Source: Thermoproteota archaeon
Lineage (GTDB): Archaea > Korarchaeota > Korarchaeia > Korarchaeales > Korarchaeaceae
NCBI GenBank assembly: GCA_030130125.1
Contig: JARZZM010000029.1
Location: 1-49,654 of the forward strand
Direction of reading: 5' to 3'
DNA length: 49,654 bases
Positions 1 to 49,654 of this stretch are shown in pieces. Both the position numbers and the translations under genes were made by a program. The notes under the pieces were generated by a model. The model was not told where the DNA came from and did no database searches. It saw nothing but the letters and a program-made list of their open reading frames with translations. Positions within the stretch are counted from its first letter, which is position 1, and each line of letters opens with the position of its first letter.

Positions 1-757
1 CGGTAACCAGATAAAGAGGATAGCGATAATACACGAGGACACCGAGTGGGGAACCGCCACCGCCAAGGCTTGGCAGAAGTACTTCCCCGAGGCCGGATAC
101 CAGATAGTGAAAGTAGTGAGCTACCACGCGGCTACGATAACCTCCATGGACAGCGAGATAGACACGCTGAAAGCAGCCAATCCCGATTTAGTGCTGGTAG
201 CCAGCTACGTGCAGGACGCCATACTCTTCGTCCAGACCGCCAAGCAGAGGGACTTCAACCCGAAGGCCATACTGGCTCAGGACGCTGGCTTCATAAACCC
301 GAGCTACGTCAAGCAGGTGGGCAAGGACGGGTTCTACATCTTCAGCAGGGAAGTCTTCAACTGGGACCTCGGCCAGAAGATACCTAAGCTGAAGGAGGTG
401 AACGGTAGGTACAAGGCGAAGTACGGAGTGGACCTCAACGGTAACTCCGCCAGGGACTACACCGGCGCCTGGGTGCTCTACTACGCTCTGGAGGAGGCCG
501 GTAAGAAGGCCAGCCCTGCCAACTTGGAGGAGTTCAGGAAGGCGATAAGGGACGCACTAGCGAGTCTGAACATCCCCGGAGACAAGTTGATTATGCCTTG
601 GAAGGGAGTGAAGTTCGACTCGACTGGTCAGAACACTCTCGGTCAGGGAATAGTCGTCCAGATGATGGAGGACGGGAAGTACCATACCGTCTTCCCTGAG
701 GAGTTCGCGACTGCTGAACCCGTGTTCCCCATGCCCAAGTGGAGCGAGAGGGGCTGA
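1..757 (+). CDS. Branched-chain amino-acid ABC transporter, substrate-binding protein (5' truncated)
   Basis: The reading frame is open from base 2, so the gene begins outside the window and only about the last 251 codons are present. The protein is the C-terminal lobe of a Liv-type periplasmic binding protein: it has the alternating beta/alpha pattern of the type I binding-protein fold and the LVLVASYVQDA and AGFINPSYV segments typical of the family. It would capture the substrate outside the cell and hand it to the LivHM permease. It is followed after 34 bases by livH, the start of an uninterrupted Liv operon. The signal peptide or lipobox lies outside the window. The ligand is inferred from the neighbours; amides, urea or other amino acids remain possible. 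Confidence 0.9.
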   Translation, partial: GNQIKRIAIIHEDTEWGTATAKAWQKYFPEAGYQIVKVVSYHAATITSMDSEIDTLKAANPDLVLVASYVQDAILFVQTAKQRDFNPKAILAQDAGFINPSYVKQVGKDGFYIFSREVFNWDLGQKIPKLKEVNGRYKAKYGVDLNGNSARDYTGAWVLYYALEEAGKKASPANLEEFRKAIRDALASLNIPGDKLIMPWKGVKFDSTGQNTLGQGIVVQMMEDGKYHTVFPEEFATAEPVFPMPKWSERG

Positions 758-791
758 ACTTCCCCATCCCTATTTTTGCGGAGGGTCGGCT

Positions 792-1667
792 TTGATAGGT
801 CTGGATTACGTTGCCAATGCGGTAGTCAGCGGTATCCTAATAGGGAGCGTCTACTCCCTTGTTGGAATGGGTCTTGCGCTTATCTGGGGCATAATGGACG
901 TGATAAACTTCGCTCAGGGAGACTACATGATGATAGGGGCCTTCGTGACGTACTGGGCCTTCACCCTAGCTGGGGTGGATCCGTTACTGAGCGTTCCCCT
1001 CTCTTTCCTAGCGACCTTCGCGCTGGGGGTGCTCACCCAGAGGGTGGTGATAGAGAGGGTCCTAGACGCTCCCATGGTTAGCCAGATCACCGCCACGTTC
1101 GCTGTGCTCTTGATGATCAGGTACGGCGCTGAGGCCGCCTTCGGTCCCTACACAAAGAGGATCTACGTCCCCTACGCGGACGTGATATACAGGTTCGGGA
1201 CGGTAAGCCTCCAGCTCCCCAGGCTAATAGCCTTCTCCGTGTCCTTGGGAGTGGCCGTGGCCTTTTACGTTTTTCTGAAGACCACATATACGGGAGTCGC
1301 CTTGAGGGCGGTTTCCCAGAACAGGATGGCCGCCTATCTTATGGGTATAAATGTGAGGAAGATGTACTGGATAGCATTCGGCATCGGGGTAGGGATCTCT
1401 GCCGTTGGTGGCACCTTGGTCGCCACGTTCCTCCCGATACACCCTGAGATGGGTGGATTCTACGCGCTCATAGCATTTATAGTGGTGGTGTTCGGCGGAT
1501 TCGGGAGCGTCTTCGGCGCTTACATAAGTGGGATCATAATTGGAGTCACCGAGTCTGTTAGCGCTCTCTTCATCTCCCCATCGCTGAAGGATGTCGTTGC
1601 GTTCCTCCTCTTCATCGCCATAATTCTGGTGAAGCCTACCGGGCTCTTCGGGACAGAACAGAGGTGA
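792..1667 (+). CDS. livH: Branched-chain amino-acid ABC transporter permease LivH
   Basis: Inner-membrane permease of 291 residues, the usual LivH length, almost wholly hydrophobic. The INFAQGDYMMIGAFV stretch (about residues 39-53) matches the LivH signature, and GGFGSVFGAYISGIIIG near residue 240 matches the loop that contacts the ATPase. The start is TTG at 792, chosen because GGAGGG at 780-785 sits six bases upstream. It pairs with LivM (start 7 bases after this stop) to form the transmembrane channel. Substrate is inferred from family and operon only. Confidence 0.93.
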   Translation: MIGLDYVANAVVSGILIGSVYSLVGMGLALIWGIMDVINFAQGDYMMIGAFVTYWAFTLAGVDPLLSVPLSFLATFALGVLTQRVVIERVLDAPMVSQITATFAVLLMIRYGAEAAFGPYTKRIYVPYADVIYRFGTVSLQLPRLIAFSVSLGVAVAFYVFLKTTYTGVALRAVSQNRMAAYLMGINVRKMYWIAFGIGVGISAVGGTLVATFLPIHPEMGGFYALIAFIVVVFGGFGSVFGAYISGIIIGVTESVSALFISPSLKDVVAFLLFIAIILVKPTGLFGTEQR

Positions 1668-1673
1668 TGGAGC

Positions 1674-2708
1674 ATGTTACAATTCATGAAGGAGGGGCTA
1701 AGCGGTAGAAACGGCCAGTATTTCGCGGTCGTGGCTGCTGTAATGCTGGTGGCTCCCCTGATCTTCTGGAAGCTGGACCTTCCCTTCGCAGCCAACGCCA
1801 TGCTCCTCTGCCTCATGTTCTCTATAATGGCGATGGCTTGGAACCTGCTCGAGGGATACACCGGACAGCTCAGCTTCGGGCACGCGGTGTTCTTCGGCGT
1901 CGGCGCTTACACGACCATGATCCTCATGCTCTACTACGGGGTGACGCCTTGGGTGGGCATATTCGTTGGAGGACTGGTGGCAGCCCTAGTAGGCCTAGCT
2001 CTGGGCGTTCCGCTCTTCAGGCTGAGGAGCCATTGGTTCGCTCTAGCTACGATAGCTGTGGGCGAGATATTCAAGCTCATCTTCATTTCTTGGGACTATG
2101 TTGGGGGATCAGCTGGCCTGCAGTCTCCCATAGTTCCAGAAGAGCAGAAGCTGTACTATCTGCAGTACGCAGGCTCCTACGTCTACATATACCTGGCCCT
2201 AGGTCTGCTGGGGCTCGAGCTCCTAGTCTTGTATCCGTTGGTGAATAGCAGGATAGGCTACTACCTGCAGGCTATAAGAGAGGACGAGGACGCGGCCATG
2301 AGCCTAGGGATCAACCCGTTCAAGTACAAGATGGTGGCCATGTTCTTCAGCGCCCTCTTCACTGGCATAGGAGGGGGGATATACACGGTCAGGTTCAGGT
2401 TCGTCGACCCATTCGCAGTCTTCGACCTGATATCCGTCTCCGTCTACATAACCATAGCCGGCATATTGGGAGGCATATACTCTTTCATCGGTCCCATAGT
2501 CGGCTCCTTCGTGTTCGTCCCCATAAGCGAGTACGTGAGGGTCTACATAGTGTCTAGGTTCCCGAGGTTCTACGGGCTCCACGTCTTCGTGCTGGGCGTG
2601 ATCCTGTTAGCCATATCGTTACTCGCGCCGGAGGGCATCATGGGCTGGCTCGAGAAGAGGGGCTACCTGAGGAAGGGAAGGGAGACTGGTGAGGTGAGAA
2701 AGGAATGA
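1674..2708 (+). CDS. livM: Branched-chain amino-acid ABC transporter permease LivM
   Basis: Second permease subunit, 344 residues, multiple membrane spans. The GQLSFGHAVFFGVGAYT segment (about residues 64-80) is the LivM hallmark, and the C-terminal SLLAPEGIMGWLEKRG ending is also typical of the family. ATG start preceded by a GAGGTGATG ribosome-binding region that overlaps the end of livH. Its stop overlaps the livG start by 4 bases, so translation is probably coupled. Confidence 0.93.
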   Translation: MLQFMKEGLSGRNGQYFAVVAAVMLVAPLIFWKLDLPFAANAMLLCLMFSIMAMAWNLLEGYTGQLSFGHAVFFGVGAYTTMILMLYYGVTPWVGIFVGGLVAALVGLALGVPLFRLRSHWFALATIAVGEIFKLIFISWDYVGGSAGLQSPIVPEEQKLYYLQYAGSYVYIYLALGLLGLELLVLYPLVNSRIGYYLQAIREDEDAAMSLGINPFKYKMVAMFFSALFTGIGGGIYTVRFRFVDPFAVFDLISVSVYITIAGILGGIYSFIGPIVGSFVFVPISEYVRVYIVSRFPRFYGLHVFVLGVILLAISLLAPEGIMGWLEKRGYLRKGRETGEVRKE

Positions 2709-3424
2709 GCCTGCTGGAAGTCAAGGGAGTGGTGAAGAGGTTCGGCGGGCTGATAGCGGTCAATGACGTCTCCTTCTCAATGGATGAGGGGGAGAGAGTG
2801 GGGCTCATCGGACCCAACGGTGCGGGAAAGACGACCCTATTTAACCTGATCTCCGGTTACTACAGGCCCGACAAGGGCAAGATATTCTTCAATGGTAGGG
2901 ACATCACGGGGCGAAGGCCCTACGAGATAACCAAGCTGGGAGTGGGCCGCACCTTCCAGATAGTGAAGCCCCTGTCAAACCTCACAGTTCTCGACAATGT
3001 TGCGATCGGCGCCCTGCTGAGGCACCCGGAAGTGAATGAGGCAAGAAAGCGTGCAGAGGAGGTGCTGAAGCTCACTGGCCTCTACGAGAAGAGGAACATG
3101 AGGGCCGGTTCCCTGAACCTGCCTGAGAAGAAGAGGCTCGAGCTTTCTAGAGCGTTAGCGACCGAACCAAAACTTCTCCTGCTGGATGAGGTCGTGGCTG
3201 GGCTCAATCCCTCGGAGGTGGATGAACTGCTGAAGCTGCTCAGGGAGATAAACGAGTCAGGGGTGACGATCCTGATGGTGGAGCATGTGATGAGGGCCGT
3301 TATGAACATCTCGGAGAGGATAATCGTGATGGACTACGGAGTGAAGATAGCGGAGGGGACGCCGCAGGAGATAGCTAGCGATCCAAGGGTGATAGAGGCA
3401 TACTTGGGGAGGGAGGAACTATGA
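2705..3424 (+). CDS. livG: Branched-chain amino-acid ABC transporter ATPase LivG
   Basis: Cytoplasmic ATPase, 239 residues. Walker A GPNGAGKT is at residues 36-43 (Lys42), Walker B ends in LLLLDE at 157-162, and the switch histidine is in MVEHVM (His194). The signature loop at about 137-143 reads LNLPEKK instead of the usual LSGGQ; LivG proteins often vary here, so this need not mean loss of function. It forms a heterodimer with LivF, whose start codon overlaps this stop (ATGA). Confidence 0.93.
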   Translation: MSLLEVKGVVKRFGGLIAVNDVSFSMDEGERVGLIGPNGAGKTTLFNLISGYYRPDKGKIFFNGRDITGRRPYEITKLGVGRTFQIVKPLSNLTVLDNVAIGALLRHPEVNEARKRAEEVLKLTGLYEKRNMRAGSLNLPEKKRLELSRALATEPKLLLLDEVVAGLNPSEVDELLKLLREINESGVTILMVEHVMRAVMNISERIIVMDYGVKIAEGTPQEIASDPRVIEAYLGREEL

Positions 3425-4131
3425 GTCTCCTGGACGTCAGGGATGTGGATGTGTTTTACGGCGACGCCCAAGCATTGTGGGGCGTCTCCTTTCAAGTGGA
3501 CAGAGGAACCATAACCTCCATAGTCGGCGCAAACGGGGCCGGGAAGACCACCATTATGAAGACCATATCTGGACTCCTAATTCCCAAGTCCGGGACTATA
3601 ACCTTCAAGGACCGAGATATCACTAAGGAAGAACCTCATAGGAGGGTGGAGTTGGGGATAGCCCACGTCCCAGAGGGCAGACAGCTCTTCCCGAGGCTCA
3701 CAGTTATGGAGAACCTGAGAGCAGCTGCCTACACTAAGAGGGCTAGGGAGAAGTTTCAGGACACGCTGGAGGAGGTGTTCAATCTGTTCCCCATCCTCAG
3801 GGAGAGGAGGAACCAGCTGGCTGGCACGCTCAGCGGTGGGGAGCAGCAGATGCTCGCCATAGCCAGGGGACTGATACTCAGGCCAGAGATCCTGATGTTA
3901 GACGAGCCCTCGCTCGGCCTGGCGCCCAAGCTCGTCATAATGATCCTTAACCTCGTTAGGAAACTCAGGGAAGAGGGATACACCATCCTGCTGGTCGAGC
4001 AGAACGTCTATCAGGCACTGAAGCTCTCCGACAAGGCGTACGTCCTAGAAACCGGGAGAATAGTTAAATCCGGAACTGGTGAGGAGTTATTAAGGGACGA
4101 AGACGTGAAGAGAGCTTATCTGGGGTTGTGA
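3421..4131 (+). CDS. livF: Branched-chain amino-acid ABC transporter ATPase LivF
   Basis: Partner ATPase of LivG, 236 residues. Walker A GANGAGKT at 36-43, canonical signature LSGGE at 137-141, and Walker B MLDEP with Asp161/Glu162. AHVPEGRQLFPRLTVMENL is diagnostic of LivF. Starts inside the livG stop and its own stop overlaps the GTG of the next gene, so the last three genes form one coupled translation unit. Confidence 0.94.
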   Translation: MSLLDVRDVDVFYGDAQALWGVSFQVDRGTITSIVGANGAGKTTIMKTISGLLIPKSGTITFKDRDITKEEPHRRVELGIAHVPEGRQLFPRLTVMENLRAAAYTKRAREKFQDTLEEVFNLFPILRERRNQLAGTLSGGEQQMLAIARGLILRPEILMLDEPSLGLAPKLVIMILNLVRKLREEGYTILLVEQNVYQALKLSDKAYVLETGRIVKSGTGEELLRDEDVKRAYLGL

Positions 4132-4853
4132 GGATGTACGGTTGGAGGGCCCGGGTCGGTCTCATAGTGCCCTCCTCCAACACGACCATGGAGGAGGAGT
4201 TCAGGAGTGTACTCCCCGAGGGAGTCTCACTTCACGTAGCCAGGGTCAGGCTCAGGAAAGTTAATGTCGAGGAGCTCAAGAAGATGGAGGAGTATGTGGA
4301 GCTAGCCGCTGACATGCTAGCCGATGCTAGCGTTGACGTCATAGCATACGGATGCACTACTGGGAGCTTGGTCGGTGGAGTAGGCTATGACGAGAGGATA
4401 GCGGATAAGATAGAGAGGATGACCGGGGTCAAGGCCGTTGCTACAGCCACAGCGGTGCTGGAAGCCCTCCGCCATCTGGATGTGAAGAGCGTGGCCGTGG
4501 CCACTCCCTACATAGATGAGGTGAACAAGGAGGAAGAGGAGTTCCTAGAGGGCAACGGGTTCAAGGTCGTCTCCATGATAGGTCTGGGCATAGAGGACAA
4601 CATAGAGATAGGGAGACAGGCGCCTGAGGTCGCCTACAGGTTGGGGAAGGCAGCCTTCCACCACGACGCCGACGGCCTCTTCATAAGCTGCACCAACTTC
4701 AGGACGTTTGAGGTTCTAGAGGCCCTAGAGGTGGACCTAGGCAAGCCCGTGATATCCAGTAACTCCGCGACCTTATGGGCTGTCCTCAGGGAGGTTGGAA
4801 TCAGGGAACCGGTGGTGGGCTTAGGAGAGCTGCTAGAATTCGGCGTCAGCTGA
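4128..4853 (+). CDS. Asp/Glu racemase-superfamily protein, maleate isomerase-like
   Basis: Protein of 241 residues in the maleate isomerase / arylmalonate decarboxylase / Asp-Glu-hydantoin racemase superfamily. PSSNTTMEEEF (residues 15-25) is the carboxylate-binding motif, and the two expected catalytic cysteines are present: Cys76 in YGCTTGS and Cys188 in ISCTNFRT. Such enzymes isomerise or racemise a carbon next to a carboxylate. The start is GTG at 4128 overlapping the livF stop; ATG at 4134 is an alternative. Coupling to the Liv operon suggests it acts on an imported amino or dicarboxylic acid, which is inference. The actual substrate cannot be read from sequence. Confidence 0.82.
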   Translation: MRMYGWRARVGLIVPSSNTTMEEEFRSVLPEGVSLHVARVRLRKVNVEELKKMEEYVELAADMLADASVDVIAYGCTTGSLVGGVGYDERIADKIERMTGVKAVATATAVLEALRHLDVKSVAVATPYIDEVNKEEEEFLEGNGFKVVSMIGLGIEDNIEIGRQAPEVAYRLGKAAFHHDADGLFISCTNFRTFEVLEALEVDLGKPVISSNSATLWAVLREVGIREPVVGLGELLEFGVS

Positions 4854-4865
4854 CCTCCCCTCGAA

Positions 4866-4921
4866 TTTTTCCAGATCACCGTGTTTTTACAGTCACATAC
4901 CGACCGTTTTTTCAACTTTTT
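4866..4921 (+). terminator. T-rich transcription terminator of the liv operon
   Basis: The 98-base convergent gap between the liv operon and the MFS gene holds four separate T runs on the plus strand (4866-4870, 4884-4888, 4907-4912 and 4917-4921). Archaeal RNA polymerase stops at oligo-T tracts without needing a hairpin, so this is a likely terminator. Confidence 0.6.
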
Positions 4922-4951
4922 GTGAATCTCGTGAGTGGTCTTAAATTGGGT

Positions 4952-6109
4952 TCAGGTCATCCTCATAGATTGGATCGATGAAATAGCCATGTATATGCCC
5001 ACGAAAGCTAGACAGGCTGCCGAGAATCCAAAGGCTGCAGAGTAACTGAACGCCGCTATGAGCGCACCAGTCAATAGTGGTGCAGGCAGCCTAGAGAAAG
5101 ATATTGCCGTTGAGAGGAATGCCACTGCGTCCTGCGGATTTTCAGGGGCCATCTCAGACACCGTGGCAGTGGCTATGGGGGCGTAGCTCGACATACCCAA
5201 CCCCAGAAGGAAGGCTGAGATGAGGAAGCCAGGTATGCCCGCGTTCGGCACGATGTAGACCGCTATCCCAGAGACCATGAAGAGCTCTGAGAGGGCGAGG
5301 ACCGATCTCTTGTCCTTCACCCTGTCCGAGAGCCATCCCACAGGTATTCCGGCCAAGGTTGATGTCAGGGTCTCGATGACCGCAGCCATGGCCACGTGCT
5401 CCACGCCAGCTCCGAAAATTACAGGGGCCATGACCAGATGGAATGGCAGAAAGGAGTTCCTCGCGAAGTTGTTGACTATGGTGAGGGCCACTATCCCCTT
5501 GATTTCAGGAGTGAGGGATCCCTTCCAGAAGGAGATCTTCCCCTTTCCCTTGACCCCGAACTCCCTTATCATAGGAGAGATCAGCGCAGTAGAGATCAGC
5601 CCCAAGAACAGGCCCAGCGCGAGGACCGAGTCCCTAGTAGCCATCGCTACCAAGAGCGCGCCTGCAGCTGGTCCGAGGATGGCTCCTATCTGCCACGAGA
5701 CCCTCACTGAGCTGAAGGCGGTCCCGACCTTCTCCTTGAATAGTAGGCTGGTGACCTGATTCCTCCCCATTATGTGTAGCGCCCTACCCATCCTTGCTAG
5801 GGCTAGAGAACCGAAGATCACGGCAGGTGATACGTCCGCCAGCAGTAGACCCGAGGAGATGGATATGCCCAGAGAGCCGATGAGGAAGGTTAGTGAGGGC
5901 GAGGCGAAGGCGGCGAAGGCCCACCTGAAGACGAACTCCATGAGGTTGGCACCGGAGGCTATGATCCCGTAAGTAGCGGCGTCGACACCGGCCTCCTCCA
6001 CTAAGAAAGGCCATATCGGCTGGTAGAGAGAGATCGTCATCCCAGCTAGGAAGGAGCTGAGCAGGACTATGAGGAGTTCCCTCCTGATCTTTGAAATGAA
6101 CTTCACCAT
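4952..6109 (-). CDS. Major facilitator superfamily (MFS) transporter
   Basis: Integral membrane protein of 385 residues with about 12 hydrophobic spans, the usual MFS size. The loop motif GWLSDRVKDKRSVL, between the two halves, fits MFS motif A (G-x-x-x-D-R-x-x-x-K/R-R). It is probably a drug or metabolite exporter, but no substrate can be assigned. It is the last gene of an apparent three-gene operon, starting 33 bases after the membrane-anchored winged-helix gene, which may control it. It converges with the liv operon. Confidence 0.85.
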   Translation of the reverse strand: MVKFISKIRRELLIVLLSSFLAGMTISLYQPIWPFLVEEAGVDAATYGIIASGANLMEFVFRWAFAAFASPSLTFLIGSLGISISSGLLLADVSPAVIFGSLALARMGRALHIMGRNQVTSLLFKEKVGTAFSSVRVSWQIGAILGPAAGALLVAMATRDSVLALGLFLGLISTALISPMIREFGVKGKGKISFWKGSLTPEIKGIVALTIVNNFARNSFLPFHLVMAPVIFGAGVEHVAMAAVIETLTSTLAGIPVGWLSDRVKDKRSVLALSELFMVSGIAVYIVPNAGIPGFLISAFLLGLGMSSYAPIATATVSEMAPENPQDAVAFLSTAISFSRLPAPLLTGALIAAFSYSAAFGFSAACLAFVGIYMAISSIQSMRMT

Positions 6110-6142
6110 GAGAGTGGTCCCCCGATTTAATATCTCCTTTCC

Positions 6143-6973
6143 CTAACGGCCGCTCCCCCTGTCCTTGAGTACATCCCTACCCAGCTTGGACAGGCGTACC
6201 AGGCTTCCAGACTTAGTTCGCTCCACCTCTACGAGCCCTTTGCCCTCCAATCGCCTCATCCTCCTCCAAGCAGTGGTCTTGGGGAGGGATAGCTCCTTCC
6301 TTATGGTGGAGAGGCTCTTCTCACCCTCAGCAAGCGAATTAAGGATCATCATATCCGTTGAATCCAGCTCGAACTTCTTACCACGGGACCTGCTGTTCAA
6401 GAGAACAAGGACTACAGCTAGAGCCGGCAATAGGGCCAATAGGTAATAAGGGAGGTCATTCCTCCCCTTATCCTCCCTAGGAGGGGTCGTATAAACGTAA
6501 TCTAGGGTGAAAGGAGGTTCCAGCGTCAGTTCCAAGTAGGAGGGCCCCTCCCGTATGGAAACGGGGGTCTTGGAGAGTCCTACTACATCGGGATCTCCCA
6601 CTAATCTGACTGATATGAGCGAGTACGATGTGGCGGATACGTTCAGGCTCCAGACTAGTCCCCTCTTATAGGTCAGGCTCTGGGTCTCGTAGGTCACATT
6701 GACCTCGTCGGCCACCTCGGCATCCACTATGATCTTGCCGCCGTCCAGCGTGTAGTTGAGGGGGAGGTCCTCCTCGTCCACGACAGATAAGAGGGTAGGC
6801 TGCCCCAAAAGCGGGATCTCGACTATAGGATCCTGAACAGGCGCTCTGATGCTGACAGTACACCACCCATCCGGGTATACCTCTATTACCGCGTTCGTCG
6901 GGCCTCCCACGGCTGTGATCAGCGTTACTGTCAATACTGTTGCAAGTAGTGATGATGGGAGACCCCGCCTCAT
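6143..6973 (-). CDS. Membrane-anchored winged-helix transcription regulator
   Basis: Protein of 276 residues with three visible parts: an N-terminal signal or anchor (about 1-28), an extracytoplasmic beta-rich domain (about 29-170), one membrane span near 175-192, then a cytoplasmic winged helix (about 199-276). The helix pair SLSTIRKELSLPKTTAWRRM followed by LEGKGLVEVER is typical of MarR/ArsR-like DNA-binding domains. Archaea often carry such one-component membrane regulators. It may sense an envelope signal and act on its own operon, which is inference. GGAGG sits upstream of the ATG. The preceding gene ends 38 bases away. Confidence 0.75.
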   Translation of the reverse strand: MRRGLPSSLLATVLTVTLITAVGGPTNAVIEVYPDGWCTVSIRAPVQDPIVEIPLLGQPTLLSVVDEEDLPLNYTLDGGKIIVDAEVADEVNVTYETQSLTYKRGLVWSLNVSATSYSLISVRLVGDPDVVGLSKTPVSIREGPSYLELTLEPPFTLDYVYTTPPREDKGRNDLPYYLLALLPALAVVLVLLNSRSRGKKFELDSTDMMILNSLAEGEKSLSTIRKELSLPKTTAWRRMRRLEGKGLVEVERTKSGSLVRLSKLGRDVLKDRGSGR

Positions 6974-7011
6974 CGGGATGTCCCTCCGGGGGAAGGGAAA
7001 AAATTATGTGG

Positions 7012-7881
7012 TCAGGTGCCTAGCCTGCGGCAGACCCTGAGGTACCTGAAAAGCTGCCTGACGTCTTCCAGCGCTAAGAACCTCTGGCCATTCTCGATGT
7101 GCCTCTTCAGAGAAAGCAGGGCTCTTTCGATGCTATTCTTCAGTTTCAGTACTTTCTCAGCGTCTTCCGTCTTGTTATCCCTCAACAGCTTCTTGTGGAT
7201 CAGATCAAGCCTGACGATGCATCTCTCGGAGGCCCTCTCGATTCTCTTTACCCTGTTGAGGGCCCTCTCCTTGGTTAAGTTGAGATGCTCTTTAGCAGCC
7301 TCCCTCACATCGCTGTAGAGAGATCTCAGATCGTTGACTGCTTCTTCTATTTTCTCACGGGCCCCCTCTAAGTCTCCTGACTTGAGGAGCGATTTGGCAT
7401 CTTCCAAGAGCGACTTGACCTCTTCCAATTGGGAAGTGAAGTTCGTGGTGTTCACTCCCCTGTTCTCCAAGGCTTGTATTACTCTCTCAACCCTAGCTAC
7501 TGCCCTGCTCAGTCTCCCAATGGTCATCCTGAGCCTTCCTCCCTCCCTTATCACACTGACATCCTTGATATCCCTCAGCACATCTCTTATCACTGAAAGG
7601 GCCTCTCTAGCCTTTTCAACCGCAGATCCGTAATCTCCGGAGGAGAGAAGTGCATTAGCTTCCTCGATCAGGGGATCGGCCCTAGCTAAGGCATCTTCAA
7701 CCTTGCTGGCTGCCTCATCGTTTAGGTTACCCATTATGCTCTGGAGAAAGGACTTGACGTTCTCGTACGACCGTATCAATTTCCTAGCTAGTTCCTCTTT
7801 ACCCGCTTGGGCATACACGGGGAGAGTCAGCAGAGCTATTAGCGAGATACTGGCTAAGATCAGGATGAGCTTTCTCCGCAC
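7012..7881 (-). CDS. Secreted alpha-helical (coiled-coil) protein of unknown function
   Basis: 289 residues. Residues 1-26 form a clear signal peptide ending near VYAQA. The rest is strongly charged and helical, with repeated units of about 50-60 residues such as EKAREALSVIRDVL and LEDAKSLLKSGDLEGAREK, suggesting a helical repeat or coiled coil. There is no membrane span after the signal. The start is GTG at 7881 with a G-rich ribosome-binding stretch that lies partly in a palindrome. It is first in an operon with the membrane winged-helix protein and an MFS transporter, so it may be the external partner of that regulator (inference). No enzyme motif seen. Confidence 0.7.
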   Translation of the reverse strand: MRRKLILILASISLIALLTLPVYAQAGKEELARKLIRSYENVKSFLQSIMGNLNDEAASKVEDALARADPLIEEANALLSSGDYGSAVEKAREALSVIRDVLRDIKDVSVIREGGRLRMTIGRLSRAVARVERVIQALENRGVNTTNFTSQLEEVKSLLEDAKSLLKSGDLEGAREKIEEAVNDLRSLYSDVREAAKEHLNLTKERALNRVKRIERASERCIVRLDLIHKKLLRDNKTEDAEKVLKLKNSIERALLSLKRHIENGQRFLALEDVRQLFRYLRVCRRLGT

Positions 7882-7888
7882 GATCTCA

Positions 7889-7910
7889 CCCCCCTCATCG
7901 ATGAGGGGGG
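7889..7910. promoter_or_regulatory. 22-bp perfect palindrome at the start of the minus-strand operon
   Basis: Six C, then TCATCGATGA, then six G: a perfect inverted repeat, 8 bases before the GTG at 7881. On the minus-strand RNA it could fold into a 9-bp hairpin with a UCGA loop that hides the G-rich ribosome-binding site (GGGGTGAG). A weak TATA-like TAATCTA at about 7913-7921 would put the transcription start inside the palindrome, so an operator for a dimeric repressor is the other reading. Confidence 0.6.
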
Positions 7911-7971
7911 GATAGATTAGGGATGCGCGCGGGACGGTGATGGGACGGCATCCAAGGGGACTTGCGGATTA

Positions 7972-8010
7972 CCTTTAAATAGTGGCGGGGGTGCACATGC
8001 AGAGGTGATC
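7972..8010 (+). promoter_or_regulatory. Promoter and ribosome-binding site of the dehydrogenase-aminotransferase operon
   Basis: TTTAAATA at about 7973-7980 is a good archaeal TATA box, placing transcription start near 8002. The RNA would begin just before GAGGTGATC (8002-8010), a strong ribosome-binding site two bases before the ATG at 8013. This signal favours initiation at 8013, not at the 8041 ATG that opens the long downstream frame. Confidence 0.6.
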
Positions 8011-8012
8011 TC

Positions 8013-8108
8013 ATGGGAGGTCTCATCGCCCTTAGGTTAGATGGGGCCTTCCTTGGAGGTGTCAGCCTTTCGCACCTCCGAGGTGGTGTCCTTTGGAGAG
8101 TTAAGTGA
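8013..8108 (+). other. 31-codon frame overlapping the dehydrogenase start: upstream ORF or frameshifted N-terminus
   Basis: ATG at 8013 has the best promoter and ribosome-binding site in the region but its frame closes at 8108 after 31 codons (MGGLIALRLDGAFLGGVSLS...). The long dehydrogenase frame starts at 8041 in the +1 frame, directly after an in-frame stop at 8038 and without a good ribosome-binding site. If one G of the four-G run at 8043-8046 were absent, the two would join as MGGLIALRLDGPSLEVSAFR, a natural-looking beta strand. So this is either the real N-terminus split by an indel, or a short regulatory frame. Confidence 0.45.
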
Positions 8109-9381
8109 CTGCTCCTACTTTTGGAAGCCCTGCGTGGATAGATTAGCCAAGATCCTGTCGGGTGTAAGGGAGGAAGAGTTCTACGAGCTAGCGATTCCGC
8201 GTGAGAAACTGAGCTGGCTCCCCAAGGTGAGAGAGAAGGGTGTATTGGCCTCCCTAGGATGGGGGCTGGCGCCCACAGCATCCATACTGACTGAACCTGA
8301 CTTTCTCGCAGCATCTGAACCGGTATTCAGGGCCGGGTACTTGAGAGATCTGCTGAACCCGCACGACGACTTCGGTTCTTCCCTGACAGCAGCGATGAGG
8401 GTCACTAGAACACTCAAAGATAGATTGGTCGTAATGAGCGACGTGGCCACGGGGCTGAAGGGCGTCACCCACGTTGCTCCAGGGCAATACTTCTCAATGA
8501 GTCCAGATAGGGAGGAACTCTTCCTATTAGCTGATAACCTCCCTAAGGAGCTAGATAACAAGCTAGAGAACCTAGGAGAAGTTACTAGAGACTGGAACAG
8601 GCTGGATGAGGCCACGATCATCGTGGTAAGGACTAGTAGGAGCCTAGGATCCGAGGAGTTTGAGAAGGCGAGCCGCCTCAAGCTCGTGATCACCGCGACC
8701 CATGGTCTGGATCATATAGATGTGTCAGAGGCCAAGAGGAGAGCCATAATAGTAGAAAGAGCTCCTGTGAGGGCTAGGGCTGTGGCTGAGCTCACTTTGG
8801 GCCTCATTCTCGATCTGGCCAGGGGCATCAGTCTGGGAGATAGGAGAATGCGAGAGGGAGAGTGGGCCAAAAGGAGGCTTAAGGGATTCGAGATCTCCGG
8901 CAAGAAGGTCGGCATAATTTCCATGGGTGTAGTCGGATCAGAGATAGCCAGCCTGCTCAGGGCCGTGGGGATGGAGGTAAGCTTTTACGACAAGTACAAG
9001 GACGGGGGGAAGCCCTTGGACGATCTGCTCAAAGAGAGTGATATAGTAGTCCTCGCCTCACCCCTGACGGAGGAGACCAAGGGAATGATAGGGAGGAGGG
9101 AGCTCTCTCTCATGAAGGAGGGGGCCTACTTGGTCAACGTTGGTAGGGGGGAGCTCGTCGATCTGGAAGCCCTTATTGACTCCCTGGAGAGTGGTAAGCT
9201 TGCTGGAGCGGCCCTCGATGTGTTCCCTAAGGAGCCACCCTTCGGAGAGGATGCCTATGATAGATTAAGCCATCTGGACAACGTCGTCCTCACGCCTCAT
9301 ATAGGCGGGAACACGAGGGAATCGGACAGGAGGATCGTTAGGGAGGTGCTTGGGATCCTTGGCAAGTGGTTCCACGATTAG
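8041..9381 (+). CDS. D-isomer-specific 2-hydroxyacid dehydrogenase (phosphoglycerate dehydrogenase-like) with extra N-terminal domain
   Basis: 446 residues. The C-terminal 290 residues are a complete NAD-dependent 2-hydroxyacid dehydrogenase: the Rossmann loop GIISMGVVG at 291-299, and the catalytic Arg369 (NVGRGELVD), Glu398 (FPKEPP) and His420 (LTPHIGG). The first 152 residues do not match the family, whose catalytic fold seems to begin near Met153 (MSPDREELFLL); I do not recognise this extra domain. Residues 3'-most have no ACT domain. The next gene is a class V aminotransferase, so 3-phosphoglycerate oxidation towards serine is the likely role; glyoxylate or hydroxypyruvate reductase is an alternative. 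The true start may be 8013 through a frameshift. Confidence 0.78.
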   Translation: MGPSLEVSAFRTSEVVSFGELSDCSYFWKPCVDRLAKILSGVREEEFYELAIPREKLSWLPKVREKGVLASLGWGLAPTASILTEPDFLAASEPVFRAGYLRDLLNPHDDFGSSLTAAMRVTRTLKDRLVVMSDVATGLKGVTHVAPGQYFSMSPDREELFLLADNLPKELDNKLENLGEVTRDWNRLDEATIIVVRTSRSLGSEEFEKASRLKLVITATHGLDHIDVSEAKRRAIIVERAPVRARAVAELTLGLILDLARGISLGDRRMREGEWAKRRLKGFEISGKKVGIISMGVVGSEIASLLRAVGMEVSFYDKYKDGGKPLDDLLKESDIVVLASPLTEETKGMIGRRELSLMKEGAYLVNVGRGELVDLEALIDSLESGKLAGAALDVFPKEPPFGEDAYDRLSHLDNVVLTPHIGGNTRESDRRIVREVLGILGKWFHD

Positions 9382-10441
9382 CTTCATTCCTGGACCAGTA
9401 AATCCGAGTCCCGAGGTTATGAAAGCACTCAGTGAGCCGATGCCCTACCACAGGGGAGAGGGGTTCTCGAGGATGTACGGTGAGATCATTGAGGGGATGA
9501 AGCCCCTCTTCGGTGCTGATGGGGATGTCGTTGTCATAAGCGGATCCTCCACAGCTGGTCTCGAATCGGCACTGGCGGGGTTCGCGAGAGGTAAGGAAGT
9601 GGTCGCCGTAGTCGACGGTAAGTTCGGAGAGAGGCTAGCCGAGATAGCGTCGCTTTACGCCAAGGAGGTCAGGAGGGTCCTGTCGGAGTGGGGCGGGACC
9701 CCACCTCAGGAGAAGTTGGAAGCCTCTTTAAACGGTGCCGACCTCCTCGTGGTCGTCCACAATGAGACATCAACGGGTGTCGAGCATGACATGGACCTAA
9801 TAGCGGATCTAGCGTCAGATAGAGAAGTAGATCTTGTGGTGGACGTTGTGAGCTCTATAGGTGGTATTGAGGTGAGGGGAGATAAATGGGAAGCTAAGGC
9901 CCTAATAGGAGGAGTCCAGAAGTGCATAGGTGCCCCACCTGGCTTGGCTCCCGTGATGATACGGGAGTGGGACGGCTATGGGGAAGCCCCCTATTACCTC
10001 GACCTGAAGAGGTACAGAAGCTTGATTATGGGTAACCTCAAGCAGACACCCTTTACCCCGGCGCTCCCACTCTTCTCGGCTCTCAGGGCCGCGATTCGAG
10101 AGATACACTCGGAGGGACTTGAGGCTAGATTCCTCAGGCACCGGAGGATGGCTAAGTTACTTAGGGAGGGATTGGAGGATCTTAGAGTTGAGCTTTTCGC
10201 TAATCCCGGCGAATTAGGCAAGCTATCAGACACTGTGACCTCCTTCAGGGTCCCCGAGCCTGAGGTAGTTAGGGAAAAGCTTGCGGAGAGGGGTATAATG
10301 GTAGCGGGAGGTCAGGGTCCCCTGAAGGGGAAGATATTGAGAGTCGCCACTATGGCTAGAATCAAGGAGGAGGATGTTCATTCATTGTTGGCAGAGCTGA
10401 GGGAGATACTGCCCATGATCACCCCAGGAGCTGCTCCTTAA
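9350..10441 (+). CDS. Class V PLP aminotransferase (serine-pyruvate/phosphoserine type)
   Basis: 363 residues. FIPGPVNPSPEV near the N-terminus, SGSSTAGLESA (64-74) for cofactor phosphate binding, Asp165 in VDVVSSIGG, and the cofactor lysine Lys191 in GGVQKCIGAPPG all fit the alanine-glyoxylate/serine-pyruvate aminotransferase group, which in archaea also supplies phosphoserine aminotransferase activity. It overlaps the dehydrogenase stop by 32 bases. TTG at 9350 lies very close to GGGAGGTG (9341-9348), so the TTG at 9359 may be the real start. With the upstream dehydrogenase it could convert 3-phosphoglycerate to phosphoserine; glycine/serine/glyoxylate exchange is also possible. Its 3' end overlaps the convergent regulator by 23 bases. 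Confidence 0.85.
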   Translation: MGSLASGSTISFIPGPVNPSPEVMKALSEPMPYHRGEGFSRMYGEIIEGMKPLFGADGDVVVISGSSTAGLESALAGFARGKEVVAVVDGKFGERLAEIASLYAKEVRRVLSEWGGTPPQEKLEASLNGADLLVVVHNETSTGVEHDMDLIADLASDREVDLVVDVVSSIGGIEVRGDKWEAKALIGGVQKCIGAPPGLAPVMIREWDGYGEAPYYLDLKRYRSLIMGNLKQTPFTPALPLFSALRAAIREIHSEGLEARFLRHRRMAKLLREGLEDLRVELFANPGELGKLSDTVTSFRVPEPEVVREKLAERGIMVAGGQGPLKGKILRVATMARIKEEDVHSLLAELREILPMITPGAAP

Positions 10442-11996
10442 CTTCATCCTCCAGTCTACTGGAGAAGGCTTCGAACAGTGAGTTTACATCCATCTCGAAA
10501 GTCTGCTCCTCCTCGTTCCAAAGATCAACTGGTATCCGCCAGTTGGATGGGCCCGCAACCAGCAGATGCTCGACTTTTACCAGCTGATCGCTGAAGAGGG
10601 CTCTCAGGGATTTGATGAGCGTCCCCAGAATCCTTTCATTGACCAAGATGACGCTGGTTACTCCCGCGAGGGGACCCTCTGTGTAAAACATGATAGGCGA
10701 TGATATCTTGGAAAGGGCCTCGCCTATCCTCAGGAAGTCCTTATATGGGGCATCGAATCTCGCCAGAAGGGCCTCCCCGAGACCTACTCCTGTTGGAAAG
10801 TATCCTTTAACGACGAGCCCGTTTCTCCTGTATTTAGCGAACCTCTCCGCTGCATTAGGTACGCCGATCCCCCTTAGGTAGGACCTAGAGGCCTTGCCCT
10901 TACTGTTGATCACACTGAGCGCTAAGACATCCCTCTTATCCAATTTTATTGGGGGTTTTTTCCCTCTATAGACCTCTCTCCATGTGGGAGGGGTATCTGG
11001 TGACCCAGAGTAACCATCGACCATGAGCCCCAGTACCTCCTCAGGCCGGATCTCATCTAAAGAATGGAGATCAAACGAGAAGAGAGTTAGTTTCCCTATA
11101 CGGAGACCACTCCCGGATAATTTGACAAAGGCCCTCTCATACTTGAGAGGTACCAGGAAGAGAACATAGTATGTATTCCCCTCAGACACATAGACATTAT
11201 ATGTAAATGGGAAAGTTTTCAGGAAACTTACCTCTTCAGGGAGAGGATCTTCGAGCTCCATTATGTACGTCAATAGCCCCATCTTAAGCGGGGAGACAGC
11301 ATAGGGACCGTGTATTATCCCCTTACTGATGAGGTCTCTTAAAGCTCTAGAGATGGAGGCGAGCGAGAGGCCCGTATACTTAGCCAAATTTTCCAACTTA
11401 GCGTCTTGGGTCTTAGTCACATGGATTAAGGATTTTAGGACCTGAAGCTCTCTTTTTGATAATCTTAGGGATGGATAACTCCTGCTTATCAACAGGAGAA
11501 GTAAGTAATCGTCCAGCCCGAACTTTTCACCCTTCTTGGAGTAAATCAAGTTTATTGCTTTCGTGACGCTTTTAATGATACTAATCCTCTCCCTAAGACT
11601 GTAGACTTGGAATATTTTGGGTGCGTAGTAGGGAGGGGCCGTGGGCAGTTCTACCTTCTGAGTGCACTCTAACCACCAAGATGGGTCGGCGTTAGAGTAT
11701 GCCCACGCCAAGTCGTAGATATGGGGGAAACCCGATGGGGGTAAAAAAAGAATGAATGCTTCTCTCTTGATTACTGCTTCTACCTTGTCAGGCGAAAGGT
11801 CTCTGCTTATGAGAAGATCGCCGCCCTCCTCTTTAACACCGCTCCTAAGGTTCTTCTCTATCTTAACATCTGCTAGCATAACCCTCTTCGGGATCCTCCT
11901 TACAGGATTAGCTTTCAGTTCTTTTTGGATCTTCTTAACCTCCTCTTTGAAAAGTTTAGTCAGATCCTCATTTTTTTCAAGTCCTTCCTGTTGCAC
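10419..11996 (-). CDS. Large putative DNA-binding regulator with two helix-turn-helix regions
   Basis: 525 residues, not matched to a named family. Around residues 184-245 an Lrp/MarR-like winged helix is visible (LSKRELQVLKSL, LENLAKYTGLSLASISRALR, KGIIHGPYAVSP). A second, less clear HTH lies near 362-420 (LDKRDVLALSVI, YRRNGLVVKGYFPTG). The remaining domains could bind ligand or mediate dimerisation. GTG start at 11996, 22-29 bases after a TATA-like TTTATTA, so the message is probably leaderless. Lower GC than the flanking enzymes near its start. It is divergent from another HTH-containing unknown (12277). Confidence 0.6.
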   Translation of the reverse strand: MQQEGLEKNEDLTKLFKEEVKKIQKELKANPVRRIPKRVMLADVKIEKNLRSGVKEEGGDLLISRDLSPDKVEAVIKREAFILFLPPSGFPHIYDLAWAYSNADPSWWLECTQKVELPTAPPYYAPKIFQVYSLRERISIIKSVTKAINLIYSKKGEKFGLDDYLLLLLISRSYPSLRLSKRELQVLKSLIHVTKTQDAKLENLAKYTGLSLASISRALRDLISKGIIHGPYAVSPLKMGLLTYIMELEDPLPEEVSFLKTFPFTYNVYVSEGNTYYVLFLVPLKYERAFVKLSGSGLRIGKLTLFSFDLHSLDEIRPEEVLGLMVDGYSGSPDTPPTWREVYRGKKPPIKLDKRDVLALSVINSKGKASRSYLRGIGVPNAAERFAKYRRNGLVVKGYFPTGVGLGEALLARFDAPYKDFLRIGEALSKISSPIMFYTEGPLAGVTSVILVNERILGTLIKSLRALFSDQLVKVEHLLVAGPSNWRIPVDLWNEEEQTFEMDVNSLFEAFSSRLEDEVKEQLLG

Positions 11997-12017
11997 ACCA
12001 ATTAGTGTCGTTAGAGC

Positions 12018-12025
12018 TAATAAAG
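12018..12025 (-). promoter_or_regulatory. TATA box for the leaderless regulator message
   Basis: On the minus strand CTTTATTA is centred about 25 bases before the GTG at 11996, the normal archaeal TATA-to-start distance, with no ribosome-binding site in between. Confidence 0.5.
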
Positions 12026-12036
12026 TTTTTCTTCAA

Positions 12037-12144
12037 ATGAGATCTGTTGTGATATCACTTATTATACCAGTAATGAGTGTTCTCATCAGTCTACTAAATA
12101 AAATGAGCAGATACAGGCCATATAGGCTTGGTCTACGTAGGTAG
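12037..12144 (+). CDS. Possible 35-residue single-span membrane peptide
   Basis: ATG at 12037 opens 35 codons: a hydrophobic segment of about 20 residues (SVVISLIIPVMSVLISLL) followed by a basic tail (KMSRYRPYRLGLRR), the layout of small membrane peptides with the tail in the cytoplasm. No ribosome-binding site precedes it and the TATA-like TAATAAAG at 12018-12025 is too close for a standard promoter, so expression is unproven. It lies in the divergent gap between two HTH genes. Confidence 0.3.
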   Translation: MRSVVISLIIPVMSVLISLLNKMSRYRPYRLGLRR

Positions 12145-12169
12145 TAAAGAAGGAAGGAGGTTGGTGAAT

Positions 12170-12214
12170 ATGATGATCGGGCCAATAGCTCCGCCCAATC
12201 CCCCTGTAAAGTAA
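12170..12214 (+). other. Very short ORF behind a strong ribosome-binding site
   Basis: AAGGAAGGAGGTTGGTGAAT at 12149-12168 contains an excellent ribosome-binding site, yet the reading frame that follows (ATGATGATC..., or GTG at 12164) has only 14 to 16 codons (MMIGPIAPPNPPVK). It may be a leader peptide for the 12277 gene, a tiny protein, or a chance purine run. Confidence 0.25.
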
Positions 12215-12276
12215 CTTCTCCTTCACATATTTTCTTATCTATCGGTTTTCTCTTCTTTCGGTTATAATTGAAAAAA

Positions 12277-13383
12277 ATGTCGGAGCACAATGTTTATGGA
12301 GGTGAGGGCTGCTTCCATTTTAGGATGACCCATAGGGGGAATAGGGAAGAGATTGATGATGCATTTTACATCTCGGCGTACATAGTAAGGGAATTCTCCG
12401 ACAATGAGGCTGAGCCATTGAAGCCGGTCTCCTCGATATTGGCGGAGAGGCTAGGTGAGAATTGGAATGTGTTGACCAAAGATCAAAATGAGGAGACCGC
12501 ATTCAGCTTCGGCTTGGGCGTTACCCTCAGCTCTGAACCAATAAATGGTTGGATCATTAATCTGAAGTTTCTGAATAATGGAGAAGTGAAGATCGGTACT
12601 CTCGGAAAATCCGTCAAGATTAAATGGGAGGGGGATAGGGAGACCCTGCTCACGGCCTCGAAACTAGCGGCTCTCGCTCTATACCTCTACAGGAACCCCT
12701 TAATGTGTTTAAGGGAGGATCTGATAGTTGCTGGGATATTCTACCTCAACCCTCGTGTGTGGTCAGATCCTGCGATCTCAGGTATAGAACTGGCTGCAGC
12801 ATTTTCAGCGATCTCAGAGGGGCTGGAACTGGAGAGGAGATATGAATCCTTCGTGAAGGCCCTTCACTTTCTGAGCCAGTTAGATCACCTGCCGGAGATG
12901 GTAAGGGCCCTCAAAGCCCTCGCTGTGATGGGCATTGCTCCACCCCTGAGCAAGAGAGACCTCTTTTACGTGGATCAGCTTTCTCCTGTGGAGATAAAAG
13001 TTCTGAATGCCCTCACAGCCAAGGAGGCGATAGATAGGCTCTATGGACTAGATGAGAAGAAGGTCGTGATACTGCTCTCAGAGCTGCTGGGTCTGAGGTC
13101 TAAGATCTTCGACAGGAGAAAGCTGGTTAAGTCCCTCCTACAGAGGGAGTCCAAGGAAGGCCTGACATTGAGTGAGATCTCCCATGTCCTAGGGATCGAC
13201 AAGGCCTATCTCTGGAGGGATGTCCTACCTAAGATGATAGAGCGTTTCCTCATTACGGTTGGCAGTGACAGATATAGGGGGAAGACGGTGAAGGTCTACA
13301 GGCCCAATGTATCCCTGCCTACTGTGGGAGATATGGTACTAACTTATACGCTGAATCTCAGCTACCTCGTAAGTAGGGGTTGA
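12277..13383 (+). CDS. Unknown protein with C-terminal winged-helix-like region
   Basis: 368 residues from ATG at 12277 (TTG at 12268 is an in-frame alternative). No family recognised. The N-terminal half looks like a mixed alpha/beta domain; the segment near 110-205 is helical. The C-terminal part (about 280-340) has the pattern LTLSEISHVLGIDKAYLWRD followed by a beta wing (GSDRYRGKTVKVYRP), which suggests a winged-helix DNA-binding fold. Next to another large HTH protein transcribed the other way, so the two may be co-regulated. It is followed after 3 bases by the alkyladenine glycosylase gene, probably one message. Confidence 0.55.
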   Translation: MSEHNVYGGEGCFHFRMTHRGNREEIDDAFYISAYIVREFSDNEAEPLKPVSSILAERLGENWNVLTKDQNEETAFSFGLGVTLSSEPINGWIINLKFLNNGEVKIGTLGKSVKIKWEGDRETLLTASKLAALALYLYRNPLMCLREDLIVAGIFYLNPRVWSDPAISGIELAAAFSAISEGLELERRYESFVKALHFLSQLDHLPEMVRALKALAVMGIAPPLSKRDLFYVDQLSPVEIKVLNALTAKEAIDRLYGLDEKKVVILLSELLGLRSKIFDRRKLVKSLLQRESKEGLTLSEISHVLGIDKAYLWRDVLPKMIERFLITVGSDRYRGKTVKVYRPNVSLPTVGDMVLTYTLNLSYLVSRG

Positions 13384-13386
13384 ACC

Positions 13387-13971
13387 TTGCGCCTCAAGAC
13401 GAGTTTCTTCTGCCGGGATCCCGTGATCGTGGCCAAGGATCTTTTGGGAAAGCTGCTCGTCAGGGAACTTGATGGGGACAGGATATCTGGAGTTGTGGTG
13501 GAGACCGAGGCCTATCTGGGGAGAAACGACAGGGCCTCTCACGGTTTCGGTGGAAAGAGGACGCCTAGGATGCGGCCTCTATACGAGGGATGCGGCCTGT
13601 TCTACATCTACCCAGTTCACGGCTACGCTATGTTGAATGTAACAACTGCGCCACCCGAAGAGCCCACAGCCGTCCTCATAAGGGCGTTGGAGCCCGTGGA
13701 GGGCGTGGATCTCATGAAGGGGAACAGGGGAACTGATGATGTGAGGAACTTGTGTTCTGGCCCTGGGAAGCTCACCAAGGCACTGGGTATTACCCTAAAT
13801 ATGAACGGCCTGAGCGTCGGGGACGGACCTCTCTACTTCGAGGAGTACAGGTGGGTAGACGAGCGGGAGATAGTGGCCACGAAGAGGGTGGGGGTGGACT
13901 ACGCTGGCAGGCACGCGGACCTACCCTTTAGGTTCTACTTGAAGGGCAACAGGTACGTGTCAAGGCCATGA
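13387..13971 (+). CDS. 3-methyladenine (alkyladenine) DNA glycosylase, AAG/MPG family
   Basis: 194 residues, typical of bacterial and archaeal AAG. Family blocks seen: ARDLLGK-like AKDLLGKLLVRE, VVVETEAYLGRNDRASHG with the catalytic glutamate, GCGLFYIYPVHGYAMLNV forming the base-binding pocket, and CSGPGKLTKALGI near the C-terminus. It removes alkylated and deaminated purines to begin base excision repair. TTG start at 13387, three bases after the preceding stop. The 3' end overlaps the convergent thioredoxin-like gene by 12 bases. Confidence 0.9.
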   Translation: MRLKTSFFCRDPVIVAKDLLGKLLVRELDGDRISGVVVETEAYLGRNDRASHGFGGKRTPRMRPLYEGCGLFYIYPVHGYAMLNVTTAPPEEPTAVLIRALEPVEGVDLMKGNRGTDDVRNLCSGPGKLTKALGITLNMNGLSVGDGPLYFEEYRWVDEREIVATKRVGVDYAGRHADLPFRFYLKGNRYVSRP

Positions 13972-15177
13972 TCCCCTGAAGATGACCTCGACCTCCTCCG
14001 GATCCACTTCTCCGTTCCCGTTATCGTCCACCCACCTAACTATGATGACTCCGTCGATTTCTCCATCTGCTATCTTGATCGCCGCCGCCCGGGTTCCGAA
14101 CCTAGTGAGGCCCTCTCCCAGCACTATCCTCCTCCCATATCTCTCAAGGGATGCGATCAGGGCGTAGTCTGAGCGGCCGTACTCCACTTGAAACCTCCAC
14201 ACGCGGTCTCTCGCCTTGATGATCCCTCTCGACCCGCTGATGTCCACCACTATTCCCAGTTCCTCATTGAGTTGAGCCGTTAGCTCATTGGCCTTGGGGC
14301 CGCCGAGGATTATGAGGTCGCCGTCTGGCAGTTCATCCCCGGATCTCATAGTCTCCATACCTAGAATCGAGGCTGCCTCACGGTCATGCTCTCCGTAGAG
14401 GACTCTGAAATGTACACTAGATGACACCTCGGCTCTGACCTTGCGCTCCTCGACGGCGGAGCCAGCGATCACCCTCACGATCCACTCCCCAAGCTCCGCA
14501 AGGGTAAGGGATATCTGGAAGTGTCCTGACGAGACCGTGGCTGAGTATTCCTCCTCAACCCCATCAGGAGAAACCAAGACTATCCTGACGCCGTTCACTC
14601 CGAAGGCGGTCCCGCTAACTACCAGGGGCTCTCCCACTCCCACCCTGCCCGGGATGTCCACCTCTAGATCTACCGGTCGGTGATAGGCCTCCTTGACCTT
14701 CTCAACGGTGAATGAGACCATATCAGGGATATAAGGGACGTCTTCAGGTTCTATCTTGGCGAATAGGTTGCCAGATGGGTCTATTATCACCACCGTGGCT
14801 GTGTACTGGATGCCGAAGTAGAGGAAATGGGACCACGAGACCTTCAGGAGGATCCAACTGGACGGAGGATTATAGCTCCTGAAGGCTGGCAGTACAGCCT
14901 GAGGATTAGAGGGTGAATACATGGCGACGGCCGCGACGTAACGACCACTGGAGAGTTCGGGGTCGGTCCTCCAAGCATCGGCAAGCAAGGGTATGAACTT
15001 CTTGCAGTGAGAGCAGGTGGGCTGACTGAATATGAGAACGACGATCTTTCCCCTGTAATCGGAGAGCTTGAAGGTCCCTCCCCCATAGATCGGGGCCTCG
15101 AACCCGGAAGCGGAGGTAGAGAGGATATACAGACAGAGCATCGACAGCAGAAGTAGTATGATCGCTCTCTTCATCAT
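13960..15177 (-). CDS. Secreted thioredoxin-like protein with Ig-like, S-layer-like and EF-hand segments
   Basis: 405 residues from ATG at 15177 (ATG at 15174 also possible); the frame extends 46 codons further upstream but the signal peptide (MMKRAIILLLL...) and GGAGG just before this start decide it. After the signal (about 1-25) comes a TlpA/AhpC-like redoxin domain with Cys55-Ser-His-Cys58, then an Ig-like beta domain (about 175-255), then a region containing DLIILGGPKANEL like archaeal S-layer modules, and a perfect EF-hand loop at 384-395 (DDNGNGEVDPEE). It probably handles disulfides outside the cell in a calcium-bound form. TTATAAAT at 15198-15205 may be its own promoter. Confidence 0.75.
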   Translation of the reverse strand: MMKRAIILLLLSMLCLYILSTSASGFEAPIYGGGTFKLSDYRGKIVVLIFSQPTCSHCKKFIPLLADAWRTDPELSSGRYVAAVAMYSPSNPQAVLPAFRSYNPPSSWILLKVSWSHFLYFGIQYTATVVIIDPSGNLFAKIEPEDVPYIPDMVSFTVEKVKEAYHRPVDLEVDIPGRVGVGEPLVVSGTAFGVNGVRIVLVSPDGVEEEYSATVSSGHFQISLTLAELGEWIVRVIAGSAVEERKVRAEVSSSVHFRVLYGEHDREAASILGMETMRSGDELPDGDLIILGGPKANELTAQLNEELGIVVDISGSRGIIKARDRVWRFQVEYGRSDYALIASLERYGRRIVLGEGLTRFGTRAAAIKIADGEIDGVIIVRWVDDNGNGEVDPEEVEVIFRGSWP

Positions 15178-15311
15178 CAACCTCCTTCTAGGGTTCCATT
15201 TATAATAGCTCGCCGTTATACGCCAAAGACCTTCTGGATAACCACAGCTAATCGTGCTTATGGGATGATATCTAAAGGTACCAAAAAGTGAGGGGAGATC
15301 GGTATCCAAGT

Positions 15312-17633
15312 TCATCGTCGCGCTGAAAACCTCCTCCTGTATAGGAGGATAGCCGCGATTAGAATCGCTAGTGCCACCACGCCACCGATTAATATGAATG
15401 GAGGCTTCGGTCTAACGGAAGTGTACGTCTCTGACGGGAAGCAGCCCTCGGCGTAGGCGGCTACCTTGACCTGAATCTCTTCACCGATATCAGGAACCTT
15501 CAGTCTAGTCTCGCCATTCTCAAGCTCATATACGGTCCCGTTGAAGACTAAAAGACCGGTAGCAGGCCCTCCACGGCATGTCACTCGTATCGATACCCCT
15601 GTGTTCCCCTCCAGTTCATCCGGAAGTAGAATCTGGGCGTGAGGGAGATAGGTCACCTTGAACCTCCTCTCCAACCTCGTGCTGTTGTACAGGGCCTCCA
15701 CTATGACATCGTTCTCCCCTGGAGTAAGGCTGATTGTTGAAGAGAAGGTCCCGATGTTCGATGGCCTGACCTCTTGGCCATTAACCTTTACCAAGGCGAA
15801 GGGCTGGGCCCTACCCCTCACCTCGAGCGAGGGCGTATCTACCACATCGGGTAGATCGTTGACCTCCAGCACAGGAGGCTTGACCAGCTGGTAGCTCACA
15901 TCGCCTCCGTTCACTCTCACCACCATATAGTGGAAGAAGAGGTATTCCTTGGGATACTGGTTATCCAGCTCGGCGCCCCCACCTCCCAAGATGAAGGTCT
16001 TGATGCTCTCATTCTCACCGCTGTAGTACATGTGCTCGTGGCCCTGGAATATGGCATCTATCTTGTCTTTATGGAGTCTCAACACTGCTCTGAGCCTCTC
16101 GAGAACTGACTTGTCCTCGATCCCGTGGGCATAGGGATAGATGGGTTGGTGTATGAAGATGAAGACGTGCTCCGCCTCCGTAGCATCTAAGTCCTTCGCG
16201 AACCACTCTATCTGCTCGTCACTCATCGAGTACCTGAAGCCGGGCACATTGGCGTTCAGGAAGACGAAGTGGGAGTTCCCGTAATCGAAGGAGTAGAAGA
16301 GCTTGCCGAAGAATGACATGAAGTTCCTCTGAGCGATCTTCCCGATCTGGTTCTCGTGGTTGCCCTCAGCTATGAAGAGGGGCATCCTTATCGCGCTGGT
16401 GATCCTCACGAAGTCCTCATACTCCCTGAGCTCTCCGCTGTAGACTATATCGCCCACGTTAGCGTAAAAATCCGCGTTCTCCTCGATAATGTACTCTAAC
16501 AGTTGCCTGTAAACCTCCGGCTGTTTCGCACCTCCGGACGGTCTGTTATCTCCTAGAACGATGAATGAGAATGCGTTCCTATCAGGGAAGAGTCTAGTCC
16601 CGTTCCTGATGTTCTCGACCCAGATGAGCTTCCTGAACTCCGCGTACCCGCCGTTGGAGTCATATGCCCTTATCACCATCACGTGTCTCCCGTCCCAAGT
16701 GGTTAGAGTGTCCCATTTGGCCCTCCACGATCCGCCTGAGGGCTTGAAATCTATCAGCACGCCCTTATCATCGGTCCAGTTATACTGCCCCTCATAGTCG
16801 AGCCTGGCCTGCACCCTCGTGACGGGTGAGAGGTTGCCCGACACCTCCACAGATAGATCGACCACTCCGCTTAAGTTACTCGGGAAGGACGGCACTACTA
16901 CGAATGCTTCCACCCTCTTGGGCTCTACCCTCTTCGCTGAGGTTATCTCTATCCTCTTGGAATTGGCCGGAGGTTTGTCTAAGGTGATCACGTATTCCCC
17001 GGGAGAGTCAGCTCTCCACCTGATCAGGAGATTCCCCGATACCAGCTTGAGATCTGACATGCAAGCTAGCTCGGGGCCGGGCAATATGAAGAAGGCGTAG
17101 GGTCTATCTCTCTCCAGTAAGGAGCGGGAATACCCCAAGAATACATCGGTGTAGCCATCTGAGGAAACCTCAGTCTCGGAGACGACCCTCATGAGGGAGG
17201 CATCCCTCAACGCCACTCTGAACCTGCCCTTGGCCGAGAAAGCGAATCCCATCGCATCGTCGAGGGCAGACCTGTCAACCATAACCTTGATGGAGGGATC
17301 TGGTCCTGTGGCAAAGAAACAGAGTTCATCGTTCACGATGAAGGAGGCAGCATTTTTGTGCTCGAGTTCCCACTTTATCACGGTCTCCTTCTCGAAAGAC
17401 GTCGATATGGGTAAGGGAGATCCATCCGGGGCGATCACCTCGACGGAGAGGGGGTTCAGGGTCCCATTGGACGGGAAACCGTGATTCACTATATCCACCG
17501 CTAGCTCGTAGTTTCCGGGTCCCTTTACGTCTACGTAATACCGGTATTTGCCCATGGGTTGGGCGTGGACCGGTAGAACTGGTAATAGGAGAGCTAGCGC
17601 GAGTATCAGAGCGAGTACAGGGGATTTACTCAT
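15312..17633 (-). CDS. Secreted, membrane-anchored calcineurin-like metallophosphoesterase
   Basis: 773 residues. Signal peptide at 1-25, long beta-rich N-terminal region, then a full metallophosphoesterase core with all five metal motifs in order: LGDNRP, NVGDIVYSG, EGNHE, FIHQPIYP and QGHEHMYY. Ig-like beta domains follow, and a C-terminal membrane span (FILIGGVVALAILIAAILLY) with basic tail anchors it to the membrane facing outwards. It resembles purple-acid-phosphatase-type surface enzymes; substrate unknown. TTTTTAA about 20-25 bases before the ATG suggests a near-leaderless message. The next gene downstream is the secreted thioredoxin-like protein. Confidence 0.85.
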   Translation of the reverse strand: MSKSPVLALILALALLLPVLPVHAQPMGKYRYYVDVKGPGNYELAVDIVNHGFPSNGTLNPLSVEVIAPDGSPLPISTSFEKETVIKWELEHKNAASFIVNDELCFFATGPDPSIKVMVDRSALDDAMGFAFSAKGRFRVALRDASLMRVVSETEVSSDGYTDVFLGYSRSLLERDRPYAFFILPGPELACMSDLKLVSGNLLIRWRADSPGEYVITLDKPPANSKRIEITSAKRVEPKRVEAFVVVPSFPSNLSGVVDLSVEVSGNLSPVTRVQARLDYEGQYNWTDDKGVLIDFKPSGGSWRAKWDTLTTWDGRHVMVIRAYDSNGGYAEFRKLIWVENIRNGTRLFPDRNAFSFIVLGDNRPSGGAKQPEVYRQLLEYIIEENADFYANVGDIVYSGELREYEDFVRITSAIRMPLFIAEGNHENQIGKIAQRNFMSFFGKLFYSFDYGNSHFVFLNANVPGFRYSMSDEQIEWFAKDLDATEAEHVFIFIHQPIYPYAHGIEDKSVLERLRAVLRLHKDKIDAIFQGHEHMYYSGENESIKTFILGGGGAELDNQYPKEYLFFHYMVVRVNGGDVSYQLVKPPVLEVNDLPDVVDTPSLEVRGRAQPFALVKVNGQEVRPSNIGTFSSTISLTPGENDVIVEALYNSTRLERRFKVTYLPHAQILLPDELEGNTGVSIRVTCRGGPATGLLVFNGTVYELENGETRLKVPDIGEEIQVKVAAYAEGCFPSETYTSVRPKPPFILIGGVVALAILIAAILLYRRRFSARR

Positions 17634-17673
17634 ACGCCGTTTGGAGAGTAGACCTTAAAAACCGTGGGAATCC

Positions 17674-18450
17674 TCATCCCCTCCCAGCTACCTTCCTGTA
17701 CTCCCTCTCCACGAGGCTCTGGGCCAGATCCAAATATATCTCGGTGGTTCGAAGGCTGCTGTGTCCCAAGATGCGCTGTAATACTCGGGGATTCCCTCCC
17801 TTGGAGAGGAACCAGACCGCGAAGGCGTGCCTCACAGCGTGGGGATGGGTCTTCAGCAGCTCGGAAACCCACCTCCTGATGGTGCGGTCCGTCACAGGGA
17901 AGATTTTTCCGTTCCCATTCCTAGGTAGCTCCCTCAGCAGTTCAGCGGTGCGCTCGGTGAAGTAGACGTATCTTAACTTTCCTCCCTTCCCCCTCACCCT
18001 AGCCCTCTTCCCGTTTAGGTCCACATCCTCCCATCTTAACGAGACCAGTTCGCCCACTCTCATGCCAGTCTCTGCGAGCATCATTATTGCCGCCCTCTGG
18101 AGGGGTTTTGCCGTCGAGAGTATACCGTCTATTTCCTCGTAAGTCTTCAGAAGGTCCTCATTGACCTTAGGAAGGGGAGGGGGGACCCTTATCTCCTTCG
18201 CGAGGGCCCTGGCCTCCTCGCTCAAGTCCTTTCTCCCCGCCACCTTGAAGAGCCTGCTGAGCATGTAAAGCTGCTGCTTTAAGGTGCGTCTGCTCACCTC
18301 TTCTTCCCTCTTAGAGGCCCATATCCTCACATGAATCGGTTTAGCTTCCTCTAATGGTACCATCTCCAAGAAGGAGGTAAAAACGAGCCTGTACTTCCTC
18401 TTACGCGAAGGAGCTAAACCCGCCAAGGCTGCTTCCACGAGGGCATTCAT
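17674..18450 (-). CDS. xerA: Tyrosine recombinase XerA
   Basis: 258 residues with the complete tyrosine-recombinase catalytic set: Arg131 (TGMRVGEL), Lys155 (GKGGK), His204 and Arg207 (HPHAVRH), His230 (LGHSS) and nucleophile Tyr239 (EIYLDLAQ). Compact size and the lack of any phage or plasmid genes nearby fit archaeal XerA, which resolves chromosome dimers at dif, better than an integrative-element integrase. The ATG directly follows the stop of DUF167 (TGAATG), so it is translated as part of a four-gene unit. I found no convincing dif site in the window. Confidence 0.85.
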   Translation of the reverse strand: MNALVEAALAGLAPSRKRKYRLVFTSFLEMVPLEEAKPIHVRIWASKREEEVSRRTLKQQLYMLSRLFKVAGRKDLSEEARALAKEIRVPPPLPKVNEDLLKTYEEIDGILSTAKPLQRAAIMMLAETGMRVGELVSLRWEDVDLNGKRARVRGKGGKLRYVYFTERTAELLRELPRNGNGKIFPVTDRTIRRWVSELLKTHPHAVRHAFAVWFLSKGGNPRVLQRILGHSSLRTTEIYLDLAQSLVEREYRKVAGRG

Positions 18451-18669
18451 TCACTCGCCCACCTTCACCAGCTTCTCTCTAGACCTGCGACCCTTCACTA
18501 TCTCCACGTGCGACTTGGGCACGCCAAAATGCTTGGCCAGAAGCTCCACTACCTTTTTATTGGCCCTCCCCCTCTCGGGAGGCTCCCTGACCTTAACCAC
18601 TAGGAAGTCGCCTTCGAGGGTGACCTCTTCCCTCTTAGCCCTTGGTATCACTCGAACCTTCACCAACAT
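18451..18669 (-). CDS. DUF167 / YggU family protein
   Basis: 72 residues matching the small DUF167 fold: VKVRVIPRAKREEV at the N-terminus, then VREPPERGRANKKVVELLAKHFGVPKSHVEIVKGRRSREK, which contains the family's PxxGxAN and SRxK motifs. Function unknown in the family. It overlaps the upstream gene by 35 bases and abuts xerA. Confidence 0.88.
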   Translation of the reverse strand: MLVKVRVIPRAKREEVTLEGDFLVVKVREPPERGRANKKVVELLAKHFGVPKSHVEIVKGRRSREKLVKVGE

Positions 18670-19054
18670 GGGTCATCCTTTCCAAGAGGGTTAGCATGCT
18701 CTCCGCCACGTAGTATATACTCTCGAGGAGATAGTCCTTCTTCAGGTGGCACCTGTCTAGGTCCATCTCCACCACCGCAGAGCCCCTGTCCACAGCGACC
18801 TTGCACGGTATTCCCTTGTCCACGAGATCCCAAGAGGTCCTCATGAGATCTAGCTCCCTTCCCTCCGCCTTCAGGGGTGGGTAAGCGGTGGCCAGGACGT
18901 AAGCGACGCCCCTTTCCTCCTCAGCAACTATGTAGATGACCACATCCTTCCCTTCCTCCCCTATCATGAGCACGAGCATGCCCTCCTCCCTGAGGGGAGT
19001 CAGGCCCGCTTCTCTGAGCATGGACTCTATCTCGTCAAGAAGCAAGGTTCTCAC
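18635..19054 (-). CDS. Small YbjN-like alpha/beta protein (copy 2)
   Basis: 139 residues. N-terminal helix, then alternating strands with hydrophobic patterns (MLVLMIG, VVIYIVAEEE, YVLATAYP) and a C-terminal helix, the layout of YbjN/secretion-chaperone-like folds. Its neighbour at 19035 has the same size and secondary-structure order, so the two look like diverged paralogues, although identity is low. Function unknown. Overlaps the upstream copy by 20 bases and DUF167 by 35. Confidence 0.5.
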   Translation of the reverse strand: MRTLLLDEIESMLREAGLTPLREEGMLVLMIGEEGKDVVIYIVAEEERGVAYVLATAYPPLKAEGRELDLMRTSWDLVDKGIPCKVAVDRGSAVVEMDLDRCHLKKDYLLESIYYVAESMLTLLERMTHVGEGSSDTKG

Positions 19055-19424
19055 CCAGTTTCCGTAAGAACGTGAGCGTTATGTAGAAGTTCCTCTTGAA
19101 GGACACCCCTATGCACTCGCTTCTCAAGAAGGACGTTACTATGACCTCATTATCTTCGCTCAGCTGGTAGGAAGCGAAGTTCATCTTGAAATTCTCTTCC
19201 AGCAGCACCTTGGCCATTTCGGCCGTAGGGATGAGGGGTGGATCGGTCCTCCCCACGATCACAGTCATGTCCTCATCGGCCAGAACGATGATGTTGTAGG
19301 AGACCTCGCCCTCCCGGAAGGATGATATGATGGCCTGCTCCACCCTTCTGTAGTTGATCCCTTCCTCCCTCAGTATCTCCTCGATTTGCTCCAGATGTCC
19401 CATAGGTATTTGTGTTTTCGTCAA
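19035..19424 (-). CDS. Small YbjN-like alpha/beta protein (copy 1)
   Basis: 129 residues, first gene of the unit that runs to xerA. Pattern: helix (LEQIEEILREEGINYRRVEQ), strands (YNIIVLAD, MTVIVGRTD), helix, strands with EDNEVIVTSFL, and a final helix. This resembles YbjN-like proteins, which act as small chaperone-like modules, but no specific role can be given. The divergent gap 19425-19535 should hold promoters for this unit and for the membrane protein at 19536. Confidence 0.5.
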   Translation of the reverse strand: MTKTQIPMGHLEQIEEILREEGINYRRVEQAIISSFREGEVSYNIIVLADEDMTVIVGRTDPPLIPTAEMAKVLLEENFKMNFASYQLSEDNEVIVTSFLRSECIGVSFKRNFYITLTFLRKLGENLAS

Positions 19425-19535
19425 ACTACTAAAGTTTTCCTGAGAGGGTTCACCTACTTGGAGTGAGTGGTAGACGCCGTGCGGGCGCCCTCTGACCTTA
19501 AATGGGCGGTATGGGCTCTACCATGGTGACTGGGA

Positions 19536-19952
19536 ATGGTTCATCATGCCGTAGGCGGAGCCTTCTCCGGGATGCTGGGTTTTATCCTCGCCGCTCTCTT
19601 ATCCATAGCCGCCCAAGCTTTCTACTTCTGGGTTGCTCAGATATTCGTCATGGAAGAGAGGAAAGGTTTCTTCTCCCTGATGGGCCTTGTAGTCACGGGA
19701 AACTTCCTGTCTGGCCTCGCCTACCTCACCGTCGTGAGAGTGGTCACGATTCATCCACTGCCGCTACCGTCCCTCTTCGGAGTAGCCTCAGTCCTGTTGG
19801 TGTGGACGCTGGTCGCTAAGTACTGGTACGACACAAGTTGGGTCAGGGCTTTCCTGCTTATATTGATAGCTAGCCTGTTGCAGCTGCTGACCATCTACGT
19901 GGTGACTCCTGAATCATGGGGCATGAGACCCTTCAGAGAACTAGGCCTCTGA
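19536..19952 (+). CDS. Small multi-span membrane protein of unknown function
   Basis: 138 residues with four predicted membrane spans (near 8-32, 45-68, 78-95, 100-122). GGTGA at 19526-19530 places the start at ATG 19536. No family recognised and no charged residues inside the spans that would suggest a transporter mechanism. Stands alone between the divergent recombinase unit and the convergent vapBC pair. Confidence 0.6.
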   Translation: MVHHAVGGAFSGMLGFILAALLSIAAQAFYFWVAQIFVMEERKGFFSLMGLVVTGNFLSGLAYLTVVRVVTIHPLPLPSLFGVASVLLVWTLVAKYWYDTSWVRAFLLILIASLLQLLTIYVVTPESWGMRPFRELGL

Positions 19953-19993
19953 TAACATCCTTAAGCTTGGTCTCGAGACAGTTCAGGAGATCG

Positions 19994-20385
19994 TCAGGGG
20001 ATCAACCTGATCCCGAGTCCGTTGAAGTGCTTCCTATCCATGGTGGCTAGATCCGATCCTGAAACGGACGCGGTGGCGGCCACCAATATGTCGCTGAAGG
20101 GTATCGGTCTCCCCTTCCTCCTCAGCTTGGTATCAAGTTCTAAGGCCCTGACCAGGATGTCCTGGTCTGGTTCCACGATCATCCCAATTTCGTGAAGTAG
20201 ATCCTTCCTACCCATTGCTGCATCAGATCCTCTAGCCAGATAGTGGCCGAAGAGGTATTCGTAGGCCACTACCCAGGGATCATTATCCTCTCATACTCAG
20301 CGATCAGATCAACGAGTTCTTCCCGGCCTCTGTCCAGCAGTTCGATCAGGAAGGATGTGTCCAAAACGACGTTACCACCACTCAC
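19994..20385 (-). pseudogene. vapC: VapC PIN-domain toxin, broken by a single-base frameshift
   Basis: The N-terminal part reads from GTG at 20385 (GGNVVLDTSFLIELLDRG, with the first PIN aspartate) and runs into a stop after IMIPG. The C-terminal part (VAYEYLFGHYLARG, FSDILVAATA, ATMDRKHF, carrying the other acidic residues) is in another frame, open up to 19994. Restoring one base in the C-run at about 20275-20279 would give IMIPWVVAYEYL, a normal PIN sequence of about 130 residues. So this is either a recent inactivation or a sequence error. It overlaps the intact antitoxin gene. Confidence 0.8.
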
Positions 20386-20605
20386 GTGACTCGACCTCTT
20401 TGACGATCTCCTCAACTTTATCGGCCTCTTCTTCACTCAGTCTCGAGCTCCTGACGAGATCCTTCAGTCTTTCCCTCTTCCTCTTCAGATATTCGTCTAT
20501 AAGCCTGTCTATGGTCTCACCTAGGCTTTTAGCCCTCATTCTCTCCTTGAGAGATTTGAGCCTCCTGTAGGTGTCCTCCCTAACCGAGATTACTTTACCC
20601 ATCAT
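20372..20605 (-). CDS. vapB: VapB-type antitoxin (ribbon-helix-helix)
   Basis: 77 residues: a short DNA-binding strand (KVISVREDTYRRLKSL), helices ending in SLGETIDRLIDEYL, then a charged tail (SEEEADKVEEIVKEVESREW) that would wrap the toxin. It should neutralise the VapC encoded downstream and repress its own promoter. The toxin start lies 14 bases inside this gene. The reading frame is intact even though the toxin frame is not. Confidence 0.8.
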   Translation of the reverse strand: MMGKVISVREDTYRRLKSLKERMRAKSLGETIDRLIDEYLKRKRERLKDLVRSSRLSEEEADKVEEIVKEVESREWW

Positions 20606-20624
20606 CCGATTTCTCTCTATAGCC

Positions 20625-20644
20625 CTATACCTATATTAGTATAG
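20625..20644. promoter_or_regulatory. Likely vapB promoter and operator (inverted repeat)
   Basis: CTATAC and GTATAG, a perfect 6-bp inverted repeat with an 8-base AT-rich spacer, lie 20-39 bases before the vapB ATG and cover its TATA-like sequence. That is where an autoregulating ribbon-helix-helix dimer would be expected to bind. Confidence 0.45.
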
Positions 20645-20812
20645 CGGTATATCGAAAGCTCCCTTTATAAAGTCAGTTCGACCCCATTGTATCGTATTTA
20701 ATTGGATATTATACCTGATAACTGTGAGTTTATAGTCTTTTATACCTATTATTTCACTAGTGAAAGTCATACTGATAGTAATTTTTTTATTGTCGGCCGG
20801 GATGACGGCGGG

Positions 20813-21898
20813 ATGAGCACGTCTCAGAAGCTCGAGCTGCCCCTCGAACCCCAAGCTTTCGCTGAGGACATATTCAGGATAGTGAGCCATCCCGTCATGC
20901 AGGAAGTCTACCGGTTCAGGCACCTCATAGCCAAGGCCGTGAGGGACTTCTTGGATGGAGAGGGCTTTGTGGAGTTCGATCCCATAATGGTTGGTCCAGT
21001 AACGGATCCCGGCACGAGAGGCGCGTTCGAGTTCCGGATCCCCTACTACGGCAGGGAGTACAGGTTAATGAGGAGCGGTATCCTATATAAGCAGCTCCTG
21101 GCCGCGGCAATGGAGGAGGGTAAGATTTACTTCTTCTACCCAAACCTGAGGCATGAACCGATAGATGCCGCCAAGACCGGGCGCCACCTCGTGGAGTTCG
21201 TCCAGATAGACTTGGAGGTCAGGGATGCGGATCACTTCCAAGTGATGAAGATAGCAGAGAGGCTGCTCAAGCACGTTATCGATGAGATGAAGAGGTACGA
21301 GGACCGCCTCCGAAAGATATGGGAGTTCTTCGGCTCTGAGAGGGAGAGCCTACCAGATGTGAAGCTCCCCTTGAAGAGGATGACCCATAGAGAAGCGGTA
21401 GAGCTTCTGATGAAGCATGCTAAGGATGATAAGGTCCTCAAAGAGCTGGAGAGCAGGTTTGACGTCAAGAGACCGCAGGATAGGCTTAGTTTCAAGGCCG
21501 AGATTCCCTGGGAGTGGGAGTGGTACTTGTCAAAGATACACGACCAGCCCTTCTTCATCCACGACTATCCGAGGGGGGCGAGAGGTTTCTACGACCGTGA
21601 ATACCCTGACAAACCGGGCATACTGATGGACTTCGACCTGCTCGCTCCAGAAGGTCACGGGGAGCTCTCCTCAGGCGCGGCGAGGGAGTACGAGGTGTCG
21701 AGAGTCTTCGCCAGGATGAGGGAGACCAACGAGAACCCCGAGCTCTATCGCTGGTACCTCCAGTTCCTCCGCGATCACGGAAAGCCGACGGCGGGATTCG
21801 GTATAGGAATGGAGAGATTGGTGAAATACATCTGCGATCTCCCGTCCGTGCACCTCGCCAGACCGGCTCCCAAGATACCGGGGGTGCACTCGCCATGA
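20813..21898 (+). CDS. Archaeal-type asparagine synthetase (AspRS-derived)
   Basis: 361 residues from ATG 20813; the frame is open further upstream but that stretch is AT-rich promoter DNA. It is a class II synthetase core without an anticodon-binding domain: motif 2 around Arg113 (NLRHEP), and motif 3 GFGIGMERLV at 328-337 with Arg335. This is the pattern of the archaeal asparagine synthetase that arose from aspartyl-tRNA synthetase and uses ATP, aspartate and ammonia. A truncated AspRS with another function is the main alternative. The stop overlaps the next start by 4 bases, linking it to a glutamate-synthase-like gene. Confidence 0.85.
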   Translation: MSTSQKLELPLEPQAFAEDIFRIVSHPVMQEVYRFRHLIAKAVRDFLDGEGFVEFDPIMVGPVTDPGTRGAFEFRIPYYGREYRLMRSGILYKQLLAAAMEEGKIYFFYPNLRHEPIDAAKTGRHLVEFVQIDLEVRDADHFQVMKIAERLLKHVIDEMKRYEDRLRKIWEFFGSERESLPDVKLPLKRMTHREAVELLMKHAKDDKVLKELESRFDVKRPQDRLSFKAEIPWEWEWYLSKIHDQPFFIHDYPRGARGFYDREYPDKPGILMDFDLLAPEGHGELSSGAAREYEVSRVFARMRETNENPELYRWYLQFLRDHGKPTAGFGIGMERLVKYICDLPSVHLARPAPKIPGVHSP

Positions 21899-23325
21899 CC
21901 GACTACCCGATAGACGAGATATTTAGGAGGGCCAAGCTGGGTGAGCAAGCTGTCTATCCTCCCAAGGACGAGTTCGGTTACAACGTCTTCGGAGCTGACG
22001 TCTATACGAGGCCGAGGAGGTTCCTCCTTCTAGATGACATAGTCTTGCTTCCGCCCCAGTTCACGCCTGAGAGGCTTGAAAAGGGGATTGAGCTCCTCAG
22101 GGAGCCCCTCTACACAGATGTGAGCTCAGAAACCTCTGTAGGCGGGTTCAGGGTGAGGATGCCCGTCGTCTGCGCGGCCATGGGGGGCACGCACATCGCC
22201 AACCTGATAGGTCCCAAGATAGCTAGGGGATGCGCCGAGATGGGCGTCGTCTACTCGCTTGGGGAGAACATAGCCGCCATCAGGGGATACGATGAGAGGC
22301 TCACCAAACAGCCATCATTCAAGGAGAGGGCCTTGGCCTACTTGGAGAACCTGAAAGACGGGTACGGGGGGCTCGTCATACAGCAGAGCGTCGAGGATGA
22401 GAATCTGAAGCTCTGGGAGAAGGTCTACACGGATCCGGACTTCGATCGATACGTGGAGGAGGGGTTGATAGCCTTCGAGATCAAGGCGGGACAGGGCGCC
22501 AAGCCCGGCTTAGGCGGGGAGGTGCTAGTCAGCAGGGAGGTGGCCCTGAGAATAAAGGATCACTACTACATACCGGAGGACCCGGAGAAGGTGGTCAAGG
22601 ACTACTACGAGAGGCATTCAGCACCTGGAACATTTACCGAGGACATACTGGCCAGTCAGATCAGGCTAATCAAGAACAACTTCCCCCGCGTGAAGGTGTT
22701 CCTGAAGACGGGACCTTACAGGGACTTGGATAGGGTGATAGAGATAGCGAGCAGGGAGGGGGTGGACGCAATAACGATAGATGGTAAGGAGGGAGGAACT
22801 GGGATGAGCCCCATTGCTGGCATGAGGGACTTGGGCCTCCCCACCGTGGCCTGCCTAGGGGCCATCACGAGGGCTAGAGATAGGGAGATAAGGACCAGCC
22901 TCATAATATCGGGCAGGTTGTATGACGGCTCCCACGTGGTCAAATCCCTAGCACTGGGAGCCAGCGCGGTGGCGTTCGGGAGGCCCTTGGTATACGCCTG
23001 CATGGGCAGCATACCCCTCGCTCCCACTTTCATTAGGAGGGAGCTCTTCAGGAATCCGTTGCTGAGGGAACTGGGTAAGATAGCCCTGAGGTGGGGAGTA
23101 AGGGGAGAGGGCTGCACCAAGGGCGTGGTGAACTACTTGAAGAGCGTGGAGAACGAGATCAAGATGCTCACCTCCGCCCTAGGAAAGTACCACATGGATA
23201 GGCTGTCCAAGGAGGATGTCGGTGCCCTTAACAGGGATCTAGCGGAGCTCTTTAGAATCAGGTACGTGTATAGCGCTCCTGAAGCGCCAGAGAAAGTGAT
23301 TCAAAGAGGGATTGAACTTTCCTGA
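21895..23325 (+). CDS. FMN-binding glutamate synthase-family protein (GltB central domain)
   Basis: 476 residues. FEIKAGQGAKPGLGGEVL, ITIDGKEGGTGMSP and the ALGASAVAFGRP segment are the FMN and glutamate-site motifs of the glutamate synthase alpha-subunit barrel. There is no glutaminase domain, and the usual cysteine triplet for the iron-sulfur cluster is not visible after the barrel (one Cys in GEGCTKG). Archaeal stand-alone GltB-like proteins of this size exist; some act in other flavin-dependent amination or redox steps. Translation is coupled to asparagine synthetase, which suggests joint nitrogen assimilation. Confidence 0.85.
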   Translation: MTDYPIDEIFRRAKLGEQAVYPPKDEFGYNVFGADVYTRPRRFLLLDDIVLLPPQFTPERLEKGIELLREPLYTDVSSETSVGGFRVRMPVVCAAMGGTHIANLIGPKIARGCAEMGVVYSLGENIAAIRGYDERLTKQPSFKERALAYLENLKDGYGGLVIQQSVEDENLKLWEKVYTDPDFDRYVEEGLIAFEIKAGQGAKPGLGGEVLVSREVALRIKDHYYIPEDPEKVVKDYYERHSAPGTFTEDILASQIRLIKNNFPRVKVFLKTGPYRDLDRVIEIASREGVDAITIDGKEGGTGMSPIAGMRDLGLPTVACLGAITRARDREIRTSLIISGRLYDGSHVVKSLALGASAVAFGRPLVYACMGSIPLAPTFIRRELFRNPLLRELGKIALRWGVRGEGCTKGVVNYLKSVENEIKMLTSALGKYHMDRLSKEDVGALNRDLAELFRIRYVYSAPEAPEKVIQRGIELS

Positions 23326-23368
23326 TGGTATCCGCTGAAGATGAAGTATTTTGAAGTGAAGCGGAGAA

Positions 23369-23755
23369 TCAGCACTTAATCACTGTTACGGACTTAATGC
23401 AGTAATCTATCTCCACTCTGGCTCTTTCTAAAGCTTCTCCACCTATTATGATCTCGTTTAACCCCTCATAACTTTCTAGCAGTCCGTCAACCTTGTAATC
23501 ACCTGAGATAAGCGTGGAATAACCTCCCATAGATTTGATAACTCTGCCATCCGGCAGGACCAAGTGCCTCTCGGTAGAAGGTCTTATACCTAGCTTGTGG
23601 AGAACCTCGCTTGGTACCAGAGCGAAGCCCTCATATCCCGTATCTAGAACACCCCACTCCTCCCCCAACTCAGGATATACCTTCCCGCTGAGAGGATTGT
23701 AGAATTTGACTCTAATGTAGGGGATTTGATCAACCACGCTCAAGTACCCTAGCAC
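23369..23755 (-). CDS. Clan AA (retropepsin-like) aspartic protease
   Basis: 128 residues. Catalytic motif WGVLDTGYEGFALVP with Asp38-Thr39-Gly40, followed by the second-half hydrophobic motif NEIIIGGEALERARVEID. This is one half of a pepsin-like fold, active as a dimer. GTG start at 23755, 26 bases inside the upstream ribbon-helix-helix gene, so both are one message. The arrangement looks like a toxin-antitoxin cassette with a protease in the toxin slot. Substrate unknown. Confidence 0.75.
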   Translation of the reverse strand: MLGYLSVVDQIPYIRVKFYNPLSGKVYPELGEEWGVLDTGYEGFALVPSEVLHKLGIRPSTERHLVLPDGRVIKSMGGYSTLISGDYKVDGLLESYEGLNEIIIGGEALERARVEIDYCIKSVTVIKC

Positions 23756-24056
23756 CTGCCCGAGCTAAGGGCTTAGGGGGAGGTAGGGCCCTCACCGTAA
23801 CGGTACTGGGATCAATACCCTTGGATTTTAGAATCTCAGCGAGTTCTTCGAGGGAAAGTGCCCTAGCTACTTCTTTTCCCCCCACTTCAGCTATGAATAC
23901 TCGTTTAAACTCAGATTCTAGTAGAGCCCTCTCTATAGCCGATGAGACGAACTTTGACAGCGCTCCTCTTCCGGCCCCTCTCTCCTTAAGATGCTTCCTT
24001 AACCTCCGGAGCAGATCATCGGGTATCACGACGGTTAAGGTCCCCATACCCACCAA
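23730..24056 (-). CDS. Ribbon-helix-helix (CopG/VapB-like) protein
   Basis: 108 residues (GTG 24056) or 106 (ATG 24050). N-terminal TLTVVIPDDLLRRLRKHLKE with GALSKFVSSAIERALLE is a ribbon-helix-helix DNA-binding domain. The C-terminal half (EVARALSLEELAEILKSKG) is helical and ends in a proline-rich tail. TATA-like TAAATAAATAG at about 24080-24090 is 25-30 bases before the start, so the message is probably leaderless. Likely autoregulator and partner of the aspartic protease encoded next. Confidence 0.7.
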   Translation of the reverse strand: MVGMGTLTVVIPDDLLRRLRKHLKERGAGRGALSKFVSSAIERALLESEFKRVFIAEVGGKEVARALSLEELAEILKSKGIDPSTVTVRALPPPKPLARAGARVLERG

Positions 24057-24196
24057 CTTTTTATTGTGTAATTACTTACTATTTATTTATGTATGTTTCG
24101 CTGAAGCACTCAAACCCAAGTCGAAGGATCTTGCCGATAGAATGAGGGTCCTATGGCTTCTCAAAAATCGTATGATCCATTCTTGCTTGATATACC

Positions 24197-24889
24197 CTAA
24201 CAGCAGTCTAGGATCTCTGAAGGTCTACCTATGGACCCTACCACTCCATTTTCAACGATCACAACTCTGTCCGCCGTCCTCAGGGCTAGCAAGTGGTCAT
24301 GAGTGGCAATGACTATCCCCATACCCTCCGATCTCAACTTTCCTATGAGGTTCGTCAGGATAACCCTCTTCTCCCTGTCAAGATGAGCCGTAGGTTCATC
24401 CAGTAGAAGTATTTTTGGGCCAGCAGCCACTGCTCTGAGGATCGACACCACCTGCGCTTCCCCTGCAGACATCTCTCTCCTATCCTTCCGAGATAGGTAG
24501 GCCGAGCTCGTATCACTGAGCAGCTCTTCCGCAATCTTGATCGCCTCCTCCCTAGGCACGCCCCTCAGCAGAGGGGCAAAGGTCACATTATCCAAGGCCG
24601 TTCCCCTCAGGAGGATAGGCTTCTCGTGAACATAAACCACCGTCCTCCTTAGCTCAAGCCTCTTGGATCCATTCACCTCCCATATATTCGATCCCCAGAA
24701 CGTGACCTCTCCCCTCGAGGGCCTGTAGAGACCCCCAGCTAACTTCAGGATGGTGGTCTTCCCGGAACCATTGGGACCCACCAAGGCGAGCACTTCACCC
24801 CGCCTGATCTCCAAGCTCACCCCCCTCAGAGCCCACTCCTTAGATCTTGGGTACCTGAACCAGACTTCCCTCAACTCTATCCCGTTCAT
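24197..24889 (-). CDS. tupC: Tungstate ABC transporter ATPase
   Basis: 230 residues. Walker A GPNGSGKT at 38-45 (Lys44), signature MSAGE, Walker B ILLLDEP, and switch region IATHDH. Belongs to the molybdate/tungstate/sulfate importer ATPases. It overlaps the permease stop by 4 bases. Assignment to tungstate comes from the TupA-like binding protein at 25526-26410. Confidence 0.85.
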   Translation of the reverse strand: MNGIELREVWFRYPRSKEWALRGVSLEIRRGEVLALVGPNGSGKTTILKLAGGLYRPSRGEVTFWGSNIWEVNGSKRLELRRTVVYVHEKPILLRGTALDNVTFAPLLRGVPREEAIKIAEELLSDTSSAYLSRKDRREMSAGEAQVVSILRAVAAGPKILLLDEPTAHLDREKRVILTNLIGKLRSEGMGIVIATHDHLLALRTADRVVIVENGVVGSIGRPSEILDCC

Positions 24890-25521
24890 TCTCTGAGCCT
24901 CCCCAAGAACCTGAGGGTGAGGGAGATCATGGTCAGTATGAGCAGCAGGATGATGCCCAGCGACACGGCCAGCTCAAACTCCCCCTTGGACACCTCGAGC
25001 GCTATGGCGGTGGTCATGACCCTCGTGTAACCCCTTATGTTACCTCCCACCATCAAGGCGACGCCCAGTTCCCCCAGAGCCCTAGAGAAGCCCATCACCA
25101 CGGCAGCAGCTACCCCTGAGAGGGACTCTGATATCACTATCTTGGCCGCCTGACCCTCAGCAGCGCCCAAGGAGAGGGCCAGCTCCCCGTACATGTCCCA
25201 AGAGTGGGTGAGGACCCTGTAGGCGACTGACGTTATTAGAGGGGTTATCAGGATGGCCTGCCCAATCACTATGGCTTGGGGGGAGTAGAGTAGCCTCAGT
25301 ACACCGAGAGGGCCCTGCCTGCTGAGGAGTAGATAGAGGAGGAGCCCTATCAGAACGGTGGGCACGCCCACCATGCCCTCTAGAAGGGGAATGATTGGTC
25401 GGGAGGCCTTGGGAGATCGCACAAGCAGGTAAGCTAGGACGATACTCCAAGTGGAGGCCAGTAGTGTCGCCGTTCCCGACACCACCAAGCTCCTGACTAC
25501 GATCTCCAAGACCTCCCTCAC
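24886..25521 (-). CDS. tupB: Tungstate ABC transporter permease
   Basis: 211 residues from GTG 25521; the frame runs 36 codons further upstream inside the tupA gene but GGTGATC just before 25521 and the first membrane span soon after make this start better. Five to six membrane spans and the loop GAAEGQAAKIVISESLSGVAAAV, the EAA-type coupling helix. FSRALGELGVALMVGGNIRG is characteristic of Tup/Wtp permeases. Starts inside the tail of the binding-protein gene. Confidence 0.85.
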   Translation of the reverse strand: MREVLEIVVRSLVVSGTATLLASTWSIVLAYLLVRSPKASRPIIPLLEGMVGVPTVLIGLLLYLLLSRQGPLGVLRLLYSPQAIVIGQAILITPLITSVAYRVLTHSWDMYGELALSLGAAEGQAAKIVISESLSGVAAAVVMGFSRALGELGVALMVGGNIRGYTRVMTTAIALEVSKGEFELAVSLGIILLLILTMISLTLRFLGRLRE

Positions 25522-25525
25522 CGGA

Positions 25526-26410
25526 TCACCCTTCAGCCAGCGCCTGCCACCTCTCCCTGAGCCAATCCAACTTATCCTTTGCGGGATAGAAGAGGGGCTG
25601 CCCGTACTTGGAGATACCGTAGCGAGCAATCAGATCTTGGGCATCCCTCACCACGAAATCAGTGAAGGCCCTAGCATACTTGGCCTCTTCCCCAGCACAG
25701 GAGGGCACGAGGTAAACGCTGTATATGTTGAGGAGCTCGTCGCCACCCTCGAACAGGATGAACAAGTCGGGAACTTTACCGTCCTTGCTGTATTTGAGGA
25801 ATGTGCCTATGTCTGAGAGCACATATGCTCCCTTCTCGTTCGCCACCAGTAGGGTCGCGCCCATCCCGCTCCCAGTTTCCATGTACCAAGGTCTTCCTTT
25901 GGGATCCAATCCAGCAGCTCTCCATACGCTCAGCTCTTTGACATGGGTGCCGGAGTTATCTCCTCTGCTGGCGAAGCTTGTTTCTCCTCTCTCTCCGGCC
26001 TCATATATCCTCTTGAAGGCATCTATCGGCGACTTAGCCTCCCTCACTTTGGCTGGATCCGATGGAGGGCCGGCTATGATGAAGTAATTATATGCGAAGA
26101 TATGTCCCTCAGCCATGGCCCCCTCCTCCATGTACCTCTTCTCTAAGCTGGGAGCATGCACGAGGACCATACACGCATCACCCTGCTTCGCCCTCCTCAA
26201 GGCCTCACCGCTTCCTACTGCTATGAAGTCAAGTTCGACGTTGGGGTGATCCTTCCTGAATTGATCTCCAAGATAGTCGAGGAGTCCTGTGGCGTAGAGG
26301 CTGGTAGTAGTGGTTATCCTGACCCTGACGGGCCCACTCTCCAGCATGAGGAGAGAGGTGATTACTAGGACCAGCACAACAGCTGTTGCGGTTATGAGCT
26401 TGGTGCGCAT
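25526..26410 (-). CDS. tupA: Tungstate-binding protein TupA
   Basis: 294 residues with a signal anchor (about 1-24). TTTSLYATGLLDYL and FASRGDNSGTHVKEL are the two TupA oxyanion-binding motifs that separate TupA from ModA and WtpA. It would deliver tungstate for tungstopterin enzymes (such as aldehyde ferredoxin oxidoreductases) common in thermophilic archaea. First gene of tupABC. An AATATAAG-like TATA box is about 30 bases upstream of the ATG. Confidence 0.85.
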   Translation of the reverse strand: MRTKLITATAVVLVLVITSLLMLESGPVRVRITTTTSLYATGLLDYLGDQFRKDHPNVELDFIAVGSGEALRRAKQGDACMVLVHAPSLEKRYMEEGAMAEGHIFAYNYFIIAGPPSDPAKVREAKSPIDAFKRIYEAGERGETSFASRGDNSGTHVKELSVWRAAGLDPKGRPWYMETGSGMGATLLVANEKGAYVLSDIGTFLKYSKDGKVPDLFILFEGGDELLNIYSVYLVPSCAGEEAKYARAFTDFVVRDAQDLIARYGISKYGQPLFYPAKDKLDWLRERWQALAEG

Positions 26411-26448
26411 GGGGGCATCAGATGAATTGGCTTCTGTTAACTTATATT

Positions 26449-26470
26449 CGTTATCCGATATTGATTAACG
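26449..26470. promoter_or_regulatory. Inverted repeat upstream of tupA (possible operator)
   Basis: CGTTA at 26449-26453 and TAACG at 26466-26470 form a 5-bp inverted repeat with a 12-base spacer, just upstream of the tupA TATA region. Short and AT-rich, so only suggestive of a regulator site. Confidence 0.25.
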
Positions 26471-26638
26471 ATAAATCGCCATGAGCGACTGCCATTCGTC
26501 GAGCTATGTCATCATATGAAGGAGGGCTCATACCATCACTCACGCTCGGTGCGAGCTAGCCTGATACCATGCGCGTTACCTAAGTTTCTCAGTCTAGTAA
26601 TATATATTTATGGAATTTGTCATATACTACTGATACAT

Positions 26639-27955
26639 ATGGGCATAAGGGCGTCCCTAGAGGAGGTGGTAGAGGAGTTCCTAAGACTGGGAATTCCCGA
26701 CTTGAAGAGGAGGGAGGTCTCCCTACCTAGGCCCAGAGGAAGAGCAGTAGTCGTAACAGGTTTAAGAAGAGCGGGAAAGACGTTCTTGCTCTACCAGACG
26801 ATGGGGGAGTACTTGAATTCTGGAAAAAACTTTGAAGAATTGCTCTATGTAAATTTAGAGGATAATAGACTTGAGGGGATTACTAGCAAGGACCTCTCGT
26901 ACTTAGTGGAGGTATATGCCTCGAGAAATCCCCACAGTCGTGAGATGTACCTCTTCCTAGACGAAGTCCAAGTAGTTCCGGGTTGGGAGAGGTTCGTAAG
27001 GAGACTCCTAGAGAGAAGGTCCGTCCACATATTTGTTACGGGCTCCTCATCCAGATTGCTCAGCTACGAACTGGCTTCAACCCTCAGGGGGAGGAGCCTG
27101 ACGCAGAAGCTCTTTCCCCTCTCCTTCAGGGAGTTTCTCCTGTTTAAGGGGTTCTCCATCCCTCAAGTACTCACAGAGGACGATAGAGGTGCTGTAAGAA
27201 GTTACTTGAGGGAGTACTTGGTGTATGGGGGCTTTCCGGAGCTGGTGATGTACGACGAGATCCTGAAGGTGAGAACCCTCCAAGAATACTTAGATCTCGT
27301 GATCTACCGGGATCTAGTCGAGAGATACGGGATAGAAAAGTTGGGTGCTTTGAGGGCGCTAATAAGGGCAACAGTCAGGAACTTCGCCAGAAAATCCTCT
27401 GTGAGAAGGCTTCATACGATGCTTCTGTCCATGGGTGCCAGAATAAGCGTCAACAAGGTTTACGAGTATTTCTCCTATCTAGAAGATGTAGGATTCGTTC
27501 TACCCATCAGGAAGCTGGAGGCCAGCGATATAGAATCCATGAGGACCATTCCTAAGCTCTACCTCATGGACAATGGATTCCCTACCATATATGGCGTGAA
27601 GGATGACGGGTTCAGGATGGAGAACTTGGTGGCGGTGGAACTCTTGAGGAGGAAGTATTACTGGAGACCTCTCATGGAGGTGTATTACTGGGAATCCCGG
27701 GGAAAGGAGGTGGACTTCGTTGTGAAAGAGGGTGGAGAGATCAGAGAGTTGATACAGGTCTCAGCCTCACTTGACCACGATGTTAGAAGGAGGGAATTCA
27801 CAGCTCTCTCTACTGCTTCAACGGCTCTCGGTTGTAAGAATCTGAAGGTGATAACGGGAGAAGAGGAGGGTGTAGAGGAGTGGGGCGGTAGGAGAATTGA
27901 ACTGATTCCTCTATGGAAGTGGCTCCTATCCGGCCCTGTCGGCACCAAAACATGA
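26639..27955 (+). CDS. AAA_14/DUF4143 ATPase
   Basis: 438 residues from ATG 26639. P-loop GLRRAGKT at 41-48 (Lys47), Walker B YLFLDEVQVVPGWERFV, arginine-rich GSSSRLLSYELASTLRGR, and C-terminal DUF4143 with SRGKEVDFVV, which resembles a nuclease-fold strand. These ATPases are numerous in archaea and often mobile or linked with toxin-antitoxin loci; the role is not established. TATATATTTA about 30-39 bases upstream suggests a nearly leaderless message, which also argues against the longer frame from 26516. It stands alone between tupA and argG. Confidence 0.85.
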   Translation: MGIRASLEEVVEEFLRLGIPDLKRREVSLPRPRGRAVVVTGLRRAGKTFLLYQTMGEYLNSGKNFEELLYVNLEDNRLEGITSKDLSYLVEVYASRNPHSREMYLFLDEVQVVPGWERFVRRLLERRSVHIFVTGSSSRLLSYELASTLRGRSLTQKLFPLSFREFLLFKGFSIPQVLTEDDRGAVRSYLREYLVYGGFPELVMYDEILKVRTLQEYLDLVIYRDLVERYGIEKLGALRALIRATVRNFARKSSVRRLHTMLLSMGARISVNKVYEYFSYLEDVGFVLPIRKLEASDIESMRTIPKLYLMDNGFPTIYGVKDDGFRMENLVAVELLRRKYYWRPLMEVYYWESRGKEVDFVVKEGGEIRELIQVSASLDHDVRRREFTALSTASTALGCKNLKVITGEEEGVEEWGGRRIELIPLWKWLLSGPVGTKT

Positions 27956-28002
27956 GATATCTGATCCTCCGTGTCGAATGTTCTCATAGCTTCCCACAGG
28001 TA

Positions 28003-28013
28003 ACTTTATAATC
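28003..28013 (+). promoter_or_regulatory. TATA box of argG-argH
   Basis: ACTTTATAATC is an archaeal TATA-like element about 55-65 bases before the argG TTG, predicting transcription from near 28034 and a leader of about 34 bases carrying a GGAG ribosome-binding site. Confidence 0.4.
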
Positions 28014-28067
28014 AGGCTGAGATTCGACCCCTAAGGTGAGTAGTGTGCGTTACCGGAGATTCCTCCT

Positions 28068-29285
28068 TTGAATGAGAGCATCTCCAAGGTGGTTTTGGCC
28101 TACTCAGGCGGTTTAGATACGACGGTCGCCATAAAGTGGTTCACCGAGCAGGGGGTCGAAGTAGTCACGTTCACAGCTGAGATCGGGCAGGGAACCGATT
28201 TGAAGGACGTTGAGATGAGGGCATACGAGGCCGGCGCCATCAAGCACTATGGCTTGAACTTGGTGAATGAGTTCGTCAAAGATTATGTGGCCCCGGCCAT
28301 AAGGGCCAATGCCAAGTACGAGGGAGAGTATCCCCTCTCCAGCGCCCTCTCCAGGCCACTGATATCTACCAAGCTGGTCGAGATAGCCAAGAAGGAAGGT
28401 GCGGATGCGGTCGCGCACGGTTGCACCTCCAAGGGCAACGATCAGGTGAGGTTCGACATAACAGTAAGAGCCCTAAATCCTGATCTCAAGGTCGTGGCAC
28501 CCACTAGGATATGGCGCTGGACGAGGCAGCAGGAGATTGAATACGCCAAGTCTAGGGGATTGAGGATACCGGAAAGCCACAGCAAGTACTCGATAGATCA
28601 GAACCTCTGGGGCAGGAGCATAGAAGGCGGTCCGGTCGAGGATCCTTGGAACGAGCCGCCCGAAGACGCTTTCGAGTGGACGGTCTCGCCGGAGAAGGCC
28701 CCCGAGTACCCCGAGTATTTGACACTGGGATTCGAGGAGGGACTTCCCATTTCCCTCAATGGGGAGGAGCTTGGTCTGAGCGAGCTCATAGCCGAGCTTA
28801 ACTCCTTGGCTGGGAAGCATGGTATAGGGAGGATAGATCACATGGAGAGCAGGATCATAGGGTTCAAGAGCAGGGAGGTATATGAGGCTCCCGCTGCCGT
28901 AGTAATCCTGAAGGCCCATAAGGACTTGGAGAAGCTGATACTGACGAGAAGGGAGCTGCAGTTTAAGGAGGTGGCTGATAGGGAATGGACCAACTTGGTT
29001 TACGAGGGGCTGTGGGGCGATCCCCTGAGGGAGAGTCTCCAAGAGATGATCAAGAGGATGAACGAGTTCGTCACCGGCGAGGTCAGGTTGAAGTTATATA
29101 AGGGAAGCGCAATTGTGGTAGGGAGGAGATCGGAGTATGCCTCCTACAGCTTGGAGGTTGCCGGATACGATGAGGGCTGGTACCCCACCGACGAGGAGGC
29201 TAGGGGATTCATACAGGCTTGGGGGCTACACACCCTGATGGCTAGGGCGGCGAGGAGGGGTGTATCGAAGGCCGGGGCTAGGTGA
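28068..29285 (+). CDS. argG: Argininosuccinate synthase
   Basis: 405 residues. The PP-loop SGGLDTT is at 13-19, followed by TAEIGQG, the STKLVEIAKKEGADAVAHGCTSKGNDQVRFD block, and the SIDQNLWGRSIEGG motif, all classic for ArgG. It joins citrulline and aspartate with ATP to give argininosuccinate in arginine synthesis. TTG start at 28068; the nearby ATG at 28072 is out of frame. It overlaps argH by 26 bases. Confidence 0.96.
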   Translation: MNESISKVVLAYSGGLDTTVAIKWFTEQGVEVVTFTAEIGQGTDLKDVEMRAYEAGAIKHYGLNLVNEFVKDYVAPAIRANAKYEGEYPLSSALSRPLISTKLVEIAKKEGADAVAHGCTSKGNDQVRFDITVRALNPDLKVVAPTRIWRWTRQQEIEYAKSRGLRIPESHSKYSIDQNLWGRSIEGGPVEDPWNEPPEDAFEWTVSPEKAPEYPEYLTLGFEEGLPISLNGEELGLSELIAELNSLAGKHGIGRIDHMESRIIGFKSREVYEAPAAVVILKAHKDLEKLILTRRELQFKEVADREWTNLVYEGLWGDPLRESLQEMIKRMNEFVTGEVRLKLYKGSAIVVGRRSEYASYSLEVAGYDEGWYPTDEEARGFIQAWGLHTLMARAARRGVSKAGAR

Positions 29286-30636
29286 CCAGCCGGACTGGCT
29301 CACTAGGTTCATCTCATCGCTGAAATCCGATAGGGCCATCTTCAGGGCTGTAGTACTCACGGCATACGCCCATGTATTCCACCTGATTGAGAGGGGAGTC
29401 TTGCCGAAAGAGGCATCCTCCCTCCTACAGCGGCTCAGGGAAGCCTTAGATAGGGAGGAAGAGATACTATCCGAGAGGTACGAGGATGTCCACGAGGCCC
29501 TCGAGGCTTGGCTCCTCGAGAGGGAGGGAAAGATTGCGGGTTGGTTGGCTTACGGGAAGAGCAGGAATGATCAGGTGGCGACGGCTCTGAGGTTGGCCCT
29601 GAGGTGGAGGCTCATAGGGCTTCTGTGGGAGATGAACAGGCTTAGGAGATCTCTCCTCGACTCGGCTGAGAAGCACCTCCTCGTCAAGATCCCAGCTTTC
29701 ACCCATATGCAGCCAGCACAGCCGACTTTAGCTTCTCACTATCTCCTTTACCTAGAGAACGAGATATTCCATCATTACAGGGCCATATGGAATGTACTGA
29801 GGGAAATTGTGGATCTCTGTCCCTTGGGCTCGGGGCCCTCGGCTGGGAGCTCAGTACCCCTAGATAGGGGCAGGCTAGCGGAACTCCTTGGCTTCTCTGG
29901 GGTGGAAAGCAACACCATATCGGCCACAGGAAGCAGGACCTTTGCCACCTTGTCTGTCGGTATAGTGGCCAGCCTAATGGCCACTCTGAGCAGGGTCGCC
30001 GAGGACCTAATAGTATGGTCTACCCCCCAGTTCTCGCTGGTGGAGATACCTGAGGAGCATGCATCCACCAGCAGCATAATGCCCCAGAAGCGGAATCCGG
30101 TTACTTTGGAGCTCATCAGAGCTAAGGCCGGGACTATAATTGGTTCCCTCGTCTCCCTGCTCACCGTGGTGAAGGGGATCCCCAGCGGTTATGACCTCGA
30201 CCTGCAGGAGGCCAATCCGCATATACTCAAGCCGGTGGAGGAGGCCTCCGAGTCGGTGAGGGTGATGGCCGATCTGATGAGGAGGATCCGATTTAGGGAG
30301 GTGATTATCCCGTCTACCCTCGCCCAAGATGTGGCTGAGAGGCTGGTCAGGGAGAGGGGAATCACCTACAGGGAGGCCCATTCTATTCTCGCGTCCGCCC
30401 TCCGAGAGTCGGAATGGGACTTACTTCAAGCATGCGAGAGGTTGGGGATTGACACTCCTAGAGTGGATGAGATCCTGAACAGTAGGGGGAGGGGAGCTCC
30501 TAATCCAGACCTAGTTAGACGAGAGCTATTATCTAGGAGGAAGCTCCTCAGGGACGATGTGGATGATCTTACATCCTATGAGGAGGAAAAGATAAGGGCT
30601 GAGAGGGATCTCCTTAGCTCAGACCCACTCGCCTAG
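29260..30636 (+). CDS. argH: Argininosuccinate lyase
   Basis: 458 residues, normal length. SRNDQVATALRL (101-112), THMQPAQPTLASH (148-160) and the family signature SSIMPQKRNP (271-280, catalytic serine loop, Lys277, Asn279) are intact. It splits argininosuccinate to arginine and fumarate. GTG start at 29260 lies inside argG, so the pair is translationally coupled. Its TAG stop shares the bases CTAG with the stop of the gene on the other strand. Confidence 0.95.
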   Translation: MYRRPGLGDQPDWLTRFISSLKSDRAIFRAVVLTAYAHVFHLIERGVLPKEASSLLQRLREALDREEEILSERYEDVHEALEAWLLEREGKIAGWLAYGKSRNDQVATALRLALRWRLIGLLWEMNRLRRSLLDSAEKHLLVKIPAFTHMQPAQPTLASHYLLYLENEIFHHYRAIWNVLREIVDLCPLGSGPSAGSSVPLDRGRLAELLGFSGVESNTISATGSRTFATLSVGIVASLMATLSRVAEDLIVWSTPQFSLVEIPEEHASTSSIMPQKRNPVTLELIRAKAGTIIGSLVSLLTVVKGIPSGYDLDLQEANPHILKPVEEASESVRVMADLMRRIRFREVIIPSTLAQDVAERLVRERGITYREAHSILASALRESEWDLLQACERLGIDTPRVDEILNSRGRGAPNPDLVRRELLSRRKLLRDDVDDLTSYEEEKIRAERDLLSSDPLA

Positions 30637-31220
30637 CCGGCCGAGGAGACCCTTCCCAAGTCTTGATAGGTATCCTCCTCAAGTAAAGTTATCTCCTCTA
30701 GTAGGTCCTCGGTCATCACCGGGGGGAATACCCTAATGTATGAGAGTGAGTAGATCTCAGCTAGTACCCGCTCTAACTCCTCTATGCCCCCTTCTACATT
30801 TCCTTGCTCGAGAAAGTACTCATCTAAGTCCACATAACCGTCGCCGAAGGCCACTACTGGAATAACTGCCCATGTGAGTCTCCCGCTGCCGTCGTCCAGC
30901 CCGTTTGGTGTGGGGATTAGCCCGTTAGAGGTGAAAGGGTTGAACGCGTATACCCTACTTCCCTTACCCCTCCTCTCAAGTAGGCCGGCCAAGGCCACCG
31001 AGTTGACCGGGATCTCATCGAGCAGGGGTCTGCTGAAGAGATCACTGACGTAGTAGAGTGAGGTCACGACGATCACCTTCATGTCCCTAAGGGTGGGTAG
31101 GGTCTTGAGGGCTACTTCCGCTATCCTGCGTGCCTCGTCATCTCTTAGAGGTCTGAGGGGAACTTCATTCATCAGTACGGGGATACAGAGCAGGTCTATG
31201 GCCTCGGGTATCACGCTCAC
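30633..31220 (-). CDS. Hypothetical protein
   Basis: 195 residues; no family recognised. Looks like a cytoplasmic alpha/beta protein with strands MKVIVVTSLYYV and TWAVIPVVAFGDGYV, and an acidic C-terminal tail (EDLLEEITLLEEDTYQDL). GTG start at 31220 preceded by GAGGAA; TATA-like TATTTATTTA at about 31244-31255 gives a promoter. No signal peptide or cysteines of note. Confidence 0.6.
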   Translation of the reverse strand: MSVIPEAIDLLCIPVLMNEVPLRPLRDDEARRIAEVALKTLPTLRDMKVIVVTSLYYVSDLFSRPLLDEIPVNSVALAGLLERRGKGSRVYAFNPFTSNGLIPTPNGLDDGSGRLTWAVIPVVAFGDGYVDLDEYFLEQGNVEGGIEELERVLAEIYSLSYIRVFPPVMTEDLLEEITLLEEDTYQDLGRVSSAG

Positions 31221-31343
31221 TTCCTCGCACTGGACTCGACCCCAATAAATAAATAGTTAGGGGTTCTTCCCTGACGCCAAGCCTCGTGGGATTGTTAGCG
31301 GTGATCTCACTGGAGCCAGTTTTCCACGGACATACCGGAAATT

Positions 31344-32024
31344 TCACCCACCGGGGCTCCCCCAGTTCCACTTCTCCGGCTTATTAACCTCGAGCGGTCC
31401 GTTGAGCTTCGGTACGTCCATGAGTTGGAATATCGCTGTAGATGTGGTGTTCCCATCCGTTATGACTACTTCTATCCTCACCATGTAGCCCTCTGTAGTG
31501 TCGAAGTAGAATTTAGTGGTGGTGTTTATGTTTGGTTGGGGATAACCAGCTGTCTGATTCGTGTAGTTCACGACCGGATGTTGTCCCCAAGGCATGTCTA
31601 TGTTCGTTATTCCCTCGTACTTGAGGGATATCCTATTTCTTCCCCTACCTACATTGAATGGGAGTTCTATAGAGTCGACACCCAGCAGCTCCTTGGGCAT
31701 GGCTATCAGGCTGAATGGAGCATCATAACAGGGAACTTGGGCGGTCTCGTTGACAGGGCAGAGGTGGTAGGTGGGCCACGAGAACCCATCCACCCTCACC
31801 GTCCTGTTAACTCTCTGGATCTCGACACTCCTATTGCCGTAGCTCATGAGGATCCTCAGCTCCTGCTTCAGGATGGACCCCTCACCTACAGAGAACGTTA
31901 GCTTGTCTATGGAGGCATATCTCTCTTTGAATGACGTGCCTCCAGTCATTTCTGATAAGAGATAGAGTCCTAAGATGAATAGAGCCGCTAGGATTATCAG
32001 TACCGATACGAGGAGCTTGTTCAT
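31344..32024 (-). CDS. Membrane-anchored or secreted protein of unknown function
   Basis: 226 residues from ATG 32024. N-terminal hydrophobic segment (LLVSVLIILAALFILGLYLL) acts as signal anchor; the rest is extracytoplasmic, beta-rich and N-glycosylation-rich (several NxT/S sites such as NRS, NRT, NET, NQT, NTT, NTS). The upstream extension of the frame is not likely coding, since AATATATT at 32053-32060 sits about 27-35 bases before this ATG and the message would be leaderless. No family recognised. Confidence 0.6.
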   Translation of the reverse strand: MNKLLVSVLIILAALFILGLYLLSEMTGGTSFKERYASIDKLTFSVGEGSILKQELRILMSYGNRSVEIQRVNRTVRVDGFSWPTYHLCPVNETAQVPCYDAPFSLIAMPKELLGVDSIELPFNVGRGRNRISLKYEGITNIDMPWGQHPVVNYTNQTAGYPQPNINTTTKFYFDTTEGYMVRIEVVITDGNTTSTAIFQLMDVPKLNGPLEVNKPEKWNWGSPGG

Positions 32025-32070
32025 TGTTATCGGTAGTGGGTGGGGATATTCCAATATATTCTTATTGCGG

Positions 32071-33162
32071 TCAGGAGAGGAGCCACTCATTACCGATGTA
32101 GACCTCCAGCCCGGACTCCTCAGCCACTTTGACCGCCTCCTCAGCGAACTCCCTGGTGGTGAGTGGGAGATCTCTGGCTAGATGCTCTGGATGAAAGGCT
32201 AAGAGCACATAGGGGATGTCTGCATCGAGGGACGAGAGAAAGTCCGCTATACTCTCTATCTCTCTCAGATCTATATAGTAAGGAACCATCAGAGTGCTTA
32301 CCACAATGAGAGGCGGATCGTTCCTCATCTTAGCTAGTTTTGAGGCTTCCCTCAAGTTCCTTACTACCCTGTCCCTTCCCCTCACTCCAGTGAGAGCCTC
32401 GTAAACCTCGGAAGTCCAAGCCTTCAGGTCCACCTTTACTATCCCCCCGCTCTCCAAGGAGGCCTCGGCCATCTTCAGGAATATCTCGGGATCTTGAAGC
32501 CCGTTTGTCTCCCAGCACATCCTCTTGATGCTAGGCGCTGCATCCCTGACCTTCCTGTAGAGTGAGAAGAGTTGTGGCGTCCATGGGCTGGGATCCCCTC
32601 CGAAGGCGCATATGCACGTCACATCATTCCTCAGGGCTTCCCTGAGTAGGGAGCTCAGGGACATGAGGGATCTTCCCATGGACGCCATCCTCTTATGCTC
32701 TGCGTTCTGACAGAAGAAGCAATCTAGGTTGCATGACCCGTAGAAGATTGCCAGATTGTATCTTCCTATTTCCGGACCGCACACATCGGTGAACTCCGGG
32801 TATCCACGGCAGGTAGCCGCTGGACATACTGGTGTGGCGACGCAGTTGGTGGGGAGTGGATCCAAGTAGTAGAGGCCTATCGCCAAGTTCCAGCTACCTG
32901 TCAGCGGCCTGAGCCCGTTCCTGTTGATCACGGTACCGCAGTAGCCCCTATCCCCCTCGTCTAGCTCACAGCCGTTAACACAGAGTGGGCATCTGAGCTT
33001 TCCTCCCCTCGGAGGATAGGGTGGAAGGCCCGTTGAGGTTCTCCACCTCTCTCTCCTCTCTCTCACGATCTCTATAGAACCTGGTCTCTTCCTGAGGCAT
33101 TCGAGGCAAACGGAGAGGGACTGGCTAATCCTCTCGCTACCGCAAACCTTGCACCCCTTCAT
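32071..33162 (-). CDS. Radical SAM enzyme with extra cysteine clusters (PflA-like)
   Basis: 363 residues from ATG 33162. The iron-sulfur/SAM motif is Cys144-x3-Cys148-x2-Cys151 (CNLDCFFC), followed by CAFGGDPSPWTP for SAM binding, as in pyruvate formate-lyase activase-like proteins. Unusually many other cysteines come first: a zinc-ribbon-like CKVC...CLEC (4-22), CPLCVNGC (58-65), and Cys107, 113, 118 and 128. The start codon overlaps the stop of the upstream secreted-protein gene (ATGA), so the two are made together. Substrate unknown; the partner gene is an obvious candidate or clue. Confidence 0.8.
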   Translation of the reverse strand: MKGCKVCGSERISQSLSVCLECLRKRPGSIEIVRERRERWRTSTGLPPYPPRGGKLRCPLCVNGCELDEGDRGYCGTVINRNGLRPLTGSWNLAIGLYYLDPLPTNCVATPVCPAATCRGYPEFTDVCGPEIGRYNLAIFYGSCNLDCFFCQNAEHKRMASMGRSLMSLSSLLREALRNDVTCICAFGGDPSPWTPQLFSLYRKVRDAAPSIKRMCWETNGLQDPEIFLKMAEASLESGGIVKVDLKAWTSEVYEALTGVRGRDRVVRNLREASKLAKMRNDPPLIVVSTLMVPYYIDLREIESIADFLSSLDADIPYVLLAFHPEHLARDLPLTTREFAEEAVKVAEESGLEVYIGNEWLLS

Positions 33163-34433
33163 GATCCCAGCACGACCCTCCTCGATGATCCATCTACTAT
33201 GACGGTCCACTCGCCCTCGGGTAGAGGTCCAGCACTTATCCTCGTTTCCACGACGGCTAAGCACTGTATGCAGACTTTAGAGCTTCTCTCCAAGTCTATC
33301 ACGATCCTGAGTACCTTATCTTCCAAGTCAAGCTCATACCACTGGATCACATGCCTATAGCAGGGGTCGGGCGCGCCCTCCCTCATTAGGATGAGGAGGT
33401 CGTTGTATCCAACAGCTACCGTGACATCCCTCCCAGTCGTAGATCCGCATGAGGCTGAACTGCTAGCTCTAAGCTCGAATAAGCCTCTCTCCCTCTCATA
33501 TTTAAGGGAGAGCACGGCTTCCTTCATTCGAGAGGGTAGCTCAGAGGAGGCGAAGGCCAGGGCGGTTTCACGCGTGTCGTTCCTATCGACTCCAGCTATC
33601 ACCAGCAGGGGCCTATCCATAGGGAGCTCATCCTCGGATATCACGCCACCCCTCCTACCCTCCCTCATTCTGAGGAGGAGTTTCATAGCATCGTCCTTAG
33701 GCATATAAATCTCACTTACATAGCCGGATCCAGGGCTGAGAGGGCCTCCTAAGACTATAACCGCGGGATAGTTCAGGACCTTAGCTACCTGTTTAGGATC
33801 CGTGGCATCGAGCCAGACGGCACCTAAACCCACCTCCCCTAGGGCCCTAGAGATCACACCGAAGGAGAGATTCCTGTCTATCTCATTAGATAAGATTGCT
33901 ACAGCTCTCTCCTCCACCCAGATCTCCACGGTTCCGCTTATGCACCTGAGCGTCTCCTGCTTCACATCGACCCCTTTCTCCTCCCTCAACCACTTCACGA
34001 GGGCAGCAGGCGGTATCCTGTTACCGCTACTCTTAATGGGATTGGAGAACTTGTTTAACTCGGCGAGACCGGCCGAGACGAGCAGCAGCTTCATTAACTT
34101 GAGGGGGGAGTCTGAGAGGCCCTCATCCGTCTCAGTTAGAACCAGTGATTTCTTGTGACCTTGGTAGATGTATCCATGCAGTACCTTCCTGCCCCTTCCG
34201 ACCAGATCCCCGAGCATCACCTCTACCCTGCTCAGCGTGAGGCCTTGGATCCTCTCCTCAGATATAACGGCCTTCAAACCCATGTCCTTGAAGGCCCGAT
34301 AGATGAGGTCTAGCTTCAGTTTACCCTCATACAGTGAGCCTATGACCCCACCCGTGGGGATGCAAGCGTTAACTGGGATGAGCGTTATGAAGAGGGAAGA
34401 GATCAGTAGAATGATAGTTAGAGGCTTCCTCAT
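33159..34433 (-). CDS. Secreted protein with S-layer-like module, coupled to radical SAM gene
   Basis: 424 residues. Signal peptide at 1-23 (LTIILLISSLFITLIPVNA) with a cysteine at 24. An AVIVLGGPLSPGSGYVSEIY segment resembles the LGGP modules of archaeal surface proteins, also seen in the 13960-15177 protein. Cysteines are few (Cys24, Cys164, and in the C-terminal part SSASCGS, PCYRH and CIQC). I do not recognise a family. Translation runs directly into the radical SAM gene, which is unusual for an exported protein. Confidence 0.6.
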   Translation of the reverse strand: MRKPLTIILLISSLFITLIPVNACIPTGGVIGSLYEGKLKLDLIYRAFKDMGLKAVISEERIQGLTLSRVEVMLGDLVGRGRKVLHGYIYQGHKKSLVLTETDEGLSDSPLKLMKLLLVSAGLAELNKFSNPIKSSGNRIPPAALVKWLREEKGVDVKQETLRCISGTVEIWVEERAVAILSNEIDRNLSFGVISRALGEVGLGAVWLDATDPKQVAKVLNYPAVIVLGGPLSPGSGYVSEIYMPKDDAMKLLLRMREGRRGGVISEDELPMDRPLLVIAGVDRNDTRETALAFASSELPSRMKEAVLSLKYERERGLFELRASSSASCGSTTGRDVTVAVGYNDLLILMREGAPDPCYRHVIQWYELDLEDKVLRIVIDLERSSKVCIQCLAVVETRISAGPLPEGEWTVIVDGSSRRVVLGS

Positions 34434-34496
34434 CGGTTATAACTACTTGCATGCCTTAAAAAGCGTTTCAATACGAAAAGATAAGGGGGAAGTTGT

Positions 34497-35768
34497 TCAG
34501 GAGCCCCTTATGTTATCTATTAGCACCTTTGTGTACTCGCTGGCCTTCAGCGGCTGGACCCCGGGCATGTGCCTAGCCAAGTCCTGAGTGACCTTCTTCT
34601 CCGCTATAGCCTTCTTTATAGCATTCTTTATGAGAGCGCTGGCCTCCTTCCATCCCATGTACTCCAGAAGCAGGCAGCCGCTCAGTATCTCGGCAGTAGG
34701 ATTCGCGACATCCTTACCAGCATATTTGGGAGCGGTTCCATGTACCGGCTCGGCTAGGGCCATGTAATCACCGGCATTCATTCCGGCGGCCATTCCTATC
34801 CCGCCGACTAGGGCATTGGCCTCGTCACTAATGTAATCGCCGTTGACATTTGGTGCTACTATTATATCGTAGTCCCAAGGTCTGGTTATTATTTGTTGGA
34901 GCATGTTATCTGCTATCCTATCGTTCACCAGTATCTTGCCCTCGGGCATCTCTCCATTATACTGCTCCCAGAGCTCCTGCTCAGTCACCACGTACTCTCT
35001 AAACTCCTCTGTAGCGACTTCGTAGGCCCAGTTCCTGAAAGCGCCCTCCGTGTATTTCATTATATTGCCCTTATGCATGATGGTGACGGGGCCCCTCCCG
35101 TTCTCTATCGCGTACCTCATCGCCTTCCTCATGAGCCTCTTGGTTCCGAATATGGAGATGGGCTTTATCCCTATACCGGCATCGCGCCTTATCTCCACGC
35201 CCAGCTCTTCCTTCAAGAAGTTCCTGAGCTTCTCGGCCTCTGGACTGTCGTAAGTCCACTCTATACCGGCATAAAGGTCCTCGGTGTTCTCCCTGAATAT
35301 CACAAAGTCCACCTTATCCGCATGGCAGTGAGGGGCGGGCTGGCCGAAGTACTGGACCGGCCTTATGTTGGCGTATAGGTCCAGTTTTTTCCTCAGGGCT
35401 ACATTCAGGCTCCTGAAACCGGTGCCCACGGGGGTCGTCAGGGGACCCTTGAGGGCTAGGACAGTGTACCTTATCGCTAGCACCGTATCTTCGGGCAGTA
35501 ATTCGCCATAGAGCTCCATGGCCTTCTCTCCGGCGTAAGCCTCCCACCAGACTATCCTCCTCTTACCCCCGTAAGCCTTCTCTATAGCCGCATCCATCAC
35601 GGCTCGGGCTTGACTCACGATCTGGGGACCTATGCCATCGCCCTCTATATACACGATAATTGGCTCATCGGGGACGACCAGCTTGCCGTTCTTAACCGTT
35701 ACCTTCTCGCCCTCCTCGGGCAGCCTGAGCTTCTTGAACTCAGGGGGGCTTTCGAGTATATCCACCAA
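34497..35768 (-). CDS. icd: Isocitrate dehydrogenase (NADP-type)
   Basis: About 423 residues from TTG 35768 (GTG 35765 also possible). GGAGGTGA at 35774-35781 (minus strand) is five bases before this TTG, and a TATA box CTTTTAAG at 35802-35809 would start the message there, so the longer frame to 35846 is rejected. Family markers: IEGDGIGPQI, LRKKLDLYANIRPVQ, FRENTEDLYAGIEW, NVNGDYISDEANALVGGIGMA, and EPVHGTAPKYAGKDVANPTA. It makes 2-oxoglutarate, the acceptor for ammonia assimilation. Cofactor choice not proven from sequence. Confidence 0.93.
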   Translation of the reverse strand: MVDILESPPEFKKLRLPEEGEKVTVKNGKLVVPDEPIIVYIEGDGIGPQIVSQARAVMDAAIEKAYGGKRRIVWWEAYAGEKAMELYGELLPEDTVLAIRYTVLALKGPLTTPVGTGFRSLNVALRKKLDLYANIRPVQYFGQPAPHCHADKVDFVIFRENTEDLYAGIEWTYDSPEAEKLRNFLKEELGVEIRRDAGIGIKPISIFGTKRLMRKAMRYAIENGRGPVTIMHKGNIMKYTEGAFRNWAYEVATEEFREYVVTEQELWEQYNGEMPEGKILVNDRIADNMLQQIITRPWDYDIIVAPNVNGDYISDEANALVGGIGMAAGMNAGDYMALAEPVHGTAPKYAGKDVANPTAEILSGCLLLEYMGWKEASALIKNAIKKAIAEKKVTQDLARHMPGVQPLKASEYTKVLIDNIRGS

Positions 35769-35773
35769 GGGAG

Positions 35774-35809
35774 TCACCTCCGTGGGGGCCCGACGGCTCA
35801 GCTTAAAAG
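35774..35809 (-). promoter_or_regulatory. icd promoter and ribosome-binding site
   Basis: TATA-like CTTTTAAG (35802-35809) and a strong GGAGGTGA (35774-35781) on the minus strand fix the icd start at 35768/35765 and imply a very short leader. Confidence 0.55.
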
Positions 35810-35891
35810 TTTGGACGCTTAGATAGTTGAACGGACGATCGACCAATAGAAGTTTTGGCGAGCTCTCTAATGAAAGAGGGGTGAGGGATTA

Positions 35892-37163
35892 TCAGAAGAC
35901 GAAGCTCTCCGTTTCCAAGGATCTTCCAACCACTTCTAGCTTGTTGGTGGGTATCTTCTCCCCGCCGTACAGATCGGCGTAAGTCTCCCCGTATAGGAGA
36001 GCCGCAGCGATCCTGCCGATCGCATCTCCCTTGAGGATCCCGCTTCCACTAGCTCCAGTAGCCACGACCATGTTTGATCTCCTGAAAACCACAGGATTGT
36101 GATCGACGGAGTTCAGCATATACAGGCCGGCCCACATATTGTCCACCCTGGCTCCCTCTAACTGCGGGAAGTACTTCACCATTATCGGGTAGATGTTATC
36201 GTAGTAGTAGTTCTCCTCGGGCTCCTCGTCTGGGGCGAAGGGCCTTATCTCGTCCGAAAAACCGAACCAGAAGGTTCCATCCCTCCTATCAGCCCTTATG
36301 TAGTGACCGGTCGGGAGGAAGGTGAATGGGAGTATGCCCTCCTCGTTGAACCCCTTCGTGTTCAGAAGAGCCTTCTGGGCTTCAGTCCTGGGCCTGAAGG
36401 TGAATATCTGCCTCTTCTTCGGCTTGGAAATGCAGTCTATGCCTAGGGGATCGAGCAGGAGGTGGGTCCATCCGCCTGCAGCTATCACGAGCTTCTTCGC
36501 GGTCATTATCCCCTTGTTCGTCTCCACGCCGGCGAACCTCACCTTCTGCCAGGCTCTAGGCTCCCTAGGGATGCCGAGCTTGATCTCGGGCTCTACTATT
36601 ATCCTCTCCACCTTAGTGTTGAATTGGAAGTTCCCTCCCATCTCTCTGATTTTGTCTCTGTAGTAGTAGGCAAGCTTGTCAGCGTCTATGTAGCCGCATT
36701 TGACACCGAACAGCCCGTAGTCTACGTTCTTCACCCCTAGGATCTCGGCCTCCTCATCCCCGTCGAACTCGTAGTTCATCTCGAGTACCTTCTTCAGTTC
36801 AGCCCTCCGGTAGATCTTCAGGGTCCCCTTCTTCTCCAGCGCGTGGGCTACGTCGGCTATCTCCTCGAACTGCTCCTTGCTCCTCAATATGAGGTAGCCC
36901 ACTAGCTCCATCCCCAAGTCGTAATCCTCCTCCCTCTGGACATAGAGGTAGAAGTCGACGGATGTGTCGGATAGGAGCCTGTTGGTTGAGGAGGTAAAGA
37001 GTCCAGCCCTGAAGCCGGCAGCGCTCTTTGCTGTAGCTCCCTGACCCACATCTCCCATCCTATCGACGATGAGTACGTTAACCTCGGGATCCCTACTCAA
37101 AACGTGATAAGCGGTAGCCAGTCCCAAGATACCGGCTCCCACAACGAGCACATCGGCCTCCAA
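35892..37163 (-). CDS. FAD-dependent oxidoreductase, DAO family
   Basis: 423 residues. N-terminal FAD-binding GAGILGLATAY with a dinucleotide fold, GATAKSAAGFRAG for flavin contact, and C-terminal VATGASGSGILKGDAIGR, all typical of the D-amino-acid oxidase / sarcosine oxidase / glycerol-3-phosphate dehydrogenase superfamily. The substrate cannot be told; glycerol-3-phosphate, 2-hydroxyglutarate and N-methylated amino acids are options. It is divergent, 61 bases apart, from an HdrD-like membrane protein that could take its electrons. Confidence 0.85.
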   Translation of the reverse strand: MEADVLVVGAGILGLATAYHVLSRDPEVNVLIVDRMGDVGQGATAKSAAGFRAGLFTSSTNRLLSDTSVDFYLYVQREEDYDLGMELVGYLILRSKEQFEEIADVAHALEKKGTLKIYRRAELKKVLEMNYEFDGDEEAEILGVKNVDYGLFGVKCGYIDADKLAYYYRDKIREMGGNFQFNTKVERIIVEPEIKLGIPREPRAWQKVRFAGVETNKGIMTAKKLVIAAGGWTHLLLDPLGIDCISKPKKRQIFTFRPRTEAQKALLNTKGFNEEGILPFTFLPTGHYIRADRRDGTFWFGFSDEIRPFAPDEEPEENYYYDNIYPIMVKYFPQLEGARVDNMWAGLYMLNSVDHNPVVFRRSNMVVATGASGSGILKGDAIGRIAAALLYGETYADLYGGEKIPTNKLEVVGRSLETESFVF

Positions 37164-37224
37164 GGAGCTTCACCCTGTTCTCACGAAGGAAAAAATGAAA
37201 AAGTTATCCTGATTTGGTGAAACG

Positions 37225-39093
37225 GTGTTACCATTGGTTGTGAGAGAGAGCTTCCCCCTCCTCCCAAGCTGGACCCCCGTAGTCATGTATTCGATCCTCG
37301 TACCATTTGCGCTAATCTTCCTGTACGGCCTCTGGAGGATCTCGAGGAAATTCGAGCTGGTCAGGGCGTTGAAGGAGCTTGACCTTAGAAAGCTGCGGAG
37401 GGGTCTGATAAGGATCTTATCTCAGAAGAGAGTTCTGGAGAGGGGTAGAGGTTTTTTTCACGCGCTCCTCTTCGCGGGCACCCTTGTCCTGTTTCTAGGC
37501 ACACTCACGGTGTTCCTCGAGACGGATATCCTCGAGCACCTCGGTGTCAGAATACTCTTCGACGGGACCTACTCAGCCTTCGAGCTGATAATGGACAGTT
37601 TCGGCATCCTCTTCCTAATTGGAGCCCTTTCATTCTTTCCCACCAGGGATAGAGAGGGTAAGGTCCTCCTGTTGGGGCTCCTCTATATAGGGGTGACGGG
37701 TTTCTTCCTAGAATCAACTAGGATCTACGCTCAACCTAACGCTGCCAGCCATTATTCGCTCGTGGGCTCCCTGCTCTCCGGAACGGTTGGTCCCCTCATC
37801 CCCCCCTCCTACACGGGCCTGTGGTGGAGTCACGCCCTCCTAGCTTTCTCGATGGTAGCCTATCTGCCCTACAGTAACCTGCTCCACTCCCTCACCGCCC
37901 TCCTCACCTCCTCCTTGGAGGAGGAGGTCGTCAGATTTCCGAAGGAACCGTTCAGGCTGCGGGAGCTGGAGGATGTCGAGGAGATCAAGCTGGGTTTCTA
38001 TGAAGCCTCTGAACTTCCGTGGTACGAGAAGTACATGCTCGCCGCCTGTGTGAAATGTGGGAGGTGCACCGACTCCTGCCCCGCCAACCTGACGGGCAGG
38101 CCCCTCTCACCAAAGGACGTGGTTCAGGGATTGAAGGTCTCACTGCTGGGAGGCACTTACGAGCTGGCTGAGGACGCTGTCTGGTCATGCGTCTCCTGTG
38201 GAGCCTGTTCGACGGCCTGCCCGAATTATATAAGCCCGTTCATCTTCCTTATGGAGAGGAGGCGCTCTCTCGTGGCGGAGGGCAGGATAGACAAGAAGAT
38301 GGGTGAGCTGCTGAACGGGCTGAGGAGATACCACAACTCCCTCTCCGTCCCGCAGAGGGGGAGGCTGAGCTGGATTGAGAGCGACGACGATCCCGACTAT
38401 TACCTGTGGGTGGGCTGCCAGTACTCCTTCGATCCCGTGGGTAAGAGAATCGTTTCTAGGCTCGTAGACCTGCTGAGGAAGGTGGGCATCAGGATTGCGA
38501 TCTTCGGGGAGATGGAGACCTGCTGCGGCGAGCCTGCTAGGAGGTTAGGAGAGGAGGGCATGTTCCAAGAGTTCGCCCTCGCCAATGCCGAGCTCTTCAA
38601 AGAGCTAGGAGTGAAGAGGCTCCTAGTTCTCTGCCCGCACGGCCTCACCGTGTTCAGGCACGAGTATCCCAAGGTAGTCGAGGACTGGGATGTGGAAGTG
38701 GTCTCGCATGTGGAGCTGCTGGCTAAGCTGGTGAGAGAGGGACAGTTGAAGGTAGGTCACAACAGGGAACTGACGTTCCACGATCCGTGCAACCTCTCCA
38801 GATTCAATGGGGTGGTGGAGGAGCCGAGGGAAATATTGAGGAGAGTAAATGGATTCAGAGAGATGGACAGACACGGCGCGAACACCTTCTGCTGTGGTGC
38901 GGGAGGCGCTAACTACTGGTACCAGACCGGGGAGGGGACCATGGCTAAGGAGAGGGTAAAAGAAGCCCTAGAAGCTGGGGCGAAGGCTGTGGTGGTGGCA
39001 TGCCCGTTCTGCTACGCTATGCTCAACGATGCCTCCAAAGGGATGAACTTGGAGGGTTTTGAGGTCTTGGAGATCAGCGAGCTCTTGGAGTGA
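37225..39093 (+). CDS. Membrane HdrD-like iron-sulfur protein with cytochrome b domain
   Basis: 622 residues. The N-terminal 225 residues form about five to six membrane spans resembling NarI/HdrE cytochrome b, with candidate heme histidines (His79, His203, His221). Then two 4Fe-4S motifs (Cys275/278/281/285 and Cys322/325/328/332), and two CCG domains (Cys433-434 with Cys398/470; Cys556-557 with Cys522/593/596). Such HdrD/DsrK/GlpC-like proteins move electrons between flavoproteins and membrane quinone or disulfide pools. GTG start at 37225. No methanogen CoM/CoB partner genes are near, so heterodisulfide itself need not be the substrate. Confidence 0.88.
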   Translation: MLPLVVRESFPLLPSWTPVVMYSILVPFALIFLYGLWRISRKFELVRALKELDLRKLRRGLIRILSQKRVLERGRGFFHALLFAGTLVLFLGTLTVFLETDILEHLGVRILFDGTYSAFELIMDSFGILFLIGALSFFPTRDREGKVLLLGLLYIGVTGFFLESTRIYAQPNAASHYSLVGSLLSGTVGPLIPPSYTGLWWSHALLAFSMVAYLPYSNLLHSLTALLTSSLEEEVVRFPKEPFRLRELEDVEEIKLGFYEASELPWYEKYMLAACVKCGRCTDSCPANLTGRPLSPKDVVQGLKVSLLGGTYELAEDAVWSCVSCGACSTACPNYISPFIFLMERRRSLVAEGRIDKKMGELLNGLRRYHNSLSVPQRGRLSWIESDDDPDYYLWVGCQYSFDPVGKRIVSRLVDLLRKVGIRIAIFGEMETCCGEPARRLGEEGMFQEFALANAELFKELGVKRLLVLCPHGLTVFRHEYPKVVEDWDVEVVSHVELLAKLVREGQLKVGHNRELTFHDPCNLSRFNGVVEEPREILRRVNGFREMDRHGANTFCCGAGGANYWYQTGEGTMAKERVKEALEAGAKAVVVACPFCYAMLNDASKGMNLEGFEVLEISELLE

Positions 39094-39235
39094 GTTTCCC
39101 TTCCCACAGTACTTCCCCTCTTTGTGCTCGATTTCAAATAGCCTCCCTTCGTGGGCTTGAGGGAAAAATTATGAGGGTAATCCGTAGGATTCTCCTCGAG
39201 GCTCAAGGTAGTGGAGGGGTTCAACCGACCCTACA

Positions 39236-39243
39236 GTTATATC
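39236..39243 (+). promoter_or_regulatory. purA TATA box
   Basis: GTTATATC lies 32-39 bases before the purA ATG, so transcription would start about 10 bases before the start codon. The rest of the 181-base gap shows nothing else I can interpret. Confidence 0.45.
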
Positions 39244-39274
39244 TAATCCAGGTCCCGCGGATAGGTAATAGCAG

Positions 39275-40573
39275 ATGCCTGCTGTGATTGTCGTGGGCAT
39301 GCAGTTCGGTGACGAAAGCAAGGGTGCTGTGGTGGATTACTTAGCAGAGTGGGCCGATCTCGTCGTCAGGTACAACGGGGGTAGCAACGCGGGACACACG
39401 GTCGTGGCGGAGGGGCAGAAGTACAAACTTCACCTGATGCCCTCCAGCGTCGTAAGGAGTAAGAGAGGGGTCCTCGGCGCCGGAGTGGCCTTCGATCCGG
39501 AGGTATTCATACGGGAGCTCGAGGACCTCAGATCTAGGGGGAAGGGGGTCGATGTGCTAATATCCTTGAAGGCCACACTTCTCCTTCCCTATCACAAGGA
39601 ACTTGACGCCGCGCTGGCTGGAGGTAAGCTTGGCACGACCAAGAGGGGGATAGGTCCGGCCTATCAAGACAAGATGGCCAGGGTCTCCGGACTGAAGGTC
39701 AGTGATCTGTTCAGCTCCAACTTCCCCAAAAGGCTGAGGGAGGTCCTCGAGATCAAAGAGGAGGAGTTGAGGAGAGCTGGGGTGCTCATGGGCGATCTGG
39801 ACGAATATTACGAGCGGCTGATCGAAAGGGCCGAAGGCTGGAGGGAAGTATTGGAGCCGTTTGTTGGTGATGACCACTTGGAGGTCAACGCGGCCATAGC
39901 CGAGGGAAAGTTCGTCCTCTTCGAGGGAGCGCAGGGCACAATGCTGGATGTGGATCACGGCACCTATCCCTTCGTGACCTCCTCCAACGCGATCGCCGGT
40001 GGGGCGTGCACGGGGGTGGGGGTCAGTCCTCTCGCCATAGATGCTGTGGTTGGGGTCAGCAAGGCTTACACCACTAGGGTGGGAAAGGGTCCCTTTCCCA
40101 CGGAGCTGGCTGGAGACCTAGCTAAGTACATCAGGGACAAGGGAGGAGAATACGGCACCACCACAGGAAGGCCACGCAGGGTAGGCTGGCTAGATTTGCC
40201 CATGCTGAGGTACTCGGCCCTGATCAACGGAATAGGCTACCTAGCCATAAGGAAAGTGGATGTCCTCTCGGGCCTCTACAAGGTGAAAGTGGCCGTGGCT
40301 TATGAGATAGATGGTGAGGAGTACCGGGTGGCTCCCCCTTACGTGGGAGCCCTTGAAAGGGCGAAGCCAGTGTACGAGGAGCTCGACGGTTGGAGGGTGG
40401 AGAATTGGGGCAAGCTCGTCAGAGAGGGCTGGGACTCCTTCCCTGAGGAGGTGAAGGCCTACGTGGAATTTGTGGAGAAAGAGGTGAACGCGAAAGCCGT
40501 CATGATTGGGGTCGGGCCAGAGAGGGAGATGACCGTCCCCACACCAGCGTTGGAGGACCTCCTCTCCATGTGA
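39275..40573 (+). CDS. purA: Adenylosuccinate synthetase
   Basis: 432 residues, normal length. GDESKG at 12-17 stands in the P-loop place (usually GDEGKG), with catalytic Asp13 and His41 (NGGSNAGHTV). GTTKRGIGPAYQDK, EGAQGTMLDVDHGTYPFVTSSN and TTTGRPRRVGWLD are intact. It condenses IMP and aspartate with GTP to make adenylosuccinate. The Gly-to-Ser change is worth noting but all other residues argue for an active enzyme. Confidence 0.95.
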   Translation: MPAVIVVGMQFGDESKGAVVDYLAEWADLVVRYNGGSNAGHTVVAEGQKYKLHLMPSSVVRSKRGVLGAGVAFDPEVFIRELEDLRSRGKGVDVLISLKATLLLPYHKELDAALAGGKLGTTKRGIGPAYQDKMARVSGLKVSDLFSSNFPKRLREVLEIKEEELRRAGVLMGDLDEYYERLIERAEGWREVLEPFVGDDHLEVNAAIAEGKFVLFEGAQGTMLDVDHGTYPFVTSSNAIAGGACTGVGVSPLAIDAVVGVSKAYTTRVGKGPFPTELAGDLAKYIRDKGGEYGTTTGRPRRVGWLDLPMLRYSALINGIGYLAIRKVDVLSGLYKVKVAVAYEIDGEEYRVAPPYVGALERAKPVYEELDGWRVENWGKLVREGWDSFPEEVKAYVEFVEKEVNAKAVMIGVGPEREMTVPTPALEDLLSM

Positions 40574-40598
40574 CGGAGATGGCATAACCCCCATCAAC

Positions 40599-40606
40599 TT
40601 ATATAG
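40599..40606 (+). promoter_or_regulatory. TATA box of the pyrimidine operon
   Basis: TTATATAG is centred about 26 bases before GGAAGG at 40624-40629, so the pyr message should begin very near that ribosome-binding site. Confidence 0.5.
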
Positions 40607-40680
40607 TTAGAAGAAGGACCTAAGGAAGGGTTCCAATAGGGAACAAGCTCTTCGAGAGATCCTCTTTTCTGGACTCCCGG

Positions 40681-41304
40681 TTGATTCTCGCGTTAGACTT
40701 CCCATCTGGAGACTTGGATGAACTCCTTAATGGGCTGAGGGACTACGTAGTGGGCGTGAAGGTGGGTTTTCCCCTAGCACTGACCATAGGATGGGAGGGA
40801 ATAGCGGAGCTAGCGAGTAGACACGAACATTACTACTGGATCGCAGATTTCAAGCTGGCAGATATACCTGATGTGGTCGAGCACATCCTAGACAGGTTCA
40901 GGGAGATGGGCATGGATGCCGCTATAATACACCTGTTCACAGGGCACAGGAGGTACGAGACTGGACTGGAACTGATCGGAGTGGCGGGCATGAGTCACCC
41001 CCAAGCTAAACTCATCAGGGAGAACTTCATTAAGCTGCTGGAGGAAGCGAAGCTACTCAACGTCATGGGTATCGTCGTCGGAGCTACTAGACCGGAGATG
41101 ATCAGGGAGGCGAGGAGAAGGCTTCCCGACGTCCGGATCTTCTCCCCAGGTGTGGGATTCCAAGGTGCCAAGCCAGGATCTGCCTTGGAGGCCGGTGCGA
41201 ACTTCGAGATAGTGGGCAGGTCCATTCTGAGGAACGAGGATCCTGTTAAGGCCGCGAGGAGTGTGGTGGAGGCTCAGAGGGTGATCCTTCATGGAAAGCG
41301 CTGA
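40681..41304 (+). CDS. pyrF: Orotidine 5'-phosphate decarboxylase
   Basis: 207 residues from TTG 40681. LILALDFPSG, the catalytic DFKLADIPD with Asp-Lys-x-x-D, and SPGVGFQGAKPG and VGRSIL phosphate loops identify OMP decarboxylase, the last step to UMP. The start is in doubt: no ribosome-binding site precedes this TTG, while the frame is open back to 40624 and GGAAGG (40624-40629) is spaced correctly for ATA at 40636, giving an N-terminus GNKLFERSSFLDSRLILALD. Related enzymes also have some 10-15 residues before the first strand. First gene of pyrFEBIKC. Confidence 0.92.
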   Translation: MILALDFPSGDLDELLNGLRDYVVGVKVGFPLALTIGWEGIAELASRHEHYYWIADFKLADIPDVVEHILDRFREMGMDAAIIHLFTGHRRYETGLELIGVAGMSHPQAKLIRENFIKLLEEAKLLNVMGIVVGATRPEMIREARRRLPDVRIFSPGVGFQGAKPGSALEAGANFEIVGRSILRNEDPVKAARSVVEAQRVILHGKR

Positions 41305-41872
41305 GTTAGGACTAATCCTCGTGAGTAAGGGCATGCTCAAGTTCGGAGACTTTCTGCTAACCTCGGGCCGGAGGAGCACCATCTACGTGGATCTGAGGCC
41401 TCTTCCTTCATTCCCGAAGGAGTTCAAAGCGATCTCAGAGGAGCTGGCTGGGAGGATAGGCGATGGTGGGATATGCGGGGTTGCGGTCGGGGGCCTACCT
41501 CTAGCCACAGCGGTGGCCCTGCTAACCTCCAAGCCCCTAATCTACATCAGGAAGGAGAGAAAGGAACACGGGACAATGAGCTGGATGGAAGGGGTGGTGA
41601 GCGAACGGGAGTACGTGGTGATAGACGATGTGGCGACCACCGGTGGGTCACTTAGGAGGGCCGTTGAGGCGGTCAGGGAGGCAGGAGCTGCAGTCAGGGA
41701 GGCCTGGGTCGTGGTGGACAGGCTTCAGGGTGCGAGAGAGTCCTTGGAAGAGTTGGACGTAGAGTTGAGGAGCATTGCTACCCTCCCCGATATAGTCAGG
41801 TCCGTTCTCCCGGATCTCTCCCCTGAGGAGAGGAAATATGCGGAGATCTACCTTGAAGAGGTGGGATATTGA
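41291..41872 (+). CDS. pyrE: Orotate phosphoribosyltransferase
   Basis: 193 residues. The PRPP-binding motif [12 protein letters not shown] at about 109-120 and RKERKEHGT, a typical OPRT loop, are present. It makes OMP from orotate. ATG 41291 lies 14 bases inside pyrF; the stop overlaps the TTG of pyrB. Confidence 0.94.
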
Positions 41873-42759
41873 GTTTTAGAGGGAAGGATGTTCTTTCCAT
41901 ACTGGATTTCACCCGTAATGATCTGGAGAGGTTGTTCAGAATAGCCTCCTCCAAGTTCGAGGGGGACGAGCTGAAGGGGAAGGTGGTGGCCCTAGCCTTC
42001 TTCGAACCCAGTACTAGGACGAGGCTCAGCTTCGAGACCGCTACCCTCAGGCTGGGGGGTGGGTACATAGGATTCGATGCCATTCAGGGCACCTCGATAG
42101 CTAAGGGGGAGACCTTCTCCGACACTATAAGGATGCTCGACGCGTACGCTGACGTGATAGTCGTGAGGCACGGTCTGGAGGGAGCTGCCAAGCTGGCTGC
42201 GGAGCTGGCCAAGGCCCCGGTAATAAACGCCGGGGACGGGTCGAAAAGGCATCCCACGCAGGCCATGATAGATCTTTACACGGTCTGGAGGGAGAAAAAA
42301 GGAATAGATAATCTGGTGTACGGAGTTTTGGGTGATCTCAGATACGGGAGGGCATCGAGCAGCTTCCTCAGAGCCCTGAACCTCTACTCACCTAAGAAGG
42401 TGTACCTGATAGCTCCTAAGAGCTTGCGCCCAAAAGAGGAGCTCCTAGACACGTTGAAAATACCTTGGGAGTTCTCAAACTTGGAGGAGGTGCTACCGGA
42501 ACTGGATGTCCTCTATGTGACTAGGATACAGAAGGAGAGGTTCCCCGACCCGGCCGAGTATGAGAGGGTCAAGGGGAGCTACAGAATCGATGCTGCCCTG
42601 CTCAAGAATGCTAAAGAGGACATGATAATCCTACATCCCCTCCCGAGAGTAGATGAGATTGCCTTGGATGTGGACTCCACGCCTCACGCTCTCTACTTCA
42701 AGCAGGCCGCTTATGGGGTCCCCATCAGGATGGCCCTGCTGAGGGAGGTGGTACCATGA
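41869..42759 (+). CDS. pyrB: Aspartate carbamoyltransferase, catalytic subunit
   Basis: 296 residues. Carbamoyl-phosphate motif [13 protein letters not shown] at 44-56, [32 protein letters not shown] and [10 protein letters not shown] complete the active site. It forms carbamoyl aspartate as a trimer that joins PyrI dimers. TTG start overlapping the pyrE stop; ATGA overlap with pyrI. Confidence 0.96.
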
Positions 42760-43229
42760 GTGAGGAGTTGGTGGTCAGGAGGATAAGTAACGGTACCGTA
42801 ATAGACCACATCCCCTCCGGAAGGGCTCTCAAGGTCCTCCGCATCTTGGGGATCACGGGGGAGGAGGGCTACATGGTATCCATGGTGATGAATGTCTACA
42901 GCAAGAAGCTGGGGAAGAAGGACATCGTGAAGGTAGAGGGGAGGGAACTCAGCAGTGAGGAGGTGAACAAGATAGCGCTGGTTGCACCTACTGCCACGAT
43001 CAACATAGTGAGGGATTACGAAGTTGTAGAGAAGAGGAAGGTAGAGCTCCCTGACAGGATAGAGGGAATATTGAGGTGTGTAAACCCCAAATGCGTAACA
43101 AATGCTCCTAGGGAAGCGGTCCATCCATCGTTCAGGGTGATATCTAGGAAGCCCCTTAAGCTGGTCTGCGAGTATTGCGGTGAGTACCTGACGGAGGAAG
43201 AGGTCATTGCGCAGCTTGCGGGGACATAG
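42756..43229 (+). CDS. pyrI: Aspartate carbamoyltransferase, regulatory subunit
   Basis: 157 residues. N-terminal nucleotide-binding domain ([20 protein letters not shown]) and C-terminal zinc domain with Cys108, Cys113, Cys138 and Cys141. It gives feedback control by CTP and ATP on PyrB. Its presence next to pyrB is standard in archaea. Confidence 0.95.
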
Positions 43230-44013
43230 ACCCCACACAGTAGCTGAAAGCGAGCCCCTCACCCCGAGGGTGAGGAGGATTGTGCTGAAAGGCGAGATCG
43301 GAGCGCTGCCCGGTCAGTATGTGATGGTCTGGGTCCCCAAGGTGGGGGAAATACCGGTCAGCGTGGCTAGGGAGGGAAACGGGGAGACTTGGCTACTGGT
43401 GGCTAGGGTAGGGAAGGTGAGCTCGGCCATCCACTCTCTTAAAGCTGGAGATAGGCTCTGGATAAGGGGGCCCTACGGCAGGGGCTACACCACCGAGGTT
43501 GAGGGGAAGGTCGCTCTCGTGGGAGGGGGCTACGGCATAGCTCCCCTCATACATCTAGCTGACGCACTCACGAGCAGAGGGGGGGTGAGGATCGAGTTCT
43601 ACGCGGGGTTCAGGAGCGCGGAGGAGGTGATGCTCGAAGACCTCATGAGGGATCTCTCGGACAGGCTTGTGGTGAGCACGGATGACGGGTCATACGGGCT
43701 CAGCGGATTCATCACGGAACACATAGACTATAAGGGGTTGAATTTCGTTTACACTGCTGGGCCGGAGGCGATGATGGTGAAGGTGGTATCCGAGGCGGTC
43801 AGGAGAGGAATTAGGGTGGAGGCTTCTTTGGAGAGGTTGATCAGGTGTGCCGTTGGACTATGCGGGGCGTGCGTCCTCGATCCACAGGGCCTCCTGGTGT
43901 GTAGAGACGGTCCTGTCTTCGATGGTGCTGTATTGATGGCCTCCGAGGACTTCGGGAAGTACTGGAGGGATTTCGATGGGAGGAAAATCCCTCTGGGAGC
44001 CCTCTCTAGATGA
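43207..44013 (+). CDS. pyrK: Dihydroorotate dehydrogenase electron-transfer subunit
   Basis: 268 residues. A ferredoxin-reductase-like FAD domain ([11 protein letters not shown] in place of the usual RxYS motif), an NAD-binding region around GGGYGIAP (107-114), and a C-terminal 2Fe-2S site Cys214/219/222/232 (CAVGLCGAC). It should pass electrons from PyrD to NAD. No pyrD lies in the window. TTG start at 43207 or 43216, both inside the pyrI end. Confidence 0.88.
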
Positions 44014-44041
44014 ACTGCTCGGATGAGAGGGTGTAATAGAA

Positions 44042-45262
44042 ATGACATGCCTATGTGGTCTCGCGTATCTGCCCTCCTTGGGATTTGAGAGGATCTGTGT
44101 CGAGTTCGGGTCCACCATTCTCAAGGTCTCCAAAGCATCTGATGTCCCCTGTAATGAGGTTGATGTCGTACTCCCCGGTTTCGTGGACCTCCATGTCCAC
44201 ATGAGGGGCCTAGGGCAGAGGCACAAGGGAGAGTGGAGGACCGAGTCCCTCGCCGCGTTGCACGGAGGTGTGACCGTCGTGGTAGACATGCCGAACAACG
44301 TTCCGAGGGTGGACAACCTAGAAATCCTCAGGAGGAAGCTTGAGGAGGCTGATAGGGAGAGCTACGTGGACTTCATGCTCTACACAGCCTATCCCTTCCT
44401 TCCAGATGAGAGCTACGTGGCCGGGGTGAAGCTCTTCCCCTCCGACCTGATGAACGACCTCAATGAGGTGTTTTCAAGGGCTTCGAAGCTGGGAAAGGTA
44501 GTGGTGGTCCACGCGGAGGATCCCCTAATCCTTCAGGAGGCGGAAAAGCCGAGTAGGGTGGAGGACCACTGGAGGGCCCACCCGGAGCTTGCGGAGGATG
44601 TGGCGGTGAGGAGGGCCCTCTGGCTGGCCGAGAAGCACGGCACCAAGGTTAGGATAGCCCACTCCACCCTCCCTATAACCCTGAGACTGGTGCAGGAGGC
44701 CAAGGTGAGGGGTGTGGACGCGAGCGCCGAGGTAACGCCGCACCACATCCTGTACAGCATCGAGGACTCACCCACTTTAGGGCCCCTAGCCAAGGTCAAT
44801 CCCCCGCTCAGATCCAAGCCGGTTGTTGAGGAGCTCAGGCGCATGGTCCACGCCGGGATGGCGGACTTCCTAGCCACGGATCACGCACCTCACGGCCCAG
44901 AGGAGAAGTCCAGACCCTATGAGGAGATGCCTCCTGGGATCCCTTGGCTCGACCTGATGGCCCCCTTGCTCATGACAGTTATAGAAGAGGGAATTTTCCC
45001 GGCCGGGGTGATCGACATGTACAGTTCTAGGCCAGCGGCTCACCTTGGGCTGAAGAGAGGGAAGATATCACCGGGCAGCGCTGCTGACCTAGTCGTCCTG
45101 AGGAAGGAATCGTGGACGATAAGGGGGGATGACATATACACTAAGGCGAGGTCCACTCCCGTAAGGGAGGTGGGGTGGGTCGTGGAGAAGGTTTACCTGA
45201 GGGGGAAGCTTGCCTACGATAGTGGGCCAGTGGTGGAGGAAGGATTCGGTTCCCCCGCTTGA
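44042..45262 (+). CDS. pyrC: Dihydroorotase
   Basis: 406 residues, amidohydrolase fold. Metal-binding DLHVHMRG (His51, His53), VVHAEDPLI, AHSTLP, and ATDHAPHGPEEK with the last metal aspartate. Type I-like dihydroorotase, closing the ring of carbamoyl aspartate. ATG at 44042 after a 28-base gap, with GAGAGGGTG ribosome-binding stretch. Its last 49 bases overlap the 3' end of the pyruvate kinase gene on the other strand. Confidence 0.93.
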   Translation: MTCLCGLAYLPSLGFERICVEFGSTILKVSKASDVPCNEVDVVLPGFVDLHVHMRGLGQRHKGEWRTESLAALHGGVTVVVDMPNNVPRVDNLEILRRKLEEADRESYVDFMLYTAYPFLPDESYVAGVKLFPSDLMNDLNEVFSRASKLGKVVVVHAEDPLILQEAEKPSRVEDHWRAHPELAEDVAVRRALWLAEKHGTKVRIAHSTLPITLRLVQEAKVRGVDASAEVTPHHILYSIEDSPTLGPLAKVNPPLRSKPVVEELRRMVHAGMADFLATDHAPHGPEEKSRPYEEMPPGIPWLDLMAPLLMTVIEEGIFPAGVIDMYSSRPAAHLGLKRGKISPGSAADLVVLRKESWTIRGDDIYTKARSTPVREVGWVVEKVYLRGKLAYDSGPVVEEGFGSPA

Positions 45263-46641
45263 AGCACCTCCTCGACGCTGAGTATCCTGAGCGAGTTCGT
45301 CTTGGCCCTCCCGTGGGGATGTCCGAACGTCACAACTACGGTATCTTCAATGTCCAACGCCCCTCTCTCCAAGCAGTGGTTAACCGCTTGCCTCACGGCC
45401 TCGTCCAAGTCTTGGGAGACGAGGAGGCTCTCGACTCCCCAGCTCAAGGTCAGTAAACCTCTTGTCTTTTCCCTGCTCAGGAGAGCTAGTATTTTGGCCT
45501 TGGGCCTGTGCCTCACTACATGCCTAGCGGTGAATCCTGTGTAGGTGAAGCACAGTATGACGGGGCTCTTCAGCATCTCGGACGCCTCCACAGCCGCCTT
45601 ACCTATGAAAGCAGCCTTCGAAGTGAGGGGAAAGTCCATCCTCGGGGTTAGGGAACGCTCAGCGCTCTCTGCTATGACCCTCATCCACCTGACGCTCAGC
45701 ACAGGGTACTTACCCACAGCCGTCTCCGCTGATAGCATGACAGCGTCACTCCCGTCCATTATGGCGTTGTAAACATCGGTTACCTCTGCCCTCGTCGGGA
45801 CGGGGCTCGAGGTCATAGATTCCAGCATCTCGGTGGCGGTTATCACGGGCTTGGCAGCCTCGTTAGCCAGTCTTATCAGCCTCTTCTGGATCTGGGGTAC
45901 CTCCTCCAGTGGAAGCTCAACGCCTAGATCCCCTCTGGCCACCATTATGCCATAGGACTCCTCCAGAATTTCCTTTGCGTTCTCAACTGCCTCTCTTGTC
46001 TCTATCTTCGCTATTAGAGAAGGAGGATCGTCAGTCAGCGATTTCAAGAACTCTTTGGCCTCTATAACGTCCTCCACCGCCTTAACGAATGAGAGGGCTA
46101 TGAAGTCTACTCTCTTCTCCACAGAGAGCTTCATGGCTAGCCTGTCCTCCTCAGTAAGCCCCTTGAGGTCGAAGGGCTTAGAGGCATGTACCGACCTCTT
46201 GTCCCTTATCACTCCTCCATGGACCACCCGGCACTTCAGGACATCTCCGACCTCCTCCACCACAAGCCTGATCCTACCTTCATCGATGAATAACTCGTCC
46301 CCCTCTGCCAAGTTTCTGAGGACGCTGGAAGGCTTTATCTTGATCTCTCCCAAGCCCTCCTTCCCGCTGACCGTTACCACATCCTCCTCCTCTACCTTCA
46401 GCTCCTTCCTCCCCATGTGGGTTCTGACCTCCGGTCCCTGAAGGTCGGACATAAGTCCTATCTTCAGTCCAAGGTCGTGAGCGGCTCTACGAACCAAGTC
46501 TATGTGGTTGGCCTTCTCAGTTAGGGTGCCGTGGGAGAAGTTCATTCTAGCAACGGACATGCCCTCCGCTATCATCCCCTTTACCACTTCCATGGTGGAG
46601 GAAGCCGGGCCTATTGTCGCTACTATCTTGGTGCGGGCCAT
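45214..46641 (-). CDS. pyk: Pyruvate kinase
   Basis: 475 residues. TKIVATIGPAS start, ARMNFSHG (31-38), LIAKIETREAVEN with the catalytic lysine, GIMVARGDLGVELP, VITATEMLESM and MLSAETAVGKYP are all intact, along with a C-terminal regulatory domain. Makes ATP and pyruvate from phosphoenolpyruvate. Convergent with pyrC and overlapping it by 49 bases, so full-length messages would be mutually antisense there. Confidence 0.96.
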   Translation of the reverse strand: MARTKIVATIGPASSTMEVVKGMIAEGMSVARMNFSHGTLTEKANHIDLVRRAAHDLGLKIGLMSDLQGPEVRTHMGRKELKVEEEDVVTVSGKEGLGEIKIKPSSVLRNLAEGDELFIDEGRIRLVVEEVGDVLKCRVVHGGVIRDKRSVHASKPFDLKGLTEEDRLAMKLSVEKRVDFIALSFVKAVEDVIEAKEFLKSLTDDPPSLIAKIETREAVENAKEILEESYGIMVARGDLGVELPLEEVPQIQKRLIRLANEAAKPVITATEMLESMTSSPVPTRAEVTDVYNAIMDGSDAVMLSAETAVGKYPVLSVRWMRVIAESAERSLTPRMDFPLTSKAAFIGKAAVEASEMLKSPVILCFTYTGFTARHVVRHRPKAKILALLSREKTRGLLTLSWGVESLLVSQDLDEAVRQAVNHCLERGALDIEDTVVVTFGHPHGRAKTNSLRILSVEEVLQAGEPNPSSTTGPLS

Positions 46642-46768
46642 CCTGGCCTAGTACAGTGATCCATTAAAAGTGGGCAGCAGAGGTCCCGAGAATCCAATGC
46701 ATCTCCGGTCTTATCACCTGAATAGTTTCTTAGAAAAATTAAAATTTCCTAGAACGAAGGTGGGCTTG

Positions 46769-47017
46769 ATGGGAGTAAGCAAGGTCAGCAGAAAGGGGCT
46801 CACCAACGTACCCTCGAAGGTGAGGAGGGAAGCTGGAATAGAGGAGGGAGATCTCATGATATGGGAGGTGGAGGGTAGAGGGATCATAAGAGTGCGAATC
46901 GTGAAGGACCCGCTGAAGCACTTAAAGGGGAAGTACGATGATCCAGATCTAACCTACGACAGAGTTGAGGAGACTGCTGATAGTCTCATTGAGAGGGAGC
47001 TGAATGCCGGTAATTGA
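46769..47017 (+). CDS. AbrB-type antitoxin
   Basis: 82 residues from ATG 46769. N-terminal swapped-hairpin AbrB/SpoVT domain (SKVSRKGLTNVPSKVRREAGIEEGD), then a charged tail to bind the toxin. The frame runs 33 codons upstream but a TATA-like AAATTAAAATTT at 46735-46746 fits a start near 46769. Overlaps the PIN gene by 14 bases; a complete toxin-antitoxin pair. Confidence 0.8.
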   Translation: MGVSKVSRKGLTNVPSKVRREAGIEEGDLMIWEVEGRGIIRVRIVKDPLKHLKGKYDDPDLTYDRVEETADSLIERELNAGN

Positions 47018-47417
47018 GCTGGATATGCTGATCGCCTTGGTCAACAAATCGGACAAGCTGCACGAGGTGGCAAGCGGGCTGTTTCAGGCTATCGCCTCGG
47101 GGAGGTTGAAGGAAATGAAGTTAGCCTCTTCAGCCCTTCTGGAGTACGAGCTGGTGCTGAGATCCCGCGGATACGGTGAGAAAGACATTAGAGGAGATAT
47201 AGAGGCCTTCAAACTGATCCCCAACTTAGAAGAGGCCCCCCTAACATCCGAGGTGATCGTGAAGGCCTCCTCACTCAGAGAGAAGTATTTCCTCACCTAC
47301 TTCGATTCCCTGCACTGTGCCACAGCCATGCTGTATGATGGTAAAATAGTGGCCTCTGATAACGCTTACGATAATGTTCCCGAAGTGAGAAGGTTGGACC
47401 CTTCCTACCTAGTCTGA
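47004..47417 (+). CDS. PIN-domain toxin (VapC-type ribonuclease)
   Basis: 137 residues. Conserved acidic residues Asp7 (IELDMLIAL), Glu47/Glu49 (LLEYELV), Asp101 (YFDSLHCATA) and Asp119 (ASDNAYD) are all present, so the nuclease site looks intact. ATG at 47004 inside the antitoxin gene. The 286-base gap that follows holds no gene I can support, only AT-rich sequence and a TATA-like AAGTAATATT near 47678. Confidence 0.85.
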   Translation: MPVIELDMLIALVNKSDKLHEVASGLFQAIASGRLKEMKLASSALLEYELVLRSRGYGEKDIRGDIEAFKLIPNLEEAPLTSEVIVKASSLREKYFLTYFDSLHCATAMLYDGKIVASDNAYDNVPEVRRLDPSYLV

Positions 47418-47703
47418 TCGGGTAATTGAGATCACCTGGTCGGAGAGAATAGGTGCTCTTACACGCGGTATCGGCATCTGGGGATTATTTTATGAGTTTA
47501 AACTTGGTTGGCGTGAGGAAGGGCCGCAACTCACCTGCTCATGCTCCTTTTCAGAATTCCCTCAGGCAGACTCTAGTTTTTCTCTCAGTGATGTATTGAA
47601 CTCATGGAATCAGCAAATAGTTTACTGTGTGGATAATGGCTGATACGGTGTAAGGGTTATGCCAATCATGTATGGTAATAAGTAATATTGGCTCGACAAT
47701 CCA

Positions 47704-48333
47704 GTGCCAGATACCCGGAGGTTCAGGTCCGATCTGGAGGAGCTGGCCAAGAGGATAGAGAGGAGGGGAGGTTTACCGACCGGCAGGCTGAGACCTCTTA
47801 TCGACAGGCTGACTGACCTCTACATAGCTGGGGCCGTGAAGATAAATCATTCGGCCATGGAGCTTGTGATAGCGGCTCACCTGATCATGAAGGGGTATCA
47901 GGTGGATGTGGAGGTTAAAGTGAACGACATCAGATGCGATGTGATGGGCACGAACGGGGGGAAGGTGATAGTAGAGGTGGAGACAGGCTTCGTGCCTCCA
48001 GACCATGCCTTGGATCCCGACAGTTTCTGCAGGGCGAGGATAGCAAGCAAGATCGCTAGGTATAGCCAGCACGCGGATAGATTCTATTTAGCGGCGCCCC
48101 CCACCTATCTGATGGAGATACCCCCTTTCCTCCTCACCCCGCCCCACGCTAGGTCCGAGATAGAGCTGAGGAAGTGGAAGGAATTGCTGGACAGGTATTA
48201 TAGAAATCCGCCCATACCCATGGAGCTGCTGAGGAGGGCCAAGCTCAATGGGATTCTTGTGACCTACGTAGATGAAGGTAGAGTGATAGAGCTCAGCACT
48301 GAGGCCTATCTCAACCTATTTAAGTACATCTAG
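47704..48333 (+). CDS. Possible PD-(D/E)xK nuclease-like protein
   Basis: 209 residues. A segment with helix ELVIAAHLIMKGYQVDVE, then RCDVMGTNGGKVIVEVET, has the order E...D...ExE that is close to the restriction-nuclease fold (usually ExK), so catalytic ability is uncertain. Two aromatic- and proline-rich stretches (LAAPPTYLMEIPPFLLTPP) follow. GTG start at 47704. It lies between two toxin-antitoxin loci. Archaeal conserved protein of unknown role is the safe statement. Confidence 0.45.
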   Translation: MPDTRRFRSDLEELAKRIERRGGLPTGRLRPLIDRLTDLYIAGAVKINHSAMELVIAAHLIMKGYQVDVEVKVNDIRCDVMGTNGGKVIVEVETGFVPPDHALDPDSFCRARIASKIARYSQHADRFYLAAPPTYLMEIPPFLLTPPHARSEIELRKWKELLDRYYRNPPIPMELLRRAKLNGILVTYVDEGRVIELSTEAYLNLFKYI

Positions 48334-48404
48334 AGACATGATCTCTGATTACAAGGCATAATACGGGAATGTAGGGTGACTTCCCAGTATTCAGCCGTTC
48401 CGAT

Positions 48405-48878
48405 CTAATCTAAGGACAAGGCAGGGAGGATGCACTTCCCATATGGTGAATGCTCTACTTTATCCAGGGGGAATGTCTTCACCCCAACCTCTGAGGCCAC
48501 ATCTCTCAGTTTTTGATCGAATGTAGCGAGATCCGCTCCCCTCATGACGGCTAGAGCCAGATAAAGAGAATCGTACACCGTAATTTCATACCTCATCGCT
48601 ATGCTCAGAGCCTCCATGATCAGCTCGCCTGCTGGATATACTTTCATTCTACTCAAGGATGCTGAGCAGATCCTCAACAGCCTTCCTGCACTCCTCTTCA
48701 TCGAGCTCTCCCCGAAGATTTCTCCTCCATATGGCATTGGCGGACTCTGGCAGTGCGAGATTGAGGGTGCATACCCTTTCACCACCTAATATCCAGCCTT
48801 GATGGATCTCTCGGCCTCATCGGATCCCTCCTCATCCAGCAACAGCTTAACGAGAAAAGATGAATCCAAGACTTTCAT
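48405..48878 (-). pseudogene. vapC: VapC PIN-domain toxin with two offsetting frameshifts
   Basis: From ATG 48878 the frame gives MKVLDSSFLVKLLLDEEGSD (first PIN aspartate) and hits a TAG after KAGY. A second frame then continues as GGERVCTLNLALPESANAIW and ends after DLLSILE, and a third segment (ALSIAMRYEITVYDSLYLAL, DLATFDQKLRDVA) returns to the original frame. Joined, these make a normal PIN protein of about 155 residues. The shifts are about -1 near 48788 and +1 near 48655. The antitoxin beside it is intact. Confidence 0.8.
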
Positions 48879-49093
48879 CTGCTCTCCCTGTCCTCTCTGA
48901 TGAGTCGAGCTGAATCCGTCCTTATCTTCCTTTTTCGGGCCTCTTTCCTAACTCTGTCTATTATCTCCAGTAATTCGTAGTCTCTGACCCTTTCTTCTAT
49001 GTACTTCCTTATTTCTTCGCTCCAGTTGACTTTCAGCTTCTTCATTTTCTCTTTCAGCTCTCTCGGAACCCGAACTGTGACTACCGAGCTCAT
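48875..49093 (-). CDS. vapB: VapB-type antitoxin (ribbon-helix-helix)
   Basis: 72 residues. N-terminal VVTVRVPRELKEKMKKL and WSEEIRKYIEERVRDYEL form a ribbon-helix-helix domain, and the basic C-terminal tail is the toxin-binding part. ATGA overlap with the broken vapC. With an inactive toxin it may only repress its own promoter or guard against related toxins. Confidence 0.75.
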   Translation of the reverse strand: MSSVVTVRVPRELKEKMKKLKVNWSEEIRKYIEERVRDYELLEIIDRVRKEARKRKIRTDSARLIREDRESR

Positions 49094-49211
49094 CGGTATT
49101 ACGTGATGAAATATGTTTTAAAGGAGTACGTAATGACGAATTGGACTACTAACGCGCAAACACTTGAGGCGCTGACTCAACAACATCGAGGCACTGTGGA
49201 GTCTACAGCTA

Positions 49212-49364
49212 GAATAAACCCGAAAATTGCTTTCGGGGGGATCCCCGACCTTCCGGCCGGGTTACTTCCGATCGCCCCTCCCGAGGCGACCGGAACTTCA
49301 GCGGTCAAGGCTAACCCCGACCGCCTACTCCTCCCCTTTCCCGGCAAGGAGAACTTACCGGCAG
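49212..49364 (-). ncRNA. Candidate structured non-coding RNA with five hairpins
   Basis: In the 311-base gap between two minus-strand genes, five stems follow each other (minus-strand order): 49346-49352 with 49332-49338 (7 bp); 49319-49324 with 49301-49306 (6 bp, 12-base loop); 49285-49295 with 49266-49276 (11 bp); 49255-49261 with 49244-49250 (7 bp, GGAA loop); and 49231-49237 with 49219-49225 (7 bp) followed by TTTATTC, like a terminator. Three stems contain one A-C mismatch on the plus strand that is a G-U pair on the minus strand. AAAAATAT at about 49386-49395 could be its promoter. It does not match SRP, RNase P, tRNA or C/D box RNAs that I know. Confidence 0.6.
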
Positions 49365-49404
49365 TAACTAATAAACCTTCCGTATCATATTTTTCGCAAA
49401 CTTG

Positions 49405-49654
49405 TTAAAACTTTTTGATTAGAGATGGAAGGGAGGCCGTAGTGTATAGCTGATCCCTCCTGACGCCAATCCAGACCTCTATGGCCTCCTCCACGGCTTT
49501 CACGAGGCGAGGTGTGGGTCTGCCTAGCTTTATCCCTGGGCACCTCTGATCGACGTAAACGTAGAATTCGCCCAGTTTGTGGGAGTAGTAGGCCTCCTCA
49601 CCCCTTCCATACTCAGGATTCCTGTATATCTTGAAAGGCCATATTTTACAGGCG
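49405..49654 (-). CDS. Partial unknown protein (5' end beyond the window)
   Basis: The minus-strand frame is open from the right edge of the window to a TAA at 49405-49407, giving the last 82 residues of a protein (IWPFKIYRNPEYGRGEEAYY...VKAVEEAIEVWIGVRR). No start codon is inside the window. Codon use is like the neighbours, with AGG arginine. I do not recognise a family. Confidence 0.6.
   Translation of the reverse strand, partial: ACKIWPFKIYRNPEYGRGEEAYYSHKLGEFYVYVDQRCPGIKLGRPTPRLVKAVEEAIEVWIGVRRDQLYTTASLPSLIKKF

What the first reader, a model, noticed from the sequence alone, without database searches (positions are those of the whole stretch)
23369..24056. Ribbon-helix-helix protein paired with a clan AA aspartic protease, laid out like a toxin-antitoxin module
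The two genes overlap by 26 bases and share a likely leaderless promoter. The first protein is VapB-like, but the second is a small DTG aspartic protease, not a PIN nuclease. A protease in the toxin position would be a different kind of module.
Basis: partly seen in the sequence, partly recalled or inferred. Interest (0 to 1): 0.55.

Follow-up and report, generated by a model that had tools for sequence, protein, structure and literature searches.

The report
Protease gene with obligate small partner
A small HIV-protease-like enzyme gene in an archaeon overlaps a gene for a small partner protein, similar pairs recur in other archaea and in cyanobacteria, and the pair behaves in genomes like a poison-and-antidote set that uses a protease, although no toxicity has been tested.

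Summary
The pair is real, on the minus strand: a 105-aa ribbon-helix-helix (RHH) protein (24047-23730) overlapping a 124-aa DTG protease (23743-23369). The 26-base overlap is uncertain: a sister genome cannot use that start, so 14 bases is likelier. The protease models as a retropepsin (pLDDT 94.5; Rickettsia retropepsin Z 12.1). The partner is not VapB-like: it is RHH, a DUF5678-type domain and a disordered tail with an invariant glycine. The pairing is widespread: 16 of 17 DTG[FY] proteases read in the window's phylum, 10 of 10 other archaeal loci, and 75 adjacent pairs in 146 cyanobacterial genomes (0.02 expected). The cyanobacterial partners scanned lack RHH, so the constant element is the DUF5678-like domain. 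DUF5678 genes found without reference to proteases precede a clan AA protease in 18 of 29 loci read. Damaged protease beside intact partner was seen 15 times in cyanobacteria and 4 in archaea; the reverse once in each. The window pair has an empty site in a sister genome; relatives sit on plasmids and inside a BREX locus. Best reading: a toxin-antitoxin-like module with a retropepsin effector. Rival: a switch whose substrate is the partner. Toxicity, inhibition and cleavage are untested.

The parts
23730..24047 (-). Partner gene, 105 aa: RHH + DUF5678-like domain + disordered C-terminal tail (ATG start; alternative TTG at 24056)
   Evidence: start codon conserved in the 20 loci compared
23910..24047 (-). 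RHH DNA-binding domain, residues 1-46
   Evidence: Model m82f6a93c5811; best Z 6.0 to NikR over 44 residues, also Arc, CopG, RelB DNA-binding domain
23778..23903 (-). DUF5678-like strand-strand-helix-strand domain, residues about 49-90
   Evidence: Model strands 50-55, 58-63, helix 66-75, strand 84-88; profile of 24 archaeal partners vs DUF5678 hhalign probability 94%, RHH control 5%; L014 relative above the Pfam cut-off for DUF5678
23733..23777 (-). C-terminal tail, residues 91-105, with invariant Gly98 (RAGAR); candidate protease-binding or cleavage peptide
   Evidence: pLDDT under 50 for residues 95-105; G98 the only invariant column in 24 archaeal partners
23369..23743 (-). Retropepsin-like aspartic protease, 124 aa (TTG start; alternatives GTG 23755, GTG 23737)
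23636..23644 (-). Catalytic D34-T35-G36
   Evidence: Invariant in 29 aligned proteases
23441..23452 (-). Second retropepsin motif III-G101
   Evidence: G101 invariant in 29 aligned proteases
23730..23743 (-). Gene overlap, 14 bases with the shared TTG start (26 with GTG 23755, 8 with GTG 23737)
24080..24089 (-). TATA-like box (tatttattta on the + strand), 33-42 nt before ATG 24047
   Evidence: resemblance only
23324..24190 (.). Segment of 867 bases replaced by 136 bases in sister genome G016 (empty site)
   Evidence: Flank matches end at 23323 and resume at 24191; L169 2929 and 3066

Best explanation
A two-gene, toxin-antitoxin-like module whose effector is a retropepsin-type protease. The first gene makes a neutraliser: a DUF5678-like domain with a flexible tail that binds the protease and keeps it off (inferred), carried in archaea by an RHH dimer that also binds and represses the shared promoter (inferred). 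The second, overlapping gene makes a single-domain DTG protease that should dimerise to be active (established for retropepsins; inferred here). If the partner is lost or titrated, the freed protease cleaves host proteins and slows growth (inferred). Shown here: the two domain architectures, gene order and overlap, conservation of the pair, change of the partner's N-terminal part while the DUF5678-like domain stays, presence-absence polymorphism, plasmid and defence-locus locations, and preferential decay of the protease beside an intact partner. Not shown: binding, inhibition, toxicity, targets.
For: Window's phylum: 16 of 17 DTG[FY] proteases have an RHH-type partner directly upstream, the 17th (L024) an HTH protein; 0 of 13 others do (30 of 37 matches read; Fisher p 1.2e-7). 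Scan with 5 close proteases: 19 of 19 loci have a partner; 6 repeat window-phylum loci, 10 are other archaea, 3 bacteria. Cyanobacteria, 146 genomes: 127 partner hits, 126 protease hits, 75 partner-then-protease neighbours, 0 on opposite strands; 0.02 expected by chance. Independent entry: DUF5678 searched alone in 148 genomes of the phylum of a Ferroglobus bin; 18 of 29 loci read (of 30 returned, 42 matches listed) have a D[TS]G protease next, one truncated; 10 of these 18 were scanned and all 10 match Pfam aspartyl-protease families at E<=0.01, 4 above the cut-off. Decay: in cyanobacteria 15 intact partners with truncated, interrupted or stop-bearing protease versus 1 intact protease with a damaged partner (sign test p 5e-4); in archaea 4 (L029, L315, L320, L321) versus 1; one plasmid case adds to the first kind. 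Mobility: empty site; 9 plasmid records, 4 read, 3 with the protease overlapping by 4 nt, one inside BREX-1 between pglX and pglZ, one beside a ParD/ParE-type pair on a conjugative plasmid. Active-site residues conserved.
Against: No toxicity or binding data. Two intact proteases have damaged partners: L087/L317 (frameshift in RHH) and G351:C98 (partner frameshifted and joined in frame to the protease, tail lost); in G237 an IS630-like element sits between the genes and both stay intact. Partner-only loci exist: about 20 of 49 unpaired cyanobacterial partners had no protease by tblastn with 10 queries, and L312 in archaea, so the partner may have a role of its own. DTG[FY] alone does not predict the partner: 8 DTGFNG proteases of the Thermoproteota sample have none and 3 follow longer genes. 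Pfam finds neither RHH nor DUF5678 in the three bacterial partners scanned; the profile match of cyanobacterial partners to DUF5678 is modest (hhalign 60%) and to the archaeal domain directly weak (8.6%). No phage or viral-contig relative of the window protease. The decay asymmetry would also arise if the partner were simply the useful half. Intactness was judged from open frames, mostly in draft genomes.
Confidence: 0.45

Rival explanations
1. Regulatory switch: the partner is the protease's substrate. A signal activates the protease, which cuts the partner in its flexible tail or linker, relieving repression by the RHH domain or destroying another partner function, as ImmA does with the repressor ImmR.
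For: Disordered tail with an invariant glycine is a plausible cleavage peptide. Makarova 2009 describes Zn-protease (COG2856)-Xre repressor pairs proposed to work this way (passages). An orphan protease would lose its purpose, which also predicts the decay asymmetry. Partner-only loci are explained as stable repressors.
Against: The bacterial partners scanned (3 of 3) and the DUF5678 partners scanned (10 of 10) show no RHH domain, so repressor cleavage is unlikely as the common mechanism. Plasmid, BREX and presence-absence patterns fit a selfish or defence module at least as well.
Confidence: 0.3
2. Subunit, chaperone or adaptor: the partner is needed to fold, dimerise or target the protease, and the pair does ordinary proteolysis.
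For: Tight gene coupling and near absence of intact pair-type proteases without a partner. One in-frame joining of partner and protease, though of damaged sequence.
Against: Sister clan AA proteases stand alone (0 of 13 paired in the phylum; 0 of 28 in the Binataceae phylum). Partners persist after protease loss. A DNA-binding domain on a chaperone would be odd.
Confidence: 0.15
3. Ordinary coincidence or annotation artefact: an RHH gene that happens to overlap a protease gene.
For: RHH genes are common in archaea (recalled); the Pfam scores in the window are weak or absent.
Against: 75 pairs observed against 0.02 expected; conserved order, strand and overlap in several groups.
Confidence: 0.01

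Closest known systems
Type II toxin-antitoxin modules (RHH antitoxin first, e.g. VapBC, ParDE, RelBE)
   Same: Small overlapping two-gene operon, DNA-binding partner first (archaea), patchy, plasmid-borne, several copies per genome, effector decays before partner
   Different: Effector is a retropepsin-fold protease, not a nuclease, gyrase poison or kinase; constant partner domain is DUF5678-like; no toxicity shown
TIGR03698 clan AA aspartic protease (clan_AA_DTGF) / COG5550 single-domain prokaryotic clan AA peptidases
   Same: DTG motif, size, fold; paired relatives score above the cut-off
   Different: The window protein scores 51.6 bits against a 57.35 cut-off; nothing I saw links the family to a partner gene
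DUF5678 (PF18929)
   Same: Middle domain of the partner; L014 relative above the Pfam cut-off; profile match 94%
   Different: The window partner itself gives no Pfam DUF5678 match at E<=1; here the domain is joined to RHH
ImmA-ImmR / COG2856-Xre protease-repressor pairs (PMC2701414 passages)
   Same: Protease gene coupled to a DNA-binding protein gene, sometimes near TA and mobile elements
   Different: HEXXH zinc protease and Xre helix-turn-helix there; DTG aspartic protease and RHH/DUF5678 here
Rickettsia retropepsin-like protease (PDB 5c9b, 5c9f), Pseudomonas RloA/RimB
   Same: Prokaryotic retropepsin fold (Z 12.1 to 5c9f, rmsd 2.2 over 110 residues)
   Different: RloA and RimB are in operons with ATP-grasp proteins (PMC12239564 passages), not with an RHH/DUF5678 partner
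PADLOC models 'protease' (PDLC01052) and PEPT_D, aspartyl protease in the type III operon in Sulfolobales
   Same: Clan AA-type protease in a defence setting; matches to the window protease E 6.1e-5 and 0.011
   Different: The similar loci seen here (L075, L078, L082) follow longer genes and show no RHH/DUF5678 partner

Membership tests
Type II toxin-antitoxin module | Two small overlapping or adjacent genes, partner first, same strand | tested here: met
Type II toxin-antitoxin module | Effector alone is toxic and partner neutralises it | not testable with these tools
   needs expression assay
Type II toxin-antitoxin module | Effector and partner bind each other as proteins | not testable with these tools
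Type II toxin-antitoxin module | Partner has a DNA-binding domain and autoregulates | tested here: inconclusive
   RHH in archaea; no RHH found in 3 bacterial and 10 DUF5678 partners scanned; AT-rich inverted repeats near promoters in some loci only
Type II toxin-antitoxin module | Patchy and mobile distribution | tested here: met
   Empty site; plasmids and BREX locus
VapBC | VapB-family antitoxin | tested here: not met
   No VAPB_antitox match at E<=1
VapBC | PIN-domain toxin | tested here: not met
   No PIN match; retropepsin model
Clan AA retropepsin-like peptidase | D-T/S-G catalytic motif and hydrophobic-hydrophobic-Gly motif | tested here: met
   D34 T35 G36 G101 invariant in 29
Clan AA retropepsin-like peptidase | Retropepsin fold | tested here: met
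   pLDDT 94.5; Z 12.1 to 5c9f, 11.2-11.8 to HIV-1 protease rows
Clan AA retropepsin-like peptidase | Dimer with proteolytic activity | not testable with these tools
   needs biochemistry
TIGR03698 | Score over the curated cut-off | tested here: not met
   51.6 vs 57.35 bits for the window protein; paired relatives L003-L006 pass
DUF5678 (PF18929) | Pfam score over gathering cut-off | tested here: not met
   No match for the window partner; relative L014 passes; profile-profile 94%
ImmA-ImmR type pair | HEXXH zinc protease with Xre repressor | tested here: not met
   DTG retropepsin fold and RHH

The most novel reading that the evidence does not exclude
A previously undescribed class of toxin-antitoxin-like or defence module in archaea and bacteria: an HIV-protease-fold toxin held inactive by a DUF5678-domain antitoxin whose disordered, invariant-glycine tail occupies the active-site cleft; the DNA-binding part of the antitoxin is interchangeable. 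DUF5678, a family of unknown function, would be a family of natural retropepsin inhibitors.
Probability: 0.4. Interest if true: 0.82.

Novelty: new variant of a known kind. Interest (0 to 1): 0.62.

Why it matters
Only a few prokaryotic clan AA peptidases have been characterised (PMC12239564 passages), and Pfam lists DUF5678 as of unknown function. Linking the two gives both a testable role at once. If the partner is an inhibitor, it would be a natural protein inhibitor of the retropepsin fold, the fold of HIV protease. If the protease is toxic when freed, proteolysis joins the effector activities of TA-like modules, in a form shared by archaea and cyanobacteria.

Tried and rejected
VapB-PIN reading: rejected, no VapB or PIN match. 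RHH as the essential partner part: rejected as a general rule, since the bacterial and DUF5678 partners scanned show none. 'All DTG[FY] proteases are paired': rejected; in the Thermoproteota sample 8 DTGFNG ones are alone and 3 follow longer genes. 'Only DTG[FY] proteases take a DUF5678 partner': rejected; the 18 proteases next to DUF5678 genes are all D[TS]G[AS].

Natural partner-protease fusion as proof of contact: one 241-aa open frame (G351:C98) looked like one, but it is a frameshifted partner joined in frame, so it was not used as support. A scripted check of the loci held at that time found no other. PADLOC and PHROGs gave no clear family for the window partner; PDB sequence search with the protease gave nothing at E<=1. 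Fold search of the partner found its RHH part only; nothing clear for the DUF5678-like part, which does not show that its fold is new. Viral contigs: no relative of the protease; phage records: none. The first alignment was too diverse for a contig scan, so a narrower one was used.

Rows left out: 7 of 37 matches in the phylum scan had no locus and were not read. 3 of 52 unpaired cyanobacterial partner hits are not in the counted set (49 read); they were fetched later and their frames only looked at. Locus L161 of 30 DUF5678 loci was not read. Six loci had no readable frame (L092, L097, L099, L110, L112, L121). Of 51 unpaired cyanobacterial proteases 7 had no D[TS]G motif in the frame read. 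In the decay count L301 is borderline (ends early but keeps DTG); L256 (both genes damaged) and L278 (possible remnant) were not counted, nor L174 (protease gone, partner frameshifted). Paired genes without a listed stop were not all read, so both decay counts are lower bounds. The protease table was cut off by the tool. Of 9 plasmid records, 4 were read. In the Thermoproteota partner search 15 of the returned loci were read; other long hits had no locus.

Literature: 10 searches of the held library. None of these combinations returned a paper: clan AA aspartic protease + AbrB; aspartic protease + toxin-antitoxin + ribbon-helix-helix; retropepsin + archaea + operon; retropepsin + toxin-antitoxin; aspartyl protease + ribbon-helix-helix + archaea; aspartic protease + toxin-antitoxin + cyanobacteria; six terms including novel toxin and aspartyl. 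DUF5678 appears in one unrelated paper (listing), COG5550 in two (listing), clan AA aspartic protease in six (listing). Subscription journals are mostly not held. Papers seen as passages only: PMC2701414, PMC2642776, PMC12239564.

Full report
What is there. The finding sits in an archaeal genome of 1.5 Mb in 66 contigs; the nearest named records are metagenome bins labelled Thermoproteota or Crenarchaeota archaeon. Its phylum holds 29 genomes in the collection searched; that this is Korarchaeota is my guess and was not established. Both genes are on the minus strand. The partner gene runs 24047-23730 (105 aa; a TTG nine bases earlier would add three residues) and the protease gene 23743-23369 (124 aa from TTG; 128 aa from GTG 23755). 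The 26-base overlap belongs to the GTG start. In sister genome G015 an in-frame stop directly precedes the TTG at -14, so that GTG cannot be used there, and the -14 TTG recurs in the more distant L009 and L012; I take 14 bases as the likelier overlap.

The protease. It matches TIGR03698 (clan_AA_DTGF) at E 9.8e-14, but at 51.6 bits it stays below the curated cut-off of 57.35; Pfam gives nothing at E<=1. In an alignment of 29 paired proteases only D34, T35, G36 and G101 are invariant: the catalytic triplet and the second retropepsin motif. The model has mean pLDDT 94.5. Its best structural matches are a retropepsin-like protease of Rickettsia (Z 12.1, rmsd 2.2 over 110 residues) and many HIV-1 protease entries (Z 11.2 to 11.8). 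Retropepsins work as dimers with one DTG per subunit (established knowledge), so a dimer is expected here too.

The partner. Pfam gives only weak RHH matches (RHH_6, E 0.0025). The model (mean pLDDT 77) shows RHH at residues 1-46, a strand-strand-helix-strand unit at 50-88 and an unstructured tail from 95. The RHH part matches NikR, Arc, CopG and the RelB DNA-binding domain (Z up to 6.0; such values alone are modest). In 24 archaeal partners the only invariant column is Gly98, inside the disordered tail. The middle unit is related to DUF5678: a profile of the archaeal domain against DUF5678 proteins gives hhalign probability 94%, with 5% for the RHH part as control, and the relative L014 passes Pfam's own cut-off for DUF5678. 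The window partner itself does not match DUF5678 directly.

The pair is conserved. In the window's phylum, 18 of 29 genomes have a TIGR03698 match at E <= 0.01. Of 30 loci read (37 matches listed), 17 carry DTG[FY]; 16 of these have an RHH-type partner (by Pfam or by alignment) just upstream whose frame overlaps the protease frame, and the last, L024, has a helix-turn-helix protein instead. None of the 13 others (DTGA, DTGS, DSGA, NTG or broken) has an RHH partner (Fisher p 1.2e-7). A scan of one genome per species with a profile of five close proteases found 19 loci, all with a partner. Six repeat window-phylum loci; ten are other archaeal contigs (Archaeoglobales, Ferroglobus, Nitrososphaerales, Jordarchaeia, Thermofilaceae and others), all with RHH-type partners; three are bacterial (a Binataceae bin, Microcystis, Crocosphaera) with a partner of about 91 aa in which Pfam finds no RHH. 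In the Thermoproteota-phylum sample of 200 genomes, 15 loci from a search with the partner alignment were read: 11 are followed by a full-length DTG[FY] protease, three by a damaged one (L320 cut by a stop, L315 cut after DTGFEG, L321 only a C-terminal remnant), and L312 by none that I could see.

The partner's constant element is not RHH. In cyanobacteria the partner has an N-terminal helical-looking stretch, then the GK-IVAID-TG unit and a tail often reading RFGGR. Its profile matches DUF5678 at hhalign probability 60% and the archaeal domain directly at only 8.6%, so this step rests on gene order and on modest profile evidence. Coming from the other side, I searched DUF5678 alone in 148 genomes of the phylum of G033, a Ferroglobus bin. 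Of 29 loci read, 18 have a D[TS]G[AS] protease directly downstream (one, L141, truncated). Ten of these pairs were scanned: all ten downstream proteins match aspartyl-protease families of Pfam at E<=0.01, four above the cut-off, and all ten partners match DUF5678 above the cut-off with no RHH at E<=0.1. DUF5678 is therefore a protease-partner domain, with or without RHH.

Counts in cyanobacteria. In the same 146 genomes I found 126 TIGR03698 matches and 127 partner matches. Of these, 75 are partner-then-protease neighbours on the same strand, none lie within 400 nt on opposite strands, and 7 pairs of hits lie in the reverse order within 400 nt, which I take to come from tandem arrays such as L285 and L304. 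Chance would give about 0.02. I then read all 51 unpaired proteases: 44 have a D[TS]G motif, of which 42 are followed by A or S and two by F or Y. In one of these two, G237, an IS630-like transposase gene lies between an intact partner and an intact DTGF protease; in the other, G332, the DTGY protease is interrupted by an insertion beside an intact partner. As an outside control, in the Binataceae phylum none of 28 newly read proteases is of DTG[FY] type and none shows such a partner.

Which gene breaks. Of 49 unpaired cyanobacterial partners read, 12 have an intact partner followed at once by a truncated or interrupted protease: L250, L252, L257, L258, L261, L263, L274, L275, L284, L286, L288, and the borderline L301; about 20 have no protease that tblastn with ten queries could find. 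Three more pairs have a stop inside the protease (G029:C322, G283:C156, G364:C6; two re-read), while no paired partner hit has an internal stop. That makes 15 damaged proteases with intact partners. The reverse was seen once in this set (G351:C98). In archaea the count is 4 (L029, L315, L320, L321) to 1 (L087/L317). A plasmid copy in Oscillatoria also has an intact partner and a protease cut just before the TG of its active site. For the 15 to 1 count the sign test gives p 5e-4; counting G237 as a second exception gives p 2e-3. The cases are not all independent by descent and most genomes are drafts, so these values are a guide.

Mobility. The window pair lies between a 476-aa gene (21895-23325) and an ABC-transporter ATPase-like gene (24197-24889). 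In sister genome G016, whose first flanking gene is 96% identical, the 867 bases between the two flank matches shrink to 136, and the pair is absent. In G011 the protease is gone and the partner frameshifted. G015 and G018 carry the pair in the same place. In PLSDB the cyanobacterial partner is on 9 plasmid records. Of 4 read, 3 show it overlapping a gene annotated clan AA aspartic protease by 4 nt; one sits inside a BREX-1 locus between pglX and pglZ (Nostoc pNSMS101), another next to a ParD/ParE-type pair on a conjugative plasmid. No phage or viral-contig relative of the window protease was found.

Reading. The best-supported mechanism is a toxin-antitoxin-like module: the DUF5678-like domain and tail hold the protease inactive, RHH (where present) adds autoregulation, and loss of the partner frees the protease. 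A tidy geometry is that an RHH dimer would present two tails to a protease dimer, but this is inference. The main rival is that the partner is the substrate, making a regulatory switch like ImmA-ImmR (pairs of this kind: PMC2701414 passages). Against it as the common mechanism: the partners scanned outside the RHH group have no recognisable DNA-binding domain. A chaperone or subunit role is the third option. The decay asymmetry favours 'the protease is the costly half', but would also follow if the partner had a use of its own; partner-only loci keep that open. None of binding, inhibition, cleavage or toxicity was tested.

Novelty. Each family is known and annotated; the plasmid records name the proteases 'clan AA aspartic protease' and their neighbours 'hypothetical protein'. 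I found no paper in the held library that links the two or proposes a retropepsin as a TA effector, under the searches listed in Tried and rejected; the library misses most subscription journals. I rate it a new variant of a known kind (a TA-like module with a new effector class), with moderate confidence in function and high confidence in the gene association.

Noticed in passing
window 19994-20605 (-): A VapBC pair: VAPB_antitox gene 20605-20372 intact (E 8.5e-10), while the PIN gene is split into two ORFs in different frames (20436-20269 and 20269-19994), so the toxin is frameshifted or the assembly has an error.
   Followed up: partly
L075, L078, L082: Thermoproteota DTGFD-type proteases lie directly downstream of 322-394 aa genes; the one in L075 has a RAMP-like GRGTAGYGTF stretch (my recognition, not scanned). 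PADLOC has a model for an aspartyl protease in the type III operon in Sulfolobales.
   Followed up: no
L024 (G001:C85): A DTGFDG protease overlaps by 4 bases an upstream helix-turn-helix-like protein instead of an RHH/DUF5678 partner; possibly a third kind of partner.
   Followed up: no
L163 (Nostoc plasmid pNSMS101): The cyanobacterial pair lies inside a BREX-1 locus between pglX and pglZ.
   Followed up: partly
L087/L317 (G113:C17): Intact DTGFEG protease next to a partner frameshifted in its RHH part: an exception to the decay asymmetry, or an assembly error.
   Followed up: yes
G145 and G201: Two genomes of about 1.5-1.6 Mb carry 12 clan AA protease matches each; the role of so many copies is unknown.
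   Followed up: no
L368 (G351:C98): A frameshift joins a cyanobacterial partner core in frame with its protease, a 241-aa open frame that has lost the partner tail.
   Followed up: yes
L279 (G362:C96): A partner without protease is followed by a gene whose start resembles a Phd/YefM-type antitoxin (my recognition, not scanned).
   Followed up: no

Follow-up and report, generated by a model that had tools for sequence, protein, structure and literature searches.

A compact structured RNA is encoded on the minus strand near the end of a 49,654-nucleotide stretch of archaeal DNA (the window, meaning the whole stretch that was analysed). We lean towards reading the locus as the gene for a small non-coding RNA that belongs to a new, lineage-restricted family. 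The gene would have its own TATA-type promoter, and its product would fold into a four-way junction and work in trans as a structural RNA bound by protein. Its structure, strand, conservation, single copy and fixed position, together with the fixed spacing of its promoter box, are all supported by the data. The family is new, with no match in Rfam 15 and no paper on it in the literature that was searched; the kind of molecule, a small structured non-coding RNA, is a known one.

A structured RNA on the minus strand

The preliminary description of this locus placed a structured RNA on the minus strand of a GC-rich island, and both the island and the RNA are borne out. The segment 49205-49370 folds on the minus strand at -87 kcal/mol, with a z-score of -5.65 and none of 200 shuffles as good, versus a z-score of only -1.73 on the plus strand; the structure thus exceeds chance and is strand-biased. 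Reading the strand from an asymmetry of G-U versus A-C pairs also proved sound, and the signal becomes far stronger once relatives are included: 58 G-U and 2 A-C pairs occur among 511 pair cells from 13 genomes, which identifies the minus strand as that of the RNA. In all 13 genomes the fold z-score of the RNA strand is more negative than that of the opposite strand, by a slight margin in several short forms. A plus-strand open reading frame across the region (49103-49408) was rejected as a chance occurrence; it has no Pfam match, and the stretch changes by compensated substitutions and by indels whose lengths do not keep to multiples of three.

Architecture of the RNA

The predicted RNA (Table 1) forms a four-way junction in which three hairpins, P2, P3 and P4, lie inside a long-range closing stem, P1. 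From 5' to 3' the elements are P1a, P1c (CGGG), a bulge ANA, P1b, P2, P3, P4, P1b', P1c' (CCCG), a bulge AAA and P1a'. This arrangement takes the place of the five consecutive hairpins proposed earlier, a count that had missed P1. Two of the three stems then cited for G-U pairs (49266-49295 and 49244-49261) stand. The third, at 49332-49352, does not belong to the RNA: more distant relatives have not retained it, and it runs over the start that the TATA box predicts. P2, where the window sequence has three G-U pairs, is the better third example. Most hairpins are capped by tetraloops. A covariance model of the long type, R1, matches the window at 49225-49342 on the minus strand (G000:C29; E 4.5e-34), although its training set includes the window's own RNA sequence.

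Table 1. Coordinates of the RNA, its parts and its flanking signals in the window
Feature	Position	Strand	Basis or remark
YkgJ-like gene, 3' part, cut by contig end	49405..49653	-	directly upstream of RNA in 13/13 genomes
TATA box TTATTA, within GGTTTATTAG	49369..49374	-	putative own promoter of RNA
Predicted RNA, ~125 nt	49223..49347	-	R1 match and structural alignment of 13 homologues
P1a 5' strand UUGC	49344..49347	-	pairs with GCAA 49227-49230
P1c 5' strand CGGG	49340..49343	-	pairs with CCCG 49234-49237; invariant 13/13
Conserved 5' bulge AAA (family: ANA)	49337..49339	-	homologue alignment
P1b 5' strand GGGGA	49332..49336	-	pairs with UCCC 49238-49241
Hairpin P2, 11 bp, UUAG loop	49300..49325	-	135/136 pair cells standard
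Hairpin P3, 13 bp, GNRA loop (GGGA)	49266..49295	-	127/133 pair cells standard
Hairpin P4, 7 bp, GNRA loop (GGAA)	49244..49261	-	90/91 pair cells standard
P1 3' strand UCCC CCCG AAA GCAA	49227..49241	-	includes conserved 3' bulge AAA
TTTT, possible termination signal	49223..49226	-	T-rich stretch after RNA in long-type genomes

Covariation among the homologues supports this architecture. Two size classes, long (~125 nt) and short (~95 nt), were modelled separately, as MAFFT does not align P3 and P4 correctly across them. First, in a MAFFT alignment of the eight long forms that was not fitted to the structure, 91.9% of cells are paired, a fraction reached by 0 of 500 shuffles and falling to at most 59% when partners are slid by 1-3 columns; both sides have changed in 10 pairs, and P2 is 100% paired. 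Second, against a phylogeny-preserving null for the long type, in which substitutions are redistributed over the tree, 12 compensated pairs (P1a included) are observed versus a null mean of 3.7, and the paired fraction is 0.90 versus 0.64, with 0 of 1000 replicates as high in either measure. The check for covariation in relatives that the preliminary description had called for is thereby answered, and compensatory changes beyond phylogenetic expectation place the sequence among structured non-coding RNAs. Third, a structural alignment of all 13 homologues, made by hand and thus leaning towards the structure to which it was fitted, serves as supporting evidence only, with 497 of 511 cells paired and compensated types at 27 pairs; these include seven pair positions in P2, ten in P3 and six in P4. 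In P1a, UUGC/GCAA becomes CUGC/GCAG or GGGC/GCCC in relatives. The P1c pairing is invariant, hence without covariation support, and in short forms with only five Cs P1 could pair in another register.

Distribution and genomic context

Homologues of the RNA are present in 13 of 16 genomes of the same genus. The eight long forms were recovered by blastn among 101 genomes, in which all matches fell in eight of these 16; the more distant matches (L007-L009) cover the island alone and not its flanks. The five short forms (G005, G009, G010, G011 and G012) were found by synteny, downstream of the ykgJ-like gene, and share the promoter box of the long form, the closing element CGGGANAGG ... CCCCCGAAAG and three hairpins. 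A short-type model, R2, scores them at E 4e-25 to 2e-27, matches that follow by construction as the model was built from the same five sequences; the independent R1 scores two of them, at E 2.5e-4 and 0.01. Across 394 genomes from 252 genera, R1 and R2 match these 13 only, with one copy each. No homologue was found in the 378 genomes outside the genus, in scans run with strict filters that remote relatives could have escaped. A weak R1 match in a distant genome (G068, L019; E 0.03) was dropped, as on reading it looks like 23S rRNA, and pattern matches in a viral contig (L071) and in G007:C137 lack the fold and were set aside as chance. No phage DNA similar to the RNA was found.

The window's last kilobase contains, in minus-strand order, the end of a CxxCxxCC (YkgJ-like) gene, the RNA island, vapB and a damaged-looking vapC. 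The YkgJ-like gene lies directly upstream of the RNA on the same strand in all 13 genomes, and its homologue at L003:1716-2222 matches PF03692 (E 9.8e-06). This strict position makes a link to the ykgJ mRNA possible. The main rival to an independent gene is accordingly a structured 3' element of that mRNA, whether a 3' UTR, a stabiliser or a small RNA processed from the 3' UTR, and we consider it unlikely, though to be taken seriously. Besides the shared strand and adjacency, it draws on the promoter box overlapping the end of the ykgJ-like reading frame in some genomes. However, such an element would have no need of the TATA box that precedes the first stem base by 26-29 nt in 13 of 13 genomes, the 5' and 3' ends of the RNA pair with each other, and the ykgJ-like gene is retained in G002 and G006 without the RNA.

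These two genomes are 98-99% complete, and the RNA was not found in either; since the neighbouring gene is kept there, the RNA is dispensable or replaceable in them. The third genome without a detected RNA, G013, is only 70% complete. In G006 (L034) the RNA is cleanly missing and a convergent gene for a 209-aa protein adjoins the ykgJ-like gene directly. The G006 YkgJ-like protein, at 72% identity, is nearer to that of the window's clade than are those of more distant RNA-bearing genomes. Such patchy presence, with a clean absence, would also fit an RNA element that is selfish or mobile, or what remains of one, caught between two convergent genes. The RNA occurs once per genome at one syntenic position and shows compensatory evolution over the long term, and neither a protein gene nor repeat ends were seen, all of which makes that origin quite improbable.

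Downstream of the RNA, vapBC occurs in the window and three close relatives, with vapB on the RNA's strand, which might suggest a cis-acting leader or riboswitch. The RNA is kept regardless at the other nine loci, where vapBC was not found and the next gene in eight of nine is the convergent 209-aa gene. Since the downstream gene varies, the RNA is no single gene's leader, and regulation of vapBC is excluded as its conserved role; we give a vapBC leader very little credence. The vapC gene itself looks interrupted in the window (48405-48880, minus strand), where only the C-terminal part lies within a 126-aa reading frame, and also in L004 (two reading frames of 64 and 70 aa); L003 and L005 carry intact 140-aa genes, with a PIN domain in that of L003. 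The 209-aa protein (47704-48333, plus strand) is conserved in the genus and convergent with the RNA. Neither Pfam, with the threshold relaxed to E 5, nor NCBIfam gives a match for it; by eye only, its motifs (VEVETGF...) look nuclease-like. A second VapBC-like pair lies nearby at 46670-47417 on the plus strand, with AbrB-type and PIN-type reading frames, again judged by eye.

Promoter box and predicted transcript ends

The TATA-like element noted upstream in the preliminary description is conserved in 13 of 13 genomes, where TTATTA stands 26-29 nt before the first base of P1a. This spacing is the usual distance from TATA box to start in archaea, so the predicted RNA would start with P1a. The RNase P and SRP RNAs of the same genome have, by reading, T/A-rich boxes at a similar distance. 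The 5' end in Table 1 was set from the TATA spacing and the 3' end at the TTTT after the closing stem. The ends proposed earlier are wrong, and so are two of the five hairpins: the one at 49332-49352 spans the predicted start, and the one on the 3' side is not conserved. The latter (~49219-49237) is absent in most relatives; the T-rich run said to follow it holds for the long types. What is conserved at the 3' side is CCCGAAA, plus the short T-rich run in long-type genomes. The T-rich signal is weak in the short type, where termination is less clear; in four of the five short forms the closing stem ends at most ~10 bases from the stop codon of the 209-aa gene.

Proposed role

Transcription from the RNA's own TATA-type promoter would begin near 49347 on the minus strand, and the transcript would fold into a compact four-way junction with its 5' and 3' ends paired together. 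Judged from sequence comparison, the RNA would be a structural or protein-bound one, as its compact junction and its invariant, bulged closing helix suggest. It may act in trans as the scaffold of a ribonucleoprotein or as an RNA that sequesters a protein, and the invariant closing element, CGGGANAG / CCCGAAA, may be a binding site or a site of tertiary contact. Two features favour this role: the nucleotides conserved most strongly are those of the bulged closing element, and no single-stranded segment has the length and constancy that a guide or antisense sequence would need. Unpaired segments that are conserved reach ~6 nt at the most, and they are not the same in the long type as in the short.

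Among the small RNAs of archaea, guide and antisense RNAs are the most common, and a guide function had been suggested for this locus. Pairing of the RNA to rRNA, tRNA or mRNA, be it as a C/D, H/ACA or other guide, is nonetheless improbable, and the suggestion is not upheld. The conserved segments are too short and variable, no Rfam sRNA match rises above threshold, none of the 13 homologues has a RUGAUGA C box (CUGA occurs in 11, inside or beside stems), and ACA is found in only two of 13, at no conserved place. A protein-bound structural RNA remains the reading that we prefer. A further, tentative thought, which we hold to be possible but doubtful, is that the family represents an archaeal RNA class hitherto unrecorded, confined to one deep-branching genus, with the junction and bulged closing helix forming a ribonucleoprotein or catalytic core without counterpart in other archaea.

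To our knowledge, few non-coding RNA families are known that are specific to deep, mostly uncultured archaeal lineages. The evidence here is unusually clean, combining covariation, strand, promoter-box spacing, synteny and two size classes, and therefore offers a defined target of 95-125 nt for expression and pull-down tests. The two near-complete genomes without the RNA provide a natural comparison for its role. Taken as a whole, the preliminary description was partly confirmed in what it observed and supported in its interpretation.

Comparison with known RNA classes

Rfam 15 gave no match at the gathering cut-off in the window or at loci L006, L007, L041 and L042, in keeping with the earlier suggestion of a new family, and permissive scans returned chance matches only (for example CRISPR-DR53, whose 18.9 bits fall short of the cut-off of 45). 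The RNA was not described in any paper that the literature searches brought up. RNase P RNA (RF00373) and archaeal SRP RNA (RF01857) were rejected as identities, because these genes lie elsewhere in the same genome and score above the Rfam cut-offs there, rnpB at C3:4374-4661 (E 7.6e-51) and SRP RNA at C39:21100-21412 (E 3e-40). Both, like the window RNA, are archaeal RNAs of stable structure that have T/A-rich boxes upstream, but neither matches it in sequence or structure. ARAGORN called no tRNA or tmRNA. Like the tRNA cloverleaf, the window RNA has four helices at a junction and paired ends; unlike it, its arms are 11, 13 and 7 bp long, without T or D loop motifs. Archaeal C/D and H/ACA guide RNAs are likewise small, TATA-driven and non-coding, with conserved bulged elements, whereas the window RNA lacks the required boxes and guide segments and forms a four-way junction. 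Orphan RNA families, such as the 104 candidates of PMC2864571, differ in that the window RNA has no Rfam 15 match (those candidates being compared via Rfam only) and belongs apparently to one archaeal genus. It resembles them in that covariation was recognised before function.
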